A DNA stretch of 64,000 nucleotides, from positions 372,001 through 436,000 of the forward strand of contig JAIXUG010000028.1 of the NCBI GenBank assembly GCA_027484105.1. Reading direction: 5' to 3'. The position numbers were made by a program, and so were the translations under genes. Shown piece by piece: positions 1-64,000 of this stretch. Under the pieces are notes generated by a model. That model worked only from the letters and a program-made list of their open reading frames with translations. It did no database searches and was not told the origin of the DNA. This DNA comes from Comamonadaceae bacterium. Its GTDB lineage: Bacteria; Pseudomonadota; Gammaproteobacteria; Burkholderiales; Burkholderiaceae_C. The first letter of the stretch is position 1, and each line of letters starts with the position of its first letter.

Positions 1-114
1 AGCCAGGGCGATTGGTTCACTTTTTTCACACGCCCGCTCTCGGGCAGCCTGATGGCGATTTCGGTTTTGCTGCTGGTGGCGCCTGCCATTTGGCGGCAGC
101 TTCGCCGACGCTAA
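1..114 (+). CDS. Tripartite tricarboxylate transporter permease, TctA family (C-terminal fragment)
   Basis: The window opens inside a reading frame that ends at TAA 112-114. The visible 37 residues contain a hydrophobic helix (SLMAISVLLLVAPAIW) preceded by FFTRPLSGS and followed by a basic tail ending QLRRR. This matches the last membrane segment and tail of TctA-type large permeases (a 'Phe-x-x-Arg-Pro' then helix pattern). The next gene encodes a Bug-type periplasmic receptor, the usual partner of TctA. Only the last few percent of the protein is seen, so the family call rests on this short tail plus context. Confidence 0.6.
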   Translation, partial: SQGDWFTFFTRPLSGSLMAISVLLLVAPAIWRQLRRR

Positions 115-137
115 AACCCTTGCCGATAGAGGGTTTT
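113..137 (+). terminator. Hairpin after the tctA-like gene
   Basis: An 8-bp inverted repeat, AAAACCCT / AGGGTTTT, with a 9-base loop starts at the stop codon of the permease fragment. No U-tract follows beyond the stem's own four T. It may end or attenuate transcription between the permease and the receptor gene. Confidence 0.4.
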
Positions 138-219
138 GGTACGTAATTTCCCTCTTCAAAACGCCTGTTTTTTTTGTTCTGATGCAAGCTTCGATTTTTC
201 AACCAAAACGACAAAAGAC

Positions 220-1221
220 ATGAACCCCAACGATCCATCCCCCATTCAAAGACGCGACTACCTCAAGTGGATGGGCGCAGCAGGTCTGGCCGCATCGGGC
301 GTGTCGGGCCACGCCCAATCGGCCTGGCCCAACAAGCCGATTCGCTGGATCATCCCATTTGCACCGGGCGGCACCTCCAGCATCGTGGCCCGAGGCATTG
401 CAGCCCAGCTGACCAAGCAAATGGGCGTGTCCTTTGTCATTGACAACAAGGGCGGCGGTGGTGGTGTGCCCGCCATGCAAGAGCTTCACCGCGCTCCGGC
501 CGACGGCTACACCATCATCATGAGCCACATCGGCCTGATGGCGGTCAACCCCCTGATTTACCCTGACAGCGGCTACGACGTGAACAAAGACTTTGTGCCC
601 GTCACCTTGCTCTCTCGCGTGCCCAGCCTGTTTGTGGTGCACAAAGACGTGCCCGTGACCGACATGAAGTCCTTGGTCGCCTACGTCCGCGCCCGCCCAG
701 GTCAGCTCAACTATGCCTCTGCCGGCAACGCCAGCGCTGGCCACTTGGCCATGGAAGCGCTGAAACTGGCCACCGGCATGTTCATCACGCACATCCCCTA
801 CCGCGGCACAGGTCCTGCGCTGAACGACGTGCTGGCAGGTCGCATTCAATTGCTGTCCGCAGGCACCCCGGCCCTCTTGCCACACATCAAGAGCGGTAAC
901 CTGCGCTGCATTGCCACCGGCACAACCGAGCGCATTCCGGTACTGCCCGACGTCCCCACCGTCATGGAGTCTGGCTACAAAGACTTTGAAACCGTGCAGT
1001 GGTACGGCATCCATGCCCGTGCAGGCACGCCACCCGAGATCATCAACAGGCTGCAGCAAGAGTGCGCCAAGGCGGTGAAATCGCCCGAAGTCGTTGCTCA
1101 AAACGCCGCCGAAAGCGCCATCGCCGGCGGCGGCACGCCGGCCGAATACGGCGCCTACGTGGCGCGTGAACAAGCCCGTTGGAAAGAAGTGGTCATCAAG
1201 GCCCAAATTCGACCCGGTTAA
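220..1221 (+). CDS. Tripartite tricarboxylate transporter substrate-binding protein (Bug family)
   Basis: A 333-residue periplasmic receptor of the Bug/TctC family, which binds carboxylates or other small organic acids for a TctAB permease. I chose the ATG at 220 because it gives a short N-terminus with a twin-arginine-like signal (RRDYLKW, then GAAGLAASG) and an AQSAW cleavage region; upstream in-frame codons would add a non-signal extension. Family hallmarks are WIIPFAPGGTSSIVAR after the signal, VIDNKGGGGG at about residue 80, IPYRGTGPALNDVLAGRIQ in the middle and ERIPVLPDVPTVMESG. It follows the TctA tail by about 105 bases, consistent with one transporter locus. The substrate cannot be read from the sequence. 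Confidence 0.9.
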   Translation: MNPNDPSPIQRRDYLKWMGAAGLAASGVSGHAQSAWPNKPIRWIIPFAPGGTSSIVARGIAAQLTKQMGVSFVIDNKGGGGGVPAMQELHRAPADGYTIIMSHIGLMAVNPLIYPDSGYDVNKDFVPVTLLSRVPSLFVVHKDVPVTDMKSLVAYVRARPGQLNYASAGNASAGHLAMEALKLATGMFITHIPYRGTGPALNDVLAGRIQLLSAGTPALLPHIKSGNLRCIATGTTERIPVLPDVPTVMESGYKDFETVQWYGIHARAGTPPEIINRLQQECAKAVKSPEVVAQNAAESAIAGGGTPAEYGAYVAREQARWKEVVIKAQIRPG

Positions 1222-1262
1222 AGCCAGCCCTTGCCTGGCCCTCACCGAGGGCCGAGCGACCC

Positions 1263-1294
1263 AACCCCTGCAGGGCCACTTGCAGGGGTTTTTT
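1263..1294 (+). terminator. Rho-independent terminator after the Bug gene
   Basis: Stem AACCCCTGCA / TGCAGGGGTT with an 8-base loop, then T residues to 1294. It closes the transporter transcription unit. Its T-tract touches the stop codon of the convergent recombinase gene. Confidence 0.85.
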
Positions 1295-2571
1295 CATGGG
1301 TTGACGCGGCTGGGGTGTTTGGGCGTTCTGCGGCTTTGCAACATGCCCACATTCATTTCGCCATCCAGGGCGGAGGCATAAAAGCGCTCGATCATCTGCA
1401 CCGAAGTTCTGGCGTTTCGGGCCAAAGTCAACATGTCGATGCCCTGCCCGTACAGCAAACGGAACATGATCGACGTGTGCCTCAGGCAATACAAGGTGCG
1501 CAGACGGCCCATGGCGTCTTCTGGGGCCACACCGGCCTCGCGCATCACCCACTTGAACCAAAAGCCCAGCACCGCCAGCGCGTAGCCCCGGTCTTTTTCA
1601 CCGGGCAAAAACACATAATCTTCTGGTGAAGCCAAGCCCCGCTTTTGGGCATGAGCCAATAAGGACTCATAGACTTGAACCGCAGGACGCAAGGTGACCA
1701 TGGGCGTGTCATGCCGCTTGGTCTCAGGCAAGTTCAGACGCAAATAAATGCTCTCACCGCGCACCACCTGCACATGCTTGTGCTTGAGCTGTCGTAAATC
1801 GCCGGGACGGACAAAACTGTTGACCATGAAGCGGATCGCCCAGGCCATGTCCAATGGCAAGGTCAGATTTCGGGGGGCGACCCAAAAACGCTCTCGGTGG
1901 CCGGTTGAGGCCTTGACCTCAGGAGCCTGCGCACCGGTGCGGGCCAAGGCATACGCCACCCTGACCACAGCGGCATATTCGTGCAGGCTCAAGGCGGATC
2001 GCGGACGATTGGCGGCCTTGACCGCTGGCAACTCGGGGATTTCGCTCAAAAAACCATGGCGAATGGCCAGCTTCAAGAGCTTCCGCACAACCACCAAGTA
2101 TTGCGAAACGGTGGTGGGGCTGAGATGGAAGTCTGTCAAGCGCTTGACAAACGCATCCATCATCAGCGGGTTGACTTGCGAGGGTGGGATGTATTTGAAG
2201 AATGGCAAGACATGGGCATCGAGACGGTTGCGCAAAATGCCCACCGACGCCGAACTGAGCTCACCCCGCTTGACCCGGAGGGCTTCTTGGTCGAGCAGTT
2301 GCTCTGCCAACACATCGAAGCGGTTCGAGCGCATGGAACCCTGGGTCATTACCGAATTGGCCAACTCCGAATGGTCGGGTTCCTTTTCTTTTTCAACCCG
2401 GTTGTTGCAAACCCGCTCCCAAGCCAAAGGGCTGACCACATAAAAGGCTGGCTTGTTATTGTCAAGGATCGCCACCGCCGACTCGCCCGACAAACCAATG
2501 ACGTCCATGGGTTTGGCCAAGAAGTCCGACAAGCTTGCGCACAAAGGTGCCAGAAGTGGCTGCACTTGCAT
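1294..2571 (-). CDS. Tyrosine recombinase/integrase with antitoxin-like N-terminus
   Basis: A 425-residue tyrosine recombinase. The C-terminal catalytic domain (about residues 230-410) shows the first Arg in FVRPGDLRQLK, the second box as YCLRHTSIMFRLL (Tyr where most integrases have His before LRHT), RNARTSVQMIERFYAS with the likely nucleophile Tyr, and an active-site Lys candidate in LPETKRHD. A SAM-like core-binding segment (about 95-185) precedes it. Unusually, residues 14-50 (DFLAKPMDV, then SAVAILDNNKPAFYVVSP) resemble the DNA-binding N-terminus of Phd/YefM antitoxins. ATG at 2571 follows AAGGA at short spacing. No phage genes surround it. It is transcribed away from a porin gene that starts about 80 bases upstream, with three inverted repeats between them. 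Confidence 0.85.
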   Translation of the reverse strand: MQVQPLLAPLCASLSDFLAKPMDVIGLSGESAVAILDNNKPAFYVVSPLAWERVCNNRVEKEKEPDHSELANSVMTQGSMRSNRFDVLAEQLLDQEALRVKRGELSSASVGILRNRLDAHVLPFFKYIPPSQVNPLMMDAFVKRLTDFHLSPTTVSQYLVVVRKLLKLAIRHGFLSEIPELPAVKAANRPRSALSLHEYAAVVRVAYALARTGAQAPEVKASTGHRERFWVAPRNLTLPLDMAWAIRFMVNSFVRPGDLRQLKHKHVQVVRGESIYLRLNLPETKRHDTPMVTLRPAVQVYESLLAHAQKRGLASPEDYVFLPGEKDRGYALAVLGFWFKWVMREAGVAPEDAMGRLRTLYCLRHTSIMFRLLYGQGIDMLTLARNARTSVQMIERFYASALDGEMNVGMLQSRRTPKHPSRVNP

Positions 2572-2616
2572 ATTCCTTAAAAGTATAGAGTGTCAATAAA
2601 TACTCTTTTTCCTAAG

Positions 2617-2630
2617 TTGATAAATATCAA
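2617..2630. promoter_or_regulatory. 14-bp perfect palindrome between recombinase and porin
   Basis: The sequence TTGATAAATATCAA is a perfect palindrome 45 bases upstream of the recombinase start. A weaker pair AGAGT / ACTCT lies at about 2587-2606. These are candidate operators, possibly for autoregulation by the antitoxin-like N-terminal domain of the recombinase. That role is inferred from position only. Confidence 0.35.
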
Positions 2631-2632
2631 AA

Positions 2633-2655
2633 AATGTAGCTGCTCTGGCTACATT
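2633..2655. repeat. 8-7-8 inverted repeat, candidate recombinase core site
   Basis: Perfect 8-bp arms AATGTAGC (2633-2640) and GCTACATT (2648-2655) flank a 7-base spacer TGCTCTG. Tyrosine recombinase core sites typically have inverted binding arms around a 6-8 base crossover region, and a recombinase gene begins 62 bases away. The site lies in the signal-peptide codons of the porin frame. The spacer TGCTCTG also occurs at the matching codons of the second porin near 16.7 kb. Confidence 0.45.
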
Positions 2656-3712
2656 GGCAGCCTGCAGCGCTGCTTTCGCTCAATCCACAGCCACCATCTC
2701 TGGCTCCCTGTCTGTTGGCGTCATGAACACTGGCGCTGCTGGTGATTCCGCTCAAGTTGGTTCATTGGGTGGTGGCGCCAACGCCATCAACATCGCCACT
2801 ACCGAAGACCTCGGCGGCGGCATGCGTGCTGGTACCAGCTTCCAAATGCGTTTCAACGCAGCTACGGGTGATCGTGGTTCTGCTGGTAACGGTAATGCTT
2901 TGTTCCATGAAGCCAACGTTTTCCTGACCAACAGCATGGGCACTTTGCGTGTGGGTAAGATTGCTGAAGCTAGCATCTGCTCTTTTGACCCTTGGGGTTG
3001 CACAGGCGGCGCATCTACAGTTGCCGGCGCTACTGGCACCATCGGCGCTAACGGCTCTGGTTTGATCGGCGCACAAGCTGTGCAAAATGCGTTCAGCTTG
3101 GCTACTCCTGTCATCAATGGTTTCAGCGCTTCTTATTTGACATCTATTTCTCCTTCAGAAGGCGCTACTGCTAGTGCCAGCTCTGCTGGTTCGCAGTCGA
3201 TTGGTCGTAAGTTTGAGCGAACATCTTTGAGCCTGAACTATGCTAAAGGCCCCATTGCTGCCCGTTACCTGCGTACTACAGGTTCCAACAACACTGGTGG
3301 TGACTGGACTTCTCTCAATCGTGGTGCAACAGCAGCCACTAACGGAGCAATCAGCGATGCTGATGCTACTGCAACAGCTATCGCTGCTAGCTATAATTTC
3401 GGCGTGGCACTCGTGAATGTCTCTAATTCTCTGACTGAAAATGCCGCTGGTGCCAAAACTGCTGACATTACCGTGGTCAGCGCCAGCATCCCAATGGGCG
3501 CTACCACACTGTTGGCTGGCTACAGCAAGGATTCTGTCAAAGCAGCCAATGCCGACACCCGTTTTGCTGTTGGCGTTAACTACGCACTGAGCAAGCGTAC
3601 TACTGTGGGCGCGGACATCTTCAAGCAAGAAGGTATGGCTGCTGTTGCTGGTACTGGCGCTACTGGTGCAGCTGGCACCGGTTTCGTGATTCGTGCTCGC
3701 CACACTTTCTAA
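2654..3712 (+). CDS. Outer-membrane porin lacking a normal start codon
   Basis: A beta-barrel porin of the Gram-negative trimeric type, paralogous to the porin at 15759-16712 (shared TISG...NVGVMNTGAAG region, GANAIN, EDLGGG, FDPWGCTGGAS, C-terminal VIRARHTF with terminal Phe). The coordinates use the first permissible codon, TTG 2654. The homologous frame continues upstream to 2624 with a full 20-residue signal peptide (ending ALATLAACSAAFAQ), but where the paralog has ATG this gene has ATA, and an in-frame TAA lies just before it. Starting at TTG would remove most of the signal peptide. The gene may therefore be silent, start at a rare codon, or depend on recombination at the overlapping inverted repeat for its 5' end. 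The mature barrel frame is intact and its GC content is visibly lower than that of neighbouring genes. Confidence 0.75.
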   Translation: MAACSAAFAQSTATISGSLSVGVMNTGAAGDSAQVGSLGGGANAINIATTEDLGGGMRAGTSFQMRFNAATGDRGSAGNGNALFHEANVFLTNSMGTLRVGKIAEASICSFDPWGCTGGASTVAGATGTIGANGSGLIGAQAVQNAFSLATPVINGFSASYLTSISPSEGATASASSAGSQSIGRKFERTSLSLNYAKGPIAARYLRTTGSNNTGGDWTSLNRGATAATNGAISDADATATAIAASYNFGVALVNVSNSLTENAAGAKTADITVVSASIPMGATTLLAGYSKDSVKAANADTRFAVGVNYALSKRTTVGADIFKQEGMAAVAGTGATGAAGTGFVIRARHTF

Positions 3713-3718
3713 TCCCCC

Positions 3719-3734
3719 ACTGGCATCCGCCAGT
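3719..3734 (+). repeat. Porin 3'-UTR hairpin shared with the second porin
   Basis: ACTGGC / GCCAGT stem with a 4-base loop, six bases after the porin stop. The same CTGGC / GCCAG stem with a different loop, followed by the same TTGAGATyTAGAA linker and the same terminator stem, occurs downstream of the porin at 15759-16712. Confidence 0.55.
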
Positions 3735-3750
3735 TGAGATCTAGAATCAA

Positions 3751-3782
3751 AACCCACCATGGCAACATGGTGGGTTTTTTTC
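3751..3782 (+). terminator. Rho-independent terminator of the porin gene
   Basis: Stem AACCCACCATG / CATGGTGGGTT, loop GCAA, then a run of eight T. The stem is nearly identical to the terminator of the second porin. From here to 3940 I see no gene: the stretch separates convergent units and contains a short minus-strand open frame with no recognisable product. Confidence 0.9.
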
Positions 3783-3940
3783 GGTCTGCTCCAGACGGTC
3801 AAACAACACGCTCTCACCATCGCGGGGCAGTGGAGGTATCACAGCGTCCAATGCATCTGCAGCCCCTTGAACACATGCGGTAAAGGCTGCCTGCCTTGAC
3901 GTGTGGCTGGCTTGGCGGAAGGCCAGCGACAAGCAAGCCC

Positions 3941-4936
3941 TTACTGGACCGCGTGACAAGCGATCTTGATGCCTTTGAAGTCGCGCAGAACAGGCCGCTC
4001 GGCTTTGCAGAGGTCGGTGGCTTGTGGGCAGCGGGGATGAAAGGTGCAGCCCGTGGGCGGGTTGAGCGGGTTGGGCACCTCGCCTTGCACGGGGGTTCGG
4101 GCGCGTCCGGTATCGTGCATTTTGGGAATCGCGTCCAACAGCATCCGGGTGTAAGGGTGCTGCGGGTTGCCAAACAAGGTGTGCTTGTCGGCCAGCTCCA
4201 CCAGTCGGCCCAAATACATCACACCCACCTGGTCACTCACATGGCGCACCACCGCCAGGTTGTGGCTGATGAACAAGTACGTCAGGCCCCGCTCGCGTTG
4301 CAGGTCCTTCATGATGTTGAGCACCTGCGCCTGCACGCTCACATCGAGCGCCGAGGTCGGCTCGTCACACACCAAAAACTCGGGCGCTGTGGCCAGGGCT
4401 CGGGCGATCGAAATGCGCTGGCGTTGCCCACCTGAAAACTGGTGGGGGTACTTGACCATGTCGAGCGGCGACAAACCCACCGACTGGAGCAGCCCGGCCA
4501 CGCGTTCTTTCAGCTCACCGGCATCTTTGATCAGGCCGTGCTCTTTGAGCGGTTCGCCAACGATGTCGTCCACCGTCCAACGCGGGTTCAGGCTGGCATA
4601 CGGGTCCTGAAAAATCATCTGGATGCGCTGGCGCATTTGACGGGCATCGGCCGACTTGAAGGCCGCATGGGCGTCTTGCCCGTCAAAAGTCAGGCCGCCG
4701 CGTGTGGGCTCATACAGCCCCACCAACAAGCGGGCAACCGTGCTTTTGCCGCAGCCGGACTCGCCCACCAAAGCCAAGGTTTTGCCGCGCTCGATCTCAA
4801 AGCTCACACCGTCCACGGCGTTGAGCATCTGACGTGGTTTGCGTTCAATCACGCGGTTGAGCCAGGGAGCTGACACGTCAAAGGTCTTGGCCAGGTCGTG
4901 GGCCACGACCAAGGGCTGTGTCTTGTTGTCGCTCAT
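3941..4936 (-). CDS. Peptide ABC transporter ATP-binding protein, DppF/OppF type
   Basis: A 331-residue cytoplasmic ATPase, last gene of a seven-gene operon. Walker A is GESGCGKST, the signature is FSGGQRQRISIARAL, Walker B ends VCDEPTSALD, and the oligopeptide-type C-terminal extension has PLNPPTGCTFHPRCP followed by further cysteines, which in this family can bind an Fe-S cluster. Start ATG 4936 overlaps the stop of the preceding ATPase gene (ATGA). It pairs with the DppD-like subunit to power import through the two permeases encoded upstream. Confidence 0.93.
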   Translation of the reverse strand: MSDNKTQPLVVAHDLAKTFDVSAPWLNRVIERKPRQMLNAVDGVSFEIERGKTLALVGESGCGKSTVARLLVGLYEPTRGGLTFDGQDAHAAFKSADARQMRQRIQMIFQDPYASLNPRWTVDDIVGEPLKEHGLIKDAGELKERVAGLLQSVGLSPLDMVKYPHQFSGGQRQRISIARALATAPEFLVCDEPTSALDVSVQAQVLNIMKDLQRERGLTYLFISHNLAVVRHVSDQVGVMYLGRLVELADKHTLFGNPQHPYTRMLLDAIPKMHDTGRARTPVQGEVPNPLNPPTGCTFHPRCPQATDLCKAERPVLRDFKGIKIACHAVQ

Positions 4937-5901
4937 ACAGCGCTCCCGTCGTGCAGCCAGCAGGCGGCTTGGGTGGATCCGGCTTGGACCAAGTCGGGGC
5001 GATCCTGGCGGCAACGGTCAAAAGCTTTGGGGCACCGCGGGTTGAAGGCGCAGCCTTGGGGGATGGCGTTCAGGCGTGGCATGGCGCCGTCAATTTGGTT
5101 GAGGCGTTCGCGGTCAATGTCCATGTCGGGGATCGAGGCCATCAGGCCAGCGGTGTAGGGGTGAGCCGGGTGGTTGATGACCTGGTGCACCGGGCCAATC
5201 TCGGCCACGCGCCCGGCGTAAAGCACAGCCACGCGGTCGCAGGTTTCGGCGATCACGCCCATGTCGTGCGTGATCAACATGACGGCAGCGCCGCGGTCTT
5301 TGCAGACCTTTTTGAGCAAGCTGATGATCTGCGCCTGGATCGACACATCGAGGGCTGTGGTGGGCTCGTCGGCCACAATCAGCTGCGGCTCGGCCGCCAG
5401 GGCCAGCGCAATCACCACGCGTTGGCGCATGCCGCCAGAAAACTGGTGAGGGTAGTGGTCGATGCGCTCTTCGGCTGCCGAAATACCGGTGTCCTTGAGC
5501 AACTGAATCGCGCGCTGGCGCGCCTCTTGCGGCGTCACGGGCAAGTGGGCCAAGATGGTTTCGGTCAGCTGTCGACCGATGCTGTAGAGGGGGTTGAGCG
5601 AAGTCAGTGGATCCTGAAAAATCGCCCCGATCTTGCGGCCCCGGATGTGGCGCATCTGGTCTGCATCGAGTTGGTCGATGCGCTGGCCTTCCAGCAAAAT
5701 TTCGCCACCGGCCACGCGGCCCGGTGGCTCCAGCAGACCAATGATGGACGCCCCGGTGAGCGACTTGCCCGCACCCGACTCGCCCACCACACCCAGAATT
5801 TCGCCGGGCGCGATGTCAAACGAGATATCGTCCAGCGCACGCAAGGTGCCATGGCGGCTGGGAAACTCCACCACCAGGTTTTTGACTTGTAAAAGACTCA
5901 T
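4933..5901 (-). CDS. Peptide ABC transporter ATP-binding protein, DppD/OppD type
   Basis: A 322-residue ATPase: Walker A GESGAGKSLTG, signature FSGGMRQRVVIALAL, Walker B IVADEPTTALD, H-loop LITHDMGV, and the C-terminal GCAFNPRCP cysteine region typical of dipeptide/oligopeptide transporters. Its ATG overlaps the permease stop by four bases, and its own stop overlaps the next ATPase start, so the three genes are translationally coupled. Confidence 0.93.
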   Translation of the reverse strand: MSLLQVKNLVVEFPSRHGTLRALDDISFDIAPGEILGVVGESGAGKSLTGASIIGLLEPPGRVAGGEILLEGQRIDQLDADQMRHIRGRKIGAIFQDPLTSLNPLYSIGRQLTETILAHLPVTPQEARQRAIQLLKDTGISAAEERIDHYPHQFSGGMRQRVVIALALAAEPQLIVADEPTTALDVSIQAQIISLLKKVCKDRGAAVMLITHDMGVIAETCDRVAVLYAGRVAEIGPVHQVINHPAHPYTAGLMASIPDMDIDRERLNQIDGAMPRLNAIPQGCAFNPRCPKAFDRCRQDRPDLVQAGSTQAACWLHDGSAV

Positions 5902-6815
5902 CGCAATCTCGGATTCAGCGCGTCGCGCAACCAGTCACCCAACAAATTGACCGACAGAGCGATCAGCACCAGCATCACGCCCGGGAAAATCGTGATCCAC
6001 CACTCGCCCGAGAACAAATAGTCGTTGCCCACGCGAATGAGCGTGCCCAGTGAAGGCGAAGTAGGTGGTGCGCCCACGCCCAAAAACGACAAGGTGGCCT
6101 CCGTCAAGATGGCAGAAGCCACCTGGATGGTGGCCAGCACCAACACCGGCCCCATCACATTGGGCAGCACATGTTTGAACATGATGCGCAAGGGCGCCAC
6201 CCCTGTCACACGCGCAGCTTGAACGTACTCTTTGTTGCGCTCGACCAGCGTCGTGCCACGCACGGTGCGGGCGTATTGCACCCAGCCCGTGAGAGTGATC
6301 GACACAATCAACACGCCAAAAGCCAGCGATTCGTGCGCATTGGGAAACAAAGCGCGACCCACGCCCGCGATCAAAAGCGCCACCAAAATGGCGGGAAAGG
6401 ACAGCATCACATCGCACAAGCGCATGAGCAAGGCGTCGATCCAGCCGCCTTTGAAGCCCGCCAACAGGCCCAAGCCCACGCCCACCAAGACCGACAACAC
6501 CACCGAGGCCAGGCCCACCACCAAAGAGATGCGTGAGCCATAGATGATGGCCGAGAGGATGTCACGCCCCTGGTCATCGGTGCCCAGCAAGAACTGGCTG
6601 GTGCCGCCTTCCATCCAGACCGGAGGCCGGCGCGCGTCGCTCAACTCCAGCGTGGCCAGATCAAAGGGGTTGGTGGGGGCCACCCATCCGGCGAACACTG
6701 CCGAAAACAGGCAAACAAAGGCGATGAAGGCCGCCACCATTGCCGTGGGCGACTGGCGGAAGCTGTAGCCCACATCGCTGTGGAGCCATCGGGTCAAGGC
6801 ATTGCTCATGGTCAC
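5898..6815 (-). CDS. Peptide ABC transporter permease, DppC/OppC type
   Basis: A 305-residue inner-membrane permease with an N-terminal cytoplasmic segment, a first helix (MVAAFIAFVCLFSAVFAG), a periplasmic part with FLLGTDDQGRDILS that is characteristic of OppC proteins, and about five further helices. The EAA loop is VRGTTLVERNKEYVQAARVTG. The start is GTG 6815, overlapping the TGA of the binding-protein gene (GTGA); ATG 6809 is an alternative two codons in. It forms the channel with the DppB-type permease encoded two genes upstream. Confidence 0.92.
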   Translation of the reverse strand: MTMSNALTRWLHSDVGYSFRQSPTAMVAAFIAFVCLFSAVFAGWVAPTNPFDLATLELSDARRPPVWMEGGTSQFLLGTDDQGRDILSAIIYGSRISLVVGLASVVLSVLVGVGLGLLAGFKGGWIDALLMRLCDVMLSFPAILVALLIAGVGRALFPNAHESLAFGVLIVSITLTGWVQYARTVRGTTLVERNKEYVQAARVTGVAPLRIMFKHVLPNVMGPVLVLATIQVASAILTEATLSFLGVGAPPTSPSLGTLIRVGNDYLFSGEWWITIFPGVMLVLIALSVNLLGDWLRDALNPRLR

Positions 6816-8401
6816 TTCACGGTGATGGACTTGAAGGGCATGTAGTTGTCACCACGCTGGACCAGTGTGACCCTTTTGCTGGTACCCCAGGCCAGCGCTT
6901 GCTGGTGCAAAGGCAGGTGGCCAATGTCGGCGCTGTGCAACTCAAAGGACTCACGGATCATGGCGTTGCGTTTGGCCTGGTCGGTCTCGCTTTGCACCTT
7001 GATCATCAACTCATCGACCTTGGGGTTGCAGTAAGAGCCCAAGTTGAACTGGCCAGCACCTTTGTCGTCGGGGCAACGCATCAGGGCATTCAGGGCGTTG
7101 TGCGCGTCATAGGTGCTGGGGGTCCAGCCCAGCAAATAAAAGCTGGTGTCGCGGCGCAAGATTTTGGGGAAGTAGGTGCCCTTGGTCTCGGCCTTCAGGT
7201 TGACCTTGATGTTCACCCGCGCCAGGTTGGCGGCCACGGCTTCGCAGATCTGTCCGTCGTTCACATAACGGTCGTTGGGGCAGTTCATGTCGATGGTGAA
7301 ACCCGTGGGGTAACCCGCTTCTGCCAGCAGCTTTTTGGAGGCTTCCGGGTCAAAGGGCAGGCGCTTGTTCAAATCGGGGTTAAAGCCGTTGATGCCGGGG
7401 CCAACCATCAGGGCGGTCGGGTTGGAGGCCCCACGCATCACGATGCGCTTGATGCCCTCGATGTCGATGGCCTGGTAAAAGGCCTGGCGCACGCGCTTGT
7501 CCTTGAAGGGGTTTTTGCCCTTGACGCTGGAATACAGCAGTTCGTCACGCTTTTGGTCCATGCCCAAAAAGATGGTGCGCAACTCGGGAGCCACCAGGGC
7601 GCGGGTGTTGGCACCGGCGTTGATGCGGGGCACATCTTGCACCGGCACCGGCTCCATGATGTCGATCTCGCCGGACAGCAAAGCCGCCACACGCGTGGGG
7701 TCGTTCGAGATCACAGAGAAGATGACCTCATCCACGTTGCCTTCGATCTTGCCCCAGTAGTTGCCGTTGCGCACAAAGGTGGTGCGGATATTGGGCTGGC
7801 GCTCACGCAGGCGATAGGGGCCTGTGCCATTGGCGCGGAAGGAAGCCGCGTTTTCAATGCCCCTGCGGCGGTCGACCGGGCGAGTGGCCTGGTTGTCCTC
7901 GCACCATTTCTTGCTCATGATGAACACGGTGGACAAGACATTGGGAAGGATGGGAAACGGGGCTTTGGTCTCGATCTCGATGGTGTGGCTGTCGATCTTG
8001 CGCACTTCCTTGATGTCGTTGGTGTTGCTGCGCATGTCCGAACCTTCGCCAGCCGCGCGGTTGAGCGAGAACACCACATCGTCGGCCGTGAACGGCGTGT
8101 CGTCATGGAAGCGCACGTTCTTGCGCAATTCAAAACGCCACACCGTGGGCGATGTCTGCCGCCACGAGGTGGCAAGGCCAGCTTCGAACTTCAGGTCCTT
8201 GCTCACGCCCACCAACGCCTCGTACACGTTGCTGGTCACGCTCAGTTGCAAGGACTCGTTGAGCGAATGCGGGTCCATCGACAAGGCGTCACCCTGGTTG
8301 GCAATGCGCACGGTGGCGGCGTTGACCACACCCAGCGACAAGGCCGACACCAAGGCGGCGGCCATCAAGGAGCGGGAAAATTTGGAAGTGCGCATGAACA
8401 T
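6812..8401 (-). CDS. Peptide ABC transporter substrate-binding protein (first paralog)
   Basis: A 529-residue periplasmic solute-binding protein of family 5 (SBP_bac_5). ATG 8401 (or 8395) gives a Sec signal peptide ending SLGVVNAA before TVRIANQGD; upstream in-frame codons are not signal-like. Family features are SMDPHSLNES, the AAALLSGEIDIMEPVP region and VRQAFYQAIDIEGI. It is clearly paralogous to the binding protein at 10658-12265: both have LLSGEID, TIFLGMDQ, VKGKNP and AIDI motifs in the same order. Two receptors in one operon suggest a broadened or dual substrate range for a single permease. Confidence 0.92.
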   Translation of the reverse strand: MFMRTSKFSRSLMAAALVSALSLGVVNAATVRIANQGDALSMDPHSLNESLQLSVTSNVYEALVGVSKDLKFEAGLATSWRQTSPTVWRFELRKNVRFHDDTPFTADDVVFSLNRAAGEGSDMRSNTNDIKEVRKIDSHTIEIETKAPFPILPNVLSTVFIMSKKWCEDNQATRPVDRRRGIENAASFRANGTGPYRLRERQPNIRTTFVRNGNYWGKIEGNVDEVIFSVISNDPTRVAALLSGEIDIMEPVPVQDVPRINAGANTRALVAPELRTIFLGMDQKRDELLYSSVKGKNPFKDKRVRQAFYQAIDIEGIKRIVMRGASNPTALMVGPGINGFNPDLNKRLPFDPEASKKLLAEAGYPTGFTIDMNCPNDRYVNDGQICEAVAANLARVNIKVNLKAETKGTYFPKILRRDTSFYLLGWTPSTYDAHNALNALMRCPDDKGAGQFNLGSYCNPKVDELMIKVQSETDQAKRNAMIRESFELHSADIGHLPLHQQALAWGTSKRVTLVQRGDNYMPFKSITVK

Positions 8402-8433
8402 GATTGGTCGTGAAAAAATGCGGTGGAAAAAAT

Positions 8434-9681
8434 TCAAACGGCTGGTGCCATGGGCAAGGCCTGCTCCACCAAGTTGGCGTGCAAGGCCGCACCCAGCGGC
8501 AAGATGTCGTCGTTGAAATCGTATCGGCTGTTGTGCAGCGGGTGCGGTCCAGGACCGTGGGGCAGGCCTTGGCCAATGCGGATGTAGGCGCCAGGCACGG
8601 CCTGCAGCATGAACGAGAAATCCTCGCCGCCCATGCTGGGCAGCATGTTGCGCCACACCTTGTCTTCCCCCACCAAGCTGGCCGCCACGTTGCAAGCAAA
8701 CTCAGCCTCGGGCACGGTGTTGACGGTGGCGGGGTAGACGCGCTCGTAGGTCAATTCGGCCGATGCGCCAAAGCCCTGCGCAATGCCCGTGCACAAAGCG
8801 CGCAAGCGCTCTTCGATCTGGTCTTGGACGCTGGGGCTGTAGGTGCGCACGGTGCCGACCAAGGTGACTTCGCCGGGGATCACGCTCATGGCGCCGGGGT
8901 GGCCGCCTTGCATCGAGCAAATGCTGACCACCGCTTGATCAAACGCCGACAAATTGCGCGAGACCACGCTTTGCGCAGCAGTGATGATGTGGCCTGCCAC
9001 CAGCACCGGGTCGATGGCTTGGTGCGGGCGAGCGCCATGGCCGCCTTTGCCGCGAATCAAAACCTCAATGCGATCCACCGCTGCCTGCATGGGGCCAGGG
9101 GTGATGCCGATCACGCCCAAAGGCGTCTCGGGTGAGTTGTGTTGGGCATAGACCTGCTCGCACGGGAAACGCTCAAACAAACCGTCTTGCATCATGGCGC
9201 GCGCCCCGGCATAACCTTCCTCGCCCGGTTGGAAAATCAGCACAGCCGTGCCGTCAAAGCGCCGGGTTTCGGCCAAGTAACGCGCTGCGCCCATCAACAT
9301 GGCGGTGTGGCCGTCGTGGCCGCACCCGTGCATCAGGCCAGGCTTGGACGACTTCCAGGCGCAATCGTTGAGCTCGGTCAAAGGCAGCGCGTCCATGTCG
9401 GCGCGCAGGCCGATCATGCGACCGGGGTTGCTGGCTGAACGGCCCTGCCCATGCACCAAAGCCACCACGCCTGTTTTGCCAATGCCGGTGTGCACGCTGT
9501 CCACACCACAAACCTGCAGCATCTCGGCCACACGACGGGCGGTATAGACCTCTTCAAAACCCAACTCGGGGTGGGCATGCAGGTCGCGCCTGAAAGCCGT
9601 GAGCTCGGGGTGGAACTGGGCAATGCGCGCAAATGCCGTCCCGCGTCCCAACACCGATTGCAAAGAAGCGCCCATGCTCAA
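8434..9681 (-). CDS. M20 family amidohydrolase (hippurate / N-acyl amino acid hydrolase type)
   Basis: A 415-residue cytosolic metallopeptidase of the M20D/amidohydrolase group. Motifs: FRRDLHAHPELGFEE near the N-terminus, GLRADMDALPLTE, MHGCGHDGHTAMLMG (metal ligands Cys/His and Asp), QPGEEGYAGA (catalytic and ligand Glu), KGGHGARPHQAIDP in the lid domain and MGGEDFSFML near the C-terminus. The family hydrolyses N-acyl or aromatic amides of amino acids, releasing the free amino acid. It sits inside the ABC operon between the first permease and second receptor genes, with ATGA overlap upstream and 32 bases downstream, so its substrate is probably brought in by this transporter. The exact substrate is unknown. 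Confidence 0.92.
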   Translation of the reverse strand: MSMGASLQSVLGRGTAFARIAQFHPELTAFRRDLHAHPELGFEEVYTARRVAEMLQVCGVDSVHTGIGKTGVVALVHGQGRSASNPGRMIGLRADMDALPLTELNDCAWKSSKPGLMHGCGHDGHTAMLMGAARYLAETRRFDGTAVLIFQPGEEGYAGARAMMQDGLFERFPCEQVYAQHNSPETPLGVIGITPGPMQAAVDRIEVLIRGKGGHGARPHQAIDPVLVAGHIITAAQSVVSRNLSAFDQAVVSICSMQGGHPGAMSVIPGEVTLVGTVRTYSPSVQDQIEERLRALCTGIAQGFGASAELTYERVYPATVNTVPEAEFACNVAASLVGEDKVWRNMLPSMGGEDFSFMLQAVPGAYIRIGQGLPHGPGPHPLHNSRYDFNDDILPLGAALHANLVEQALPMAPAV

Positions 9682-10658
9682 TGGCCTCCGGATTTGCCCA
9701 CGCGCAGACGCGGATCAACCACAAAGTAAAGCAAATCCACAATCAGGTTGATGACCACAAAGATCAAGGCAATCAGGCACAAATAAGCCGCCATGACCGG
9801 GATGTCGGCAAAAGTCACCGCCTGAATGAACAACAGACCCATGCCAGGCCACTGGAACACCGTCTCGGTGATGATGGCAAACGCAATCAAGCCGCCCAGT
9901 TGCAAGCCGGTGATGGTCATGACCGGCACCAAGGTGTTTTTGAGCGCATGGCCAAAGTGGATGGCGCGGTTGGACAAACCCCGGGCGCGGGCGAACTTGA
10001 TGTAGTCGGTGCGCAGCACCTCCAGCATCTCGGCGCGCACCAAGCGCATGATCAGCGTGAGCTGAAAAATCGCCAGCGTCACGGCTGGCAACACGATGTG
10101 GTTCCAACCCTTGGCGCTCGACAGGCCAGTGGACCACCAGCCGATTTGCACCACCTCGCCGCGGCCAAAACTGGGAAACCAGCCCAACATGACGGCAAAG
10201 ACCAGGATCAGCAAAATGCCGATCAGGAAGGTGGGCAAAGACACGCCCAACAAAGACACGGTCATGAAGAGCTGACTGATCCAGGTGCCCCGGCGCAAAG
10301 CGGCGTACACCCCCATGGGAATGCCTATCAGCAAAGCCAACGTAGCGGCCACCAAAGCCAGCTCGAGGGTGGCCGGCAGTCGCTCGGCGATCAAACCGGA
10401 GACCTTGGCACCTTGGCGCAGACTCAGACCAAACTCGCCTTGCACCGCATTGGCCAGAAAATGGCCAAACTGCACAAAGAAAGACTGGTCCAGACCCAGA
10501 GCACCACGCAGCTCGTCGATTTGCTCTTTGGTGGCGTCTTGCCCCAGCAAGAACACCACCGGGTCACCGACATACTGAAACAGCAAAAAAGCGATGAAAG
10601 CGACCGTGACCATGACGATCACGGCCTGGATCAACCGCTGCAGAATGAAAGCCAGCAT
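9678..10658 (-). CDS. Peptide ABC transporter permease, DppB/OppB type
   Basis: A 326-residue inner-membrane permease with an N-terminal helix (FILQRLIQAVIVMVTVAFI), a periplasmic loop with LGLDQSFFVQFGHFL and about five more helices. The EAA loop is EMLEVLRTDYIKFARARGLS. ATG 10658 overlaps the receptor-gene stop as TGATG; a TTG one codon earlier is less likely. Its partner DppC-type permease lies downstream of the amidohydrolase and first-paralog receptor genes, so the two permease genes are split within the operon. Confidence 0.92.
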   Translation of the reverse strand: MLAFILQRLIQAVIVMVTVAFIAFLLFQYVGDPVVFLLGQDATKEQIDELRGALGLDQSFFVQFGHFLANAVQGEFGLSLRQGAKVSGLIAERLPATLELALVAATLALLIGIPMGVYAALRRGTWISQLFMTVSLLGVSLPTFLIGILLILVFAVMLGWFPSFGRGEVVQIGWWSTGLSSAKGWNHIVLPAVTLAIFQLTLIMRLVRAEMLEVLRTDYIKFARARGLSNRAIHFGHALKNTLVPVMTITGLQLGGLIAFAIITETVFQWPGMGLLFIQAVTFADIPVMAAYLCLIALIFVVINLIVDLLYFVVDPRLRVGKSGGH

Positions 10659-12265
10659 CAATTGACCTTGATCAGCGTCCAGTCCAGACGGTTGTCAGGG
10701 CGGTGGATGACTTCGATGTTTTTCTTCATCGCCCAAGGAATGACCTGGTTGTGCAGCGGAATGTGCGACACGGTGTCATTCGACAGTTGCAGGCCTTCGG
10801 TCAACAGGCGGTTGCGCACGGGCAAGTCGGTTTCGGTCTTCACGCGGTCCACAATGTAGTCCATGCGGGCGTTGCTATAGCGGCCCACGTTGTAGTTGCC
10901 GTCACCGCCGGTGCCGACCGAGCGGGTCAGCGATTGCAGGCTGTAGAGCGCGTCGAAAGTGGGCACACCCCAGCCCAGCATGTAAATGCTGGCTTCGTAA
11001 CGCTGGATCATGGGGAAATAAGTGACCAATGGCAAAGTGCGCAGCTTGGCACGCACGCCCACTTTGGCCCACATGGCGGTGATGGCCTGGCAGATTTCTT
11101 CGTCGTTGATGTAACGGTTGTTGGGGCAGGCAAAGTCCACCTCAAAGCCATTGGGGTAGCCCGCTTCGGTCAGGAGTTTTTTGGCCGCGTCCAGCGAATA
11201 GGGGAAACGGGTGTCCACGGCTTTGGTCCAGCCATTGACCTGAGGCGCCACCAGGGCCCCGGTGTTTTGGGACAGGCCACGCATGGTCACGCGGTGGATG
11301 GTGTCGATGTCGATGGCCTGGTACAAGGCCTTGCGCACTTTCACATCCTTGAGCGGGTTCTTGCCCTTCACGTTGGAGCCGGGCAATTCTTCGCGGTGCT
11401 GGTCCATGCCCAAAAAGATGGTGCGGTTTTCAATGCCATCGACCACTTTCAGGTTGGCGTTGTTGCGCATGCGGCCCAGGTCTTGTGGGCTGGGGTCGAG
11501 CACAAAGTCGATCTCGCCCGACAACAAGGCGGCAGCGCGGGTGGCTTCGTTCTTGATGGGGGTGTAGATGATCTCGGTCACGTTCGTCGTGGTATTGGTC
11601 CAGCCCCACCACTGCGGGTTTTTCACCAGCACCAGCTTTTGGTCGGGTTGCCATTCCTTGACCATGAAGGGGCCGCTGCCCATGGCATTGCGGTGGGCAA
11701 AGTTCTCTTCTTTGGAGCGGATGTCCTTGGGCTCGGTGGATTTGTTCTTTTCGGCCCAGGCGCGGCTCATGATGCGCAGTTCGGTCAACTGGTTGAGCAG
11801 CACCGGGTTGGGGCCGCTGAGCATGATGTCGACGGTGCTTTCGTCCACCTTGACGACACGGCTGATGCCCTGTGTGTAGATGTTGAAGTTGGAGGTCTTG
11901 GCGCGTGCGCGTTCCAGAGAAAACACCACATCGTCTGCCGTCAATGCCGAGCCATCACTGAACTTGACCCCTTTGCGCAAGCTAAACCGGTGCTGCGTCG
12001 GGCTCACCTCGCGCCAGGACGTGGCCAAGCGAGGTTCGATCTTGAAAGTTTTGCTGTTGTAGTAAAGCAGGGAGTCAAAAATCGCGGCATGCACCCCGTT
12101 GCCCAAGGCATTGTTTTGCGAGTGGATGTCCAGGGTGGGAATGTCACTGGCACTGGACCACTTGAAAGGCTTGGCCTGGGCCAGGCCCACCGTCATCAGG
12201 CCCGCCAAAAGCAAGCCAGCAGTCAAACCAGTGGGAAGAACAGACAAACGGGACACGGTATGCAT
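10658..12265 (-). CDS. Peptide ABC transporter substrate-binding protein (second paralog, first gene of operon)
   Basis: A 535-residue SBP_bac_5 receptor. ATG 12265 is preceded by GAGGTGA at good spacing and gives a Sec signal peptide ending GLAQAKPF; the frame upstream is not signal-like. It shares RAAALLSGEIDFVLDP, TIFLGMDQ, VKGKNPLKD and KALYQAIDIDTI with the receptor at 6812-8401, which marks them as duplicates. As promoter-proximal gene of a seven-gene minus-strand operon it is probably the most highly expressed. Confidence 0.92.
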   Translation of the reverse strand: MHTVSRLSVLPTGLTAGLLLAGLMTVGLAQAKPFKWSSASDIPTLDIHSQNNALGNGVHAAIFDSLLYYNSKTFKIEPRLATSWREVSPTQHRFSLRKGVKFSDGSALTADDVVFSLERARAKTSNFNIYTQGISRVVKVDESTVDIMLSGPNPVLLNQLTELRIMSRAWAEKNKSTEPKDIRSKEENFAHRNAMGSGPFMVKEWQPDQKLVLVKNPQWWGWTNTTTNVTEIIYTPIKNEATRAAALLSGEIDFVLDPSPQDLGRMRNNANLKVVDGIENRTIFLGMDQHREELPGSNVKGKNPLKDVKVRKALYQAIDIDTIHRVTMRGLSQNTGALVAPQVNGWTKAVDTRFPYSLDAAKKLLTEAGYPNGFEVDFACPNNRYINDEEICQAITAMWAKVGVRAKLRTLPLVTYFPMIQRYEASIYMLGWGVPTFDALYSLQSLTRSVGTGGDGNYNVGRYSNARMDYIVDRVKTETDLPVRNRLLTEGLQLSNDTVSHIPLHNQVIPWAMKKNIEVIHRPDNRLDWTLIKVN

Positions 12266-12289
12266 GAAGTCACCTCGATCTTGATGGGT

Positions 12290-12297
12290 TGTATACA
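12290..12297. promoter_or_regulatory. Short palindrome upstream of the peptide ABC operon
   Basis: TGTATACA (within TTGTATACAC) lies 25 bases upstream of the operon's first ATG. Half-sites of this kind are common for GntR-type repressors in Burkholderiales. Position suggests an operator, but 8 bp is short enough to occur by chance and no regulator gene is adjacent. Confidence 0.25.
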
Positions 12298-12378
12298 CTT
12301 TGGAATATGCACCATTTAGGCGCCAACACGTGACAGGGAATTCCCCCAATCGCACTGTCGCGCGTGGGACTGATTCCC

Positions 12379-13143
12379 TCAATCCAGCCGAATTTGGCCG
12401 TACCAGGCCCGCGTGGCGCTGCGGGTGTTGTCGGTGTCGGTCATGATGGCCAGCCCCAGCAAGGCGCCGGGTGCTTCACCAAAGGCTTTTTCAAAGTCTG
12501 CCCGAATATTGCGCTGGTAAGACAACCATTGGCCTACCCGGCCGGGGCCAGACTCCACCGCCAATTTGCGGATGCGGTCGGTGCGTGGGTTGACGATCAC
12601 CGACTCGGGTGGGCACTGGTTGCACCACACATACATCAAGGTGGCATAAGGCAGGGGATCGCCTGTGAGGCTTTGGGTAAGCTCGCTGAGCATGGCGTTT
12701 TTGGGGCTGAATTGTTGCCGGTCACCCTCAAACACCAGGATCAAACGCACGGGTGAGTCTTCAGACTCGCGCTGCATCATGTCGGCTCCCGGGATCAACT
12801 GCGCCACCCGCCAGTCAAATGACAAGCGCCCCAACTGATCCGGGGCAATGTGCACGCGCTGTCGCAGCATGCTGGCCGATGATTCCGCCTGCGCTTTGAG
12901 GGCATAGCCTGGGTTTTGTCTTTCCACTTTGTAGGCCGTGCGCAGTTTGCCGGGCAAGACCATCTTTTCCCATTGTGATTTGTCATGGGCATTGAACTGC
13001 AAGGGCAGTTGCCGCAGGGGTGCCGCGGGGCTGCTGAGGGGCTCGGGTTGGGGCGGTACAAGCGAGCAAGCCGACAAGCCCATGCACAGGCCCAGCGCCC
13101 ATAACAACGTTGCGCGTGGGGCTGCAGAAGAGCGGTTTATCAT
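12379..13143 (-). CDS. DUF3047 family lipoprotein
   Basis: A 254-residue predicted lipoprotein. ATG 13143 gives a signal peptide with lipobox LSAC (GLCMGLSACSLVPP). The body has the pattern of DUF3047: KVERQNPGYALKAQAESSAS, SFDWRV, RLILVFEGD, ATLMYVWCNQCPPES and MTDTDNT with WYGQIRL at the end. The function of the family is unknown. It is divergent from the Bug gene at 13173 with only 29 bases between the starts. Confidence 0.8.
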   Translation of the reverse strand: MINRSSAAPRATLLWALGLCMGLSACSLVPPQPEPLSSPAAPLRQLPLQFNAHDKSQWEKMVLPGKLRTAYKVERQNPGYALKAQAESSASMLRQRVHIAPDQLGRLSFDWRVAQLIPGADMMQRESEDSPVRLILVFEGDRQQFSPKNAMLSELTQSLTGDPLPYATLMYVWCNQCPPESVIVNPRTDRIRKLAVESGPGRVGQWLSYQRNIRADFEKAFGEAPGALLGLAIMTDTDNTRSATRAWYGQIRLD

Positions 13144-13172
13144 GGCCTTTTCAATCTGATGAAAGTGACAAG

Positions 13173-14147
13173 ATGTTAAATCGCCGCCGCCTCGTACAAG
13201 CTGCCCTTTTGTCCGCAGGGGCATTGAACACCGCCTGGGCCCAAAGCAGCTTTCCCTCCAAACCGCTGCGCATCGTGGTGCCCTTTGGTGCGGGGGGCGT
13301 GGCCGATTTGACGGTTCGGGCCGTGGCCCAGCAGCTTTCGGTCAATTTGGGCCAACCGGTGGTCATTGACAACCGCCCCGGCGCAGGCGGCATCGTGGCG
13401 GCCGAACAGGTGACCCGCGCCGAGCCCGATGGCCACACCTTGTTGCTCATGTCCAATGGCACGGCCGTCAGTGCAGGCTTGTTCAAGGCCTTGCCCTTCA
13501 ACCCCCGCACCGACTTTGCGCCCGTGTCCTTGTTGGGCCTGTTTGACATCGCCATCGTGGTGCCAGAGTCTTCGCCCCACAAGACCTTGGCCGACTTGGT
13601 CAGCTTTGGCCGCGCCAACCCCGGCAAACTCAACATGGGCACCATCAATATTGGCAGCACCCAACACCTGGCGGGTGAACTGTTCCGCACCCAGGCCAAC
13701 CTGATCGCGCAGATCATTCCCTACAACGGCACCCCTGCCGTGATCAACGCCTTGCGCGGCGGTCAGGTGGATGTGGCGGTGGAAATTTTGGGTCCCCTCA
13801 AGCCCCAGATCAACGCCAAGGCTGTGCGCTTGCTGGGCGTGATGGGTGCCAAGCGCCCCAAAGACCTGCCCGACACCCCTGTGGTGCGCGAATTGCCTGG
13901 CTTGAGCGACTTCAATGTGTCGTCCTGGAATGCCCTCGCTGCTCCGGGCAAGACCCCTGCGGCGGTGGTGAACCGTCTGAACGCCGAACTGGTGAAGGTG
14001 CTGGCCGCGCCCGACATGGTGCAGCGTCTGGCCGGCTTCAATGTGCAAGCCCAGTCCAGCAGCCCTGCTCAACTGGCCCAGTTACTCGATGCCGACATCA
14101 AACGTTGGACCGACGTGATTCAAAAGGCCGGTATACCCCTGCAATGA
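13173..14147 (+). CDS. Tripartite tricarboxylate transporter substrate-binding protein (Bug family)
   Basis: A 324-residue periplasmic receptor. ATG 13173 gives a signal peptide beginning MLNRRRLVQAALLSAG and ending AWAQ before SSFPSKPLRIVVPFGAGG. Other family marks are VIDNRPGAGG, IPYNGTPAVINALRGGQVD and DLPDTPVVRELPG. No permease gene is adjacent, so it is an orphan receptor of the kind amplified in Burkholderiales and presumably works with a TctAB encoded elsewhere or in signalling. The ligand is unknown. Confidence 0.9.
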   Translation: MLNRRRLVQAALLSAGALNTAWAQSSFPSKPLRIVVPFGAGGVADLTVRAVAQQLSVNLGQPVVIDNRPGAGGIVAAEQVTRAEPDGHTLLLMSNGTAVSAGLFKALPFNPRTDFAPVSLLGLFDIAIVVPESSPHKTLADLVSFGRANPGKLNMGTINIGSTQHLAGELFRTQANLIAQIIPYNGTPAVINALRGGQVDVAVEILGPLKPQINAKAVRLLGVMGAKRPKDLPDTPVVRELPGLSDFNVSSWNALAAPGKTPAAVVNRLNAELVKVLAAPDMVQRLAGFNVQAQSSSPAQLAQLLDADIKRWTDVIQKAGIPLQ

Positions 14148-14159
14148 TGTCGTGATGCG

Positions 14160-14193
14160 CCTGCTGCACGGACTTGAAAGCCCCTGCAGCAGG
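14160..14193. terminator. Hairpin between convergent genes
   Basis: A perfect 9-bp stem CCTGCTGCA / TGCAGCAGG with a 16-base loop lies between the Bug stop and the convergent hydrolase stop. No T-tract follows on either strand, so it is only a weak terminator candidate. Confidence 0.4.
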
Positions 14194-14207
14194 ATGGCTT
14201 GGCTTCT

Positions 14208-15578
14208 TCAACGCGGCGCGATGCGGCTGGCCAAGGGGCGAGGCGTGTAAGCGGTGTCAAAGCGGCAGTCGGCCGCTTGCGCAGGCCGCAAGGCTGCACA
14301 GCGCGCGGCAATGCCTGCAGGTGTGGGCTTGGTGCCCTGGTTGACCCAGGCCAACAGGGCCTCAAACAGCGGCGGGTAGATCGCATCGCCCAGGTAGCTG
14401 TGCTCGGCAGAGTTCACATAGGTTTGCACCAGACGCGCACCATTGCCAGACGCTTCCATGCGTTGGCGCAAGGTGTCGCTGCCCTCCACAAACACGGTCG
14501 AGTCGCCAATGCCGTGGGTGGTCAAGACCGGCACTTTGAACCGGCCTTGGTGGTTCACATCGGCATCAAATTTGGCACTGGCTTGTGGGTCGGCCTTGAA
14601 GCGCAACACGGCCGCATTCAAGGCGGCGTCGTTGTCAGAGCCGATGTACTTGACCGAGTCATTGCCAAAGGGGCTGGCGCCACCGTTTTTGATGACCACG
14701 TCTTGCAAGGTGAAGGTGCCCCAGTTCAGGTGCCCGGCAATCGAGTTTTCTGGGATTTTCAGGACATCCACAATGGTCTTGATCTTGCGGGCCTGCTCGG
14801 GGCTGCGCTGCGCTGCGGGCTTGCGCACCCCCAAACAATCGTTGACCCGGGTGGCCAGCTCGGCAGGGGTCAATTTGCTGCCGACGGGCAAGCCCAGCGA
14901 CAAGGGGTACTGCGGCTCATCGGGGCGCGGGTGGTTTTGGCACAGGTGCTGGTAAATCGCGCGCAAATCCAGCCGGAAATCGTAGGTGGTGGGCCCGGCC
15001 ACCACACCGCTGGTGAGCAAAATGCCCTCCCAGGACTTGGGGTAGAGCTCAGCTGCCCGTGTGGCCACCATCGCCCCCCAAGACTGACCGTGCAGCAAAG
15101 TGCGCTGGGGCTTGGCCACATGGTCCACAAAGATGCGCCGGACACGCTCGGTGTCTTCGGCTGCGGTGGTGACGGCAAAGCCGCCTTGCCTGAACACCGA
15201 TCCAGCCCAAGCGTGGCCTTCGCTCAAGGTGATGGCCCAGCGTTTGATGTCTTCGTCCGCCCGGGAAGCCTTGGGCTCACCCAGCGAAGGCCCCCCATGG
15301 GCATGCACCACCAGCACGCCACTCCATTTAGCTGGCATAGCCACCAAATAGTGCGAGCCGGCCGAGTCCTGGCCACGCCAGCATTGGGTGCCTGCAGGCA
15401 CGCCCTCGGGGCAAGCCACCTTGGGAGGTGCCGCTTCTTTGGGCAAGCTGACGCAACCCGTCAAAAACACCAAGCCAGCCAATGACAGGCCGAGGTAAAC
15501 AGCCGATTTGGCGCGGAAAAGCGCAGTGAATGGAGCACCAGAGTGGCGGGGGTGGGCAGACAAGCGAGGTGTGTTCAT
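14208..15578 (-). CDS. Alpha/beta-hydrolase-fold lipoprotein
   Basis: A 456-residue predicted lipoprotein: N-terminal hydrophobic signal with lipobox LTGC (LVFLTGCVSLP). The hydrolase core has GVLVVHAHGG, the nucleophile elbow LLHGQSWGAM (Gly-x-Ser-x-Gly), a candidate acid in THGIGDSTV and a candidate catalytic His in SAEHSYLG. The spacing fits a serine esterase, peptidase or amidase. It stands alone, convergent with the Bug gene, about 180 bases from the porin stop. The substrate cannot be inferred. Confidence 0.75.
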   Translation of the reverse strand: MNTPRLSAHPRHSGAPFTALFRAKSAVYLGLSLAGLVFLTGCVSLPKEAAPPKVACPEGVPAGTQCWRGQDSAGSHYLVAMPAKWSGVLVVHAHGGPSLGEPKASRADEDIKRWAITLSEGHAWAGSVFRQGGFAVTTAAEDTERVRRIFVDHVAKPQRTLLHGQSWGAMVATRAAELYPKSWEGILLTSGVVAGPTTYDFRLDLRAIYQHLCQNHPRPDEPQYPLSLGLPVGSKLTPAELATRVNDCLGVRKPAAQRSPEQARKIKTIVDVLKIPENSIAGHLNWGTFTLQDVVIKNGGASPFGNDSVKYIGSDNDAALNAAVLRFKADPQASAKFDADVNHQGRFKVPVLTTHGIGDSTVFVEGSDTLRQRMEASGNGARLVQTYVNSAEHSYLGDAIYPPLFEALLAWVNQGTKPTPAGIAARCAALRPAQAADCRFDTAYTPRPLASRIAPR

Positions 15579-15689
15579 AAGGCGTATCCAAGAGTGAAAT
15601 GAATTTATCAGCCTTTGCCTTGCGTGGCACCCGCGTTATCCCTTGTCACAAAGCAGATTCAGTCGCTGCTGAGACAGGGCGAAAAGCAA

Positions 15690-15722
15690 AAAACCCACCA
15701 TGTTCCCATGGTGGGTTTTTAA
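15690..15722 (-). terminator. Rho-independent terminator of the second porin
   Basis: Stem AAACCCACCAT / ATGGTGGGTTT with a T-tract on the minus strand. It nearly matches the terminator of the porin at 2.7-3.7 kb. Confidence 0.88.
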
Positions 15723-15737
15723 TTTTCTAAATCTCAA

Positions 15738-15751
15738 CTGGCTTGCGCCAG
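15738..15751 (-). repeat. Porin 3'-UTR hairpin (second copy)
   Basis: CTGGC / GCCAG stem just after the porin stop. The stem, the TTGAGATTTAGAA linker and the downstream terminator are shared with the first porin, while the loop bases differ. Confidence 0.55.
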
Positions 15752-15758
15752 CGTCAGA

Positions 15759-16712
15759 TTAGAAAGTGTGGCGAGCGCGAACCACGAAGCCTGTACCAGC
15801 ACCAGCGGCTTCGACTTTCATCAGGTCAGCGCCCAGGGTGGTACGCTTGCTCAAAGCGTAGTTCAAGCCAACAGCCAACTTGGTGTCGGCATTGGCAGCA
15901 GCTTTGTCGTTCTTGTTGTAACCAGCCAACAGGGTGTAAGCACCCATGGGCACTGTTGCAGCAATGGATGTGATGTCAGCAGATGTTGCACCACCAACAG
16001 CCTTGCTCACAGTGTTAGTAACGCTCAAGACTGCAACGCCGAAGTTGTAGCTTGCAGCCATACCACGCTGGCTGGTAGCTGTGTCAGTGATGGCAGTACC
16101 ATCAAGTGCGGAGTTGCCGCTGCCTTTGATGTCAACAACTGTCAAAGCCAGAGGACCCTTGGCGAAGTTGATGCCCAGAGTTTGACGCTCGTTGGTGCGT
16201 GAAGACACTGAAGTTGTGTAGTTCGCGCTGAAACCGTTCAATGTGGGTGTGGTGTATTGGATAGCTTGCTTGATAGAACCAGCACCAGCCAAAGCACTGA
16301 CGCCAACGCCAGCTTGCAAGGAGGCACCGCCGGTGCAAGCCCATGGGTCAAAAGCGCAGGTGCCGGCTTCAACGATGGAACCAATACGGGCTGTACCAAA
16401 ACCACCTCTCAGGTATGTGTTGGCGGAGTGAAACAGGTTGGCGCCGGCGCCAGAGGAGTTACGGTCACCGTTAGAAGAGTTGAAACGGATCTGGCTGTCG
16501 AAACCACCACGCAGACCGCCACCCAGATCTTCAGCAACGTTAATGTTGATGGCGTTGGCGCCGTTGCCCAGGTGAGCAACAGCGGCCTTGGCACCAGCAG
16601 CGCCTGTGTCCATGACACCAACGTTGATACCGCCAGAAATGGTCACGGAAGATTGAGCGAAAGCAGCGCTGGAAACTGTCAGAACAGCCAGAGCAATCAG
16701 GGATTTTTTCAT
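15759..16712 (-). CDS. Outer-membrane porin
   Basis: A 317-residue trimeric beta-barrel porin. ATG 16712 follows GGAGAAA at good spacing and gives the signal peptide MKKSLIALAVLTVSSAAFAQ; an earlier in-frame codon would break the signal. After cleavage come VTISGGINVGVMDTGAAG, EDLGGGLRGG, FDPWACTGGAS (a cysteine pair in an extracellular loop, also present in the other porin) and the terminal strand VVRARHTF. It provides passive diffusion of small hydrophilic solutes. This copy has a normal start and leader, unlike the paralog at 2654-3712. Confidence 0.92.
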   Translation of the reverse strand: MKKSLIALAVLTVSSAAFAQSSVTISGGINVGVMDTGAAGAKAAVAHLGNGANAININVAEDLGGGLRGGFDSQIRFNSSNGDRNSSGAGANLFHSANTYLRGGFGTARIGSIVEAGTCAFDPWACTGGASLQAGVGVSALAGAGSIKQAIQYTTPTLNGFSANYTTSVSSRTNERQTLGINFAKGPLALTVVDIKGSGNSALDGTAITDTATSQRGMAASYNFGVAVLSVTNTVSKAVGGATSADITSIAATVPMGAYTLLAGYNKNDKAAANADTKLAVGLNYALSKRTTLGADLMKVEAAGAGTGFVVRARHTF

Positions 16713-17062
16713 TGCAAGTTTCTCCAAGGTTAAACAAGGGCCCGAATCAGATGGGTGTACATCACCCCTCGAGACCCTGAGCCAACCTCCAATTCAGGAA
16801 GTTGTGTGTATTCGACCAGACGTGAATGACTTCGCCAAGACATTGAGCAAAGAAATCCTGATTCCGTTGCAAGCGTGCAACAACACCTAGGCTTTACCCT
16901 TGGTTTAAGCCACGAGACAGCTGATTTTTTCAATTAATTCAATGACTTCCATCAAAAATTGAATTCAAAGCTTGATAAGTAGCAAAATTAAAAATCCAGA
17001 GTAAAAACAGCGCCCATGGCAGGTTTGGACACACCAAAACTTGGCTTGGATACACTTTGACC
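16713..17062. other. Divergent promoter region between porin and coq7
   Basis: A 350-base AT-richer stretch without a gene. It must hold the porin leader and promoter (minus strand) and the coq7 promoter (plus). A perfect TTGAATTCAA palindrome lies at 16959-16968, with a related AT-rich TTGAATTAATTG on the minus strand nearby; either could be a regulator site. On the plus strand TTGGAC (17025-17030) and GATACA (17049-17054), 18 bases apart, are a possible coq7 promoter with a very short leader. Confidence 0.4.
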
Positions 17063-17686
17063 ATGATGAATGCCCTGATTTTGGCCGCTGACAGCGCTTT
17101 GCGCACTTTGTGGGCTGAGCCCCGCGCGAGCCGACCCAACCCCGCTGCCAACGTGGCCACGCCGAATTTGACCGAGCAAGAACGTCGCCAGTCGGGAGCG
17201 CTGATGCGCGTCAACCACGTTGGCGAGGTGTGCGCTCAGGCGCTCTACACCGGGCAGGCACTTGCCTGCCAAAGTCCAGCACTGCGCCGCCAACTGGCCG
17301 AGGCCAGCCGGGAAGAGACAGACCACTTGGCTTGGACGCAACAACGTTTGCACGACCTCAACGACCGGGCTTCTTGGCTGAACCCCTTGTGGTACGCGGG
17401 TGCCTTCGCCATTGGCTTTGCAGCTGGCAAACTGGGCGGTGACACTGTGAGCCTGGGCTTTGTGGTGGAGACCGAACGGCAGGTCGAAGCCCACCTGCAA
17501 AGCCATATGGACTTGCTTCCAGCGGCTGACTTGGCCTCCCGGGCCATCGTCACCCAAATGAAGGCCGATGAAGTCAGCCATGCCCAAATGGCCCTCAAAG
17601 CGGGTGCGGTGGAACTGCCTGCTCCCGTCAAGACCCTGATGCAAGTAGCCGCCAAAGTCATGACGACCGTGGCGCACCGGGTTTGA
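17063..17686 (+). CDS. coq7: 2-polyprenyl-3-methyl-6-methoxy-1,4-benzoquinone monooxygenase (Coq7)
   Basis: A 207-residue di-iron monooxygenase that hydroxylates a late ubiquinone intermediate at the membrane. The four-helix ferritin-like core shows the metal-ligand pattern: Glu in [14 protein letters not shown], Glu and His in SREETDHL, Glu in [12 protein letters not shown] and the Glu/His pair in [11 protein letters not shown]. The length is usual for the bacterial family. ATG 17063 or 17066 is the likely start; TTG 17057 is possible. It is convergent with the OsmC gene. Confidence 0.93.
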
Positions 17687-17759
17687 AGAGCGCACAACCC
17701 AGCGCCTCCTGATACCCCCCCCCGGTGGAGCCCAAATGCGCTGGCTTTGCCGGTTTGAC

Positions 17760-18215
17760 TTAAGCCAACAGGTCCAACACCTCAAAACTGGTGGTGATTT
17801 CGGCCGTTTTGCCGAGCATGATGCTGGCTGAGCAGTATTTGTCATGGCTCATGGCGATGGCGCGCTCAACGGCGCTGGCGGGAACGCCCTTGCCTGTGAC
17901 GGTGAAGTGCATGTTGATGCGGGTGAAGACCTTGGGATCGACTTCGGCGCGCTCGCTGCTGAGCTTGACGCTGCAGCCGCGCACGTCATGGCGGCCGCGT
18001 TTCAAGATCAGCACCACGTCATAGGCGGTGCAACCACCGGCGCCAGCCAGCAGCATTTCCATGGGGCGGGGGGCCAGGTTTTGGCCACCGTTTTCAGGTT
18101 TGGCGGCGTCGGGCGCGCCGTCCATGGCGACCATGTGGCCCGAACCCGTTTCTGCCAAAAAGCCCATGCCTGAGCGGGTGCCGGCCCCGCCGGTCCAGGT
18201 GACTGTGCATTCCAT
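17760..18215 (-). CDS. OsmC family protein
   Basis: A 151-residue OsmC/Ohr-fold protein. ATG 18215 follows AAGGA at good spacing. The two redox cysteines of the family are visible in LLAGAGGCTAYDV and SHDKYCSASIM. Members reduce organic hydroperoxides, although the YhfA-like branch to which this may belong is poorly characterised. The gap to coq7 (17687-17759) holds a run of nine C and an imperfect hairpin with CCAGCGC / GCGCTGG arms, possibly a bidirectional terminator. Confidence 0.85.
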   Translation of the reverse strand: MECTVTWTGGAGTRSGMGFLAETGSGHMVAMDGAPDAAKPENGGQNLAPRPMEMLLAGAGGCTAYDVVLILKRGRHDVRGCSVKLSSERAEVDPKVFTRINMHFTVTGKGVPASAVERAIAMSHDKYCSASIMLGKTAEITTSFEVLDLLA

Positions 18216-18362
18216 TGAAATTCCTTGCAAAGGCGCCGCCCATGGCAGGCCAGATCATGAAGGCCTCATGTTACCCAAGCAGCTGAGGCCAAAATGAGCC
18301 TTTTTTGACATTTTTTTGCATTTGACCGGGCCCAACATGCTGCGATGCAACAAAAACACCCG

Positions 18363-18464
18363 TACAATTGCGAACAAGCGTGCTTTTTTGCATGCACCCT
18401 TTGTCTCCTCCACCCTCTGAAAAGGTGGATTTGCCCCCAGCCGCAAGGCTCGGGGCATTTTTTT
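18363..18464 (+). ncRNA. Candidate small RNA or attenuating leader upstream of ilvA
   Basis: A possible -10 box TACAAT (18363-18368) is followed by a ~90-base stretch that ends in a strong intrinsic terminator: TGCCCC-ca-GCC, loop GCAA, GGC-tc-GGGGCA, then eight T (about 18434-18464). Before it lie TCTCCTCC, complementary to Shine-Dalgarno sequences, and a second small hairpin TCCACC / GGTGGA. It lies between the divergent osmC and ilvA genes, and ilvA begins about 60 bases after the T-tract. It could be an independent small RNA or a terminator-controlled ilvA leader. No clear -35 box is seen. Confidence 0.4.
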
Positions 18465-18521
18465 TGGCCGTTATCATCAAGGCCATCTATTTGAAGCGAT
18501 GCGCCCCGCAGCGCGCTGGCC

Positions 18522-20069
18522 ATGACGACCCCACACCTCCAACCCGCCGATTACCTGATCAAGATCCTCAACGCCAAGGTTTACGACGTGGCGACCGAGT
18601 CCGCCTTGGAAACGGCCAAAAACCTGTCGAAGCGCTTGGGCAACCAGGTGCTGCTCAAACGCGAAGACCAGCAGCCGGTGCACAGCTTCAAGTTGCGTGG
18701 GGCCTACAACAAGATGGCGCACTTGAGCCCGGAGCAGCTCAAAAAAGGCGTGATCTGCGCCTCGGCGGGCAACCACGCCCAGGGCGTGGCGCTGAGCGCC
18801 AGCCGCTTGGGCACGCGCGCCGTGATCGTCATGCCCACCACCACGCCTCAGGTCAAGATCGACGCAGTCAAGGGTTTGGGCGGCGAAGTGGTGTTGTTTG
18901 GCGACAGCTATTCGGACGCCTACAACCACTCGGTGGCACTCGAAAAAAAGCAAGGCCTGACCTTTGTGCACCCCTTTGACGACCCGGACGTGATCGCGGG
19001 CCAGGGCACGATTGCCATGGAAATGCTGAGCCAGCACCAGGGTCCGCTGGATGCGGTGTTTGTGGCGATTGGCGGCGGCGGCCTCATCAGCGGTGTAGCC
19101 AACTACATCAAGGCGGTGCGCCCCGGCGTCAAGGTGATTGGCGTGCAGATGAACGACTCCAACGCCATGATGCAGTCGGTGGCCGCCGAAAAGCGTGTGA
19201 CTTTGCCCGATGTGGGCCTGTTCTCGGATGGCACCGCCGTCAAGCTGGTGGGCGAAGAAACCTTCCGCGTGGCGCGCGGTCTGGTGGACGAGTTCATGAC
19301 GGTGGACACCGACGCGGTGTGCGCCGCGATCAAGGACATTTTTGTGGACACCCGCTCGATCGTGGAGCCTGCGGGTGCCTTGGCCGTGGCGGCCATCAAG
19401 CAATACGTGGCGCAACACAAAACCAAAGGCCAGACCTACGCTGCCATTTTGTGCGGTGCCAACATGAACTTTGACCGCCTGCGCTTTGTGGCCGAACGCG
19501 CCGATGTGGGCGAAGAAAAAGAAGCCCTGTTTGCCGTGACCATCCCGGAAGAGCGCGGCAGCTTCAAACGCTTTTTGGAGCTGATCGGCAGCCTGCCGGG
19601 TGGCCCGCGCAATGTGACCGAGTTCAACTACCGCATGAGCGACTCGGACAAGGCCCACGTGTTCTTGGGTTTGAGCACCCATGGCAAAGGCGAGAGCAGC
19701 AAGATCACCGCCAAGTTCAACAAGCACCAGTTCACGGCCATCGACCTCACGCACGACGAGCTGGCCAAAGAGCACATCCGCCACATGGTGGGCGGACATT
19801 CGGCACTGTCACAAGACGAGCGTCTGTTGCGCTTTGAGTTCCCCGAACGTCCCGGCGCGTTGCTGAAGTTTTTGAGCTTGATGCGCCCAGGCTGGAACAT
19901 TTCGCTGTTTCACTACCGCAACCAGGGTGCCGATTACGGCCGCATTTTGGTGGGTCTGCAGGTGCCCGCCAAAGACGACAAGGCATTTGCCAAGTTCTTG
20001 GAAGCGCTGGGTTATCCGTACGCGGAAGAGACCAACAACCCGGTTTATCGCCTGTTTTTGCGGGCTTGA
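18522..20069 (+). CDS. ilvA: Threonine ammonia-lyase, biosynthetic
   Basis: A 515-residue PLP enzyme converting threonine to 2-oxobutanoate, the committing step to isoleucine. The catalytic domain (about 1-320) has the PLP lysine in HSFKLRGAYNKM, SAGNHAQGVAL, the glycine loop GGGGLISGVANYIKA and ILCGANMNFDRLR. The C-terminal part (about 330-515) carries the two ACT-like regulatory regions (PEERGSFKRFLELIG; FPERPGALLKFLSLM) used for feedback by isoleucine in the long form of the enzyme. The length is standard. The upstream leader with a terminator may regulate it. Confidence 0.95.
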   Translation: MTTPHLQPADYLIKILNAKVYDVATESALETAKNLSKRLGNQVLLKREDQQPVHSFKLRGAYNKMAHLSPEQLKKGVICASAGNHAQGVALSASRLGTRAVIVMPTTTPQVKIDAVKGLGGEVVLFGDSYSDAYNHSVALEKKQGLTFVHPFDDPDVIAGQGTIAMEMLSQHQGPLDAVFVAIGGGGLISGVANYIKAVRPGVKVIGVQMNDSNAMMQSVAAEKRVTLPDVGLFSDGTAVKLVGEETFRVARGLVDEFMTVDTDAVCAAIKDIFVDTRSIVEPAGALAVAAIKQYVAQHKTKGQTYAAILCGANMNFDRLRFVAERADVGEEKEALFAVTIPEERGSFKRFLELIGSLPGGPRNVTEFNYRMSDSDKAHVFLGLSTHGKGESSKITAKFNKHQFTAIDLTHDELAKEHIRHMVGGHSALSQDERLLRFEFPERPGALLKFLSLMRPGWNISLFHYRNQGADYGRILVGLQVPAKDDKAFAKFLEALGYPYAEETNNPVYRLFLRA

Positions 20070-20085
20070 AGCAGGCGGGTTCGGG

Positions 20086-20550
20086 TCAAAGGGCTTTGTC
20101 CAGGGCCTGCAAGGACAAGGTGAATGTCTCAGCACCCCCGCCTGGAGGACCCAAACTGGCCTGCCTCGGGCCCAGTTTGAGCAAGGTCACGCCTTCGCTC
20201 ACCACTTGCCCCACTCGAAAAGCCTTGGGCGGCTGCCCATCGACCGAGATCAAGGCGCTGCCTTGCCCGGAGGCACTGGCCACCACGCCCCACAACTGAA
20301 AACGCGTGGACAGCCCCACGCTGACCTGCGGGGCCGCAGCAGCAACACCCCAAACACGGGCGCTGTGGGCCGAAGCGTCTGAGCTCAGGCCCACACTGGC
20401 CGCAGGCATGGGCGCAAACCCTGCCCCTGACTGCGCCCTCGGGAATGCCAACACCCAAAACACCGCTCCGGCAACGGCCAAACACCAAATCACGGCGGTC
20501 AGGACACCCAAACGTCGGGTGTCGAACGAAGCGTTGAGCGATTGAAACAT
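20086..20550 (-). CDS. gspC: Type II secretion system protein C
   Basis: A 154-residue inner-membrane protein with a single N-terminal helix (LTAVIWCLAVAGAVFWVLAF) and a periplasmic homology region: STRFQLWGVVAS, SALISVDGQPPKAFRVGQVV and GVTLLKLGPRQASLG. GspC links the inner-membrane platform to the secretin. It is short and lacks a C-terminal PDZ or coiled-coil domain, as in the short GspC forms. It is transcribed away from gspG, with starts only 9-21 bases apart. Confidence 0.85.
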   Translation of the reverse strand: MFQSLNASFDTRRLGVLTAVIWCLAVAGAVFWVLAFPRAQSGAGFAPMPAASVGLSSDASAHSARVWGVAAAAPQVSVGLSTRFQLWGVVASASGQGSALISVDGQPPKAFRVGQVVSEGVTLLKLGPRQASLGPPGGGAETFTLSLQALDKAL

Positions 20551-20559
20551 CCGCAGATT

Positions 20560-21021
20560 ATGATCCAAGGCATGCAAACCCCAGCCCTCCCCTTGAACCG
20601 CCCCGCTGCCCGCCGCCAACGCGGCTTCACCCTGATCGAGCTGATGGTCGTGCTGGCCATCATTGGCGTGCTGGCTGCGCTGATCGTGCCCAATGTGCTG
20701 GGCCGTGCCGACGATGCGCGCATCACCGCCGCGCGCACCGATGTGGGCAATTTGATGCAGGCGCTCAAGCTCTACAGGCTGGACAACCAGCGCTTTCCGA
20801 CCGGTGCCCAAGGCCTGAACGCCCTGGTCCTCAAGCCCACCACCGAGCCCATCCCCGGCAACTGGAAGCCTTACCTCGAAAAACTGCCCAATGACCCCTG
20901 GGGCCGCCCTTACCAATACATGAACCCCGGCATCCGCAGCGAGGTCGAAGTGCTGTCCTTTGGTGCTGACGGTCAGCCCGGCGGTGAAGGCAACAATGCG
21001 GACATTGGCAGCTGGCAATAA
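20560..21021 (+). CDS. gspG: Type II secretion system major pseudopilin
   Basis: A pseudopilin of about 150 residues with the prepilin peptidase site RQRG/FTLIELMVVLAIIG after a short basic leader, then the GspG body with LVLKPTTEPIPGNWKPYL, LPNDPWGRPYQYMNPG and the C-terminal EVLSFGADGQPGGEG (calcium-site region). ATG 20560 or 20572 is the start; AAGG lies close before 20572. It forms the main shaft of the periplasmic pseudopilus. First gene of the plus-strand gsp operon. Confidence 0.93.
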   Translation: MIQGMQTPALPLNRPAARRQRGFTLIELMVVLAIIGVLAALIVPNVLGRADDARITAARTDVGNLMQALKLYRLDNQRFPTGAQGLNALVLKPTTEPIPGNWKPYLEKLPNDPWGRPYQYMNPGIRSEVEVLSFGADGQPGGEGNNADIGSWQ

Positions 21022-21478
21022 GCGTCTGCCTCCCTTCAGCCGGGGCTTCACACTGGTGGAGCTGCTGGTGGTCATCGCCCTGATCGCCTTGGCCACTGCG
21101 GGCGTCAGTTTGTCACTGCGCGACAGCGCCGACAGTGCCCTGCAACGTGATGCCGAAAGACTGGCCGCCCTGCTGGAGTCGGCCCGCGCACAAGCCCGCG
21201 CACAAGGCGTGCCTGTGGTGTGGCACAGCCAAATGGGCGGCACCGCTTTTGAGTTTGCGGGCTTGCCACCGCCAGGTTTGCCCCGCGCCTGGCTGAACAC
21301 CCAGACCCGCGCCGCACCGGGCATCCGCCTGACTTTGGGCCCAGACCCCCTGATCGAGCCCCAAGCCGTGGCTTTGTCCAGCGTGTCATCGCCGGGCAGA
21401 ACCTTGTGGGTGGTCACAGATGGCTTGCGGCCCTTCAAGGTGCAAAGCACGCCCAACGGGCCAGGGGCACAACCATGA
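20996..21478 (+). CDS. gspH: Type II secretion system minor pseudopilin H
   Basis: A 160-residue minor pseudopilin: processing site SRG/FTLVELLVVIALIAL, then DAERLAALLESARAQARAQG, the typical GspH/FimT helix, and WVVTDGLRP near the end. ATG 20996 has GAAGG upstream and overlaps gspG by 26 bases in another frame. It belongs to the pseudopilus tip assembly. Confidence 0.85.
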   Translation: MRTLAAGNKRLPPFSRGFTLVELLVVIALIALATAGVSLSLRDSADSALQRDAERLAALLESARAQARAQGVPVVWHSQMGGTAFEFAGLPPPGLPRAWLNTQTRAAPGIRLTLGPDPLIEPQAVALSSVSSPGRTLWVVTDGLRPFKVQSTPNGPGAQP

Positions 21479-21846
21479 GCCCGAGCCCTCACCGTGCAAG
21501 CCAAGGCTTCACCTTGATCGAGGTGCTCGTGGCGCTGGGGATCACGGCCTTGGCGCTCATGGCGGGCATGCAGGCCACAGGTTCGCTCAGCCGCAATGCC
21601 GAGCGTCAAACCGTGAGCATGCTCGGTCAGATCTGCGCCGAAAACGAACTGATCGCTCTGCGTTTGCGCCGACAACTGCCCGACACGGGCAACCGCAGTG
21701 TGGACTGCACCCAGGCTGGACGTCTTCTGCAGGTGGAGGTGTCGGTGCGGCCCACGCCCAACCCCAATTTCAGGCGCGTGGATGCGCGCGTACTGGACCA
21801 GGGCAGTTATGTGCTGCAACTGTCCACCGTGATGGGGCGTCATTGA
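21475..21846 (+). CDS. gspI: Type II secretion system minor pseudopilin I
   Basis: A 123-residue minor pseudopilin with SQG/FTLIEVLVALGITALAL and the GspI-type body AENELIALRLRRQLP. Its ATG overlaps the gspH stop (ATGA) and its TGA overlaps the gspJ start (TGATG). With GspJ and GspK it forms the tip complex. Confidence 0.88.
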   Translation: MSPSPHRASQGFTLIEVLVALGITALALMAGMQATGSLSRNAERQTVSMLGQICAENELIALRLRRQLPDTGNRSVDCTQAGRLLQVEVSVRPTPNPNFRRVDARVLDQGSYVLQLSTVMGRH

Positions 21847-22598
21847 TGCGCTTTGGCACGCCACCCTCCCCGTCTCGCGGCTTCACCCTGATCGAGGTGC
21901 TGGTGGCCATCAGCGTGATGGCCTTGATGAGCCTGATGGTCTGGCGCGGTCTGGACGGCATGCTGCGCACGCAAAGCAGTTTGCAAACCCGATCGGACGA
22001 GGTGCGCACTTTGCAAGCAGGCTTGGCCCAATGGCAAACCGATTTGGACCAATTGGCCGAGCTGCCCAGCATCCCCAGCTGGGACTGGGATGGCCAGGTG
22101 TTGCGCCTGACCCGGCGCAGCGCCGAGGCCCCCATGCAACGCACACCCGATGGCCTGAACGACACCAGCAGCAGCGCCAGCGTGCGGGTGGTCGCCTGGA
22201 CCTGGCGCGTCGATCCCGGACGCCCCGGGGGAGGCGATTGGCTGCGGTGGCAATCGGGCCCGCTGACTCAGCAAGCAGACTGGCAGCAGGCCTGGGGTCT
22301 GGCTCAGGAGTGGGGACAAACACCGAACGCGAGTTTGCGGGCCGCGCAGGTGCAGATCCACCCCTTGTCAGGCTGGCAACTGTTTGTGCACCGCGGCGGC
22401 AGTTGGACCAACCCCCTGTCCAGCGATGCGGTCACCCCGGGAGCAGCGCCTTCAGGCGCTGCGAACGAGCGCCGTTTGCCTGGCCACACCCCCCCGGATG
22501 GGGTGCGCTTGGTGCTGAGCCTGCCACCGGGGCCTGCTGGCCAGGGCACGCTGAGCCTGGACTGGGTGCGACCTACTTTGTCAGGGGCACCGTCATGA
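21846..22598 (+). CDS. gspJ: Type II secretion system minor pseudopilin J
   Basis: A 250-residue minor pseudopilin: SRG/FTLIEVLVAISVMALM, then VWRGLDGMLRTQ and the QLAELPSIPSWDWDGQVLRLTRR region, with a long Gly/Pro/Ala-rich segment near residues 190-220. Start and stop codons overlap gspI and gspK, so expression is coupled. Confidence 0.87.
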   Translation: MRFGTPPSPSRGFTLIEVLVAISVMALMSLMVWRGLDGMLRTQSSLQTRSDEVRTLQAGLAQWQTDLDQLAELPSIPSWDWDGQVLRLTRRSAEAPMQRTPDGLNDTSSSASVRVVAWTWRVDPGRPGGGDWLRWQSGPLTQQADWQQAWGLAQEWGQTPNASLRAAQVQIHPLSGWQLFVHRGGSWTNPLSSDAVTPGAAPSGAANERRLPGHTPPDGVRLVLSLPPGPAGQGTLSLDWVRPTLSGAPS

Positions 22599-23620
22599 AC
22601 AGGGCTGCTGCTCAGCGTGGCGCCGCATTGCTCACGGCCATGTTGGCGGTGGCTCTGGTCACCACACTGGCCAGTGCCGCCCTGTGGCAACAATGGCGAC
22701 AGGTTGAAATTGAAACCGCCGAGCGGGGGCGCAGCCAAACCCGGCTGATGATGACCGGCGCCCTGGACTGGACCCGTTTGATCCTGCGCGAGGACGCGAT
22801 ATCGGCCCAAGGCGCGCAAGCCGATCACTTGGGCGAGCCTTGGGCCTTGCCCGTCAAAGAATCCAAGCTGTCCACCTTTTTGTCGCAAGACCAGCAATGG
22901 CGCGAGGGTGATGCCGAGGTCTTTTTGTCAGGTCAAATCACCGATGCTCAGTCGCGCATGAACGTGATGAACCTGCTTGAAAACGGCCAGGTATCGCCCA
23001 TGGCCATGGCCCGCTTTGCAGCCCTGTTTGAGCGACTCAACCTGCCCCTGGCCGAATTGCAAAATATGGCTCGGCAACTTCAACTGAGCCACGCCAACAC
23101 CACCGCTGCAGCGGGTGGCCAGGGGGGCGCAGCCCCCAACAGAGGGCGCAGCGGTGCCGCTGGCTTGGCCGGCATTGGCACTTGGGGGCCATTGATGCCG
23201 CAACACACCGCACAATTGGTGTGGCTGGGCTTGAGTCCGGCCAGTTTGACGGCCCTGCAGCCCTACATCACCGTGTTGCCAGAAGCCACACCCGTCAACC
23301 TGAACACCGCATCGGCCGAGGTGTTGTCGGCCGCGATTGCGGGGCTGGACCTGGCCTCAGCACGCCAAGCGGTGCAGCGGCGCGAACGTGGGCACTGGGC
23401 CAGCCTGAGTGCCGCCCAGGAAGCTTTGGGTCCGACAGGACGCTGGCTGGATGAGCGGCAACACAGTGTGCGCAGCCGCTATTTTGAAGTGCAGGGCCGC
23501 ATGCGCATCGACAAGGTGGTGCAACAGGAGCTGGCCCTGATGCGGCGTGACGGCAGCCAAGTGCGCATGGTCTGGCGCTTGAGCAGCCCACAAATCAGTC
23601 ACAGTGCACCTCTACAATGA
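22595..23620 (+). CDS. gspK: Type II secretion system minor pseudopilin K
   Basis: A 341-residue GspK with the N-terminal RGAALLTAMLAVALVTTLAS helix, FLSGQITDAQSRMNVMNLL, and helix-hairpin-like VNLNTASAEVLSAAIAGLD. GspK caps the pseudopilus. A Gly/Ala-rich insert (TAAAGGQGGAAPNRGRSGAAG) near residue 175 looks like an unstructured loop. ATG overlaps the gspJ stop. Confidence 0.88.
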   Translation: MNRAAAQRGAALLTAMLAVALVTTLASAALWQQWRQVEIETAERGRSQTRLMMTGALDWTRLILREDAISAQGAQADHLGEPWALPVKESKLSTFLSQDQQWREGDAEVFLSGQITDAQSRMNVMNLLENGQVSPMAMARFAALFERLNLPLAELQNMARQLQLSHANTTAAAGGQGGAAPNRGRSGAAGLAGIGTWGPLMPQHTAQLVWLGLSPASLTALQPYITVLPEATPVNLNTASAEVLSAAIAGLDLASARQAVQRRERGHWASLSAAQEALGPTGRWLDERQHSVRSRYFEVQGRMRIDKVVQQELALMRRDGSQVRMVWRLSSPQISHSAPLQ

Positions 23621-23627
23621 TCCGGAC

Positions 23628-24881
23628 ATGCGCACCCTGATCATTCAACTGCCCACAGGCTCAGCCCAACCCGGCCAGGCTTATGCCCATGCCGTGGTGG
23701 CCAGCGGGTCAGCATCGCCCGCCGTGGCGCTGCAATGGGCCGTCAGCACCTTGCTGCCCACGGCCCCTGCGCCTACGGAAACCGTGGTTTTGGTGCCTGC
23801 GCTGGCGCTGTCGTGGCACCGGGTCACCTTGCCAGAAGGCCTGGCCAAACAACCCGCACGCTGGCTGCCCGCCTTGCAGGGTGTGCTGGAAGACCGGCTG
23901 CTGGACGATCCGGCACAGCTGCACATGGCTTTGCAAGCCGGCTGGGCCAAGCTGCCACAACCCTGGGTAGCGGTGTGCGACCGGGCTTGGTTGAGTGCGC
24001 ATTTGCAGGCATTGGAGCAAGCCGGCGTGCAGGTGCATCGCATCGTGCCGGAACTCTCACCCCCCTCCGATGCCCAGCCCCCCGCCATCACCGGATTGGG
24101 CGATGCCGACAGTGGCTGGCTTTGGGTCAGCCACACCCAAAAGGGGGTCTGGGGACAGCCCTTGGGCACGTCCAGCACGCAGCCACTGGCACTGGGTTTG
24201 AGCAGCGAGGAGCTTCAAGCTGCCACGGTTCGGGCCGAACCGGGCGTGGTGGAGAAGGTCTCGCGCTGGCTGGACACCCCGGCGCGCCTCATGCCCCCTG
24301 GCCAACACTGGCTGGACGCCATGGCATCCGAGTGGGACCTGGCCCAATTTGAAATGCGGGCCAACGCACAAACCAGGCGGCTCAAACAATTGCACCGCCT
24401 GCTTGACACCCTCCAGCACAGCCCTGCCTGGCGCCCTGCGCGTTGGGGCCTGTTGGTCTTGCTGGCCACACAGTTGATCGGTCTGAATGCCTGGGCCTGG
24501 AAAACACGCGCCGACTGGCAAGCCCAGCAAAACAATTGGGCACACATCTTGCGCGACACATTTCCGCAAACGCAGGTCGTGGTCGATGCGCCCTTGCAAA
24601 TGGCCCAGCAGGTGGAGCGACTGCGCCAAGGCTCCGGCCAATTGGGTGCGGGTGACCTGGAATCGATGCTGGCGGCCTTGGGCCAGGCTTTACCGCCAGA
24701 TCTGGCCGCGCCCCGGCAATGGGCCTATCAGAATGGTCAGTTGCGCCTGCAAGGCTTCAAGCCCTCGGCCATGCAGCAACAGGCCGTGCAACAAAACCTG
24801 AACAAGCAGGCTTACCAATGGCGCGCCGATGGCGATGATTGGATCATGAGCGTGCAGCCCACCCCAGGGGGCCGACCATGA
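23628..24881 (+). CDS. gspL: Type II secretion system protein L
   Basis: A 417-residue bitopic inner-membrane protein: N-terminal cytoplasmic actin-like domain (LIIQLPTGSA...; WHRVTLPEGLAKQPARWLPALQG; LEDRLLDDPAQLH), a membrane helix near residues 270-285 (WGLLVLLATQLIGLNAWAW) and a ferredoxin-like periplasmic domain. It recruits the GspE ATPase to the membrane. ATG 23628 lies eight bases after gspK; a GTG eight codons earlier is possible but unlikely. Confidence 0.87.
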   Translation: MRTLIIQLPTGSAQPGQAYAHAVVASGSASPAVALQWAVSTLLPTAPAPTETVVLVPALALSWHRVTLPEGLAKQPARWLPALQGVLEDRLLDDPAQLHMALQAGWAKLPQPWVAVCDRAWLSAHLQALEQAGVQVHRIVPELSPPSDAQPPAITGLGDADSGWLWVSHTQKGVWGQPLGTSSTQPLALGLSSEELQAATVRAEPGVVEKVSRWLDTPARLMPPGQHWLDAMASEWDLAQFEMRANAQTRRLKQLHRLLDTLQHSPAWRPARWGLLVLLATQLIGLNAWAWKTRADWQAQQNNWAHILRDTFPQTQVVVDAPLQMAQQVERLRQGSGQLGAGDLESMLAALGQALPPDLAAPRQWAYQNGQLRLQGFKPSAMQQQAVQQNLNKQAYQWRADGDDWIMSVQPTPGGRP

Positions 24882-25387
24882 ACAGCCCGAACGCATGGCA
24901 GCAAGTCCGCCAAGCCGGGCAACAGCTTTGGCGTCAGCGCAGTCCACGCGAACAAATGCTGCTGCGCTGGGGTGCATGGCTGGTGCTGGCGGTGAGCCTG
25001 TGGCAGTGGGCACTGGCCCCGGCGCTGCGCACCTGGCATCAAGCCCCGACCCGTCAGGCCGCACTGGACTTGCAGACGCAGCGCATGCGCCAGTTGCAAG
25101 CGCAGGCCCAAAGCCTGCAAAAACCAGCTTCGGTCTCGCGCACGGAAGCGGTGCAATGGCTGGAAAAAAACCTGTCTGAACTCGGCCCGAATGCCCAGAT
25201 CAGCCTGCAGGGGGACAGCGCCACCTTGCGTGTTGAAGCAGCTCCGGCCTGGGCCATGGCCCGCTGGCTGAGCCAAGCGCGTGACAGCACCCAAGCCCTG
25301 CCCCTGCAGGCCCAAATGCAACACCACAGCCAATCCACCAGCCAAGAAGTGCTGTGGCAAGGCACTGTGGTGCTGCGACTGCCCTGA
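24878..25387 (+). CDS. gspM: Type II secretion system protein M
   Basis: A 169-residue GspM: short cytoplasmic N-terminus, one helix (AWLVLAVSLWQWALAPAL), a coiled-coil-like segment rich in Gln/Leu (QTQRMRQLQAQAQSLQ) and a small periplasmic domain. It partners GspL in the assembly platform. Its ATG overlaps the gspL stop (ATGA). Confidence 0.85.
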   Translation: MNSPNAWQQVRQAGQQLWRQRSPREQMLLRWGAWLVLAVSLWQWALAPALRTWHQAPTRQAALDLQTQRMRQLQAQAQSLQKPASVSRTEAVQWLEKNLSELGPNAQISLQGDSATLRVEAAPAWAMARWLSQARDSTQALPLQAQMQHHSQSTSQEVLWQGTVVLRLP

Positions 25388-25392
25388 TCACC

Positions 25393-26232
25393 ATGCCCAG
25401 CCACCCTCGCCTCATGTCCACCCCGGTCCCCCGCCGAACTACCCACCAGGCCAGCGCTTCGGTCTGGGGCTACGCCCTGGCTGGGGCACTGCTGGGCTTG
25501 GGCCTGGCCTTGTGGGTGTGGGCCCCTGCACGCTGGCTGGCCTGGGGCGTGAGCCAAGCCACTCAGGGCCAAGTGCAATGGCTCAACCCGCGCGGCACGG
25601 TGTGGCAAGGCTCGGCCCAATGGGTGCTCAGCGGGGGCAAGGGCAGCCTGGACACACAGGCTTTGCCAGGCCGCCTGCACTGGACGATCACACCCCGCTG
25701 GAATGGCGTTCGTCTGGACTGGCAAGCCGACTGCTGCATGGGCCAAACGGCGCGTGTGCAAGCGGGCTTGGGCTGGAACACCTGGCAACTGCAGCTGGGC
25801 GACCACGCTTCGGTCTGGCCAGCCGCCTTGCTGACCGGTTTGGGCGCACCCTGGAACACCTTGCAGGCCGATGGGCAGCTGCACTTGAACACCCGATCGG
25901 TGCAATTGCACTGGGCCCAGGGACGCATGCAAATGCAAGGGCACATCACACTGCAGGTGCAGGACCTGTCCTCGCGCTTGAGCCCGGTCAAACCCATGGG
26001 CAGTTACCGCATCGACCTGACCGGCACCCCAGAAGGCACGCCCACACCCAGCTTGGTGCTGAGCACGCTGCAGGGGCCTTTGCGCTTGTCAGGGCAAGGC
26101 CAATGGGTGGGCGCCCGCCTGCGCTTCACGGGCGAAGCCATCGCGCAAGAAGGCCATGAGGCCGCATTCGACAACCTCTTGAACATTCTGGGCCGCCGTC
26201 AAGGCGCGCGCAGTCTGCTCTCTTTGGGATGA
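25393..26232 (+). CDS. gspN: Type II secretion system protein N
   Basis: A 279-residue GspN with an N-terminal membrane helix (YALAGALLGLGLALWVWAP) and a periplasmic beta-rich body (GQVQWLNPRGTVWQGSAQW; LHLNTRSVQLHWAQG; PLRLSGQGQWVGARLRF). GspN is an accessory subunit found in only some type II systems. ATG 25393 is used; ATG 25414 is an alternative. The last bases overlap the gspD start. Confidence 0.82.
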   Translation: MPSHPRLMSTPVPRRTTHQASASVWGYALAGALLGLGLALWVWAPARWLAWGVSQATQGQVQWLNPRGTVWQGSAQWVLSGGKGSLDTQALPGRLHWTITPRWNGVRLDWQADCCMGQTARVQAGLGWNTWQLQLGDHASVWPAALLTGLGAPWNTLQADGQLHLNTRSVQLHWAQGRMQMQGHITLQVQDLSSRLSPVKPMGSYRIDLTGTPEGTPTPSLVLSTLQGPLRLSGQGQWVGARLRFTGEAIAQEGHEAAFDNLLNILGRRQGARSLLSLG

Positions 26233-28427
26233 ACCCGTTTCATTCGCACGCCATGCACCAAGCCATGAACACCTCCAACGCATCGCACTCCACCCTGCGG
26301 CATGCCCGCTTTTGGTCCCCCGCATGGCGCTGGCAGCCCAAGGCTGTGGCCTTGGCATGCGTGGCCAGCCTGGCTTTGTGTCAGCCCCAGGCCATGGCGC
26401 AAAACCTGCGCAAAGAACCGGTCACCCTCAATTTTGTGAATGCCGAAATCGACGCCGTGGCCCGCACGCTGGCGACCTTGTCGGGTGCGAACGTCGTGGT
26501 CGACCCGCGCGTCAAGGGCACCTTGTCCTTGTCCAGCACGGTGCCGGTGCCCCCGGCACAGGCCTTGCGCTTGTTTGCGGCCCAGTTGCGCACGCAAGGC
26601 TTTGCGCTGGTGGAGTCGGCCGGGCTTTACACAGTGTTGCCCGAGGCCGAAGCCAAACTGCAAAGCAGCACGGTCTCTGCAGGTGCAGTGCCCGCGCACA
26701 ACGGGCAAATCGTGACGCAGATCTTCAAACTCAACCACGAGAATGCGAATAACCTGGTGCCGGTGCTCAGGCCGCTCATCAGCCCCAACAACACCATCAA
26801 CGTGAACCCGGGCACCAACGCGCTGGTCATCACCGACTACAGCGACAACCTGCAGCGGCTGGCCCGCATCGTGGCTGCCTTGGACGTGGCCAATGCCACC
26901 GGGGTCGAAGTCATTCGCCTGCAGCACGGCATCGCGGGCGAACTGGCACCCATGGTGCAGCGCCTGCTCGATTCGGGTGCCGCCGCTGCCGCCCCCGCCG
27001 CGCAGGGCCAGAGCGACACAGGCTTTCGGACCACGGTGCTGCCCGAGGTGCGTACCAATTCCCTGATTGTCCGTGCGGCCAACCCGGCACGCCTGGCGCT
27101 GGTGCGCAGCCTGGTGGTGCAACTGGACCAGCCCAGTGCCACCGGTGCGCGTGCGGCCAGTGGCAACATCCATGTGGTGTACCTGAAGAACGCCGACGCC
27201 ACCAAACTGGCAGCCACCTTGCGTGCAGCCATGACGGCCCAGGGCAACCAGAACTCGCCCGGCACCCTCAACCTGAACCTCAACACCACCAACCCCGGCA
27301 CCATGCCCGCTGCCACCAGCAACACGCCTGGCCAAAACAACACCGCGCAGCAGCCATCGACAGGGGGGCAGATCCAGGCCGACCCGGCCACCAACTCGCT
27401 GATCATCACCGCGCCAGAGCCACAGTACCGGCAATTGCGTGCCGTGATTGACATGCTGGACCAGCGCCGGGCTCAGGTGTTTGTGGAGAGTTTGATTGCA
27501 GAAGTGCGGGCTGACAAAGCGGCCGAATTCGGGGTGCAGTGGATGAGCGGCACCGGCACCGGCAGCAACACAGTCGGTCTGTTGGGCACCAACTTCAATG
27601 TCGGCGGCACCAATTTGCTGACCCTGGCCGCCAACGCGGCCTCAGGCAACGTTGGCGCTTCCACAGGTTTGAACTTGGCCGTCGGGCAACAACGCAACGG
27701 CGTACTGGCCTTGGGGGCCTTGGCGCGTTTTTTACAAAAGGACGGTGATGCCAATGTGCTGTCCACGCCCAATTTGCTGACGCTGGACAACGAAGAGGCC
27801 AAGATCGTCATTGGCCAAAACGTGCCTTTTGTCACCGGCTCGTTTGCCAGCGGCTCGACAGGCGCCACCAACCCGTTCACCACCGTGGAGCGCAAGGATG
27901 TGGGTCTGACACTGCGGGTCAAGCCCCAAATCAGCGAAAACGGCACGGTGAGGATGCAGATTTACCAGGAGGTCAGCAGCGTGGAAGCCTCTTCCATCGA
28001 TTCACGCACAGGCCTGATCACCAACAAACGCTCGATCGAGTCGAACGTGCTGGTCGAAGACGGTGCGATTGTGGTCCTGGGCGGCTTGCTGCAAGACGAC
28101 ACCAGCAACAACCAGGAGAAAGTCCCGGGACTGGGCAATTTGCCTTTCTTTGGCAACCTGTTCAAGTCAGAAGCCCGTCGGCGCAACAAAACCAATTTGA
28201 TGGTGTTCTTGCGCCCGGTGGTGGTGCGCGATGGGGCCGCCACAGAAGCCTTGTCCCGAGGACGTTACGAGCAAATGCGCCTCAACCAGCAAGGCTTCCA
28301 GCCTGCGGCCACCAGCACGCTGCCCATCAGCGGCTCGGCCGTGTTGCCGGCTTTGGGCGCAGACACCGCACCGCCTGCACAAGCCCCCGCTGCACCACAG
28401 GCCAATCCGGCCAGCAACCGTCCCTGA
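26229..28427 (+). CDS. gspD: Type II secretion system secretin
   Basis: A 732-residue outer-membrane secretin. After a long signal region (cleavage after AMAQ near residue 58) come the N0 domain (VTLNFVNAEIDAVARTLA), N1-N3 repeats (GQIVTQIFKLNHENANNLVPVL; GVEVIRLQHGIAGELAP; IHVVYLKNADATKLAATL), then the secretin domain with VFVESLIAEV, NVLSTPNLLTLDNEEAKI, GLTLRVKPQI and VLGGLLQDD. The C-terminus is Ala/Pro-rich. The N3 domain has a Thr/Asn/Gln-rich loop (about 355-385). It overlaps gspN by four bases. Confidence 0.95.
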   Translation: MNPFHSHAMHQAMNTSNASHSTLRHARFWSPAWRWQPKAVALACVASLALCQPQAMAQNLRKEPVTLNFVNAEIDAVARTLATLSGANVVVDPRVKGTLSLSSTVPVPPAQALRLFAAQLRTQGFALVESAGLYTVLPEAEAKLQSSTVSAGAVPAHNGQIVTQIFKLNHENANNLVPVLRPLISPNNTINVNPGTNALVITDYSDNLQRLARIVAALDVANATGVEVIRLQHGIAGELAPMVQRLLDSGAAAAAPAAQGQSDTGFRTTVLPEVRTNSLIVRAANPARLALVRSLVVQLDQPSATGARAASGNIHVVYLKNADATKLAATLRAAMTAQGNQNSPGTLNLNLNTTNPGTMPAATSNTPGQNNTAQQPSTGGQIQADPATNSLIITAPEPQYRQLRAVIDMLDQRRAQVFVESLIAEVRADKAAEFGVQWMSGTGTGSNTVGLLGTNFNVGGTNLLTLAANAASGNVGASTGLNLAVGQQRNGVLALGALARFLQKDGDANVLSTPNLLTLDNEEAKIVIGQNVPFVTGSFASGSTGATNPFTTVERKDVGLTLRVKPQISENGTVRMQIYQEVSSVEASSIDSRTGLITNKRSIESNVLVEDGAIVVLGGLLQDDTSNNQEKVPGLGNLPFFGNLFKSEARRRNKTNLMVFLRPVVVRDGAATEALSRGRYEQMRLNQQGFQPAATSTLPISGSAVLPALGADTAPPAQAPAAPQANPASNRP

Positions 28428-28442
28428 GCCCACTTCAACGCC

Positions 28443-29849
28443 ATGGCTTACCCTTTGCCCTACTCGTTTGCGCGTGCCCACCAGCTGCTGCTGGAGGACG
28501 ACGGCCAAAGGCTGTGTCTGAGCCATTGCGAGGCCAGTGACCGCTCGGCCTTGTCCGAGGTGACGCGCAAGTTTGCAGGTCAGGGCTTGCAACTGCAGTC
28601 CACCACTGCCGCCGAATTGGCGCAGCGCATTCACCAAGCTTATTCGGGGGGGCAAGCGCATGGGGCCTCCATGGCCGCCGACGTGGTCAGCGAGGTCGAG
28701 TCCGAAGCCGATCTGTCGCGCATGATGCAGGAGTTGCCTGCGGTGGAAGACTTGCTGGAGGCCAGCGACGACGCGCCCATCATCCGCATGCTCAACGCTT
28801 TGCTCACGCAAGCGGCCCGCGACGGTGCCAGCGACATCCACATCGAGCCCTATGAACGCCTCTCCAGTGTGCGCTTTCGCATAGACGGCACGCTGCGCGA
28901 GGTTGTACAACCGAACCGGGCGCTGCATGCTGCACTGATTTCACGCCTGAAAATCATGGCCGAACTCGACATCGCCGAAAAACGCTTGCCGCAAGACGGC
29001 CGCATCAGCCTGCGCCTGGGCTCGCGGGCGGTGGATGTGCGCGTCTCGACCCTGCCCAGCGCCCACGGCGAGAGGGCGGTGCTGCGCTTGCTGGACAAGA
29101 GCGAGGCGCGTTTGACCCTGGAAGCGGTGGGCATGCAAGGGCGCGTGCTGGCGCAAATGGACCAATTGATTGGGCAGCCGCACGGCATTTTGCTGGTCAC
29201 AGGCCCCACCGGTTCAGGCAAAACCACCAGCTTGTATGCGGCGCTGCAGCGGCTGGACGCCACGCGCAACAACATCATGACGGTGGAAGACCCGATCGAA
29301 TACGAATTGCCCGGTGTCGGGCAAACCCAGGTCAACACCAAGATCGATTTGAGCTTTGCCAAAGCGCTCCGCGCCATCTTGCGGCAAGACCCGGACGTGA
29401 TCATGATCGGCGAAATCCGCGACCACGAAACCGCGCAAATCGCGATCCAGGCTTCGCTCACAGGTCACCTGGTGCTGGCCACGCTGCACACCAACGATGC
29501 CGCCAGCGCGATCAACCGCCTGATCGACATGGGCGTGGAGCCGTTTTTGCTCAGTTCATCGCTCTTGGGCGTGTTGGCCCAGCGCTTGGTGCGCAAACGT
29601 TGCACGGCTTGTGAGGGCGCAGGCTGCGATGCCTGTGGCCAAACCGGTTACGCCGGGCGCACAGGGGTGTTCGAGTTGTTGGTGGCCAGCGACGAGATCC
29701 GCGCGCAAATCCACAACCGCGCTGCAGAAGCCGACTTGCGCGCCACCGCTTTGGCACAAGGCATGGTGCTGATGCGCGACGACGGACAACGCCTGGTGGA
29801 TGCAGGTGTGACCAGCGCTGAAGAATTGCTGCGCGTCACGCGCGACTGA
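28443..29849 (+). CDS. gspE: Type II secretion system ATPase
   Basis: A 468-residue cytoplasmic secretion ATPase. Visible: DGASDIHIEPYERLSSVRFR (N2/CTD junction), Walker A GPTGSGKTTSLYAAL, Asp box MTVEDPIEYELPG, Walker B IMIGEIRDHETA, His box TGHLVLATLHTNDAAS, and a zinc tetracysteine module CTACEGAGCDACGQTGYAGR. It powers pseudopilus assembly with GspF and GspL. The N1 domain is short but present. Confidence 0.95.
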   Translation: MAYPLPYSFARAHQLLLEDDGQRLCLSHCEASDRSALSEVTRKFAGQGLQLQSTTAAELAQRIHQAYSGGQAHGASMAADVVSEVESEADLSRMMQELPAVEDLLEASDDAPIIRMLNALLTQAARDGASDIHIEPYERLSSVRFRIDGTLREVVQPNRALHAALISRLKIMAELDIAEKRLPQDGRISLRLGSRAVDVRVSTLPSAHGERAVLRLLDKSEARLTLEAVGMQGRVLAQMDQLIGQPHGILLVTGPTGSGKTTSLYAALQRLDATRNNIMTVEDPIEYELPGVGQTQVNTKIDLSFAKALRAILRQDPDVIMIGEIRDHETAQIAIQASLTGHLVLATLHTNDAASAINRLIDMGVEPFLLSSSLLGVLAQRLVRKRCTACEGAGCDACGQTGYAGRTGVFELLVASDEIRAQIHNRAAEADLRATALAQGMVLMRDDGQRLVDAGVTSAEELLRVTRD

Positions 29850-29855
29850 GCAGCC

Positions 29856-30722
29856 ATGCCTGCCGCACCCTTTTTGATGAGCAAGCCCGGACCATGGGCA
29901 GTCGGCACCGGGTTCGCATGCCTGGCGTGCGCTGGTGGAACGGCTCTGGGGCAAGACATCGACAGAACACCACTTGCGCCCATGGCCGAGCACGAGCGCG
30001 ACGCGAACCCGCCCTCGGCAGAAGCCACGGCACACCGATGGTTCTACACCTTGGGGGTCAAGGTTCAAAGCCGCGATCTGGCCGATGCCACCACCGATTT
30101 GTCCTTGCGGCCTGTGCTGGGCTTGCGCTATGGGCGTTGGCGATTCGGTCACCCCACCGGCACCGAGTGGCTGCGCTTCAGCGGTTACCGCAAGGAGTCC
30201 AACCTGGCCTACCAGCTGCGCGAAGATGAGCGCCTGAAAGTCGGGCTGTCCCTGCGCGTTCAAAACCTCAAGGACAACAGTAGTTTCGATGGTTTTTCTT
30301 CGGGTCAGAACACCGTGCGAGGACGGGTGAGCGTGAACTACGCCCTCGCTCCACGCTGGACACTGGGCAGCGACATCACCCAAGACCTGATGGGCCGAGG
30401 AGATGGCACGACTCTGTCCGTGGGCGCCTCTTATGGCCTGCCCTTGAACGAGCGCTCTGCCATGAATTGGAGTGCGGGCTTGAATTGGGCCACTGCGGCC
30501 CATTGGTCCACCCAGTGGCACCTGGCCCCTCCACCCGCAGAGGGTTGGCATGCCGGCTTGGGCGCCTTGGGCATGGGCTTGAGTTACCGCTATGCCCTCA
30601 CGCCCCAATGGGCCTGGTTTGGCACCGTGGGCACCAGTCGGCCCTTGGGGCAAGTGCGCCCCATCAGCCCGTCCACTTTGAGCTGGAATGGACAGCTGGG
30701 ACTGCTTTACTTCAGCCGCTAG
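29856..30722 (+). CDS. Outer-membrane beta-barrel protein, MipA/OmpV-like
   Basis: A 288-residue exported protein encoded between gspE and gspF. ATG 29877 would begin a signal peptide (WAVGTGFACLACAGGTALGQ); ATG 29856 adds seven residues. The rest alternates polar and aromatic residues as in outer-membrane strands: LRPVLGLRYGRWRFG, LRVQNLKDN, VRGRVSVNYALAPRWTLGSD, GMGLSYRYALTPQWAWFGTVG, and ends LGLLYFSR. The pattern (repeated YALAPRW / YALTPQW and a final strand) fits the MipA/OmpV family; members are linked to scaffolding of murein enzymes or outer-membrane integrity. Its position inside the gsp operon suggests a role in the envelope part of this secretion system. The specific function is unknown. 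Confidence 0.65.
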   Translation: MPAAPFLMSKPGPWAVGTGFACLACAGGTALGQDIDRTPLAPMAEHERDANPPSAEATAHRWFYTLGVKVQSRDLADATTDLSLRPVLGLRYGRWRFGHPTGTEWLRFSGYRKESNLAYQLREDERLKVGLSLRVQNLKDNSSFDGFSSGQNTVRGRVSVNYALAPRWTLGSDITQDLMGRGDGTTLSVGASYGLPLNERSAMNWSAGLNWATAAHWSTQWHLAPPPAEGWHAGLGALGMGLSYRYALTPQWAWFGTVGTSRPLGQVRPISPSTLSWNGQLGLLYFSR

Positions 30723-30732
30723 GATGTGAACC

Positions 30733-31971
30733 ATGCCCGCCTACCGTTTTGAAGCCCTGCAAACCGATGGTGCCTTGCGCAAAGGCACACTCGAAGCCGA
30801 CAGCCTGAAAACCGCGCGCGGCCAATTGCGCGCCCAATCGCTGGTGCCTTTGCTGGTCGAAGCCATTGCTGCCGGTGCGACGGCGCAAGCCACGAGCGCC
30901 TTGCCTTGGTGGCAGCGCCCATTGGGCGGTGGTCGCGCCTTCAGCAACAGCCAGCGTGCCATCTGGACCCGGCAACTGGCGGGCTTGGTCGGCAGCGGTC
31001 TGCCGGTCGAACGCGCTTTGGCAGCCCTGACCGACGAGGCCGAAGTCGAGCCACAACGCCACCTGATGGCCGCCATCCGCGCCGAAGTCAATGCGGGCAG
31101 CACCTTGGGGCGGGCCTTGGCGCAATACCCGCAAGAGTTTCCCGCCATTGACCGCGCCGTGATTGCAGCGGGCGAACAAAGCGGCCACCTGGCAGATGTG
31201 CTCAACCAACTGGCCAACGACCTGGAAGACCAGCAAACCCTGCGCGCCAAACTGCTGTCGGCGTCGCTCTACCCGGCCATCGTGAGCCTGGTAGCGCTGG
31301 CGATCGTGATTTTTCTGGTCACTTCGGTGGTGCCCCAAGTCGCCGGGGTGTTTGCAGGCACCAAGCAGCAACTGCCGGGCCTCACAGTGGCCATGTTGGC
31401 CATCAGCGACTTTGTGCGCACCTGGGGCTGGCTGATTTTGCTGTGGGTGCTGGCGGGCGTGCTTGTGTTGCGGCTGGCCTTGAGACAGACGTCGTTCCGC
31501 CTGCGCTTTGACGCCGCTTGGCTGCGCTTGCCGGTGATTGGCCGTTTGGCCCGGGGCTACAACAGCGCCCGCTTTGCCTCCACGCTGGCCATGCTCACGG
31601 CCGCGGGTGTGCCCATTCTCAAAGCGCTGCAAGCGGCGGCCGACACCCTGTCCAACCAGGCCCTGCGGGCAGATGCACTGGAAACCCTGGTGCGCGTGCG
31701 CGAAGGGGCGCCGCTGGGCACCGCGCTGGCCCAAAACGCCCGCTTTCCGGGTCTGCTGTCGATTTTTGCACGCCTGGGCGAGCAAACCGGGCAACTGCCC
31801 GTCATGCTGCAGCGCGCGGCGCAGCAGTTGTCCAGCGAAGTGCAGCGCCGCGCGATGGCGCTGGCCACGGTGCTCGAACCCCTGCTGATCGTGGCCATGG
31901 GCGGTGTGGTCATGCTGATCGTGCTGGCCGTGCTGATGCCCATCATGCAGCTGAACCAGTGGGTCAAGTGA
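30733..31971 (+). CDS. gspF: Type II secretion system inner-membrane platform protein F
   Basis: A 412-residue GspF with two repeated GspF domains (RQLAGLVGSGLPVERALAAL...; RFASTLAMLTAAGVPILKALQ...), three membrane helices (near 175-200, 225-250 and 380-405, the last MGGVVMLIVLAVLMPIMQLNQ) and the N-terminal YRFEALQTDGALRKGTLEA. It anchors pseudopilus assembly. Last gene of the operon. Confidence 0.95.
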   Translation: MPAYRFEALQTDGALRKGTLEADSLKTARGQLRAQSLVPLLVEAIAAGATAQATSALPWWQRPLGGGRAFSNSQRAIWTRQLAGLVGSGLPVERALAALTDEAEVEPQRHLMAAIRAEVNAGSTLGRALAQYPQEFPAIDRAVIAAGEQSGHLADVLNQLANDLEDQQTLRAKLLSASLYPAIVSLVALAIVIFLVTSVVPQVAGVFAGTKQQLPGLTVAMLAISDFVRTWGWLILLWVLAGVLVLRLALRQTSFRLRFDAAWLRLPVIGRLARGYNSARFASTLAMLTAAGVPILKALQAAADTLSNQALRADALETLVRVREGAPLGTALAQNARFPGLLSIFARLGEQTGQLPVMLQRAAQQLSSEVQRRAMALATVLEPLLIVAMGGVVMLIVLAVLMPIMQLNQWVK

Positions 31972-32039
31972 TCGTCCTTCTTGAATGGCCCTGCCCGACC
32001 CCACAACCATGACCCGAATATTTTTGCAAGGAGCCCGCG

Positions 32040-32939
32040 ATGCCCGCATCTCTTGAAGGCCAGTTGGTGGTGGCGATTTCCTCGCGGGCCTTGTTCGACT
32101 TCGAGGAAGAAAACCGGGTGTTCGAACAAGGCGACGACCGCGCATACATGCAGCTGCAGCTGGGCCGCCTGGAAGCGCCCGCCAAACCAGGCGTGGCGTT
32201 TTCACTGGTGCGCAAGCTGTTGGTCTTCAACACCGCCGAGGCCCAGCGGGTCGAGGTGGTCATCCTGTCGCGCAACGACCCGGTCTCGGGCATGCGGGTG
32301 TTCCGCTCGGCACAGCATTACGGCCTGCCGATCCAGCGCGGCAGTTTCACGCGCGGGCAGCCGCCCTGGCGTTACCTCAAGCCCCTGAACGCCAACCTGT
32401 TTTTGTCGGCGCATTTGTCGGACGTGCGGGCAGCGCTCGACGCGGGAGTGCCTGCGGCGCAGGTGTACCCGCATTCAGCGCTGGCGTCCGAGGCGCACCC
32501 GCACGAAGTGCGCATCGCCTTTGACGGTGATGCGGTGTTGTTTTCAGACGAAGCCGAACGCGTGTTTCAAGCCCAGGGCTTGTCGGCTTTTCAGGCGCAC
32601 GAGCGCGACAAAGCGGCCCAGCCTTTGCTGGCGGGCCCCTTCAAACCGCTGCTTGAAGCCTTGCACCGGCTGCAACAGGCAGGCACGCCCTCCATGCGCA
32701 TCCGCACCGCGCTGGTGACCGCGCGCAGCGCTCCGGCACACGAGCGCGCCATCCGCACCCTGATGGACTGGAACATCGAGGTGGACGAGGCCATGTTTTT
32801 GGGTGGCTTGCCCAAGGGGGAGTTTTTGCGCGAATTCGAGCCGGACTTTTTCTTTGATGACCAAACAGGCCACATCGAGTCGGCCGCGCGGCATGTGCCC
32901 TCTGGCCATGTGGCCTCGGGCGTTTCCAACACCGATTGA
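32040..32939 (+). CDS. 5'-nucleotidase (cytosolic NT5C1-like)
   Basis: A 299-residue protein of the 5'-nucleotidase family typified by mammalian cytosolic 5'-nucleotidase I. Conserved segments: LVVAISSRALFDFEEENRVF at the N-terminus, FNTAEAQRVEVVILSRNDP, the HAD-like IAFDGDAVLFSDEAERVFQ and RTALVTARSAPAHERAI, then FLGGLPKGEFL and DFFFDDQTGH near the C-terminus. It probably dephosphorylates nucleoside monophosphates in the cytoplasm. A good AAGGAG lies upstream of the ATG. Confidence 0.88.
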   Translation: MPASLEGQLVVAISSRALFDFEEENRVFEQGDDRAYMQLQLGRLEAPAKPGVAFSLVRKLLVFNTAEAQRVEVVILSRNDPVSGMRVFRSAQHYGLPIQRGSFTRGQPPWRYLKPLNANLFLSAHLSDVRAALDAGVPAAQVYPHSALASEAHPHEVRIAFDGDAVLFSDEAERVFQAQGLSAFQAHERDKAAQPLLAGPFKPLLEALHRLQQAGTPSMRIRTALVTARSAPAHERAIRTLMDWNIEVDEAMFLGGLPKGEFLREFEPDFFFDDQTGHIESAARHVPSGHVASGVSNTD

Positions 32940-33566
32940 TCAGCGTTTTTTCTCGTTGTAGGGCGCCACTTGCCGAGCTTCGAGGCGGTAACTGGCCACC
33001 CCCATGTGCGAATCGGTTTTGGTGGCACTGAGCGGGCCAGTCACCCACACCACGTCCATCAAACGCAAGCGCTTGGCGGGCTTGTCGAGCACCACGTGAA
33101 CGATCTGGTTGGCCGGGGGCGGGGGGGAGTGGATGCAAGCGCCAAAGTAGGGCACCAGCAAAAACTCTTTCATGCCATCCGGCAGGTCCTCCAGGGGCAC
33201 CACATAACCGGGCAGGCGCACAGACAGCCCCAGTACAGCCGGGTTGATGGGGGCGTTGTCCCACATCTTGCGCATTTTTTTCAGTGCCTCTTCGGCCTTG
33301 GGGTCGTTGTCTTTGAGCGAATCCAGGTTCAAAGCCTTGAGGTCCTTGAAAGGGTCCCAACCCGCGGGAATCAATTGCTCCCATGTCAGGGTGCGCACGG
33401 CGGCGGGAACGCTGGCGCCCACCGGCGGCGCTTCAGACGAGAGCGCGGGTTGAATCTGTGGCACCAGCTCGCGGGCGGTCTCACGCACACTTTGGGCCAT
33501 GGCCGGGCCTGACAGCCACCCCAACACAAGGCTAAAGCCCACACACAGGGTTTTTTGCTTGTTCAT
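32940..33566 (-). CDS. DUF3299 family exported protein (ABC-associated)
   Basis: A 208-residue exported protein. ATG 33566 gives a signal peptide ending GPAMAQ; upstream in-frame sequence is not signal-like. The DUF3299 core is visible: TLTWEQLIPAGWDP, VRLPGYVVPLE, FLLVPYFGACIHSPPPPANQ and DVVWVTGPLS. Genes for a MacB-like permease and ATPase follow the same strand, an arrangement I recall from zinc-regulated zrg-type ABC clusters in Vibrio. I infer a periplasmic accessory role for that transporter. Confidence 0.82.
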   Translation of the reverse strand: MNKQKTLCVGFSLVLGWLSGPAMAQSVRETARELVPQIQPALSSEAPPVGASVPAAVRTLTWEQLIPAGWDPFKDLKALNLDSLKDNDPKAEEALKKMRKMWDNAPINPAVLGLSVRLPGYVVPLEDLPDGMKEFLLVPYFGACIHSPPPPANQIVHVVLDKPAKRLRLMDVVWVTGPLSATKTDSHMGVASYRLEARQVAPYNEKKR

Positions 33567-33585
33567 GGCTTGGCGTTCTTTCCTC

Positions 33586-34881
33586 TCATACGCGCGGCGA
33601 CAAGCCATCGGCCAAAGACAGGCGATAGGCGCGCCAAGCCGGACCCAGACTGGCCAGCCACCCTGCACACAGCACCGCCGCGGCCAAACCCATCTGGGTG
33701 GGCAGTGGCGCGGCCCATTGCAAACGGATGCCCAGCGCCTGCTGCAACCATGGGGTGAGCCATGCCATCCCCACTTGGGCCAACAATACCCCGACCATCA
33801 CCCCGGCACAGGTGACCCACAAGCCCTCGAGCGTGAGCATGGCCAACACATGGCGCGGCCCCGCACCCACGGCGCGCAGCACGGCCAGTTCGCGGCGCCG
33901 CTCATTGAGGCCCGCCAACACCACCGCCATGAGCGACACCACACTCACCAAAGCCACCAGCGCAGACACCGCCAACAAGGCGTTTTCGCCCACGCCCAGC
34001 ACCGACCACAACTCTCCCAAAGCCACACCAGGCATCACCCCCATCAGGGCCTCGTCTTCGTAAAAATTGACAAATCGCTGCACATTGAAAACCGCTGCAC
34101 GGGTTTTCAGGCCGACCAAAGCGGCGGTGACTTCTTCGGGCTCCAGGTTGAATTTGCGCGCCTGATCGGCCGGAATGTGTCCCCCCGGCATGGGCGTGCC
34201 AGCCACCAAGTCCAGATGCAGCGCCTCCAGGGCTTGCAAGCTGACATGCACCGTGCGATCCACCGGGGTGCCGGTGGGCGCCAGGATGCCCACCACCTTG
34301 AACGGTTTGTCGGCATGGTCATCGTGCGCCCCCTCGGCAGGGTCGTGGTCATGGTCGTGCAAGCCATGCGACAAGGTGATGCTTTGGCCCAAGCCGTAGC
34401 CCATTTGCCGGGCCACCTCGGCGCCGATCACCGCTTCGTACAAACCATCCAGGGTGTCTGCAAACACCGCACCTTGCCGCAAGACCAAGGGCTGCTTGTC
34501 ACCATAGGCAAAGTGCTGGAAATAAGCGGGCGTGGTGCCCAGCACCGGAAAGCCCCGGTGCGAATCGCCCAGACTCAAAGGCACCACCCAGGAGACCGAG
34601 CGGTGACGCGACAGGGCGCGCACACTGTCCATGGACATGCTTTGCGGCACGCTGCCGATGTGGAACACCGAAAACAGCATGAGCTGCACCGGACTGCTGC
34701 GGGCCCCCACAATGAGATCGACCCCGCTGACCGACTGGGAAAAACTGTGGCGTATGTCGTGTCGCAAACGCTCCAGCGTCCAGAGCAAGGCCGTTGCAAG
34801 AGCCAGCGACACCACGACCCACACCAGGGTACTGCGCCGATTCCAGGCGCTTTGCCTGGCCATGCGCCACAGGCTGTTCAT
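33586..34881 (-). CDS. ABC transporter permease, FtsX/MacB type, with His-rich loop
   Basis: A 431-residue permease with one N-terminal helix (STLVWVVVSLALATALLW), a large periplasmic domain and three C-terminal helices (LLAVSALVALVSVVSLMAVV; LTLEGLWVTCAGVMVGVLL; MGLAAAVLCAGWLASLGP). The stretch HGLHDHDHDPAEGAHDDHAD near residue 170 is rich in His/Asp and suggests metal binding. RRRELAVLRAVGAG is the FtsX coupling motif. ATG 34881 overlaps the ATPase stop (ATGA). With the ATPase and the DUF3299 protein it probably handles zinc or a metal-linked substrate. Confidence 0.85.
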   Translation of the reverse strand: MNSLWRMARQSAWNRRSTLVWVVVSLALATALLWTLERLRHDIRHSFSQSVSGVDLIVGARSSPVQLMLFSVFHIGSVPQSMSMDSVRALSRHRSVSWVVPLSLGDSHRGFPVLGTTPAYFQHFAYGDKQPLVLRQGAVFADTLDGLYEAVIGAEVARQMGYGLGQSITLSHGLHDHDHDPAEGAHDDHADKPFKVVGILAPTGTPVDRTVHVSLQALEALHLDLVAGTPMPGGHIPADQARKFNLEPEEVTAALVGLKTRAAVFNVQRFVNFYEDEALMGVMPGVALGELWSVLGVGENALLAVSALVALVSVVSLMAVVLAGLNERRRELAVLRAVGAGPRHVLAMLTLEGLWVTCAGVMVGVLLAQVGMAWLTPWLQQALGIRLQWAAPLPTQMGLAAAVLCAGWLASLGPAWRAYRLSLADGLSPRV

Positions 34882-35621
34882 GCACCTGTCCCCATTTTTT
34901 GCATCTCGGGCAAGGACCACTGCACATCAAAACGCGCCGCTTGTTGCTCGTCATGGCTGACGCACACCAAGGCGCTGCCCGCCTCACGCGCGGCGTCCAG
35001 CAACAAGTCCATGAAGTCATGGCGCAAGGCGGCATCGAGCGCCGAGGTGGGCTCATCGGCCAGGATCAATTCGGGCTGACCGATCAGGGCGCGTGCAGCT
35101 GCCACGCGTTGCTGCTGGCCGACCGACAAAGCATCGGCGCGGCGCGCCCACAGTGATTGAGGCAAACCCATGCGCTGCAACCAGTCTTGGGCCGATGCCC
35201 GAGGCCCTCCGGCCGCTTGGCAGCGCGCATGGCGCAAGCTGGAAAAGCGGCATGGCAAAGTCACGTTGTCCAGCACATTCAAGTAAGGCAACAAATTGAA
35301 TTGCTGAAAAATCACGCCCACGTGCTGGGCCCTGAAAGCGTCACGCTGGCTGGGTCGCAAGGCCGACCAATCCTGCCCCAGCAAGGACACACGCCCTTGC
35401 TGCGGGGACAAAACGCCCGCCAATAACCCCAGCAGGGTGCTTTTGCCACAACCGCTGGGGCCCTGCAAAAATACGGTTTGGCCTGGCTCCACATGCCATC
35501 GCCCCAAGACCAGGGTGTCGGCACCCCCACGGGTCCATGCAAAGCGCAGTGGCTCGATGTCGATCAAAAACCTCTCCCCTTCAAAGTGCTCTTGTCCAGG
35601 GCAGCTTGCAACCCTGGCCAT
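34878..35621 (-). CDS. ABC transporter ATP-binding protein (LolD/MacB-like)
   Basis: A 247-residue ATPase: Walker A GPSGCGKSTLLGLLAG, Q-loop VIFQQFNLLPYLNVLDNV, signature LSVGQQQRVAAARAL (Val in place of the usual Gly), Walker B LILADEPTSALD and CVSHDEQQA. ATG 35621 is the first credible start after the neighbouring transporter stop; a later start nearer FLIDIEPLRFAW is possible. It works with the permease immediately downstream. Confidence 0.87.
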   Translation of the reverse strand: MARVASCPGQEHFEGERFLIDIEPLRFAWTRGGADTLVLGRWHVEPGQTVFLQGPSGCGKSTLLGLLAGVLSPQQGRVSLLGQDWSALRPSQRDAFRAQHVGVIFQQFNLLPYLNVLDNVTLPCRFSSLRHARCQAAGGPRASAQDWLQRMGLPQSLWARRADALSVGQQQRVAAARALIGQPELILADEPTSALDAALRHDFMDLLLDAAREAGSALVCVSHDEQQAARFDVQWSLPEMQKMGTGA

Positions 35622-35674
35622 GGCCGCAGCGCTCGGCACGGCAAGCGCTGCGGAAATATACCCGCTCGGGCGCG

Positions 35675-36613
35675 TCAGGGCGCTTTTCTCCGACCTTCCC
35701 TGCGGGCAATCCACACCGTGGCCCACAAAATCACAAAGGCCCCCAACCAAGTGGATTGGCTGGGCACATCACCAAACACCAGCCACCCCAACACCGAAGC
35801 CCAAACCAGGTCCAGGAAGCGCAGCGACTGGGTGGCTGAGATGTCGGCCAGCGCAAAGGCCCGGGTCAGGCAGTAATGGGCCAGCGTGCCCAGCACCCCG
35901 GTGGCTGCAAAGCCCAGCCACTGCATGGTGGTGGGCATTTGCCAGTTGGGCACGGCCATGGGCAAGCTCAGCACGGTCACCGTGAGGGCTTGCCACAACA
36001 CGATGACGCCCGGTTTTTCGTAACGGGTCAGCGCTTTGGTGATGAGGAAAGAAGCCGCGAACACCGGGGCCGATGCCAACATGACCAGGTTGTACCAGCC
36101 GCCATCGCCCGACATTTTGGGCAAGACCACCACCATGACACCTGCAAAACCAACGATGGCCGCAATCCAGCGGTCTTTGCGCATGGGCTCGCCCAAAAAC
36201 CAGGCGGCGCCGATCATGATGAAGATCGGCCCGGTAAAACCTATGGCGGTCATGTCGGCCAGGGAGATTTTGGGCAAGGCCGTGAACCACAAGACCAGAC
36301 CCAAGGTGTGCACGCCACCGCGCCAGAACTGGCCCGCCATGTTCACGGGCATGTAGGCTCGCCATCCATCGCGCCAGACCCAGGGCAGGATCACCAACAG
36401 ACCAAACAGGTAACGCAGGAATTGGGACTGGTACACATCCAGATGCAGGGTCAGGTCCCGGGCAATGGTGTTGAGCAGGGAAAACAACAAACCACCCAAG
36501 ACCATCCAGACCATGCCGCGCACAGCTGGTGGCCAGTTGGCGAGTGTGCGCAAACCCCGTCGTTGGACCAGGGACCATCGACGTCTGGGGTCAGAGGGTT
36601 TGCGCCGACTCAA
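35675..36613 (-). CDS. EamA/DMT family transporter
   Basis: A protein of up to 312 residues with ten hydrophobic segments in two EamA repeats (MVWMVLGGLLFSLLNTIA...; LVMLASAPVFAASFLITKAL...). RDLTLHLDVYQSQFLRYLFG and ISLADMTAIGFTGPIFIMIGA are typical of S-adenosylmethionine or metabolite transporters of this group, but the substrate is not determinable. The listed start is TTG 36613; ATG 36514 (MVWMV) is an alternative with a shorter N-terminus. Confidence 0.87.
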   Translation of the reverse strand: MSRRKPSDPRRRWSLVQRRGLRTLANWPPAVRGMVWMVLGGLLFSLLNTIARDLTLHLDVYQSQFLRYLFGLLVILPWVWRDGWRAYMPVNMAGQFWRGGVHTLGLVLWFTALPKISLADMTAIGFTGPIFIMIGAAWFLGEPMRKDRWIAAIVGFAGVMVVVLPKMSGDGGWYNLVMLASAPVFAASFLITKALTRYEKPGVIVLWQALTVTVLSLPMAVPNWQMPTTMQWLGFAATGVLGTLAHYCLTRAFALADISATQSLRFLDLVWASVLGWLVFGDVPSQSTWLGAFVILWATVWIARREGRRKAP

Positions 36614-36686
36614 GCGACAACCCTGGGTGAGAAAAGCAGCACACCGCCATCTTAGGGCGTGGACGGCGTCCGGTGCGTCGCTTGCG

Positions 36687-37130
36687 TTACGCGCTCATGC
36701 GCATGGGGATGGTGACCGGGCCGTCATTGATGAGCGACACTTTCATGTCGGCTGCAAAGCGACCGGTTTGCACCACAGGGTGCACCTTTTGGGCCTGGGC
36801 CACAAAGTAAGCGTACAAACGGCGACCGTCTTCAGGCGCGGCGGCCTGGGTGAAGCTGGGGCGGTTGCCACCGGCCACATCCGCCGCCAGTGTGAATTGA
36901 CTCACCACCAGCAAGCCGCCGCCCACGTCTTGCACGCTGAGGTTCATTTTTCCGGCTGCGTCCGAAAAGATGCGCAGTTTGAGCATCTTGCCCAGCAGGC
37001 GATCGGCCACGGCTTCGGTATCGCCTTTTTCGGCGCACAACAGCACCAGCAAGCCCGCACCGATCTGTCCCACCACAGCGCCCTCCACCCTGACGCTGGC
37101 CTCGCTCACCCGTTGCAGCAGTGCGATCAT
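36687..37130 (-). CDS. dtd: D-aminoacyl-tRNA deacylase
   Basis: A 147-residue DTD enzyme that removes D-amino acids from tRNA. Both active-site signatures are present: [11 protein letters not shown] and [11 protein letters not shown]. The N-terminus [17 protein letters not shown] is canonical. Its ATG overlaps the stop of the CDF exporter gene upstream (ATGA). Confidence 0.95.
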
Positions 37131-38053
37131 TTCAAGTCCTTGGCATCGTCAAAATGCGCTTCCACATCGCTGGGCAACAACTGAATGGTGGCGCGCAAAC
37201 CGGGCACTTCGCTCATCAGCGCTTGCTCCACACTGGCCCGCAAGGCAGCAGCGCGGCCCAGGGTCCAGCTGGCGGGCATGTGCATGTGCACATCCACAAA
37301 ACGCCGTTGCCCAGCTTTGCGGGTGTTGAGGTGGTCAAAGCGGATGATCTCGGTCTCGCCGCGCTGGTGCGCAAAGCCGTCCAGCACCTTTTGCACATCG
37401 ACCAGGACTTCGGGCTCCAGCGCCTCGTCCATCAGGCCCTGCGAAGAGCGCCAGACCAGGCGCCAGCCTTCCTTCAAAATGTTCAGGGCCACAGCGATCG
37501 CCACCACCGCATCCAGCCACAACCAACCTGAGACGCTCACCAGGACAATGCCGACCACCACCCCGGCCGAGGTCCAAACATCGGTCACCAGATGCCGGGC
37601 ATCGGCCTCCAGCGCCAGCGAGCGGTGTTGCCGGGCGGCACGAAACATCCACCAGGCCAGCACACCATTGAGCGCCGAACTGCCCACCGACAAGGCCAGA
37701 CCCCAACCGAGTTGCTCGATCGGCTGGGGGTCAAACAAGCGATGCACCGCCACCCAAATGATGCCCAGGGCGGCCACCAGGATCAGGATGCCTTCAAAAC
37801 CGGAAGAAAAATACTCGGCCTTGTGGTGGCCATAGGGGTGATCGTCGTCTGCAGGGCGCGCCGCAACCGTCACCATCATCAAGCCAAAGACCGCACTGGC
37901 CAGATTGACCAGCGACTCCATCGCGTCCGACAGCAAGCCAACCGAATCGGTCACCCACCAGGCCAGGGTTTTGAGCGCGATGGTGATGCACGCCACCACC
38001 ACCGATGCCCACAGCATGCGCTTGGGCGTCATCCAGAGGTCAACAGATTTCAT
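37127..38053 (-). CDS. Cation diffusion facilitator (FieF/YiiP-like)
   Basis: A 308-residue cation efflux protein. The metal site residues appear in [14 protein letters not shown] (helix 2) and [18 protein letters not shown] (helix 5); [17 protein letters not shown] links helices 2 and 3, and the cytoplasmic domain has [24 protein letters not shown]. It exports divalent cations such as zinc or iron in exchange for protons. Co-transcribed with dtd. Confidence 0.92.
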
Positions 38054-38102
38054 GCGCTGAGGATAAGCCTGGCCAAGCGATCTGTCTGTGCGCCCGCCCC
38101 GC

Positions 38103-39335
38103 TCAAGCCAGCGTCACTTTGGCGAACTTGCGTTTGCCCACTTGCACCACATGGGTACCTGCTTCGACCTTGAGGCCTTTGTCGCTGATGACAGCCCCGT
38201 CGATGCGCACACCGCCACCATCGATCAAGCGACCCGCTTCGGTGGTCGAAGGCGCCAAACCTGCAGCCTTGAGCAAAGCACCGATGCCCATGGGCGCGCC
38301 CGACAAAGACACTTCAGGGATCTCATCGGGGATACCCCCCTTGCTGCGGTTGATGAAGTCCTGTTCGGCCGCTTCGGCCGCGGCAGCGCTGTGGAAGCGC
38401 GCGGTGATTTCCTTGGCCAGCATGACCTTGGCGTCTTTGGGGTTGCGACCGCCCTCGACCTCTTTTTTGAGGGCCTCGATCTCGGCCAGACTCTTGAAGG
38501 ACAAGAGCGTGTACCAGCGCCACATCAACACATCGGAGATGGAGAGCACCTTGGCGAACATGGTGTTGGGCGCTTCAGCGATGCCGATGTAGTTGTTTTT
38601 GGACTTGGACATCTTGTCCACGCCGTCCAGGCCTTCGAGCAGCGGCATGGTCAAGATGCACTGCGGCTCCTGGCCGTACTCGGCCTGCAGGTGGCGGCCC
38701 ATCAGCAGGTTGAACTTCTGGTCGGTGCCGCCCAGCTCCAAGTCGCTCTTGAGCGCGACCGAGTCGTAGCCCTGCATCAGCGGGTACAAGAACTCGTGCA
38801 CGCTGATCGGCGTGCCCGCCTTGAAGCGGTCGTAGAAGTCGTTGCGCTCCATCATGCGCGCCACGGTGTACTTGGCCGCCAGCTGAATCATGCCCATGGA
38901 ACCCAAAGGTAGCGACCACTCACTGTTGTAGCGGATCTCGGTTTTAGTGGGGTCCAGCACCAGGCTGGCCTGTTTGTAATAGGTTTCGGCGTTGAGTTTG
39001 ATCTGTTCGGAGGTCAGCGGTGGGCGGGTGCTGTTGCGGCCCGAGGGGTCGCCGATCAGGCTGGTGAAATCGCCGATCAAGAAGATGACCTGGTGCCCCA
39101 GGTCCTGCAATTGGCGCATTTTGTTGAGCACCACGGTGTGGCCGATGTGGATGTCCGGCGCGGTCGGGTCCAAGCCCAGTTTGATGCGCAACGGCACCCC
39201 GGTGGCCTCCGATTTGGCCAGTTTTTGCAGCCAGTCTTCCAGTGGAATCAGCTCTTCGCAGCCCCTCAAAGTGACCGCCATGGCCTCGCGGGTCTTGTCC
39301 GTGACCGGAAATTTTGTAACAAGCGCTTGATTCAT
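38103..39335 (-). CDS. tyrS: Tyrosyl-tRNA synthetase
   Basis: A 410-residue class I synthetase. HIGH motif in [16 protein letters not shown] in [11 protein letters not shown], tyrosine pocket region [20 protein letters not shown], and a C-terminal S4-like RNA-binding domain ([19 protein letters not shown]). ATG 39335 is chosen; an in-frame TTG seven codons upstream is unlikely. It is divergent from the M23 peptidase gene, an order common in Comamonadaceae. Confidence 0.96.
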
Positions 39336-39478
39336 AAGGGTTTTTTCTGAAGTCAAATGGATTTAGACCGGTACAATAACCCGTTATCTTCCAGTCGCCC
39401 ATTCTAGGACGGCCAGAACATTGCTCACCGCGCCCCTTGTCGGCTTTGCCCTGCAAGAGGTCGAAGACCCTTGAATTG

Positions 39479-40945
39479 ATGTCATTTTTTGCAGCCCTCC
39501 AGTCTCGACTGGCCTCCCTGTTGATCGGTATTTTGTTCCTGTGCACAGCCGTGCTGGGTGCATTGCTGGTGGGTTTGCAGCGGGTGCTGAACTGGCTGGA
39601 CGGGCAACACCCCGTCCTCGCTTCAAGCACCAAAGCCTTGACCAGCTTCTTGGCTCGTCACCCCAAAACCATCAGCGCCAGTGTGGCATCGGTGTTGCTG
39701 GCGGGCGGAGGCGGTGCATTTGCCATTGCCAACCTTGGGCCCGACATCGCCGACCAGCCTGTGGTCATGGTCACTGTGCCTGTGGCCATTGCCCAGCTCG
39801 AAGAGCAGGCCCAAAGCCTCGACCTGCTGAACATCAACCTGACGCGCAGCGAAACCACACGGTCTTCTGACAGCCCCGAAAGCCTGCTTCGCCGATTGGG
39901 CATCGTGGACGCAGAGTCTGCCCTTTTCTTGCGCAACCACCCCTTGGCCAAACAGGCCTTGCGCCAATCCGGTCGGGCCGTCACCGCCCAATCCGACAGT
40001 CAACAGCGCTTGCTCTCCCTGAATGTGCGCTGGCTCAACAAAGAATCCGACACCTTTTTCCAGCGCCTGGTGATCCAGCGCGGCGACAAGGGCCTGCAAG
40101 CGGCGCTTGAGACCTCGCCCATGAACACCAGCATCCGCATGACCGGCGGTACGGTGACTCGCTCGCTCTACGATGCCGCCGACGAGGCCCGCTTGCCCGA
40201 CGCCGTGATCAACCAGCTCACCCAGATCTTCTCCAACCAAATCGACTTCCACAGAACTTTGCGCAAAGGCGCCCGTTTCTCGGTGGTTTACGAAGTCTTG
40301 GAAGCCGATGGTGAACCCGTGCGAACCGGACGCGTGCTGACCGCAGAGTTCAACAACGGCAGCAACACCTACGAAGCCGTCTGGTTTCAAGAACCCGGCC
40401 AAAAAGGCAATTACTACAGTCTTGAAGGCAAAAGCCTGAGCCGAGCCTACTTGGCATCGCCTGTTCCCTTCTCGCGTCAAACCAGTGGTTTCGCCATGCG
40501 TTTGCACCCGATCTTCAAAACCCAGCAGGCCCACCGGGGCGTTGACTATGCGGCCCCTACCGGAACCCCTGCCCAATCCGTCGGGGATGGTGTGGTGATT
40601 TTCTCGGGTGTGCAAGGCGGCTATGGCAATGTGGTGGAGATCCGCCACGGCACGGGCCACACCACCTTGTACGCGCACTTGAGCAAGATCCATGTGCGCA
40701 AAGGCCAAACGGTGCAAAAAGGTCAAACCATTGGCGCAGTCGGTTCCACTGGCTGGTCCACCGGTCCTCATCTGCATTTTGAATTCCGGGTCAACGGTGT
40801 CCACGTCGATCCGCAAAAAGTCATCCAGCAAGCACAAGCACTGCCCATAGCGCCAACCGCGATGCCCCGGTTCAATGCCCAGGTGGTTCAAGCCAGGGCC
40901 CAATTGCTGGCAGCAGCGCAAATGCGGGAAAGCAACATCCAGTAA
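39479..40945 (+). CDS. M23 family murein metallopeptidase
   Basis: A 488-residue cell-envelope endopeptidase. It has two N-terminal hydrophobic segments (LIGILFLCTAVLGALLVGLQ; ASVASVLLAGGGGAFAIANL), a LysM/OpgA-like middle part (NQIDFHRTLRKGARFSVVYEVLE) and a C-terminal LytM domain with zinc ligands in MRLHPIFKTQQAHRGVDYA, catalytic HTTLYAHLSKI and GPHLHFEFRVNG. It cleaves peptide cross-links in murein. ATG 39479 gives the membrane-anchored N-terminus. Next to anmK, so both genes concern murein turnover. Confidence 0.92.
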   Translation: MSFFAALQSRLASLLIGILFLCTAVLGALLVGLQRVLNWLDGQHPVLASSTKALTSFLARHPKTISASVASVLLAGGGGAFAIANLGPDIADQPVVMVTVPVAIAQLEEQAQSLDLLNINLTRSETTRSSDSPESLLRRLGIVDAESALFLRNHPLAKQALRQSGRAVTAQSDSQQRLLSLNVRWLNKESDTFFQRLVIQRGDKGLQAALETSPMNTSIRMTGGTVTRSLYDAADEARLPDAVINQLTQIFSNQIDFHRTLRKGARFSVVYEVLEADGEPVRTGRVLTAEFNNGSNTYEAVWFQEPGQKGNYYSLEGKSLSRAYLASPVPFSRQTSGFAMRLHPIFKTQQAHRGVDYAAPTGTPAQSVGDGVVIFSGVQGGYGNVVEIRHGTGHTTLYAHLSKIHVRKGQTVQKGQTIGAVGSTGWSTGPHLHFEFRVNGVHVDPQKVIQQAQALPIAPTAMPRFNAQVVQARAQLLAAAQMRESNIQ

Positions 40946-40949
40946 TGAC

Positions 40950-40972
40950 AAAGGGCCGCAAGGCCCTTTTTT
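40950..40972 (+). terminator. Rho-independent terminator after the M23 gene
   Basis: Stem AAGGGCC / GGCCCTT with loop GCAA followed by T residues. anmK starts 40 bases later, so it may be partly uncoupled from the peptidase gene. Confidence 0.88.
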
Positions 40973-41011
40973 GATGCCTGCTCTTTTGTTCACCCGCCTT
41001 TTCTCCTTTTG

Positions 41012-42151
41012 ATGGCTACCTCGTTCTACATCGGCCTGATGTCGGGCACCTCGCTGGATGGCGTGGATGGCGTGCTCGCCAACGCAGAGAGCGGTGGTCG
41101 TCTTCATGTCATCGCCCATGCCTTCACGCCCTTTGCAGCGCCCTTTCGCAGCGAGTTGCTGCGACTCAACGAAAGTGGCCCAGACGAGCTGCACCGCAGC
41201 GCTTTGGCGGGCAATGCCATTTCACGCCATTACGCACACGTGGTGCATCAGTTGCTGCACACAACTGGCATGTCTCCTGAGCAAGTGGTGGCCATCGGTG
41301 CACACGGCCAAACCGTGCGTCACCGGCCCCTGGCGTTTGATGAGGATGCGGCCACCCAACAGCCTGCTGTCGGCTACACGCTGCAGCTGATCAACCCCGC
41401 CTTGCTAGCCGAGCTGACCGGCATCGACGTGGTGGCCGACTTTCGAAACCGCGACCTGGCCGCCGGTGGCCAGGGCGCGCCCTTGGTCCCGGCTTTTCAC
41501 CAAGGCGTGTTTGCACAAGACTCGGCGTGTGTGGCCGTGCTCAACATTGGTGGCATCTCCAACCTGAGCGTGCTGGGCGAAGACTCCAGTGTGCGGGGCT
41601 GGGACTGTGGCCCTGGCAACGCCCTGATGGATTTTTGGTGCCACACCCACACGGGCCAGCCCTTTGACCGCGATGGCGCCTGGGCCGCGCAAGGCCGCAT
41701 TCAGCCCGCCTTGTTGCAAACCCTGCTGAGCGAGGACTTTTTGCAGCAAACGCCCCCCAAGAGCACCGGGCGGGACCTGTTCAATCCGGCCTGGCTGCAG
41801 CACAAGCTGGCCCATCACGCGAAGCTGGCCGCCCCAGACATTCAGGCCACATTGACCGAATTCACCGCGCTGGCCTGCGCGAAAGACGTGCTGCAACATG
41901 CTGCCAAGGCCCGCGAGCTGGTGGTGTGTGGTGGGGGCGCCTTGAATGGCCACTTGATGGCACGCCTGGCCTCGCACCTGCCCCACTTGCAAGTGGTCAG
42001 CAGCGAAGTACGGGGCTTGCCGCCCCTGCAAGTCGAGGCAGCGGCTTTTGCGTGGTTGGCCTACAAAACCATGCAGCGCGAAACCTCCAGCCTGCCAAGC
42101 GTCACGGGCGCCCGAGGCGCCCGTGTGTTGGGGGCGATTTACCCCCGTTGA
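41012..42151 (+). CDS. anmK: Anhydro-N-acetylmuramic acid kinase
   Basis: A 379-residue sugar kinase that opens and phosphorylates anhydro-MurNAc to MurNAc-6-phosphate in murein recycling. Motifs: YIGLMSGTSLDGVDGVLA at the N-terminus, IGAHGQTVRHRP, DFRNRDLAAGGQGAPLVPAFH, LNIGGISNLSVL, WDCGPGNALMD and VVCGGGALNGHLM. ATG 41012 is chosen over the adjacent TTG. Confidence 0.95.
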   Translation: MATSFYIGLMSGTSLDGVDGVLANAESGGRLHVIAHAFTPFAAPFRSELLRLNESGPDELHRSALAGNAISRHYAHVVHQLLHTTGMSPEQVVAIGAHGQTVRHRPLAFDEDAATQQPAVGYTLQLINPALLAELTGIDVVADFRNRDLAAGGQGAPLVPAFHQGVFAQDSACVAVLNIGGISNLSVLGEDSSVRGWDCGPGNALMDFWCHTHTGQPFDRDGAWAAQGRIQPALLQTLLSEDFLQQTPPKSTGRDLFNPAWLQHKLAHHAKLAAPDIQATLTEFTALACAKDVLQHAAKARELVVCGGGALNGHLMARLASHLPHLQVVSSEVRGLPPLQVEAAAFAWLAYKTMQRETSSLPSVTGARGARVLGAIYPR

Positions 42152-42183
42152 TGCCGACGAGTCAGACTCGCCGATGGAAAATC

Positions 42184-42549
42184 TCAGGTCGAAAAAGAGG
42201 AACCGCAGCCGCAGGTGGAGGTAGCGTTCGGGTTCTTGATGACGAATTGCGCGCCTTGCAAGTCTTCTTTGTAGTCGATCTCGGCGCCGATCAGGTACTG
42301 GTAGCTCATGGCATCGATCAACAGGGACACGCCATTTTTGCTCATGGTGGTGTCGTCTTCGTTGGTGATTTCATCGAAGGTGAAACCATACTGAAAGCCC
42401 GAGCAACCGCCACCCTGCACAAACACGCGCAGCTTCAAATCGGGGTTGCCCTCTTCGGCGATCAGGTCGGCCACCTTGGCGGCCGCGCTGTCGGTGAAGA
42501 CAATCGGCTCGGGCATTTCGGTCTGGATGTTTTCAGCAACAGCGCTCAT
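42184..42549 (-). CDS. erpA: Iron-sulfur cluster insertion protein ErpA
   Basis: A 121-residue A-type Fe-S carrier. The three ligand cysteines are in [14 protein letters not shown] and the C-terminal [12 protein letters not shown] 42549 is used; upstream in-frame codons run into the promoter region. It delivers Fe-S clusters to apoproteins. Downstream of the rpsI terminator, probably with its own promoter in 42550-42650. Confidence 0.95.
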
Positions 42550-42652
42550 GGTGTTTCTCCGATTCAATGCCAAATAGTATAGCGCGCTGGTCGGGAATTA
42601 CCGACGCAGCCACCAGTAACGCTACTGGGCTCATGGGTTTTGACAGCAGCCA

Positions 42653-42688
42653 AACAAAAAGCCGCCTCGGAAAACCGGGCGGCTTTAT
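42653..42688 (-). terminator. Terminator of the rplM-rpsI operon
   Basis: On the minus strand AAAGCCGCC / GGCGGCTTT with an inner CGG / CCG pair and a TTTTT tail, 20 bases after the rpsI stop. Confidence 0.88.
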
Positions 42689-42708
42689 GGCGAAGCAGAA
42701 AAAGCGGA

Positions 42709-43101
42709 TTAACGCTTGGAGAACTGCTTGCGGCGGCGAGCAGAGTGCAAGCCAACCTTTTTACGTTCGACTTCACGGGCGTCACGGGTGACAAAACCAG
42801 CTTGGCTCAGCACGGGCTTGAGCGATGCGTCGTAGTCAATCAGGGCGCGGGTGATGCCGTGGCGCGATGCGCCGGCTTGACCGGATTCGCCACCGCCGTG
42901 CACGTTGATCATGATGTCGAAAGTTTCGGCATGGTTGGTCAACATGAGGGGTTGCTTGGCGATCATGATCGAAGTTTCACGGCCAAAGTAGGCTTGGATG
43001 TCCTTGCCGTTGACTGTGATCTTGCCAGTGCCTTTTTTCAGAAACACGCGGGCGACGCTGGATTTGCGACGGCCTGTGCCATTGTTCCATTCACCAATCA
43101 T
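42709..43101 (-). CDS. rpsI: Ribosomal protein S9
   Basis: A 130-residue S9: [19 protein letters not shown] at the N-terminus, [18 protein letters not shown] in the core and the conserved basic C-terminal tail ending RRRKQFSKR that reaches the ribosomal P site. Eleven bases after rplM. Confidence 0.97.
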
Positions 43102-43112
43102 CTCAAGGCTCC

Positions 43113-43544
43113 TTAGATGTCCAGCACTTTAGGCTGTTGGGCGGTGTGTGGATGCTCTGCGCCGCCATACACCTTGAGTTTCTTGATCATGGCGTAACCG
43201 AGTGGGCCCTTGGGCAACATGCCCTTGACAGCCTTCTCGAGTGCGCGGCCAGGGTGCTTGGCTTGCATGTCGCGGAAGTTGGTTGCAGTGATGCCACCAG
43301 GAAAGCCGGAGTGACGGTAGTACACCTTGTCCAGGCTCTTGGTACCTGTCACTTTGAGTTTGGCTGCATTGATGATGACGATGAAGTCACCGGTATCAAC
43401 GTGAGGCGTGTAAATGGCCTTGTGTTTGCCGCGCAAACGGAGAGCAACTTCGCTGGCTACTCGTCCGAGGACCTTGTCGGTCGCGTCAATCACAAACCAC
43501 TCGTGCACGACCTCAGCGGGTTTGGCGCTGAAAGTAGTTGTCAT
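43113..43544 (-). CDS. rplM: Ribosomal protein L13
   Basis: A 143-residue L13. ATG 43544 gives the canonical start [20 protein letters not shown]; later HTDTG-like [22 protein letters not shown] and [11 protein letters not shown] are family signatures. Cotranscribed with rpsI. Confidence 0.97.
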
Positions 43545-43741
43545 GAGTTTTCTCTTTGAAGAAAGGTTTGTCGGGCCCTTTTCCACGGTCGGTGTTCCTC
43601 TGTTGGGAACCTCTTAGGTGGGAGATTGCCTGGACCTTTTCAGGTCTGGGCGTCTTCGCCGCGGGGCCACAAAATCGCTGCGGAGCCCGCCATTATACGA
43701 AAAATCAAGGACTTGCGGGCCTGATTGGTTACCATCGGAGC
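43545..43741 (-). promoter_or_regulatory. rplM promoter and structured leader (divergent from rlmJ)
   Basis: A minus-strand -10 box TATAAT (43692-43697) would start a leader of about 140 bases before rplM. The leader can form GTTCC / GGAAC (about 43593-43609) and ACCT / AGGT inside CCAGACCT-gaaa-AGGTCCAGG (about 43632-43652). Structured leaders bound by ribosomal proteins are common for r-protein operons, including rplM-rpsI in other bacteria. The -35 box is poor. Confidence 0.45.
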
Positions 43742-44629
43742 ATGTTCAGTTATCGACACGCTTTCCACGCCGGCAACCACGCCGATGTGCTCAAACACAT
43801 CACTTTGCTCGCCACGCTGCGCCATCTCATGCAAAAAGAGGCCGGCATCACCCTGATTGACACCCATGCCGGGGCCGGTTTGTACCGTCTGGACGGTGAT
43901 TATTCGCAAAAAGGGGCCGAAGCCGAGGACGGCTTGTTCAAATTGCTGGCCGCCGCCGAAAAGCTCGACGCCTTGCCTGAACCCGTGCAGGACTATCTGG
44001 AGCAAATCGCCAGCTTCAACCCCAGTGGCCAAGCCAAGATCTACCCCGGTTCGCCTTTTTTGATGCACAAGCTGATGCGCCACGCCTCACGGGACCGTTT
44101 GCGCTTGTTTGAATTGCACCCCACCGACAGCAAGGCCCTGCTGTCCAACATCGCCCAGCTTGAAGCCGGACGCACCGTGACCGTCAGCCGCGAAGACGGC
44201 TTTGAGGCCCTCAAAAAGCTCTTGCCCCCACCACCATCGGCCACCGGCTCGAAACGGGCGATGGTGCTGATCGACCCCAGTTACGAGATCAAATCCGACT
44301 ACGTCAAGGTCGCCAGCGTCGTTCAGGAATACCTCAAACGATTCTCCACCGGCACCTACCTGGTCTGGTACCCGGTCATTCCGCGTCCCGAGGCGCACGA
44401 GTTGCCCCGCCGCCTGCGCACGCTGGCGAATCAGGCCCAAAAACCCTGGCTGAACGCCACTTTGGCGATTGGCCGTGGCCCCGGCGACGAAGGCGGTTTG
44501 GTGGCCAGCGGCATGTTTGTCATCAACCCACCGTTCACCCTGAAAGACCAGATCCGCCAGGCGCTGGATGTGGTCGGCCCCGCCTTGGCGCGGGGGTCCG
44601 GCAAAAACTGGGCCGTTGAGTCGTCTTGA
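43742..44629 (+). CDS. rlmJ: 23S rRNA (adenine2030-N6)-methyltransferase
   Basis: A 295-residue methyltransferase. ATG 43742 gives the canonical MFSYRHAFHAGNHADVLKH. The SAM site is LIDTHAGAGLYRLD and the catalytic motif is LIDPSYEIKSDY, with Ser where gamma-proteobacterial RlmJ has Pro (DPPY). It modifies 23S rRNA A2030. Divergent from rplM. The space 44630-44722 to the paa operator holds no gene. Confidence 0.93.
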   Translation: MFSYRHAFHAGNHADVLKHITLLATLRHLMQKEAGITLIDTHAGAGLYRLDGDYSQKGAEAEDGLFKLLAAAEKLDALPEPVQDYLEQIASFNPSGQAKIYPGSPFLMHKLMRHASRDRLRLFELHPTDSKALLSNIAQLEAGRTVTVSREDGFEALKKLLPPPPSATGSKRAMVLIDPSYEIKSDYVKVASVVQEYLKRFSTGTYLVWYPVIPRPEAHELPRRLRTLANQAQKPWLNATLAIGRGPGDEGGLVASGMFVINPPFTLKDQIRQALDVVGPALARGSGKNWAVESS

Positions 44630-44722
44630 ACGGCATGGCGAAGCCGACTCAGGTGGTCTGGCGCCGGCCTTTCGGATCCCCAAAATCAGGATCAGGGAAA
44701 GACCTCATCGCCGAACCATCAA

Positions 44723-44748
44723 ATTAACCGACCGCACGGTCGGTTAAT
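44723..44748. promoter_or_regulatory. Operator-like palindrome upstream of paaA (PaaR/TetR type)
   Basis: Perfect 12-bp arms ATTAACCGACCG and CGGTCGGTTAAT surround two bases, a 26-bp operator. A -10-like TATACT follows at 44752-44757, so a bound repressor would block the promoter. The ACCGACCG-n-CGGTCGGT form is typical of TetR-family regulators, and PaaR of beta-proteobacteria is the natural candidate (established for paa genes, inferred here). The regulator gene is not in the window. Confidence 0.75.
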
Positions 44749-44805
44749 GGGTATACTGGCACCTGCGCCGAGATCATTCCATCCTGTTTGGCGCAGGAGA
44801 AGCCC

Positions 44806-45837
44806 ATGTACACCCAATCTTTCAGCGTCCCGGACGGTTCCGAAGACGCCAAGTCAGCAGGCCTGAAGGCCGTGCCCAAAGCCCTGAGTGCCCAAGACGC
44901 TGCCCTGCAGGCCGCATTTGACGCCCGCATCGATGCCGATGGCCGCATCGAGCCGCGCGATTGGATGCCCGAGGCCTACCGCAAAACCCTGGTGCGCCAG
45001 ATCAGCCAGCACGCCCACAGCGAAATCGTCGGCATGCTGCCCGAGGGCAACTGGATCAGCCGTGCCCCCAGCTTGAAGCGCAAGGCCATCCTGATCGCCA
45101 AGGTGCAAGACGAAGGCGGTCACGGTTTGTACTTGTACAGCGCTGCCGAGACCCTGGGCACCAGCCGCGACCAGATGCTGGACGCCTTGCACAGCGGCAA
45201 GGCCAAGTACAGCTCCATCTTCAACTACCCGACGCTCAACTGGGCGGATGTGGGCGTGGTCGGCTGGCTGGTCGATGGCGCGGCCATCATGAACCAGGTG
45301 CCCCTGTGCCGCTGCTCTTATGGCCCTTATGCCCGCGCCATGGTACGGGTCTGCAAAGAGGAAAGCTTCCACCAGCGCCAAGGCTACGAAGCGCTGTTGG
45401 TCATGATGAAGGGCACTGCCGAGCAAAAAGCCATGGTGCAAGACGCCGTGAACCGCTGGTGGTGGAAGTGCCTGGCCATGTTTGGCCCACCAGACGCCGA
45501 CAGCCCCAACAGTGCGCAAGGCATGCGCTGGGGCATCAAGCGCATCAGCAACGACGACCTGCGCCAGAAGTTTGTGGACGCCACCGTGCCACAAGCCAAA
45601 GTGCTGGGCGTCACCTTGCCCGACCCGGACCTCAAGTGGAACGAAGCGCGGCAAGCCCACGACTACGGCCAAATCGACTGGGACGAATTCTGGGCCACCG
45701 TCAACGGCAACGGCCCCTGCAACAAGGAACGCCTGGGCGCACGCGTCAAGGCCTGGAACGACGGCGCTTGGGTGCGCGAAGCCGCGCTGGCCCACGCCAA
45801 GAAACAACAAGCACGCCAAATGAAGGAAGCCGCATGA
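44806..45837 (+). CDS. paaA: 1,2-phenylacetyl-CoA epoxidase, subunit A
   Basis: A 343-residue di-iron oxygenase subunit that epoxidises the ring of phenylacetyl-CoA. The family core shows [40 protein letters not shown] (Glu/His ligands) and [16 protein letters not shown] (second Glu/His set). ATG 44806 has GGAGA upstream at good spacing; the family start MYTQ fits. First gene of paaABCDE. Confidence 0.96.
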
Positions 45838-46130
45838 GCAACCCCGCATTGAAAGAATGGCCCCTGTGGGAAGTTTTTGTCCGCAGCAAGCAAGGCCTGG
45901 AGCACAAGCACTGCGGCAGCTTGCACGCCTCAGATTCAGAACACGCCCTGCAAATGGCGCGTGACGTGTACACCCGCCGCCAGGAAGGCGTGAGCATCTG
46001 GGTCGTGCCCTCGGCCAGCATCTCGGCGAGTGAGCCCAATGACAAGAGCGAGTTCTTCGATCCGGCCAGCGACAAGGTGTACCGCCACCCCACTTTTTAC
46101 GACATCCCAGAAGAAGTGGGACACATGTGA
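45834..46130 (+). CDS. paaB: 1,2-phenylacetyl-CoA epoxidase, subunit B
   Basis: A 98-residue Paa[26 protein letters not shown], then [20 protein letters not shown] and a C-terminal [12 protein letters not shown]. It bridges the PaaAC heterodimers. ATG overlaps the paaA stop (ATGA). Confidence 0.95.
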
Positions 46131-46921
46131 GCGCCACCATGAACGCCCCTGTTGATTACCTGCTGCACCTGGCAGACAACGCACTGATCCTCGGTCAGCG
46201 CAATGCAGAGTGGTGCGGCCACGCCCCCATCCTGGAAGAAGACATCGCGCTGTCCAACAACAGCCTGGACTTGGTGGGCCAAGCCCGCATGCTTTACCAG
46301 CACGCGGCCGCGCTGCAAGGCGGCGGCGCCACCGAAGACACGCTGGCGTATTTCCGCGACGTGCCCGACTTCAAAAATTACACCCTGTGTGAACTGCCAC
46401 ACCTGCCACTCATGTCGGCCACAGCGCAAGGCGACCGCGATTTTGCCGTGACCATCGTGCGCAATTTTTTGTACAGCAGCCTGATGGTGCTGGTGTGGGA
46501 CCAACTGCAAAACTCGAAAGACGAGCAGCTGGCCGCGATTGCCGCCAAGTCGCTCAAGGAAGTGCGTTACCACCTGCGCCACTCGCGTGACTGGCTGGTG
46601 CGCATGGGCGATGGCACCGACGAGTCCCACGCCAAAGCGCAAGCGGCCCTCGACCAACTGCTGCCCTACACCCAGGAATTTTGGGCCCACAGCCCGCATG
46701 AAGCCGCCGCGCTGGCCAACGGCACGGGCACCGACATGGCCGCCTTGCAAGCCGACTGGAACCAGATTGTGGACGCAGCCCTGCAAGAAGCCAACCTGGT
46801 ACGGCCAGCCCATGGTGGCTTTGTGCCCACGGGCAAACAAGGCATCCACTCCGAGCACATGGGTTTTGTATTGGCCGAAATGCAAAGCCTGGCGCGCGCT
46901 CACCCCGGTGCAACCTGGTAA
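46127..46921 (+). CDS. paaC: 1,2-phenylacetyl-CoA epoxidase, subunit C
   Basis: A 264-residue structural partner of PaaA with a ferritin-like fold but partial metal ligands: LLHLADNALILGQRNAEWCGH, EEDIALSNNSLDLVGQARM, YHLRHSRDWLVRMGDGTDES and HSEHMGFVLAEMQSLAR. The GTG 46127 overlaps the paaB stop (GTGA); ATG 46139 is an alternative that drops four residues. Confidence 0.94.
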   Translation: MSATMNAPVDYLLHLADNALILGQRNAEWCGHAPILEEDIALSNNSLDLVGQARMLYQHAAALQGGGATEDTLAYFRDVPDFKNYTLCELPHLPLMSATAQGDRDFAVTIVRNFLYSSLMVLVWDQLQNSKDEQLAAIAAKSLKEVRYHLRHSRDWLVRMGDGTDESHAKAQAALDQLLPYTQEFWAHSPHEAAALANGTGTDMAALQADWNQIVDAALQEANLVRPAHGGFVPTGKQGIHSEHMGFVLAEMQSLARAHPGATW

Positions 46922-46937
46922 AGACGGCTCAGCCACC

Positions 46938-47471
46938 ATGACCACCCCGACGCTGGCCGCCAACGCACTGGAACAACATGCCTGGGCCTTGCTGGAGCAG
47001 CTGACCGATCCGGAAATCCCGGTGGTCACGCTGCGCGAGTTGGGCATTTTGCGCGACGTACGCACAGGCCCACAGGGGCTGGAAGTGGTCATCACGCCCA
47101 CCTACAGTGGTTGCCCCGCCATGGGTCAAATCGAAGACGATGTGGCCGCCTTGCTGCAAGCCCATGGCCTGCAAGGCCACGTGGTCACCCAACTGGCCCC
47201 CGCCTGGACCACCGACTGGATGAGCCAAGAAGCCAAGGACAAATTGCGCGCCTATGGCATCGCACCGCCGCACGCCTGCACAAGCAACGCAACAGGGGCC
47301 ACCAGCGTGGTGCAGTTCGCAGCGCGCGGGGCCAAAGCCGAGGTGGTGCACTGCCCCCAATGCGGCTCGGCCAACACCACCGAAACCTCACACTTCGGCT
47401 CGACCGCCTGCAAGGCCCTTTACCGGTGCCTGGCTTGCATGGAGCCGTTTGATTACTTCAAACCCTACTGA
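46938..47471 (+). CDS. paaD: Phenylacetate degradation protein PaaD (Fe-S assembly, MIP18-like)
   Basis: A 177-residue protein with an N-terminal MIP18/SufT-like domain (LTDPEIPVVTLRELGILRDV; VVITPTYSGCPAMGQIEDDV) and a C-terminal zinc-ribbon with two Cys pairs (VVHCPQCGS and RCLACMEPF). It is needed to mature the epoxidase Fe-S or di-iron sites. ATG 46938 is the first suitable codon in a long frame. Confidence 0.93.
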   Translation: MTTPTLAANALEQHAWALLEQLTDPEIPVVTLRELGILRDVRTGPQGLEVVITPTYSGCPAMGQIEDDVAALLQAHGLQGHVVTQLAPAWTTDWMSQEAKDKLRAYGIAPPHACTSNATGATSVVQFAARGAKAEVVHCPQCGSANTTETSHFGSTACKALYRCLACMEPFDYFKPY

Positions 47472-47507
47472 GTCGCCACGCGCTGCGCAGCCTCCAAAAT
47501 CCAAGCC

Positions 47508-48611
47508 ATGTCCGCAACCCGATTTCATGACCTCACCATCGCACGCGTCAACCCCGAAGCGGCCGGTGCCGTGGCGATCAGCCTGAACGTTCCACCCGAC
47601 CTGCGCGGCGACTTTGACTTTCAGCCTGGCCAATTCCTGACCCTGCGCGCCGACATCAACGGCGTTGATGTACGCCGCAGCTACTCCATCAGCTCGGCCC
47701 GCAGCCAACTGCAAAAACAAGGCGTGCTCGAAGTCGGTATTCGCCCGGTGGAAGGCGGCGTGTTCTCCAACTGGGCGGCCACCCAACTCCAAGCGGGCGA
47801 CACCCTGCGCGTGATGCCGCCTGACGGCCGCTTTGTGGTGCAACGCCCCCGCGCCATCCACCGCGTCGGCTTTGCCGCTGGCTCGGGCATCACGCCCATC
47901 CTGTCCATCCTGTCGAGCACCCTCGAAGAACAGCCCGACTCGAAGTTCACTCTGGTCTATGGCAACCGCCGCATGGACAGCGTGATGTTCAACGAAGCCC
48001 TGCAAGACCTGAAAGACCGCTACCCTTCGCGCCTGACCCTGATCCACATCCTGTCGCGCCAGGCGCAAGAAGTGCCGCTGCTCGAAGGCCGCATCGATGC
48101 TGCCAAAGTGCAGGCCATCATCGACGCCTTTTTGCCCGTGGGCAGCATGGACGAGGTGTTCGTGTGCGGCCCCGAAGCCATGATTGAAGCCACCGAGCAG
48201 GCGTTGCTGACGGCTGGCGTGAAAGCCGAACGCATCCGCACCGAGCGCTTCAGCTCCCCCACACTCGATGCGCTCAGCCCCGAACAACGCAGCCAAGCTG
48301 TGCTGGGTCACCCGGCCACGCGCGAGACCGGTGAAGTGCAGCTGACGGTGGTGTTGGACGGCAAGCCGTACGACATGCCGATGAACCGCAACGAAAAGAT
48401 CCTCGACATCGCCTTGTCGCTGGGCCTGGACTTACCCTATTCGTGCAAGGCCGGTGTTTGCTGTACCTGCCGCTGCAAAGTGATGCAAGGCACAACCGAG
48501 ATGGAGAAAAACTTCACCCTCGAAAAGCCCGAAGTCGAACAAGGCTTCATCCTGTCTTGCCAGGCTCGCCCCACCAGCGAGCGCGTGGTGATCAGTTTCG
48601 ACGAACGCTGA
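47508..48611 (+). CDS. paaE: 1,2-phenylacetyl-CoA epoxidase reductase subunit E
   Basis: A 367-residue reductase. N-terminal FNR-like FAD domain (VRRSYSISSA; VMPPDGRFV), NAD-binding GFAAGSGITPILSIL, then VFVCGPEAMIEA and a plant-type 2Fe-2S C-terminal domain with SCKAGVCCTCRCKV and the fourth Cys in ILSCQAR. It passes NADPH electrons to PaaA. Last gene of the operon. Confidence 0.95.
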   Translation: MSATRFHDLTIARVNPEAAGAVAISLNVPPDLRGDFDFQPGQFLTLRADINGVDVRRSYSISSARSQLQKQGVLEVGIRPVEGGVFSNWAATQLQAGDTLRVMPPDGRFVVQRPRAIHRVGFAAGSGITPILSILSSTLEEQPDSKFTLVYGNRRMDSVMFNEALQDLKDRYPSRLTLIHILSRQAQEVPLLEGRIDAAKVQAIIDAFLPVGSMDEVFVCGPEAMIEATEQALLTAGVKAERIRTERFSSPTLDALSPEQRSQAVLGHPATRETGEVQLTVVLDGKPYDMPMNRNEKILDIALSLGLDLPYSCKAGVCCTCRCKVMQGTTEMEKNFTLEKPEVEQGFILSCQARPTSERVVISFDER

Positions 48612-48623
48612 AACCTGGGCGAC

Positions 48624-50468
48624 TCAGTCGCTCGACTGCTGCATGGCCCACATGCTGGCATAGCGGCCCTGTTGGGCCAGCAGCGCGGCATGGTTGCCGC
48701 GCTCAATGATCCGGCCTGCGTCCATCACCAAAATCTCGTGCGCATCGACCACCGTGGACAGGCGGTGTGCAATCACCAGCGTGGTCTTGTTTTGCGCCAC
48801 GCTGGCCAACTCGGCCTGAATGGCCCGCTCGTTGGCCGAATCGAGGGCCGACGTGGCTTCGTCAAACACCAGAATAGGTGGGTCCTTGAGCAAGGTGCGG
48901 GCAATGGCGACGCGCTGCTTTTCGCCACCGGACAACTTCAACCCGCGTTCGCCCACCGAGGTTTGGTAGCCCTTGGGCGTGGAGGCAATGAAGTCATGGA
49001 TGCGGGCGGCGCGCGCTGCACTTTCGATCTCGGCCTGACTGGCACCCGGACGCCCATAGGCGATGTTGTAGGCCACGCTGTCGTTGAACAGCACCGTGTC
49101 TTGCGGCACGATGCCCAAGGCTTGGCGCACGCTGTTTTGGGTGACCTGCCGAATGTCTTGCCCTGCAATGCGGATGAAACCCTGCTGCACGTCGTAAAAA
49201 CGGAACATCAAACGCGCCAGGGTGGACTTGCCCGAGCCGGAAGGCCCCACCACCGCCACCGTCTTGCCCGCGGGAATGGTGAAGCTGATGTCTTTCAAAA
49301 TCGGGCGATCAGCTTCATAGGCAAAGGACACGCGGTCAAACACCACGTCGGGCGCGCCGTGCAAGGCCAGTGCGGGCGCACCTGGCGCATCGGCCACTTC
49401 ACGCTCGCGGTCCATCAACACAAACATCTTCTCCAGGTCGGTCAGGCTTTGCTTGATCTCCCGGTACAGCACGCCCAAAAAGTTGAGCGGGATGTACAAC
49501 TGGATCATGAAGGCGTTGATCATCACCAGATCACCCAGCGTCATGCGCCCGGCGACCACCCCTTCGGTGGCACGCCACAACATGGCCACCAAAGCCGCTG
49601 CAATGATGAGTTGCTGCCCGGTGTTGAGCAAGGACAAAGAGGTTTGCGCCTTCAAACGTGAACGACGCAGACGCTCCAGGCTTTCGTCGTAACGGCCCGC
49701 CTCGAAGCGCTCATTGCCAAAGTATTTGACGGTTTCGTAGTTCAACAGCGAGTCGATGGCCCGCGTGTGGGCGGCCGAATCAAACTCATTGGCTTGCTTG
49801 CGAAACTGGGTTCGCCACTCGGTCACGCGCACCGTGAAGAAAATATAAAACACCAAGGCCGCCAAAGTGATGCCCGCGAACCACGCGTCGAACTTGACGG
49901 CCAAAATGGTCAACACCAGGCCCACCTCGATCAGCGTGGGGATGACGCTGTAGAGCGAATACGAAATCAGCGACTCGATGCCACGCACACCGCGCTCGAT
50001 GTCGCGGGTCATGCCCCCGGTCTGACGCGCCAGGTGAAAGCGCAGGCTCAAAGCGTGCAGGTGCTCAAAAGTCTGCAAGGCGATGCTGCGCGAAGCACCT
50101 TGTGTGGCCTTGGCAAACACCAGTTCGCGCAACTCGGTGAAGGCCGAGGTCAGCAAGCGCAAAGCGCCATAAGCCAGCAGCAATGCCACCGGCATCACCA
50201 GCACGGCTTGCGGGTCGCCAGGCTTGATGCTCATGGCGTCCACCAACTCCTTGAGCAGCAAGGGCACGCTGACGTTGGCCAGCTTGGCCGCCACCATGAG
50301 GCTCAGGGCGATGACCACGCGCCACTTGTATTGCCACAGGTAGGGCAAAAGGCGCGACAGGGTCTTCCAGTCGCCACCGGCGGGCGACTTGTCCGCCGGG
50401 GCGGCTGTGGCACCCGGCTGGGGCGAATGGGGAGAAGCAGTGGCGGCAGGTTCGCCGTGGTGGCGCAT
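48624..50468 (-). CDS. ABC exporter, Atm1/HMT1-like permease-ATPase fusion
   Basis: A 614-residue half-transporter with six N-terminal helices and a C-terminal ATPase. RHLARQTGGMTRDIERGVRGIESL-type segment (the part HLARQTGGMTRDIERG is diagnostic of Atm1 relatives), then NYETVKYFGNERFEAGRYD, Walker A GPSGSGKSTLARL, signature LSGGEKQRVAIARTL and DEATSALDSANE. Relatives export glutathione-linked metal or persulfide compounds. ATG 50468 is the likely start (TTG 50477 is possible). Confidence 0.92.
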   Translation of the reverse strand: MRHHGEPAATASPHSPQPGATAAPADKSPAGGDWKTLSRLLPYLWQYKWRVVIALSLMVAAKLANVSVPLLLKELVDAMSIKPGDPQAVLVMPVALLLAYGALRLLTSAFTELRELVFAKATQGASRSIALQTFEHLHALSLRFHLARQTGGMTRDIERGVRGIESLISYSLYSVIPTLIEVGLVLTILAVKFDAWFAGITLAALVFYIFFTVRVTEWRTQFRKQANEFDSAAHTRAIDSLLNYETVKYFGNERFEAGRYDESLERLRRSRLKAQTSLSLLNTGQQLIIAAALVAMLWRATEGVVAGRMTLGDLVMINAFMIQLYIPLNFLGVLYREIKQSLTDLEKMFVLMDREREVADAPGAPALALHGAPDVVFDRVSFAYEADRPILKDISFTIPAGKTVAVVGPSGSGKSTLARLMFRFYDVQQGFIRIAGQDIRQVTQNSVRQALGIVPQDTVLFNDSVAYNIAYGRPGASQAEIESAARAARIHDFIASTPKGYQTSVGERGLKLSGGEKQRVAIARTLLKDPPILVFDEATSALDSANERAIQAELASVAQNKTTLVIAHRLSTVVDAHEILVMDAGRIIERGNHAALLAQQGRYASMWAMQQSSD

Positions 50469-50508
50469 AGGGGACAATCCGATTCAACGTTAACCACCGA
50501 TTGTGCCC

Positions 50509-50919
50509 ATGTCTGACACCCCACGCCCTCACACCGTGTCTTTGCCCACTGACCAGGAGTTGGTGCTCAAGGTCATCCCCATGCCCGCCGACTGCAACGC
50601 CAGCGGCGATATTTTTGGCGGCTGGGTCATGGCCCAGGTCGACTTGGCAGGGGCGGTGCTGCCCGCGCGGCGCGTGCGCGGGCGCATGGTGACCGTGGCC
50701 GTGAACGAGTTCATCTTCAAACAGCCGGTCAAAGTGGGCGACATCCTGTCGTTTTTCTCGCGCATCGTCCGGGTGGGCCGCACCTCGGTGACCGTCAAGG
50801 TCGAGGTGTTTGCCGAGCGTTTTCAGCTGCAAGGCCAGTACATCAAGGTGACCGAAGCGCACCTGACCTATGTGGCGGTGGACGAACACGGCCACCCACG
50901 CGTGGTGCCCGCCGAATGA
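50509..50919 (+). CDS. Acyl-CoA thioesterase, YciA family
   Basis: A 136-residue hotdog thioesterase: IPMPADCNASGDIFGGWVMAQVDLAGAV (family signature with Asn and Asp around the active helix) and ARR...VTVAVNEFIFKQPVKVGDIL. It hydrolyses CoA thioesters in the cytoplasm. ATG 50509 is chosen; GTG 50503 is two codons earlier. Confidence 0.9.
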   Translation: MSDTPRPHTVSLPTDQELVLKVIPMPADCNASGDIFGGWVMAQVDLAGAVLPARRVRGRMVTVAVNEFIFKQPVKVGDILSFFSRIVRVGRTSVTVKVEVFAERFQLQGQYIKVTEAHLTYVAVDEHGHPRVVPAE

Positions 50920-50947
50920 GCCCGGGGACCAGACCCGGCCCCGCGAA

Positions 50948-51430
50948 TCAGGACACGATGTAAGCCGCAGCTCCGGTGGACATCAAAGTCCCATCCGGCC
51001 CACAAAACTCCATGCGTGAGGACCCCACACGCGAGCCCACGCGCAAGGCATTGGCGGTGATGGTGAAGTGCTCGCCGATGCCGGGGCGCAAGTAATCCAC
51101 CCGCAAATCGATGGTGCCCAGTTTGGCAAAACGCTCCAGGCGTTTGGCGGGCGGCTCGTCCATGTGCTTGGCGGCCAGCGCCGCCATCACAGCCGCGCTG
51201 CCGATGGCATCGAGCACCGCGCTGATGACGCCCCCATGGATGCGGTTGTAGGCAAAGTGCCCCACCAACTCGGGCCGCATGTCGATGCGGGCCTCCACCC
51301 CTTCGGGCGTCACCTTGACCAGTTTCAGGCCCAAGGTTTTGTTGAAGACGATTTTTTCTTCGTAGATCTGGCGAAAGCCCTCGATGTATTCAGGTTCGAG
51401 AACGATGGGCGTGTGGGTTCTGTGGGGCAT
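50948..51430 (-). CDS. PaaI-like hotdog thioesterase
   Basis: A 160-residue hotdog-fold protein with FNKTLGLKLVKVTPEGVEAR, HFAYNRIHGGVISAVLDAIGS (active-site His/Gly/Asp region) and TIDLRVDYLRPG. This resembles the YigI/PaaI thioesterase group acting on acyl-CoA or hydroxyphenyl-CoA substrates. It is near the paa operon but on the other strand, so any link to phenylacetate catabolism is only suggestive. Confidence 0.82.
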   Translation of the reverse strand: MPHRTHTPIVLEPEYIEGFRQIYEEKIVFNKTLGLKLVKVTPEGVEARIDMRPELVGHFAYNRIHGGVISAVLDAIGSAAVMAALAAKHMDEPPAKRLERFAKLGTIDLRVDYLRPGIGEHFTITANALRVGSRVGSSRMEFCGPDGTLMSTGAAAYIVS

Positions 51431-51482
51431 GGCTGGATTCTATGGAATGGCTCGACGCTGAATGGGTCCGGCTTGAAAAAGA

Positions 51483-54400
51483 TCAAACCCGCGCCAGGAC
51501 AGGCCCCAACGCCACCCCCGTGTGGGTGCCCAAACGCACCACATCTTCCGGTGACGCCGCGGCCACAATGCGGCCACCCGCATGGCCACCTTCTGGCCCC
51601 AAGTCAATGATCCAGTCAGCCTCGGCGATCACATCCAAGTCGTGTTCGATCACCACCACACTGTGCCCCGCATTCACCAGCCGGTGCAGCACGCGAATGA
51701 GCTTGTCCACATCGGCCATGTGCAGGCCCACGGTGGGCTCGTCCAGCACATAAAGCGTGTGCGGCGCCTTGTTGCCGCGCTTGCCCACCTCATCACGCAC
51801 TTTGGTGAGTTCGGTCACCAGCTTGATGCGCTGGGCTTCTCCGCCACTGAGCGTGGGTGAAGGCTGGCCCAAGGTCAGGTACCCCAGACCCACGTCCTTG
51901 AGCAGTTGCAGCGGGTGCGCGATGCTGGGCATGCTGGCAAAGAAGTCCACGGCCTCGTCCACTTCCATTTGCAGCACATCGCCAATGCTCTTGCCACGCC
52001 AGGTCACGGCCAGAGTTTCGGGGTTGAAGCGGGCACCCCGGCAGGTTTCGCAAGGTACTTTCACATCGGGCAAAAAGCTCATCTCGATGGTGCGCATGCC
52101 CTGGCCTTCGCAGCTGGGGCAGCGACCTTCGCCGGTGTTGAAACTGAAGCGCCCGGCGGCATAACCCCGGGCCTTGGCCTCCAGCGTTTCGGCAAACAGT
52201 TTGCGGATCGTGTCCCAGAAACCAATGTAGGTGGCGGGGCAGGAGCGCGGTGTTTTGCCAATCGGCGTTTGATCAACTTCCAGCACGCGGTCGATCGTCT
52301 CAAAGCCTTGCACATCGGTGCACGCTGTCAACGCCACACGCTGGCCTGCATCTTGCGCGGTGCGCCCTGCGAAGGTGGAGCGCTGGTTGACCAGCGCCTG
52401 CACATTGGCCAACAAGACATCGCGGGCCAGGGTGGATTTGCCCGAACCGCTGACGCCGGTCACGGCCACCAGTCGCTTGAGAGGCACCTGCACATCGACT
52501 TGGCGCAAGTTGTGCAGGTTGGCACCGGTGAGGGTGAGCCATTGCAAATCCACACCACCCGCCGCTTCTTTGTGGGGCGGTGGCGTGGGCGCCGATTTTG
52601 GCGTACCCCCGCCGTATGAGGCGCCCGCGCCACCGCCCCACAAAGAAGCGTCCACGGAACGACGCAACTGCATCGGATGCTTCATCGCGTGCAACAAATA
52701 GCGCCCGGTTTGTGAATCGGCCGAAGCCGTGATGTCGGCCACCGAGCCCTCGGCCACCAAGCGGCCACCGCGTTTACCGGCACTCGGGCCGATGTCGATG
52801 ATGTGGTCAGCGCGGCGAATCGTGTCTTCGTCGTGCTCCACCACCACCAGCGTGTTGCCCTTGTCGCTCAGGCTTTGCAAAGCATTGAGCAAGATCTGGT
52901 TGTCGCGGGCGTGCAGACCGATGGTGGGTTCGTCCAGCACGTAGCACACGCCTTGCAGGTTGCTGCCCAGTTGCGCGGCCAAGCGGATGCGCTGCGCCTC
53001 GCCACCCGACAGCGTGGGCGCGCCCCGGTCCAGCGTGAGGTAACCCAAGCCCACTTCTTCCAAAAACTCCAGGCGGCTTTGGATCTCGGGTACCAGGTCA
53101 CGGGCGATGTCAGCATCACGGCCTGTCAGGTGCAGCTTTTGCACCCACTGCCGTACATCGCTCACCGACAGGCTGGCGATGTCGGTGATGCGCCAGCCCT
53201 GGCCCGGGGCTGCACCCAGGCGCACGGCACGCGCCGTGGCGTTCAGGCGGGTGCCTTCGCAACTGGGGCAGGCCACATTGGCCAGGTCTTCGATCTCGGG
53301 CTCGGCAAAGGTCTGCTCGCGGCCCTTGTCTTTGTCGTCGCGCACCGAATCGTCGAACACTTGACGCTCGTCCTTGCTCAGCTTGACGCCCGTGCCCACG
53401 CAGTCGGGGCACCAGCCGTGTTTGCTGTTGTACGAGAACAAACGCGGATCGAGTTCGGCATAAGACGTGGCGCAAGCCGGGCAAGCGCGCAGTGTGGAGA
53501 ACACCCGGTGCTGCCCGATGCGGGCGGTGGATGCGCCACTGAACATGGCTTCGCGCAAGCCATCCAGATCGCTCAACACATGCACCACGCCCTTGCCGTG
53601 CTCCAAGGTTCGGGTCAAGGCTTCGCGCAGTGCGGTTTCCTTGCTGGGCAACACATCCAGGCTGGCCACGGGCAACTCGATGCTGTGTTCTTTGAAGCGG
53701 TCAATGCGCGGAAAACTTTGCGTGGGCAAAAACTCGCCATCGACACGCAAATGCGTGTAGCCACGCGGGCGCGCCCAGTCGGCCAGTTCGGTGTACACGC
53801 CCTTGCGGTTGGTGACCAGCGGCGCCAGCAGGCCGATGTGCTGGCCCTTGAACTGCGTCATCAACTGCGCAATGATGCTGTCGGGGGTTTGCGGCTGCAC
53901 GGGGGTGTTGTCGTGCACGCAATGCTGGATGCCCAGCTTCACATACAGCAGGCGCAAAAAGTGCCAAACCTCCGTGGTGGTGCCCACGGTGGATTTGCGG
54001 CCGCCGCGTGACAGCCGCTGCTCGATCGCCACGGTGGGTGGAATGCCGTACACCGCATCGACCTCGGGACGGCCTGCGGGCTGCACGATGGCGCGGGCAT
54101 AGGCGTTCAGGCTTTCCAGATAGCGGCGCTGGCCTTCGTTGAACAGGATGTCAAAGGCCAGCGTGGACTTGCCGGAACCGCTGACGCCCGTGACCACGTT
54201 GAACTTGCCGCGTGGAATGTCCACGCTCAGGTTTTTGAGGTTGTGCTCTTTGGCGTTGACGATCTGGATGTTGTTGTTCAAAACAGGCGGCTGGCGAGCA
54301 ACCGGAGCCAGCAAGATGGCACCTTCCCCGCCTCGAACCTTCGCCAGCGAGGCTGCGGTGTCAGAGGGTGACGATTTTGGCGTACCCCCGCCGTATGAGG

Positions 54401-57400
54401 AACCCGCTGACACCGCAGCCTCGCCCCCACGAACACCCGACCGCCCAGCCAGAACATCGAACTCACCCCCATCAACATTCAAACGCTCAGCCACACCATG
54501 CACCTCGCCCATGGCCTGTGCGTACTCGCGCAACGCCAGCCCGGTGTGTGATGTGGGGTGCTGACGCACGTCCTCGGGCGTGCCCTCGGCCACGATCAGG
54601 CCGCCGGCATAACCCCCTTCAGGCCCCAAATCAATCAACCAATCGCTGGCGCGGATCACGTCCAGGTTGTGCTCGATGACGATCAGCGAATGCCCGGCTT
54701 CAAGCAGCTTGCGCAAGGCGCGCATCAGCTTGGCGATGTCGTCAAAGTGCAGGCCGGTGGTTGGCTCGTCAAACAAGAACAGCGTGCCCTTGCGCGCCAA
54801 ACTTTGGCGGCTTTTGGACGCACTTTTAGCGGCCTCGGCCAGAAAGCCTGCGAGCTTGAGGCGCTGCGCCTCGCCGCCCGAGAGTGTGGGCACGGGCTGG
54901 CCCAGACGCACGTATTCCAGACCCACATCCACGATGGGCTGCAGGGCGCGGATGACTTCACGGTCTTGCGCAAACAAAGCCGCCGCTTCGCTCACGGTGA
55001 GCTCCAGAATGTCGGCCACATTGAGGTGGCGCACCGCACCGCCGATGGCCTGGCGCTCGATGGTGATTTCGAGAATCTCGGGGCGGTAGCGTTGGCCATC
55101 GCAATCGGGGCAGCGCAAATACACGTCGCTCAAGAACTGCATCTCGACGTGCTCAAAACCCGAACCGCCGCAAGTGGGGCAGCGGCCATCGCCGCCGTTG
55201 AAGCTGAACTTGCTGGCGGTGTAACCGCGCTGGCGCGATAAGGGCGCGGTGGCAAAAATCTCGCGGATCGCGTCCCACGCGCCCACATAGCTGACCGGGT
55301 TGGAGCGGGCGGTTTTGCCAATCGGTGACTGGTCCACAAACACCACATCGCTCAGGTGGTCAGCGCCCAGCAGGCGGTCGTGCGCACCGGGCGTTTCGGT
55401 GGCTTTGCCAAAGTGGCGCATCAGCGCCGGGGCCAGCACGTCCTGAATCAAACTCGACTTGCCCGAGCCGCTGACACCCGTGATGGTGACCAGGCGCTGC
55501 AGCGGAAAGTCCACGCTGATGTTTTGCAGGTTGTGCTCGCGTGCGCCTTCCAGAATCAAACGCGGCGTGCTGTCGCTCACCATGCGCTTGAAGCCCAGGC
55601 CCACTTGCTTGCGCCCACCCAAATAAGCGCCGGTGAGTGTATCGGCCTTGCGCAGGTCGGCGGTGCTGCCGTCAAACACGATTTGCCCACCGCGCTCACC
55701 GGGGCCGGGGCCCATGTCGATCATGCGGTCAGCGGCCAGCATCACGGCCGGGTCATGCTCGACCACCACCAACGTGTTGCCCGCGTCGCGCAGGCGTTGC
55801 ATGGCCCGTGTGATGCGGTGCATGTCGCGCGGATGCAGGCCAATGCTGGGCTCGTCCAGCACAAACAGGGTGTTGACCAGGCTGGTGCCCAGGGCGGTGG
55901 TGAGGTTGATGCGCTGAACTTCACCGCCGCTGAGGGTTCGGCTTTGGCGGTCGAGGGTGAGGTAGCCAATGCCCACGTCGCACAGGTATTTGAGGCGGGT
56001 GGTGATTTCTTCGAGCAGCAGTTGCAGGGCTTTTTGTTCGGCGCTTTTGCCTTGTCCTGGTTCTTTGGCGGTTCGGTCTGCGTCAGAACGTTTTGCTTCG
56101 GTGGTTTCTTCGGCGGTTCGGTCTGCGTCAGAACGGGGGGCGGGCTCCTCATGAGGCGGGGGTACGCCAAAATCGTCGCCCACCCCCCGTTCTGACGCAG
56201 ACCTTGTGGTCGATCGAACGTCTGACGCCGATACCCGGTCAAAGAACAAGCGCAAGCGGTCCAGCGGCATGATCATCATGTCGTGCAAACTCAAGCCCGG
56301 CAGCGCCTCCAGCTGCGCGCGTGTCCACTTCACACCTGCGGGCATGAAACGCTTTTCTACCGGCAAGACACCTTCGGCGTCCGAGTGGCTGCCGATTCGC
56401 CACAGCAAACTCTCTGTCTTCAAGCGTGCGCCTTGGCAGGTCGGACACTCGGTGTAGCTGCGGTACTTGGACAAGAGCACGCGGATGTGCATCTTGTAGG
56501 CCTTGCTCTCCAGGTACTCAAAAAAGCGCTTCACGCCGTACCACTGGTGGTTCCAGCGGCCCTTCCACTCGGGTGAACCGTGGATCACCCAGTCTTGCTG
56601 AGCCTGGGTCAACTTGTCCCAAGGCGTGTCACGCGGAATGCCAGCGGCCTCGGCGTGCCGCATCAGGTCGTCCTGGTTTTCTTGCCAAGCAGGGGTTTGC
56701 AGCGTCTTGATGGCGCCGGCGCGCAGCGTGAGCTTGGGGTTGGGAATGACCAGGCCATAGTCAACGCCGATCACACGCCCAAAACCACGGCAGGTCTCGC
56801 AAGCGCCCACGGCCGAGTTGAAGGAGAACATCGACGGGATCGGGTCGGTGTAGCGCTGGTCGCTGTCGGGGCAATGCAGGCCGGTGGAAAAACGCCAGAT
56901 ATCGAAGGCGGGCTCAGAGGAAGAAGATAAATTGGGATCTGACCCCAATTTCTCCACATACACGTTCAGGCGGCCACCGCGTTTGAGGGCCACTTCGATG
57001 GCTTCGACCACGCGGGCTTTTTCGGCGTTGCCGATGCGAAAACGGTCGGCGATCACGTCCAGCACTTTGCGCGGGCCGGTGGGGGTGGCCACTTCGCGCT
57101 CGGCCTGCACTTTGGTGAAGCCGCTGGCCGAGAGCCATTGCTCAACTTGCTCGGCGCTGGTGTTGGCGGGCAGCTCAACCGGAAAGGTCAGGTACAAGCG
57201 CGGGTCACCCGCTTGCGCGGCGCGCTGGGCCAGCTCAGCATAAATCGTGTCGGGATTGTCGTGGCGCACCGGCTGCGCGGTGTCTTTGTCAAACAACTGG
57301 CCCAAACGCGCAAACAAGAGCTTGAGGTGGTCGTTCAGCTCGGTCATGGTGCCCACGGTGGAGCGCGAACTGCGCACCGGGTTGGTCTGGTCGATCGCAA

Positions 57401-57653
57401 TCGCCGGGGGCACGCCTTCGACCTTGTCCACCGCCGGTTTGTCCATGCGGTCCAGAAACTGGCGGGCATAAGCGCTGAAGGTCTCGACATAGCGGCGCTG
57501 GCCCTCGGCATACAGCGTGTCAAACACCAAACTCGACTTGCCCGAGCCGCTGGGGCCGGTGACCACCGTGAGCTCACCCGTGCGGATGTCCAGATCGATG
57601 TTTTTGAGGTTGTGCTGACGGGCACCACGGATGCGGATGAGACCTTGGGACAT
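51483..57653 (-). CDS. uvrA: Excinuclease ABC subunit A, tandem ('dimeric') form
   Basis: A 2056-residue protein, about twice the usual UvrA length, consisting of two full UvrA units. Four Walker A motifs are visible (GPSGSGKSS near residue 35, then GVSGSGKSS or GVSGSGKST near 728, 1158 and 1735) and four LSGGE signatures near 575, 925, 1551 and 1935. Zinc modules include CPTCGGSGFEHVE, CPSCEGQGMRTIE and CPACATSYAE. A single chain thus supplies what normally is a UvrA homodimer that scans DNA damage for UvrBC. The long form is known in some proteobacteria alongside a normal uvrA, which is not in this window. Its linkers carry three palindromic insertions (residues about 484-512, 1077-1103, 1668-1697) and a REP-like palindrome (about 235-242). 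Confidence 0.93.
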   Translation of the reverse strand: MSQGLIRIRGARQHNLKNIDLDIRTGELTVVTGPSGSGKSSLVFDTLYAEGQRRYVETFSAYARQFLDRMDKPAVDKVEGVPPAIAIDQTNPVRSSRSTVGTMTELNDHLKLLFARLGQLFDKDTAQPVRHDNPDTIYAELAQRAAQAGDPRLYLTFPVELPANTSAEQVEQWLSASGFTKVQAEREVATPTGPRKVLDVIADRFRIGNAEKARVVEAIEVALKRGGRLNVYVEKLGSDPNLSSSSEPAFDIWRFSTGLHCPDSDQRYTDPIPSMFSFNSAVGACETCRGFGRVIGVDYGLVIPNPKLTLRAGAIKTLQTPAWQENQDDLMRHAEAAGIPRDTPWDKLTQAQQDWVIHGSPEWKGRWNHQWYGVKRFFEYLESKAYKMHIRVLLSKYRSYTECPTCQGARLKTESLLWRIGSHSDAEGVLPVEKRFMPAGVKWTRAQLEALPGLSLHDMMIMPLDRLRLFFDRVSASDVRSTTRSASERGVGDDFGVPPPHEEPAPRSDADRTAEETTEAKRSDADRTAKEPGQGKSAEQKALQLLLEEITTRLKYLCDVGIGYLTLDRQSRTLSGGEVQRINLTTALGTSLVNTLFVLDEPSIGLHPRDMHRITRAMQRLRDAGNTLVVVEHDPAVMLAADRMIDMGPGPGERGGQIVFDGSTADLRKADTLTGAYLGGRKQVGLGFKRMVSDSTPRLILEGAREHNLQNISVDFPLQRLVTITGVSGSGKSSLIQDVLAPALMRHFGKATETPGAHDRLLGADHLSDVVFVDQSPIGKTARSNPVSYVGAWDAIREIFATAPLSRQRGYTASKFSFNGGDGRCPTCGGSGFEHVEMQFLSDVYLRCPDCDGQRYRPEILEITIERQAIGGAVRHLNVADILELTVSEAAALFAQDREVIRALQPIVDVGLEYVRLGQPVPTLSGGEAQRLKLAGFLAEAAKSASKSRQSLARKGTLFLFDEPTTGLHFDDIAKLMRALRKLLEAGHSLIVIEHNLDVIRASDWLIDLGPEGGYAGGLIVAEGTPEDVRQHPTSHTGLALREYAQAMGEVHGVAERLNVDGGEFDVLAGRSGVRGGEAAVSAGSSYGGGTPKSSPSDTAASLAKVRGGEGAILLAPVARQPPVLNNNIQIVNAKEHNLKNLSVDIPRGKFNVVTGVSGSGKSTLAFDILFNEGQRRYLESLNAYARAIVQPAGRPEVDAVYGIPPTVAIEQRLSRGGRKSTVGTTTEVWHFLRLLYVKLGIQHCVHDNTPVQPQTPDSIIAQLMTQFKGQHIGLLAPLVTNRKGVYTELADWARPRGYTHLRVDGEFLPTQSFPRIDRFKEHSIELPVASLDVLPSKETALREALTRTLEHGKGVVHVLSDLDGLREAMFSGASTARIGQHRVFSTLRACPACATSYAELDPRLFSYNSKHGWCPDCVGTGVKLSKDERQVFDDSVRDDKDKGREQTFAEPEIEDLANVACPSCEGTRLNATARAVRLGAAPGQGWRITDIASLSVSDVRQWVQKLHLTGRDADIARDLVPEIQSRLEFLEEVGLGYLTLDRGAPTLSGGEAQRIRLAAQLGSNLQGVCYVLDEPTIGLHARDNQILLNALQSLSDKGNTLVVVEHDEDTIRRADHIIDIGPSAGKRGGRLVAEGSVADITASADSQTGRYLLHAMKHPMQLRRSVDASLWGGGAGASYGGGTPKSAPTPPPHKEAAGGVDLQWLTLTGANLHNLRQVDVQVPLKRLVAVTGVSGSGKSTLARDVLLANVQALVNQRSTFAGRTAQDAGQRVALTACTDVQGFETIDRVLEVDQTPIGKTPRSCPATYIGFWDTIRKLFAETLEAKARGYAAGRFSFNTGEGRCPSCEGQGMRTIEMSFLPDVKVPCETCRGARFNPETLAVTWRGKSIGDVLQMEVDEAVDFFASMPSIAHPLQLLKDVGLGYLTLGQPSPTLSGGEAQRIKLVTELTKVRDEVGKRGNKAPHTLYVLDEPTVGLHMADVDKLIRVLHRLVNAGHSVVVIEHDLDVIAEADWIIDLGPEGGHAGGRIVAAASPEDVVRLGTHTGVALGPVLARV
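52563..52650. repeat. Palindromic insertion A in uvrA
   Basis: Inverted arms of 31 bp (52563-52593 and 52620-52650, one mismatch) flank a 26-base centre beginning GATTTTGGCGTACCCCCGCC. The insert is in frame and encodes SLWGGGAGASYGGGTPKSAP in the uvrA product. The centre is shared with insertions B and C; the arms are not. Confidence 0.85.
54347..54424. repeat. Palindromic insertion B in uvrA
   Basis: Arms of 23 bp (54347-54369 and 54402-54424, one mismatch) around a 32-base centre containing the same GATTTTGGCGTACCCCCGCC and then GTATGAGG. It is in frame at the junction of the two UvrA halves and encodes AVSAGSSYGGGTPKSSP. Arm sequence is unrelated to A and C. Confidence 0.83.
56067..56135. 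repeat. Tandem 45-bp repeat next to insertion C
   Basis: GGCGGTTCGGTCTGCG followed by TCAGAACG occurs at 56067-56090 and again at 56112-56135. It gives two 15-residue repeats in the protein (RSDADRTAEETTEAK, RSDADRTAKEPGQGK). The second copy forms the left arm of insertion C. Confidence 0.8.
56120..56203. repeat. Palindromic insertion C in uvrA (opposite orientation)
   Basis: Arms of 26 bp (56120-56145 and 56178-56203, one mismatch) flank a 32-base centre that is the reverse complement of the A/B centre (GGCGGGGGTACGCCAAAATC on the plus strand). In this orientation it encodes GDDFGVPPPHEEP. It is also in frame. Confidence 0.83.
56929..56951. repeat. REP-like palindrome in uvrA
   Basis: Arms AAATTGGG and CCCAATTT with a 7-base centre ATCTGAC. 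GGGGTCAG-type palindromes of this form are widespread extragenic repeats in proteobacteria. Here it is translated in frame as KLGSDPNLS at uvrA residues about 235-242. Confidence 0.7.
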
Positions 57654-57835
57654 GGACAGGCTTTATGGGGTGAAGGCCAAACATTCTAGGGCCCAGCTCG
57701 ATGCGCCTGAACCTGGTCAGACTTGCCCCTTTTTCTTGACCGGGATCATGAAAAGCTTGGGTTGTGAAGCCCCATGAACGTGGCATCTGACAGAATGAAA
57801 AAACCCTGCGCATCAGGAAAGAACGGGGCCAGAAC

Positions 57836-59338
57836 ATGTCCACTCCCAAACCTGACGGCCCCGCACCACCCGAGGGCATTGTCCTTCGGGACGCGGCCCA
57901 TGGGCTTGCTGAAACCGCGCCCTGGTTGGGCATGCCATTGCAAGCCCTGGTGCAACACCGCCCCTTCACCTTGCCATGGCATGCCAGCGTGCTCGAAGTG
58001 GCCCAAACCATGCGCGACCATGGCGTGTCTTCGGTCTTGCTGGTGCATGAAGGCCATTTAAAGGGCTTGGTCACCGACCGTGACCTGCGCAACCGGGTGG
58101 TCGCTGCAGGTCTTGATCTGTCCGGCCCTGCAGCCCACATTGCCACCCTGAACCCCATCAGATTGGACCAACGCAGCCCAACCTTTGAGGCTTTGCTCCT
58201 GATGACACGCCACAACATCCACCATGTGCCCGTGATGGACGGGCAGCGTTTGGTGGGCATGGTCACCGCCTCCGACCTGATGCGGCAGCAAAGCACATCG
58301 CCGATCCACTTGGCAAGCGACATCCACCGACAAACCACGCTCGAGGGGCTGGCGGGCATCGGTCGGCAAATCAAGGGCTTGCAAACCCATTTGAGCGCAG
58401 CCAACACCAGCGCTTACATCATCGGGCACATCATCACTGCCATCACCGATGCCTTGACTCTTCGCTTGATTGAGCTGACCGAAGCGGAATTGGGCCCTCC
58501 ACCCGTACCCTATGTGTGGGTGGCAGCCGGATCGCAAGGACGCTGCGAGCAAACCGCCAAATCGGATCAAGACAACTGCATGGTGTTGAGCGATGACTAC
58601 AAGCCGGCCTTGCACGGCAGCTATTTTCAGACTTTGGCCCGGCGGGTCTGCGATGGCTTGGCGGCTTGTGGCTATGTCCACTGCCCGGGGGAGATGATGG
58701 CCATGACCGACACTTGGCGACAACCCGTGCACATTTGGCGTCAGTATTTTGAGCGCTGGACGGACAGCCCCGATTCCAAGGCATTGATGTTGATCACGGT
58801 CTTTTTTGATCTTCGGGCGGTTCACGGACAGTTCGAATTGCTTCAGGCATTGCGCCAGGAGGTGTTGGCGCAAACGCCTCAAAAAAGTCTTTTTTTGGCG
58901 CATGTGGTGAACAATGCGCACAAGCAACGCCCGCCACTCAACTTGTTCGGCCACATCGCCATCAGCCACAGTGGCGCGCATGCGGGAACGGTCGACCTGA
59001 AAAACCACGCCATCACGCCCATCGTGGACTTGGCTCGCATTCACGCCCTGGAAGCAGGCTTGCTCGAAGTCAACACCTGTGACCGCCTCGAAAGAGCTTC
59101 AGAACTGGGCGAGTTGTCTGAGCAAGGTTCGCGCGATTTACGAGACGCTTTGGAGTTTGTGTCCAGTCTGCGCATCGCCCACCAAAGCCATTGCATGCAA
59201 CGCGGCCTTGAGCCTGACAACCACCTGCATCTGCAAGAACTGTCGAACTTTCAACGCAGCCACCTGAGAGAAGCTTTTTCGGTCATTCAAACTCTGCAGG
59301 ATGTTTGGGCCCAGCGTTACCCTTTGAGCTTGCTTTGA
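57836..59338 (+). CDS. CBS-domain / DUF294 putative nucleotidyltransferase
   Basis: A 500-residue cytoplasmic protein: a CBS pair (about 45-160; VLEVAQTMRDHGVSSVLLVH and LLMTRHNIHHVPVMDGQRLVGM), then the DUF294 nucleotidyltransferase-like domain with GSQGRCEQTAKSDQDN and the C-terminal DUF294 helical domain. Relatives usually begin with a cyclic-nucleotide-binding domain, which is absent here. They sit near acetate or solute:sodium symporters, as this one does near DUF4212 genes. Probably a signalling or nucleotide-sensing regulator. The enzyme activity is unproven. Confidence 0.85.
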   Translation: MSTPKPDGPAPPEGIVLRDAAHGLAETAPWLGMPLQALVQHRPFTLPWHASVLEVAQTMRDHGVSSVLLVHEGHLKGLVTDRDLRNRVVAAGLDLSGPAAHIATLNPIRLDQRSPTFEALLLMTRHNIHHVPVMDGQRLVGMVTASDLMRQQSTSPIHLASDIHRQTTLEGLAGIGRQIKGLQTHLSAANTSAYIIGHIITAITDALTLRLIELTEAELGPPPVPYVWVAAGSQGRCEQTAKSDQDNCMVLSDDYKPALHGSYFQTLARRVCDGLAACGYVHCPGEMMAMTDTWRQPVHIWRQYFERWTDSPDSKALMLITVFFDLRAVHGQFELLQALRQEVLAQTPQKSLFLAHVVNNAHKQRPPLNLFGHIAISHSGAHAGTVDLKNHAITPIVDLARIHALEAGLLEVNTCDRLERASELGELSEQGSRDLRDALEFVSSLRIAHQSHCMQRGLEPDNHLHLQELSNFQRSHLREAFSVIQTLQDVWAQRYPLSLL

Positions 59339-59456
59339 TTCCATGGGCGCTGGGCCCTTGTCAAGCCTCACTGCGGAATCCACACAGGCTTTATCATCCA
59401 TGCAGGCGTGGCCCCCTGCAAAATCGGACACCGTGAGTTTCCACCTATCCTTGCGC

Positions 59457-59759
59457 ATGATTGAAATACACATCCCCTCCGCTGCACTCAAAAAGCGCCA
59501 AAGCCGTTTGCGGTGGACCTTGATGTTGATTTGGTTCTGCGCCAGTTTTGGTCCCGGTTTTTTTGCGCGCGACTTGGCCATCGAAATCCAGGGTTGGCCG
59601 CTTTACTTCTGGATGGCGGCACAGGGTTCTGTGCTCGTCTTTGTGGCCATCGTGGTGGTCTATGCCTGGCTCATGAACCGATGGGAAGCGCAGGAAGTGG
59701 CTGGCATCACCAAGCGAGATGAGCGCTCACCCCTCCATGAGCCCAACGGGCACGATTGA
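59457..59759 (+). CDS. DUF4212 protein, sodium/solute symporter small subunit (unpaired)
   Basis: A 100-residue membrane protein with two helices (LMLIWFCASFGPGFFA; YFWMAAQGSVLVFVAIVVVYAWLMN) matching DUF4212, the small partner of VC_2705-type sodium/solute symporters. ATG 59457 is chosen for a usual N-terminus; a GTG eight codons upstream is possible. Normally the large symporter gene follows directly, as at 63632-64000. Here an MFS gene follows instead, so this copy has no visible partner. Confidence 0.8.
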   Translation: MIEIHIPSAALKKRQSRLRWTLMLIWFCASFGPGFFARDLAIEIQGWPLYFWMAAQGSVLVFVAIVVVYAWLMNRWEAQEVAGITKRDERSPLHEPNGHD

Positions 59760-60056
59760 AACGCCTTACAAGCTGACCCCGTCAGGCGGGCACATTGTCT
59801 TCACGTACACAGCAGGCTTGATCCGATCCCAGGCCAGGTTTTGAAAGTCTGGCGTCAGCAATATCTCTAGCCGATCGCCGATCCATCAGTGTTTACCCTT
59901 GCATTGGCCGCGACTTATATCGCATGCAATCTTTCAGTAAGTTATTAACCCTAAATTGGAATGGCAATTCAATGGAACAGCAGCCCCGCTGAACCTGAAC
60001 GACTGCGTTTATCCATTTCATCCGTTCTAACAGTCGGAAATAAATTAAGGACAAGT
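59760..60056. other. Intergenic leader of the MFS gene
   Basis: A 297-base gap between the DUF4212 gene and the MFS start. It is AT-richer in its last 130 bases, where the MFS promoter must lie. AAGGA precedes ATG 60057. I see no clear promoter pair, palindrome or ORF. Confidence 0.5.
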
Positions 60057-61862
60057 ATGTCAACAACAGATATGAGCAACAACGTACGGGAGCGCTCCCG
60101 TCCGATGACCGCAGAGGAGAAAAAGGTCATCATGGCATCGTCTGCCGGGACGATCTTTGAGTGGTACGACTTCTACCTTTACGGCGCCTTGGCCGCCATC
60201 ATTGGCGCGCAATTCTTCACCGCCTTCCCGGAAAACACCCGCAACGTCTTTGCGCTGCTGGCTTTTGCCGCGGGCTTCATCGTGCGCCCCTTCGGTGCGC
60301 TGGTGTTTGGCATGTTGGGCGACATGATCGGCCGCAAGCACACTTTCTTGATGACCATCGTCATCATGGGTGTGTCGACCTTCTTGGTGGGTGTCTTGCC
60401 TAACTACGAAAGCTGGGGCGTTGCGGCGCCCATCATCCTGATCCTTCTGCGCATGGCACAAGGTTTGGCCCTGGGCGGTGAATACGGTGGTGCGGCCATC
60501 TATGTGGCCGAACACGCGCCTGCCAATCAGCGTGGCTATTTCACAGCCTTCATTCAGACCACAGCGACCTTGGGTCTGCTGCTGTCGCTGATCGTCATTT
60601 TGTCGGTGCAAGGCTATGTCAACGGCAACTACCCCGACGTGCCCTTGATGAAAGACGGCGTGGCCGTGCTCATGGCCGATGGCAGCCCCACCATGGTCAA
60701 GGCGTTCAACGCCTGGGGCTGGCGTGTTCCCTTCATCGGCTCCATTTTCTTGCTGTTGATTTCGCTGTACATCCGCTTGCAGATGAACGAAAGCCCCGCC
60801 TTCAAGAAAATGAAGGAAGAAGGCCGCACCTCCAAGGCACCTTTGAGCGAAGCTTTTGGCAACTGGAAAAACGGCAAGATCGCCCTGATCGCTTTGCTGG
60901 GTCTGGTCGCGGGTCAGGCTGTGGTCTGGTACACCGGCCAGTTCTATGCGCTGTTCTTCATGCAAAACGTGATCAAGGTTGACAGCTTCACCGCCAACGT
61001 GATGGTGGCTTGGTCGCTGATTCTGGGTACAGGCGGCTTTTTGCTCTTCGGCGCCCTGTCTGACCGCATTGGTCGCAAGCCCATCATCCTGGCCGGTTGC
61101 GTGCTGGCTGCGGCGACCTTCTTGCCCGTGTTCAACTTTTTGACTGAAACGGCCAACCCCGCCATTTACAAAGCACATCAAACGCCGGTTTCCGTCAAGG
61201 TGGCGGCTGAAGATTGCTCTTTCCAGTTCAACCCCACGGGCACTGTGAAATTCACATCGTCTTGCGACATTGCCAAGGCTCAACTGGCTCGTTCTTCGGT
61301 GAACTACTCGACAGAAGAAGGCGCTGCACCTGGCACCCTCGCGGTGGTGAAGGTGGGCGAGACCGTCATCGAATCCTATGACGCAGGCAAGCTGACAGGC
61401 GACGATCTGAAAAAGGCCAAAGCCGCTTTCGACGGCAGCCTGAACGCGGCGCTGAAACAAGCGGGTTATCCACTGGTGCCTGCTGACAACAAGACTGTGG
61501 CCAAAGCCAACAATTTCGTTGACATCTTCACCGCACAGAAGATGACCATCATCCTGATCCTGACCTACTTGGTTTTGTTGGTGACGATGGTCTATGGCCC
61601 GATCGCTGCGATGCTGGTTGAAATGTTCCCCACCCGCATCCGTTACTCTGGCTTGTCGCTGCCCTACCACATCGGCAACGGCTGGTTCGGCGGTCTGATG
61701 CCTGCGACAGCGTTTGCGATCTCTGCGCAGACCGGCAACATCTACTCCGGACTCTGGTACGCCATCGTGATTGCCGTCATGACCGTCGTCATTGGCACAC
61801 TGTTCGTCCCAGGTGGCACACACAAGAAGGACATCTTCGCTGGCGACCACGACGCCCGATAA
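60057..61862 (+). CDS. MFS transporter, metabolite:H+ symporter family, with periplasmic insertion
   Basis: A 601-residue 12-helix transporter of the MHS group (ProP/ShiA-like): SSAGTIFEWYDFYLYG in helix 1, RPFGALVFGMLGDMIGRKH between helices 2 and 3, and ALGGEYGGAAIYVAEHAP in helix 4. It is longer than usual (about 430-450) because a hydrophilic segment of roughly 130 residues (about 370-500) lies between helices 9 and 10, on the periplasmic side; it contains two cysteines (EDCSFQF, SSCDIA). Substrates of the group are small organic acids or betaines. ATG 60057 has AAGGA at good spacing. Confidence 0.88.
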   Translation: MSTTDMSNNVRERSRPMTAEEKKVIMASSAGTIFEWYDFYLYGALAAIIGAQFFTAFPENTRNVFALLAFAAGFIVRPFGALVFGMLGDMIGRKHTFLMTIVIMGVSTFLVGVLPNYESWGVAAPIILILLRMAQGLALGGEYGGAAIYVAEHAPANQRGYFTAFIQTTATLGLLLSLIVILSVQGYVNGNYPDVPLMKDGVAVLMADGSPTMVKAFNAWGWRVPFIGSIFLLLISLYIRLQMNESPAFKKMKEEGRTSKAPLSEAFGNWKNGKIALIALLGLVAGQAVVWYTGQFYALFFMQNVIKVDSFTANVMVAWSLILGTGGFLLFGALSDRIGRKPIILAGCVLAAATFLPVFNFLTETANPAIYKAHQTPVSVKVAAEDCSFQFNPTGTVKFTSSCDIAKAQLARSSVNYSTEEGAAPGTLAVVKVGETVIESYDAGKLTGDDLKKAKAAFDGSLNAALKQAGYPLVPADNKTVAKANNFVDIFTAQKMTIILILTYLVLLVTMVYGPIAAMLVEMFPTRIRYSGLSLPYHIGNGWFGGLMPATAFAISAQTGNIYSGLWYAIVIAVMTVVIGTLFVPGGTHKKDIFAGDHDAR

Positions 61863-61878
61863 ATCCAACGCCCAACCG

Positions 61879-61914
61879 ACCTGGGTCTTTTCGAAGACCC
61901 AGGTCTTTTTTTTC
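61879..61914 (+). terminator. Terminator of the MFS gene
   Basis: A 12-bp stem GACCTGGGTCTT / AAGACCCAGGTC with loop TTCG and eight T. Confidence 0.95.
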
Positions 61915-62047
61915 TCCAAGGCCTCTGCGCCCTCTATGTCAAATATCCTTTGACGTCTTTCAAATCGGATTTTCACAACGAGTCCGATTTGCAAGACGCA
62001 GCCCATGGCACACTCCATGCCTGATTTACCCGATAGGACATCCCACC

Positions 62048-62320
62048 GTGATTGAGCTTGTGTTTTCGCAACTGAGTGATGTGTTTCGCATCGGCCTGAT
62101 CATCGCGCTGGTGGTCACCATGCTCAGAACGTCCTCCGTGACCGGGCGCATCTTGCCCTTGGTCGCTGGTGTGGTGTTCGTGGCCGTGATACTGCCCAGC
62201 ACCATGCCCAGCGGTTCAGACAATCTTGGCGACGAAATCATCGCAGGACTGATATCCAACCTGATCATTCTTGTTCCGGTGCTTTTGCTGGCACTGTTGG
62301 TGGCACGCTTTCGACGCTGA
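62048..62320 (+). CDS. Small membrane protein of unknown function
   Basis: A 90-residue frame from GTG 62048 with three hydrophobic helices (FRIGLIIALVVTML; ILPLVAGVVFVAVILP; LIILVPVLLLALLVARF). I do not recognise a family. It stands alone after the MFS terminator. Codon use is ordinary, but a short, GTG-started frame could be spurious. Confidence 0.5.
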   Translation: MIELVFSQLSDVFRIGLIIALVVTMLRTSSVTGRILPLVAGVVFVAVILPSTMPSGSDNLGDEIIAGLISNLIILVPVLLLALLVARFRR

Positions 62321-62650
62321 AGCCAAACTTCTGTAAGTCCTCTGTATTTGCTTTCACTTCAAGCAACGAAACAGGACGATGGCTTGAAAAAACCCGTGGT
62401 AAACCCTAGCAACACTTCTAAGTATTTTCCCTTGATTCACACCTTGCTGGGTGTCTATCTACAGAAAGCGAAGCGTCAGGCGTTTGTCAGGTTGCCTCTT
62501 TTCCCGAGTGATGCCGCCCAATAAGCATAGAAAAAATAGGGTTTATTCAGCATTCTGATGGGCTTTTCATCGGGTGTAACCCCTTGTGGACTTTTGCAAA
62601 CTTCCTCATAGAATCCGCCAAATTATTTTGGTCCCCACCCGTGGAAGTCT
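62321..62650. other. Intergenic region before the membrane/TPR gene pair
   Basis: 330 bases, AT-richer than the genes. TTGTGG and TAGAAT about 19 bases apart near 62585-62615 could be a weak promoter for the genes that follow. No ORF, hairpin with T-tract or repeat stands out. Confidence 0.4.
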
Positions 62651-62947
62651 ATGTTGCTTGCTGTTGTCATTGCCAAGAGTCTGATTGAACTTTCCTTGAT
62701 GTTCATCGTCGGGCGTTTCTTGCTGGGCTTGCTGGCGGGCTCCAACCGTGACAACAACGTTTTTTGGCAATTGCTCGATGTGGCCTCCAAACCGGCTTTG
62801 TGGATCACCCGCAAAATCAGCCCCAAGCTGATCTTGGACCAACACATTCCACTGGCCACCAGCAGCTGGCTGATCATCGCTTGGGTTTTGGTGGTGCAAC
62901 TGAAAATCGAGCTGTGTCTCGAGATGGGGATCGCCACATGTCAGTGA
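62651..62947 (+). CDS. Small membrane protein (unknown), paired with TPR gene
   Basis: A 98-residue protein with two or three hydrophobic segments (VIAKSLIELSLMFIVGRFLL; SSWLIIAWVLVVQLKIEL) and a basic, polar loop between them. I do not recognise the family. Its last ten bases overlap the next gene, a TPR protein, so the pair is probably co-translated. Confidence 0.65.
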   Translation: MLLAVVIAKSLIELSLMFIVGRFLLGLLAGSNRDNNVFWQLLDVASKPALWITRKISPKLILDQHIPLATSSWLIIAWVLVVQLKIELCLEMGIATCQ

Positions 62948-63555
62948 ACACCCCCCTGGCTCCCGCCAAACTCCACACCTCCATCCGCACCCGTTGTCTA
63001 TGGTTGCGTTTCAAGGCCAAAGTTCTGTTGGTGTTTGGCCTGCGCAATCAAGCCTATGCTGTTTTTGAAGAGATCCTCGACATCCATCCACAGGATGTTT
63101 TGGCGCTCAACAGCTTGGGCTACAACGAGCTGAACAATCGCCGCTTGGTGCAGGCTCTGGGGTTCTTTGAGCGCGCCCTGACGCTCACACCGAACAACGC
63201 CAACGCCCATTTCAATGTGGGGTTTGTGTGCGAAGAATTGGGGCGCAGCCAAGATGCGGAGCTCGCATTCCGAAAAGCCCTGTCGATCGACGAAAAATTG
63301 GACCGCGCTTGGTACGGCCTGGGCTTGGTGCTGGTACGCCAACGGCGCCTCGAAGAATCTTTGGTGGCTTTCAAACGCAACACCGAATTGCAAGCCATGA
63401 GTCCTTACGCCTGGTACCAAATGGCCCGGGTGCACATGGAATTGCACCAACCCGAAAAAGCCCTGGAGGTGATGCGCCACCTCAAGGGCTTTGAGCCCAA
63501 AGTGGCCGCTCAATTTGAGCGGGAAACAGGGCTGCAATTGGATAAGGCCGTGTGA
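62938..63555 (+). CDS. Tetratricopeptide repeat protein
   Basis: A 205-residue soluble protein with about four TPR units (QAYAVFEEILDIHPQDVLAL; RLVQALGFFERALTLTPNNA; DAELAFRKALSIDEKLDRAW; KALEVMRHLKGFEPKVAAQF) after a basic N-terminus. A scaffold or interaction role is likely; the partner may be the small membrane protein it overlaps. ATG 62938 is used. Confidence 0.8.
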   Translation: MSVNTPLAPAKLHTSIRTRCLWLRFKAKVLLVFGLRNQAYAVFEEILDIHPQDVLALNSLGYNELNNRRLVQALGFFERALTLTPNNANAHFNVGFVCEELGRSQDAELAFRKALSIDEKLDRAWYGLGLVLVRQRRLEESLVAFKRNTELQAMSPYAWYQMARVHMELHQPEKALEVMRHLKGFEPKVAAQFERETGLQLDKAV

Positions 63556-63631
63556 TGTCTCCCCACAAGTTGGGGAAATCTATTCAAGATTGACAGTCGG
63601 TAGTTTGTTTTTTTACAAGAAGGAGATGACG

Positions 63632-63895
63632 ATGCAGCTCACTGCAAGGCACCAGGAATACTGGAGCAAAAACCTAAGGATCACGGGGCTCTTGCTGGCC
63701 CTGTGGTTCTTTGTCACGTTTGTACTTTTGTACTTTTCGCGCGATTTGACATTCAGCTTTTTTGGCTGGCCGTTCTCGTTTTGGGTTGCTGCCCAAGGCG
63801 CACTGATCGTGTACTGCCTCATCATTTGGTACTACGCCCGCTACATGAACAACCTTGACAAGGAATATGGCGTGGCAGAAGGAGAAGAAGCATGA
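63632..63895 (+). CDS. DUF4212 protein, sodium/solute symporter small subunit
   Basis: An 87-residue protein with two helices (ITGLLLALWFFVTFVLLYFS; FSFWVAAQGALIVYCLIIWY) and the LDKEYGV tail typical of DUF4212. AAGGAG lies six bases before ATG 63632, so I prefer it to ATG 63626. The next gene, the large symporter, overlaps its stop codon. Confidence 0.9.
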   Translation: MQLTARHQEYWSKNLRITGLLLALWFFVTFVLLYFSRDLTFSFFGWPFSFWVAAQGALIVYCLIIWYYARYMNNLDKEYGVAEGEEA

Positions 63896-64000
63896 GCGTT
63901 TTTGACGGAGTGGGGCAAACCCAAAGCCAGTTTCAGAAGTCTCTGAACAAAGTCTTCCTTTTCTACGGCGGTGGCTTTGTGGCCTTCGTCGTGGTGCTGG
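63892..64000 (+). CDS. Sodium/solute symporter (ActP/VC_2705-like), N-terminal fragment
   Basis: ATG 63892 overlaps the DUF4212 stop (ATGA). The visible 36 residues (starting MSVFDGVGQTQSQFQKSL and entering a helix VFLFYGGGFVAFVVVL) match the start of VC_2705-type solute:sodium symporters, whose substrates include acetate and other monocarboxylates. The rest lies outside the window. Confidence 0.75.
   Translation, partial: MSVFDGVGQTQSQFQKSLNKVFLFYGGGFVAFVVVL

Follow-up and report, generated by a model that had tools for sequence, protein, structure and literature searches.

Three palindromic insertions lie within a duplicated uvrA gene of a freshwater bacterium of the genus Limnohabitans, and they raise the question of what kind of element would keep its centre constant while its arms differ from copy to copy.

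Three hairpins in a duplicated uvrA gene

All three near-perfect palindromes pointed out in a preliminary description of the sequence were recovered in the window, i.e. the whole analyzed stretch of 64,000 nucleotides (Table 1), with arms of 31, 23 and 26 bp and one mismatch each. The arms of the three uvrA copies proved unrelated to one another, as had been claimed, and the shared centre is indeed reversed in one of them, S3 carrying the third copy of the 17-mer TTTGGCGTACCCCCGCC in opposite orientation. The claim that all insertions are in frame was likewise confirmed: they lie in one open frame of 2056 aa, read twice as SYGGGTPKS and once as DFGVPPPHE, and the NCBIfam models NF001503 and TIGR00630 exceeded their cut-offs in five stretches of this frame. 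Besides its three exact matches, the 17-mer has a fourth place in the window with 3 mismatches; with at most one mismatch, three matches were found genome-wide, all within uvrA. DNA folds of S1-S3, computed for each strand, lay 8.6-12.0 SD below those of shuffled sequences, and none of 200 shuffles equaled them. In many relatives a second hairpin, S4, adjoins S3 in opposite orientation; it is absent from the window.

The linkers of uvrA also hold several other repeat families. The separate in-frame repeat AATTGGGGTCAGATCCCAATT is the same palindrome that flanks the Y1 transposase gene of the source genome.

Table 1. Positions of the uvrA gene, its hairpins and a separate repeat, counted from the first nucleotide of the window (CM, covariance model).
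Feature	Position	Length	Strand	Parts	Arm identity; loop (inverted-repeat search)	CM match	Basis or remark
Fused/duplicated uvrA	51483..57653	2056 aa	-				ORF and NCBIfam UvrA models; hosts three hairpins
Hairpin S1	52563..52650	88 bp	+ (GACGATTT-type strand, antisense to uvrA)	arms 52563-52593 and 52620-52650, centre 52594-52619	31 nt, 97%; loop 26	G000:C7:424575-424638 +	inverted-repeat search and CM match
Hairpin S2	54347..54424	78 bp	+ (GACGATTT-type strand, antisense to uvrA)	arms 54347-54369 and 54402-54424, centre 54370-54401	23 nt, 96%; loop 32	G000:C7:426354-426417 +	in linker joining the two UvrA halves
Hairpin S3	56120..56203	84 bp	- (GACGATTT-type strand, sense to uvrA)	arms 56120-56145 and 56178-56203, centre 56146-56177	26 nt, 96%; loop 32	G000:C7:428130-428193 -	inverted-repeat search and CM match
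AATTGGGGTCAGATCCCAATT	56930..56950		-				KLGSDPN in UvrA; separate in-frame repeat

A family of hairpins with a common internal loop

S1-S3 belong to a wider, apparently undescribed family of small hairpins. By structure model, nine members were found in the source genome, the six further ones having other inner stems; a plain sequence search recovered three of the nine, which shows why such searches miss part of such families. The unit consists of an arm of ~25 bp, GACGATTTn, a mini-hairpin, nTATGAGGA and the second arm. In an alignment of 25 diverse members, from which three members of a sister type (CGATGT...CTGAGG replacing CGATTT...ATGAGG) were excluded, only CGATTT and ATGAGG were invariant. 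The constant centre of the preliminary description is thus real, but at 26 bases it had been drawn too long, the invariant part being the CGATTT/ATGAGG internal loop. This loop is nearly invariant in the family as a whole, the enclosed mini-hairpin is lineage-specific, and the core with its variable stems spans genera.

By the same model, members were present in 36 out of 36 Limnohabitans genomes and, within the Comamonadaceae, in 53 out of 299 genomes and 35 out of 141 genera, with 1-34 copies found per positive genome, while none of 24 genomes from other families had any. The copies examined were intergenic or situated in uvrA linkers. At L259 and L260, gene cassettes are flanked by hairpin pairs. 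In agreement with the preliminary description, our searches found no named family of this kind. The 20-mer of one centre type, type A, had no match among viral contigs, and two ~30-base Streptomyces matches, obtained in a plasmid collection in distant mode, were taken as chance. Integron attC sites have conserved boxes at the base and their variable part at the tip, which is the opposite of the present layout, and were rejected. A likeness of the G.A-rich loop to K-turn or SECIS motifs was also set aside, as the outer G.A is replaced by a Watson-Crick pair in some copies.

Read on the GACGATTT strand, mismatches within the arms favor G.T over A.C by far: 247 mismatches among 3352 pairs comprised 154 G.T, 17 A.C and 76 others, or, as distinct events, 79, 16 and 51, respectively; the G.T test was restricted to elements found by means other than the covariance model, given the preference of the latter for G-U pairs. 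With the own arm length of each uvrA site, G.T and A.C numbered 51 and 3 at S1, 16 and 2 at S4 (14 of 15 rows, one with an N being dropped) and 21 and 3 at S3, while S2 (5 and 4) showed no strand bias. The GACGATTT strand is sense to uvrA at S3 and antisense at the other three. Since the G.T excess occurs even at two of the antisense sites, the tolerance of G.T and not of A.C points to a hairpin formed by single-stranded DNA of one particular strand.

The compensation in the stems, the tolerated G.T pairs and the richness of the internal loop in G.A are also reminiscent of RNA, and a structured RNA or cis-regulatory hairpin, selected at the mRNA level and not mobile, would suit the intergenic copies, e.g. 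a pair situated where the recQ and queC genes diverge. We nevertheless consider this very unlikely: the protected strand is antisense at three of the four uvrA sites, orthologous sites flip orientation between relatives, eight single copies between tandem genes divide into four sense and four antisense (as judged from the longest reading frames), and the 14 Rfam matches in window positions 52500-56300, mostly to microRNA hairpins, included none at the gathering score.

Divergence of the arms and sites lacking the centre

Each arm had been supposed to be an inverted copy of local sequence, a view not supported by the paired change of the S1 arms, the narrow length and G-rich 5' arm of the family, or the arm ends shared between sites. 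The S1 arms differ between species by up to 48%, diverging about twice as fast as the flanking gene, with pairing kept. In 20 orthologues, restricted to genomes where a script found the hairpin with the expected loop, 94.6% of arm cells are paired, 11 of the 27 arm pairs show double changes, and 53 cells are compensated, as compared to 17.5 ± 3.1 in shuffles. Out of five measures in this shuffle test two were weak, namely pairs changed on both sides (11 vs. 8.6 shuffled, 10 of 500 shuffles reaching 11) and further pair types (29 vs. 27.6, 134 of 500 reaching 29). As the S1 arms diverge yet stay paired, fast change in step can by itself give copies an unrelated appearance. A rather unlikely route to such change is the copying of half-hairpins, whereby one arm and the loop would move and the second arm arise by self-templated foldback synthesis, so that any mutation in an arm would enter both sides simultaneously. 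If true, this would explain both the fast yet complementary S1 arms and the constancy of a putatively protein-binding loop.

Arm length is 23-27 bp in 187 out of 274 distinct elements, and G exceeds C in the 5' arm of 20 out of 22 similarity clusters, the other two being ties, although the clusters are not all independent, as one of them, under single linkage, holds 252 of the 274 elements. Hairpins situated within terminal repeats, taken from many unrelated intergenic sites, have 33 distinct arms that differ mainly in the middle: the inner end is of the GGGGGCT type in 31, the outer end is (C)AATC in 23, and both occur in 22. Moreover, the arms of one site in genome G075 equal those of another site in G010, save one or two bases.

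These observations bear on foldback copying, by which the centre would insert and repair would copy one flank in inverted form, the arms being inverted target duplications. Arms that differ from site to site would fit this, as would S1 in L157, L160 and L161 (the latter two with none of S1-S3 present), where the centre is missing and part of one arm remains. However, arm ends that unrelated sites largely share argue against a copied target, as do the near-identical arms in G075 and G010, the narrow arm length and the fixed G-rich polarity, and the junctions of the one-arm sites lie at short direct repeats (TCAC, TTTG), like slippage deletions. We therefore regard foldback copying as highly improbable. 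Empty sites with one arm, as looked for on the basis of the preliminary description, were matched only in part: a piece of one arm is there, but the junctions are deletion-like, and a clean empty site with zero or one full arm was found for none of the uvrA copies.

Both arms without a centre, the state held to contradict that description, were seen at one S2 site, that of L169 (placed by a UvrA N-half tree used for this purpose only). This looks like a deletion, though, the remaining loop resembling the inner right arm. The same site might indicate that the centre alone is mobile and inserts into the tips of pre-existing palindromes, with the arms as targets. Consistent with this are also L342, where the arms close on each other without a centre, L332, where the hairpin tip holds another terminal-repeat unit in the place of the centre, and the type-A centre, which is common to six sites with different arms at two loci. 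Apart from the deletion-like loop in L169, however, L342 also lacks the inner halves of its arms, and neither a G-rich 5' arm in 20 of 22 clusters nor a narrow length is expected of arbitrary palindromes, making this explanation quite unlikely. The centre-less sites in L157, L160/161, L169 and L342 are open to more than one interpretation. At intergenic site B, the full unit occurs in 8 out of 22 genomes, a reduced one in 2 and none in 12. Excision, target duplication or movement was not seen in this computational analysis.

A probable Y1-mobilized element and its known counterparts

Members often occur pairwise in inverted orientation; their GACGATTT strands point outward in 25 out of 27 pair clusters and inward in none, and the two hairpins of one pair differ in their arms; S1, S2 and S3 form no such pairs in the window. 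Terminal inverted repeats of the GGGGTCAGATC... type, such as would mark a MITE of a TIR-associated Y1 transposase, enclose 34 of the 266 tested elements, all in one group of genomes, and also flank a Y1 (REP-associated-type) transposase gene, while they are absent from the window copies and from 229 of the tested elements. Since no GACGATTT hairpin was found within ~1.5 kb of Y1 at 15 loci in 12 genomes, the link to the transposase rests on the terminal repeats of that one group. One of three scored Y1 proteins exceeded the NF047646 (REP-associated tyrosine transposase) cut-off of 80, the other two falling just below (77.7 and 78.8).

On balance, we favor the reading that S1-S3 are old copies of a small, non-autonomous, REP/MITE-like hairpin; the family is probably a new one of this kind, with a Y1 transposase as its probable mover in trans. 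For copies that lack terminal repeats, S1-S3 included, Y1 is a candidate mover. A Y1 (HUH) transposase of the REP-associated type would recognize the folded single strand via the internal loop and move the hairpin in trans. If the loop is what it reads, the arms would be free to drift provided that folding into a hairpin is preserved, and their complementarity may be kept by short-range template switching or repeated hairpin intermediates. As uvrA linkers tolerate in-frame insertion, copies would persist there and be inherited at fixed positions. The residence of the hairpins in uvrA, alongside other repeat families, bears on why repair genes collect such insertions.

Rickettsia palindromic elements are likewise palindromic insertions in protein genes, here within an open frame. 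In the Rickettsia elements the whole hairpin is conserved among copies, whereas here only the loop core is. In REPINs, reportedly studied by Bertels and Rainey, one and the same REP is present twice in inverted orientation, while the pairs found here are inverted with different arms. As portrayed in the sections of PMC3116915 used here, REPINs share with our pairs the inverted hairpin doublet with a spacer, which is the proposed replicating unit and is moved in trans by RAYT; unlike in REPINs, the arms here are unconserved. E. coli REPs resemble the present hairpins in a conserved mismatch or bulge within the stem, and TnpA-REP binds and processes the folded REP but not iREP (taken as the complementary strand), a strictness of strand that we count as a further likeness (PMC8266576, in the portions used); the foot of our hairpins is without the GTAG tag.

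GTAG/CGTC-tagged REPs, in the excerpts of Di Nocera et al. (2013, PMC3733652) used here, are 20-40 bp long and end on one side in an unpaired tag. They too are dispersed, mostly intergenic palindromes whose stems show compensation and G.T pairing, and they also reside in uvrA and other repair genes; many but not all families form dimers of opposite orientation, matched here by one inverted arrangement in 25 of 27 pair clusters. In-frame REPs in uvrA have thus been published already, the uvrA of Thioalkalivibrio and both uvrA genes of O. terrae being named. The same excerpts name the Rickettsia elements RPE-4 and RPE-6. In contrast to the tagged REPs, the motif conserved here is an internal loop placed midway in hairpins of 78-88 bp in the window, CGTC adjoins the inner hairpin and not the foot, the ~25 bp arms are variable with ends that differ between sites, copies number 1-34 per positive genome, and at none of the 15 Y1 loci seen does the repeat flank the transposase gene as in a REPtron. 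TIRtrons (TIRYT), in the excerpts of PMC3733652, have in common with our system dispersed repeat units and a Y1 gene between terminal repeats that carry a GGGGWSAS-like motif (GGGGTCAG here), while in our case, and in one genome group only, a long hairpin bearing the CGATTT/ATGAGG loop lies between the repeats.

What defines the palindromic repeats of bacteria used for comparison here is their sequence, whereas in the present family the sequence is mostly free and only the internal loop and the capacity to fold are kept. The family thereby constitutes a natural covariation experiment on how structure, and not sequence, could be read by a transposase acting on single-stranded DNA, and a clear case for asking how changing palindromes remain near-perfect.

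Hairpins in the fused uvrA gene and their relatives

A repeat search of the window recovered the three palindromes of the preliminary description at the positions given there. All of them lie in frame in uvrA, as it had claimed; the gene encodes a 2056-aa fused, duplicated UvrA. Folded as single-stranded DNA, both strands of each palindrome fold far better than shuffled sequence (z -8.6 to -12.0). Within this Limnohabitans genome, a whole-genome search found the 17-base heart of the centre in uvrA alone.

Coordinates of hairpins and other repeats in the window, and of a hairpin-flanked locus in a relative
Feature	Position	Window strand	GACGATTT strand relative to uvrA	Remarks
S1 hairpin	52563-52650		antisense	
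S2 hairpin	54347-54424		antisense	
S3 hairpin	56120-56203		sense	
Direct repeat, copy 1	56061-56090			30 bases, 97%, 45-bp spacing
Direct repeat, copy 2	56106-56135			overlaps S3 arm
AATTGGGGTCAGATCCCAATT repeat	56930-56950	-		in frame in UvrA as KLGSDPN
Hairpin-flanked locus (relative)	L260:4413-5856			near-identical hairpin pairs, same orientation, flank a TacA-like antitoxin gene and a GNAT gene, cassette-like

In the uvrA linkers and other loci read, the centre consists of TCCTCATAC, a small hairpin whose sequence is lineage-specific, and nAAATCGTC, or GACGATTTn ... nTATGAGGA on the opposite strand. CGATTT and ATGAGG were invariant across 25 diverse members aligned apart from three of a sister type, which have CGATGT and CTGAGG in their place. 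Sister centres of the TCTGGCGAGA and GAAGTCGCTGCGCGCCACAC types, with arms of their own, occupy uvrA linkers of other subclades (loci L152-L155, L159 and L164). A covariance model built from the 25 members found nine copies in the window's own genome and copies in all 36 Limnohabitans genomes searched. Of 299 Comamonadaceae genomes, 53 were positive at E up to 1e-4, spread over 35 of 141 genera; four of the 53 belong to Limnohabitans. Under strict filters, none of 24 genomes from other families of the order had a copy; weak matches were lost to the strict filters of the two larger searches. The non-uvrA copies whose surroundings were read are intergenic or near gene ends.

With at most one mismatch, the 17-base heart was present in 45 of 90 genomes of the genus, and a genome-collection scan with a 20-mer gave 59 stretches, placed by marker peptides at uvrA (37) or recQ-queC (22). 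Sorting by arms yielded six recurrent sites, S1-S4 in uvrA (S4 in relatives) and S5-S6 between recQ and queC, where one copy (L059) has arms of another kind. A record titled Akkermansia muciniphila (HRSG-E13-bin-26; L062 and L070) carries Limnohabitans-type uvrA and recQ-queC elements and looks mislabelled. Further in-frame repeats in relatives' uvrA linkers (L129-L163) read RVKPEDD, SPRFARDD/ARSAATRQS, PSLAGQAPT/VGASPAGD and ALSPEGRG/PLPLAGEGGGEG; uvrA linkers in the genus are hot spots for several repeat families.

Arm evolution and sites lacking the element

The initial observation of a constant centre with unrelated-looking arms in the three uvrA copies is sound. Each site has arms of its own, alike across species at that site though strongly variable at S1, and uvrA copies are therefore mostly inherited in place. 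Among 20 orthologous S1 hairpins (27 arm pairs), 94.6% of arm cells are paired, and both sides have changed in 11 pairs. Compensated cells numbered 53, the shuffled expectation being 17.5 +/- 3.1, and a shift of the partner by 1-3 columns lowered pairing to 37-49%. Of the five measures in the shuffle test, two were weak, namely double-change pairs (11 vs 8.6, equalled or exceeded by 10 of 500 shuffles) and further pair types (29 vs 27.6, equalled or exceeded by 134 of 500). Mean difference was 25% in the arms (maximum 48%), 8% in the centre and 13% (maximum 19%) in the 300 coding bases downstream. Since S1 arms change fast and together, the unrelated-looking arms of different sites do not call for a special mechanism of insertion.

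In genomes G007, G010, G019 and the like, 33 distinct arms occur among the dispersed copies that terminal repeats enclose; the inner end is common to 31 of them, the outer end to 23 and both ends to 22. As the ends are largely shared and mainly the middle varies, the arms travel with the element. The proposal that insertion made the arms as foldback copies of the target is thus not supported, the arm ends being largely common and paired change being able to explain the unrelated look. Whole copies also seem to have been exchanged, because the arms of G075 at one orthologous site match, but for 1-2 bases, those of G010 at another site, adjoining a glmS-like gene.

Intergenic site B was comparable in 22 genomes: eight have the full unit, one terminal repeats only (L339), one arms without centre (L342) and 12 no unit, the anchors then being 17 bp apart in L344 and 29 in L350. 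In L332 the tip of the site A hairpin holds another terminal-repeat unit and no centre. Relatives carry the centre in opposite orientations at site A (L288 vs L285) and at site B (L334-L336 vs L285). Most of S1 is missing from L157, L160 and L161, whose junctions carry short direct repeats. A relative with both arms and no centre, which the preliminary description had named as a case against it, was found in L169, where uvrA keeps the S2 arms; the remaining loop is similar to the inner right arm, which favours loss over gain of the centre. In a tree of UvrA N-halves, L169 is a sister branch of most S2-bearing genomes, a position compatible with gain and loss alike.

Strand bias and paired hairpins

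Without strand choice, G.T and A.C mismatches are expected to be about equal. Among 132 distinct elements found without a pairing model (3352 arm pairs), the 247 mismatches on the GACGATTT strand comprised 154 G.T, 17 A.C and 76 others, or 79, 16 and 51 distinct events when counted by arm group. At the uvrA sites, each taken with its individual arm length, G.T vs A.C counts were 51 vs 3 at S1, 16 vs 2 at S4 (also antisense to uvrA) and 21 vs 3 at S3; S2 showed no bias (5 vs 4). As G.T exceeds A.C even at the antisense S1 and S4, the protected entity seems to be the folded GACGATTT strand, irrespective of how the host gene is transcribed, and an mRNA element fits the bias less well than a single-stranded DNA substrate.

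Where hairpins neighbour each other at a distance of 60-450 bp, their GACGATTT strands point outward in 25 of 27 pair clusters; the other two clusters are tandem, one in each sense, and none is inward. The same pair, with two different arms retained, recurs several times in G019 and G027. Four pairs like those of L260 stand among peptidase, ApbE and other genes in L259.

Y1 transposase and comparison with REP elements

A Y1 transposase gene was present in all 12 genomes searched (15 loci), with no GACGATTT hairpin within about 1.5 kb of any of the 15. Three Y1 proteins scored 81.9, 78.8 and 77.7 against NF047646 (REP-associated tyrosine transposase; cut-off 80), one above the cut-off and two just under it. 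A GGGGTCAG repeat flanks Y1 on both sides in nine of the 15 loci; in the window's own genome the repeat adjoining Y1 is AATTGGGGTCAGATCCCAATT, with 13 matches in 12 places (up to two mismatches). In G007, G010, G019 and G027 the Y1-flanking repeat (AATTGGGGTCAGATCAACATTAATT, give or take one base) also bounds hairpin units as their terminal repeat. Because these repeats are common to gene and units, the hairpins of this group are probably moved by the Y1 enzyme. Among 266 elements with enough flank, GGGGTCAGA occurs on both sides in 34, on one in three and on neither in 229; the terminal-repeat-positive genomes present in the UvrA tree lie on a single branch. For the other hairpins, including the window's, we infer mobilization by Y1, which would act in trans.

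No description of the CGATTT/ATGAGG hairpin appeared in the literature searched, mainly open-access papers. Section 16 of Di Nocera et al. (PMC3733652) uses the name TIRYT for Y1 genes with such repeats, which carry a GGGGWSAS motif, and the same paper already reports REPs inside uvrA and REP dimers. E. coli REP shows a like strand choice: its folded form, with a conserved bulge, is bound and processed, iREP being neither (PMC8266576). Overall, the element reads best as a new REP/MITE variant defined by structure and distinguished by its unusual conserved internal loop and by arms that are fast-changing yet compensated.
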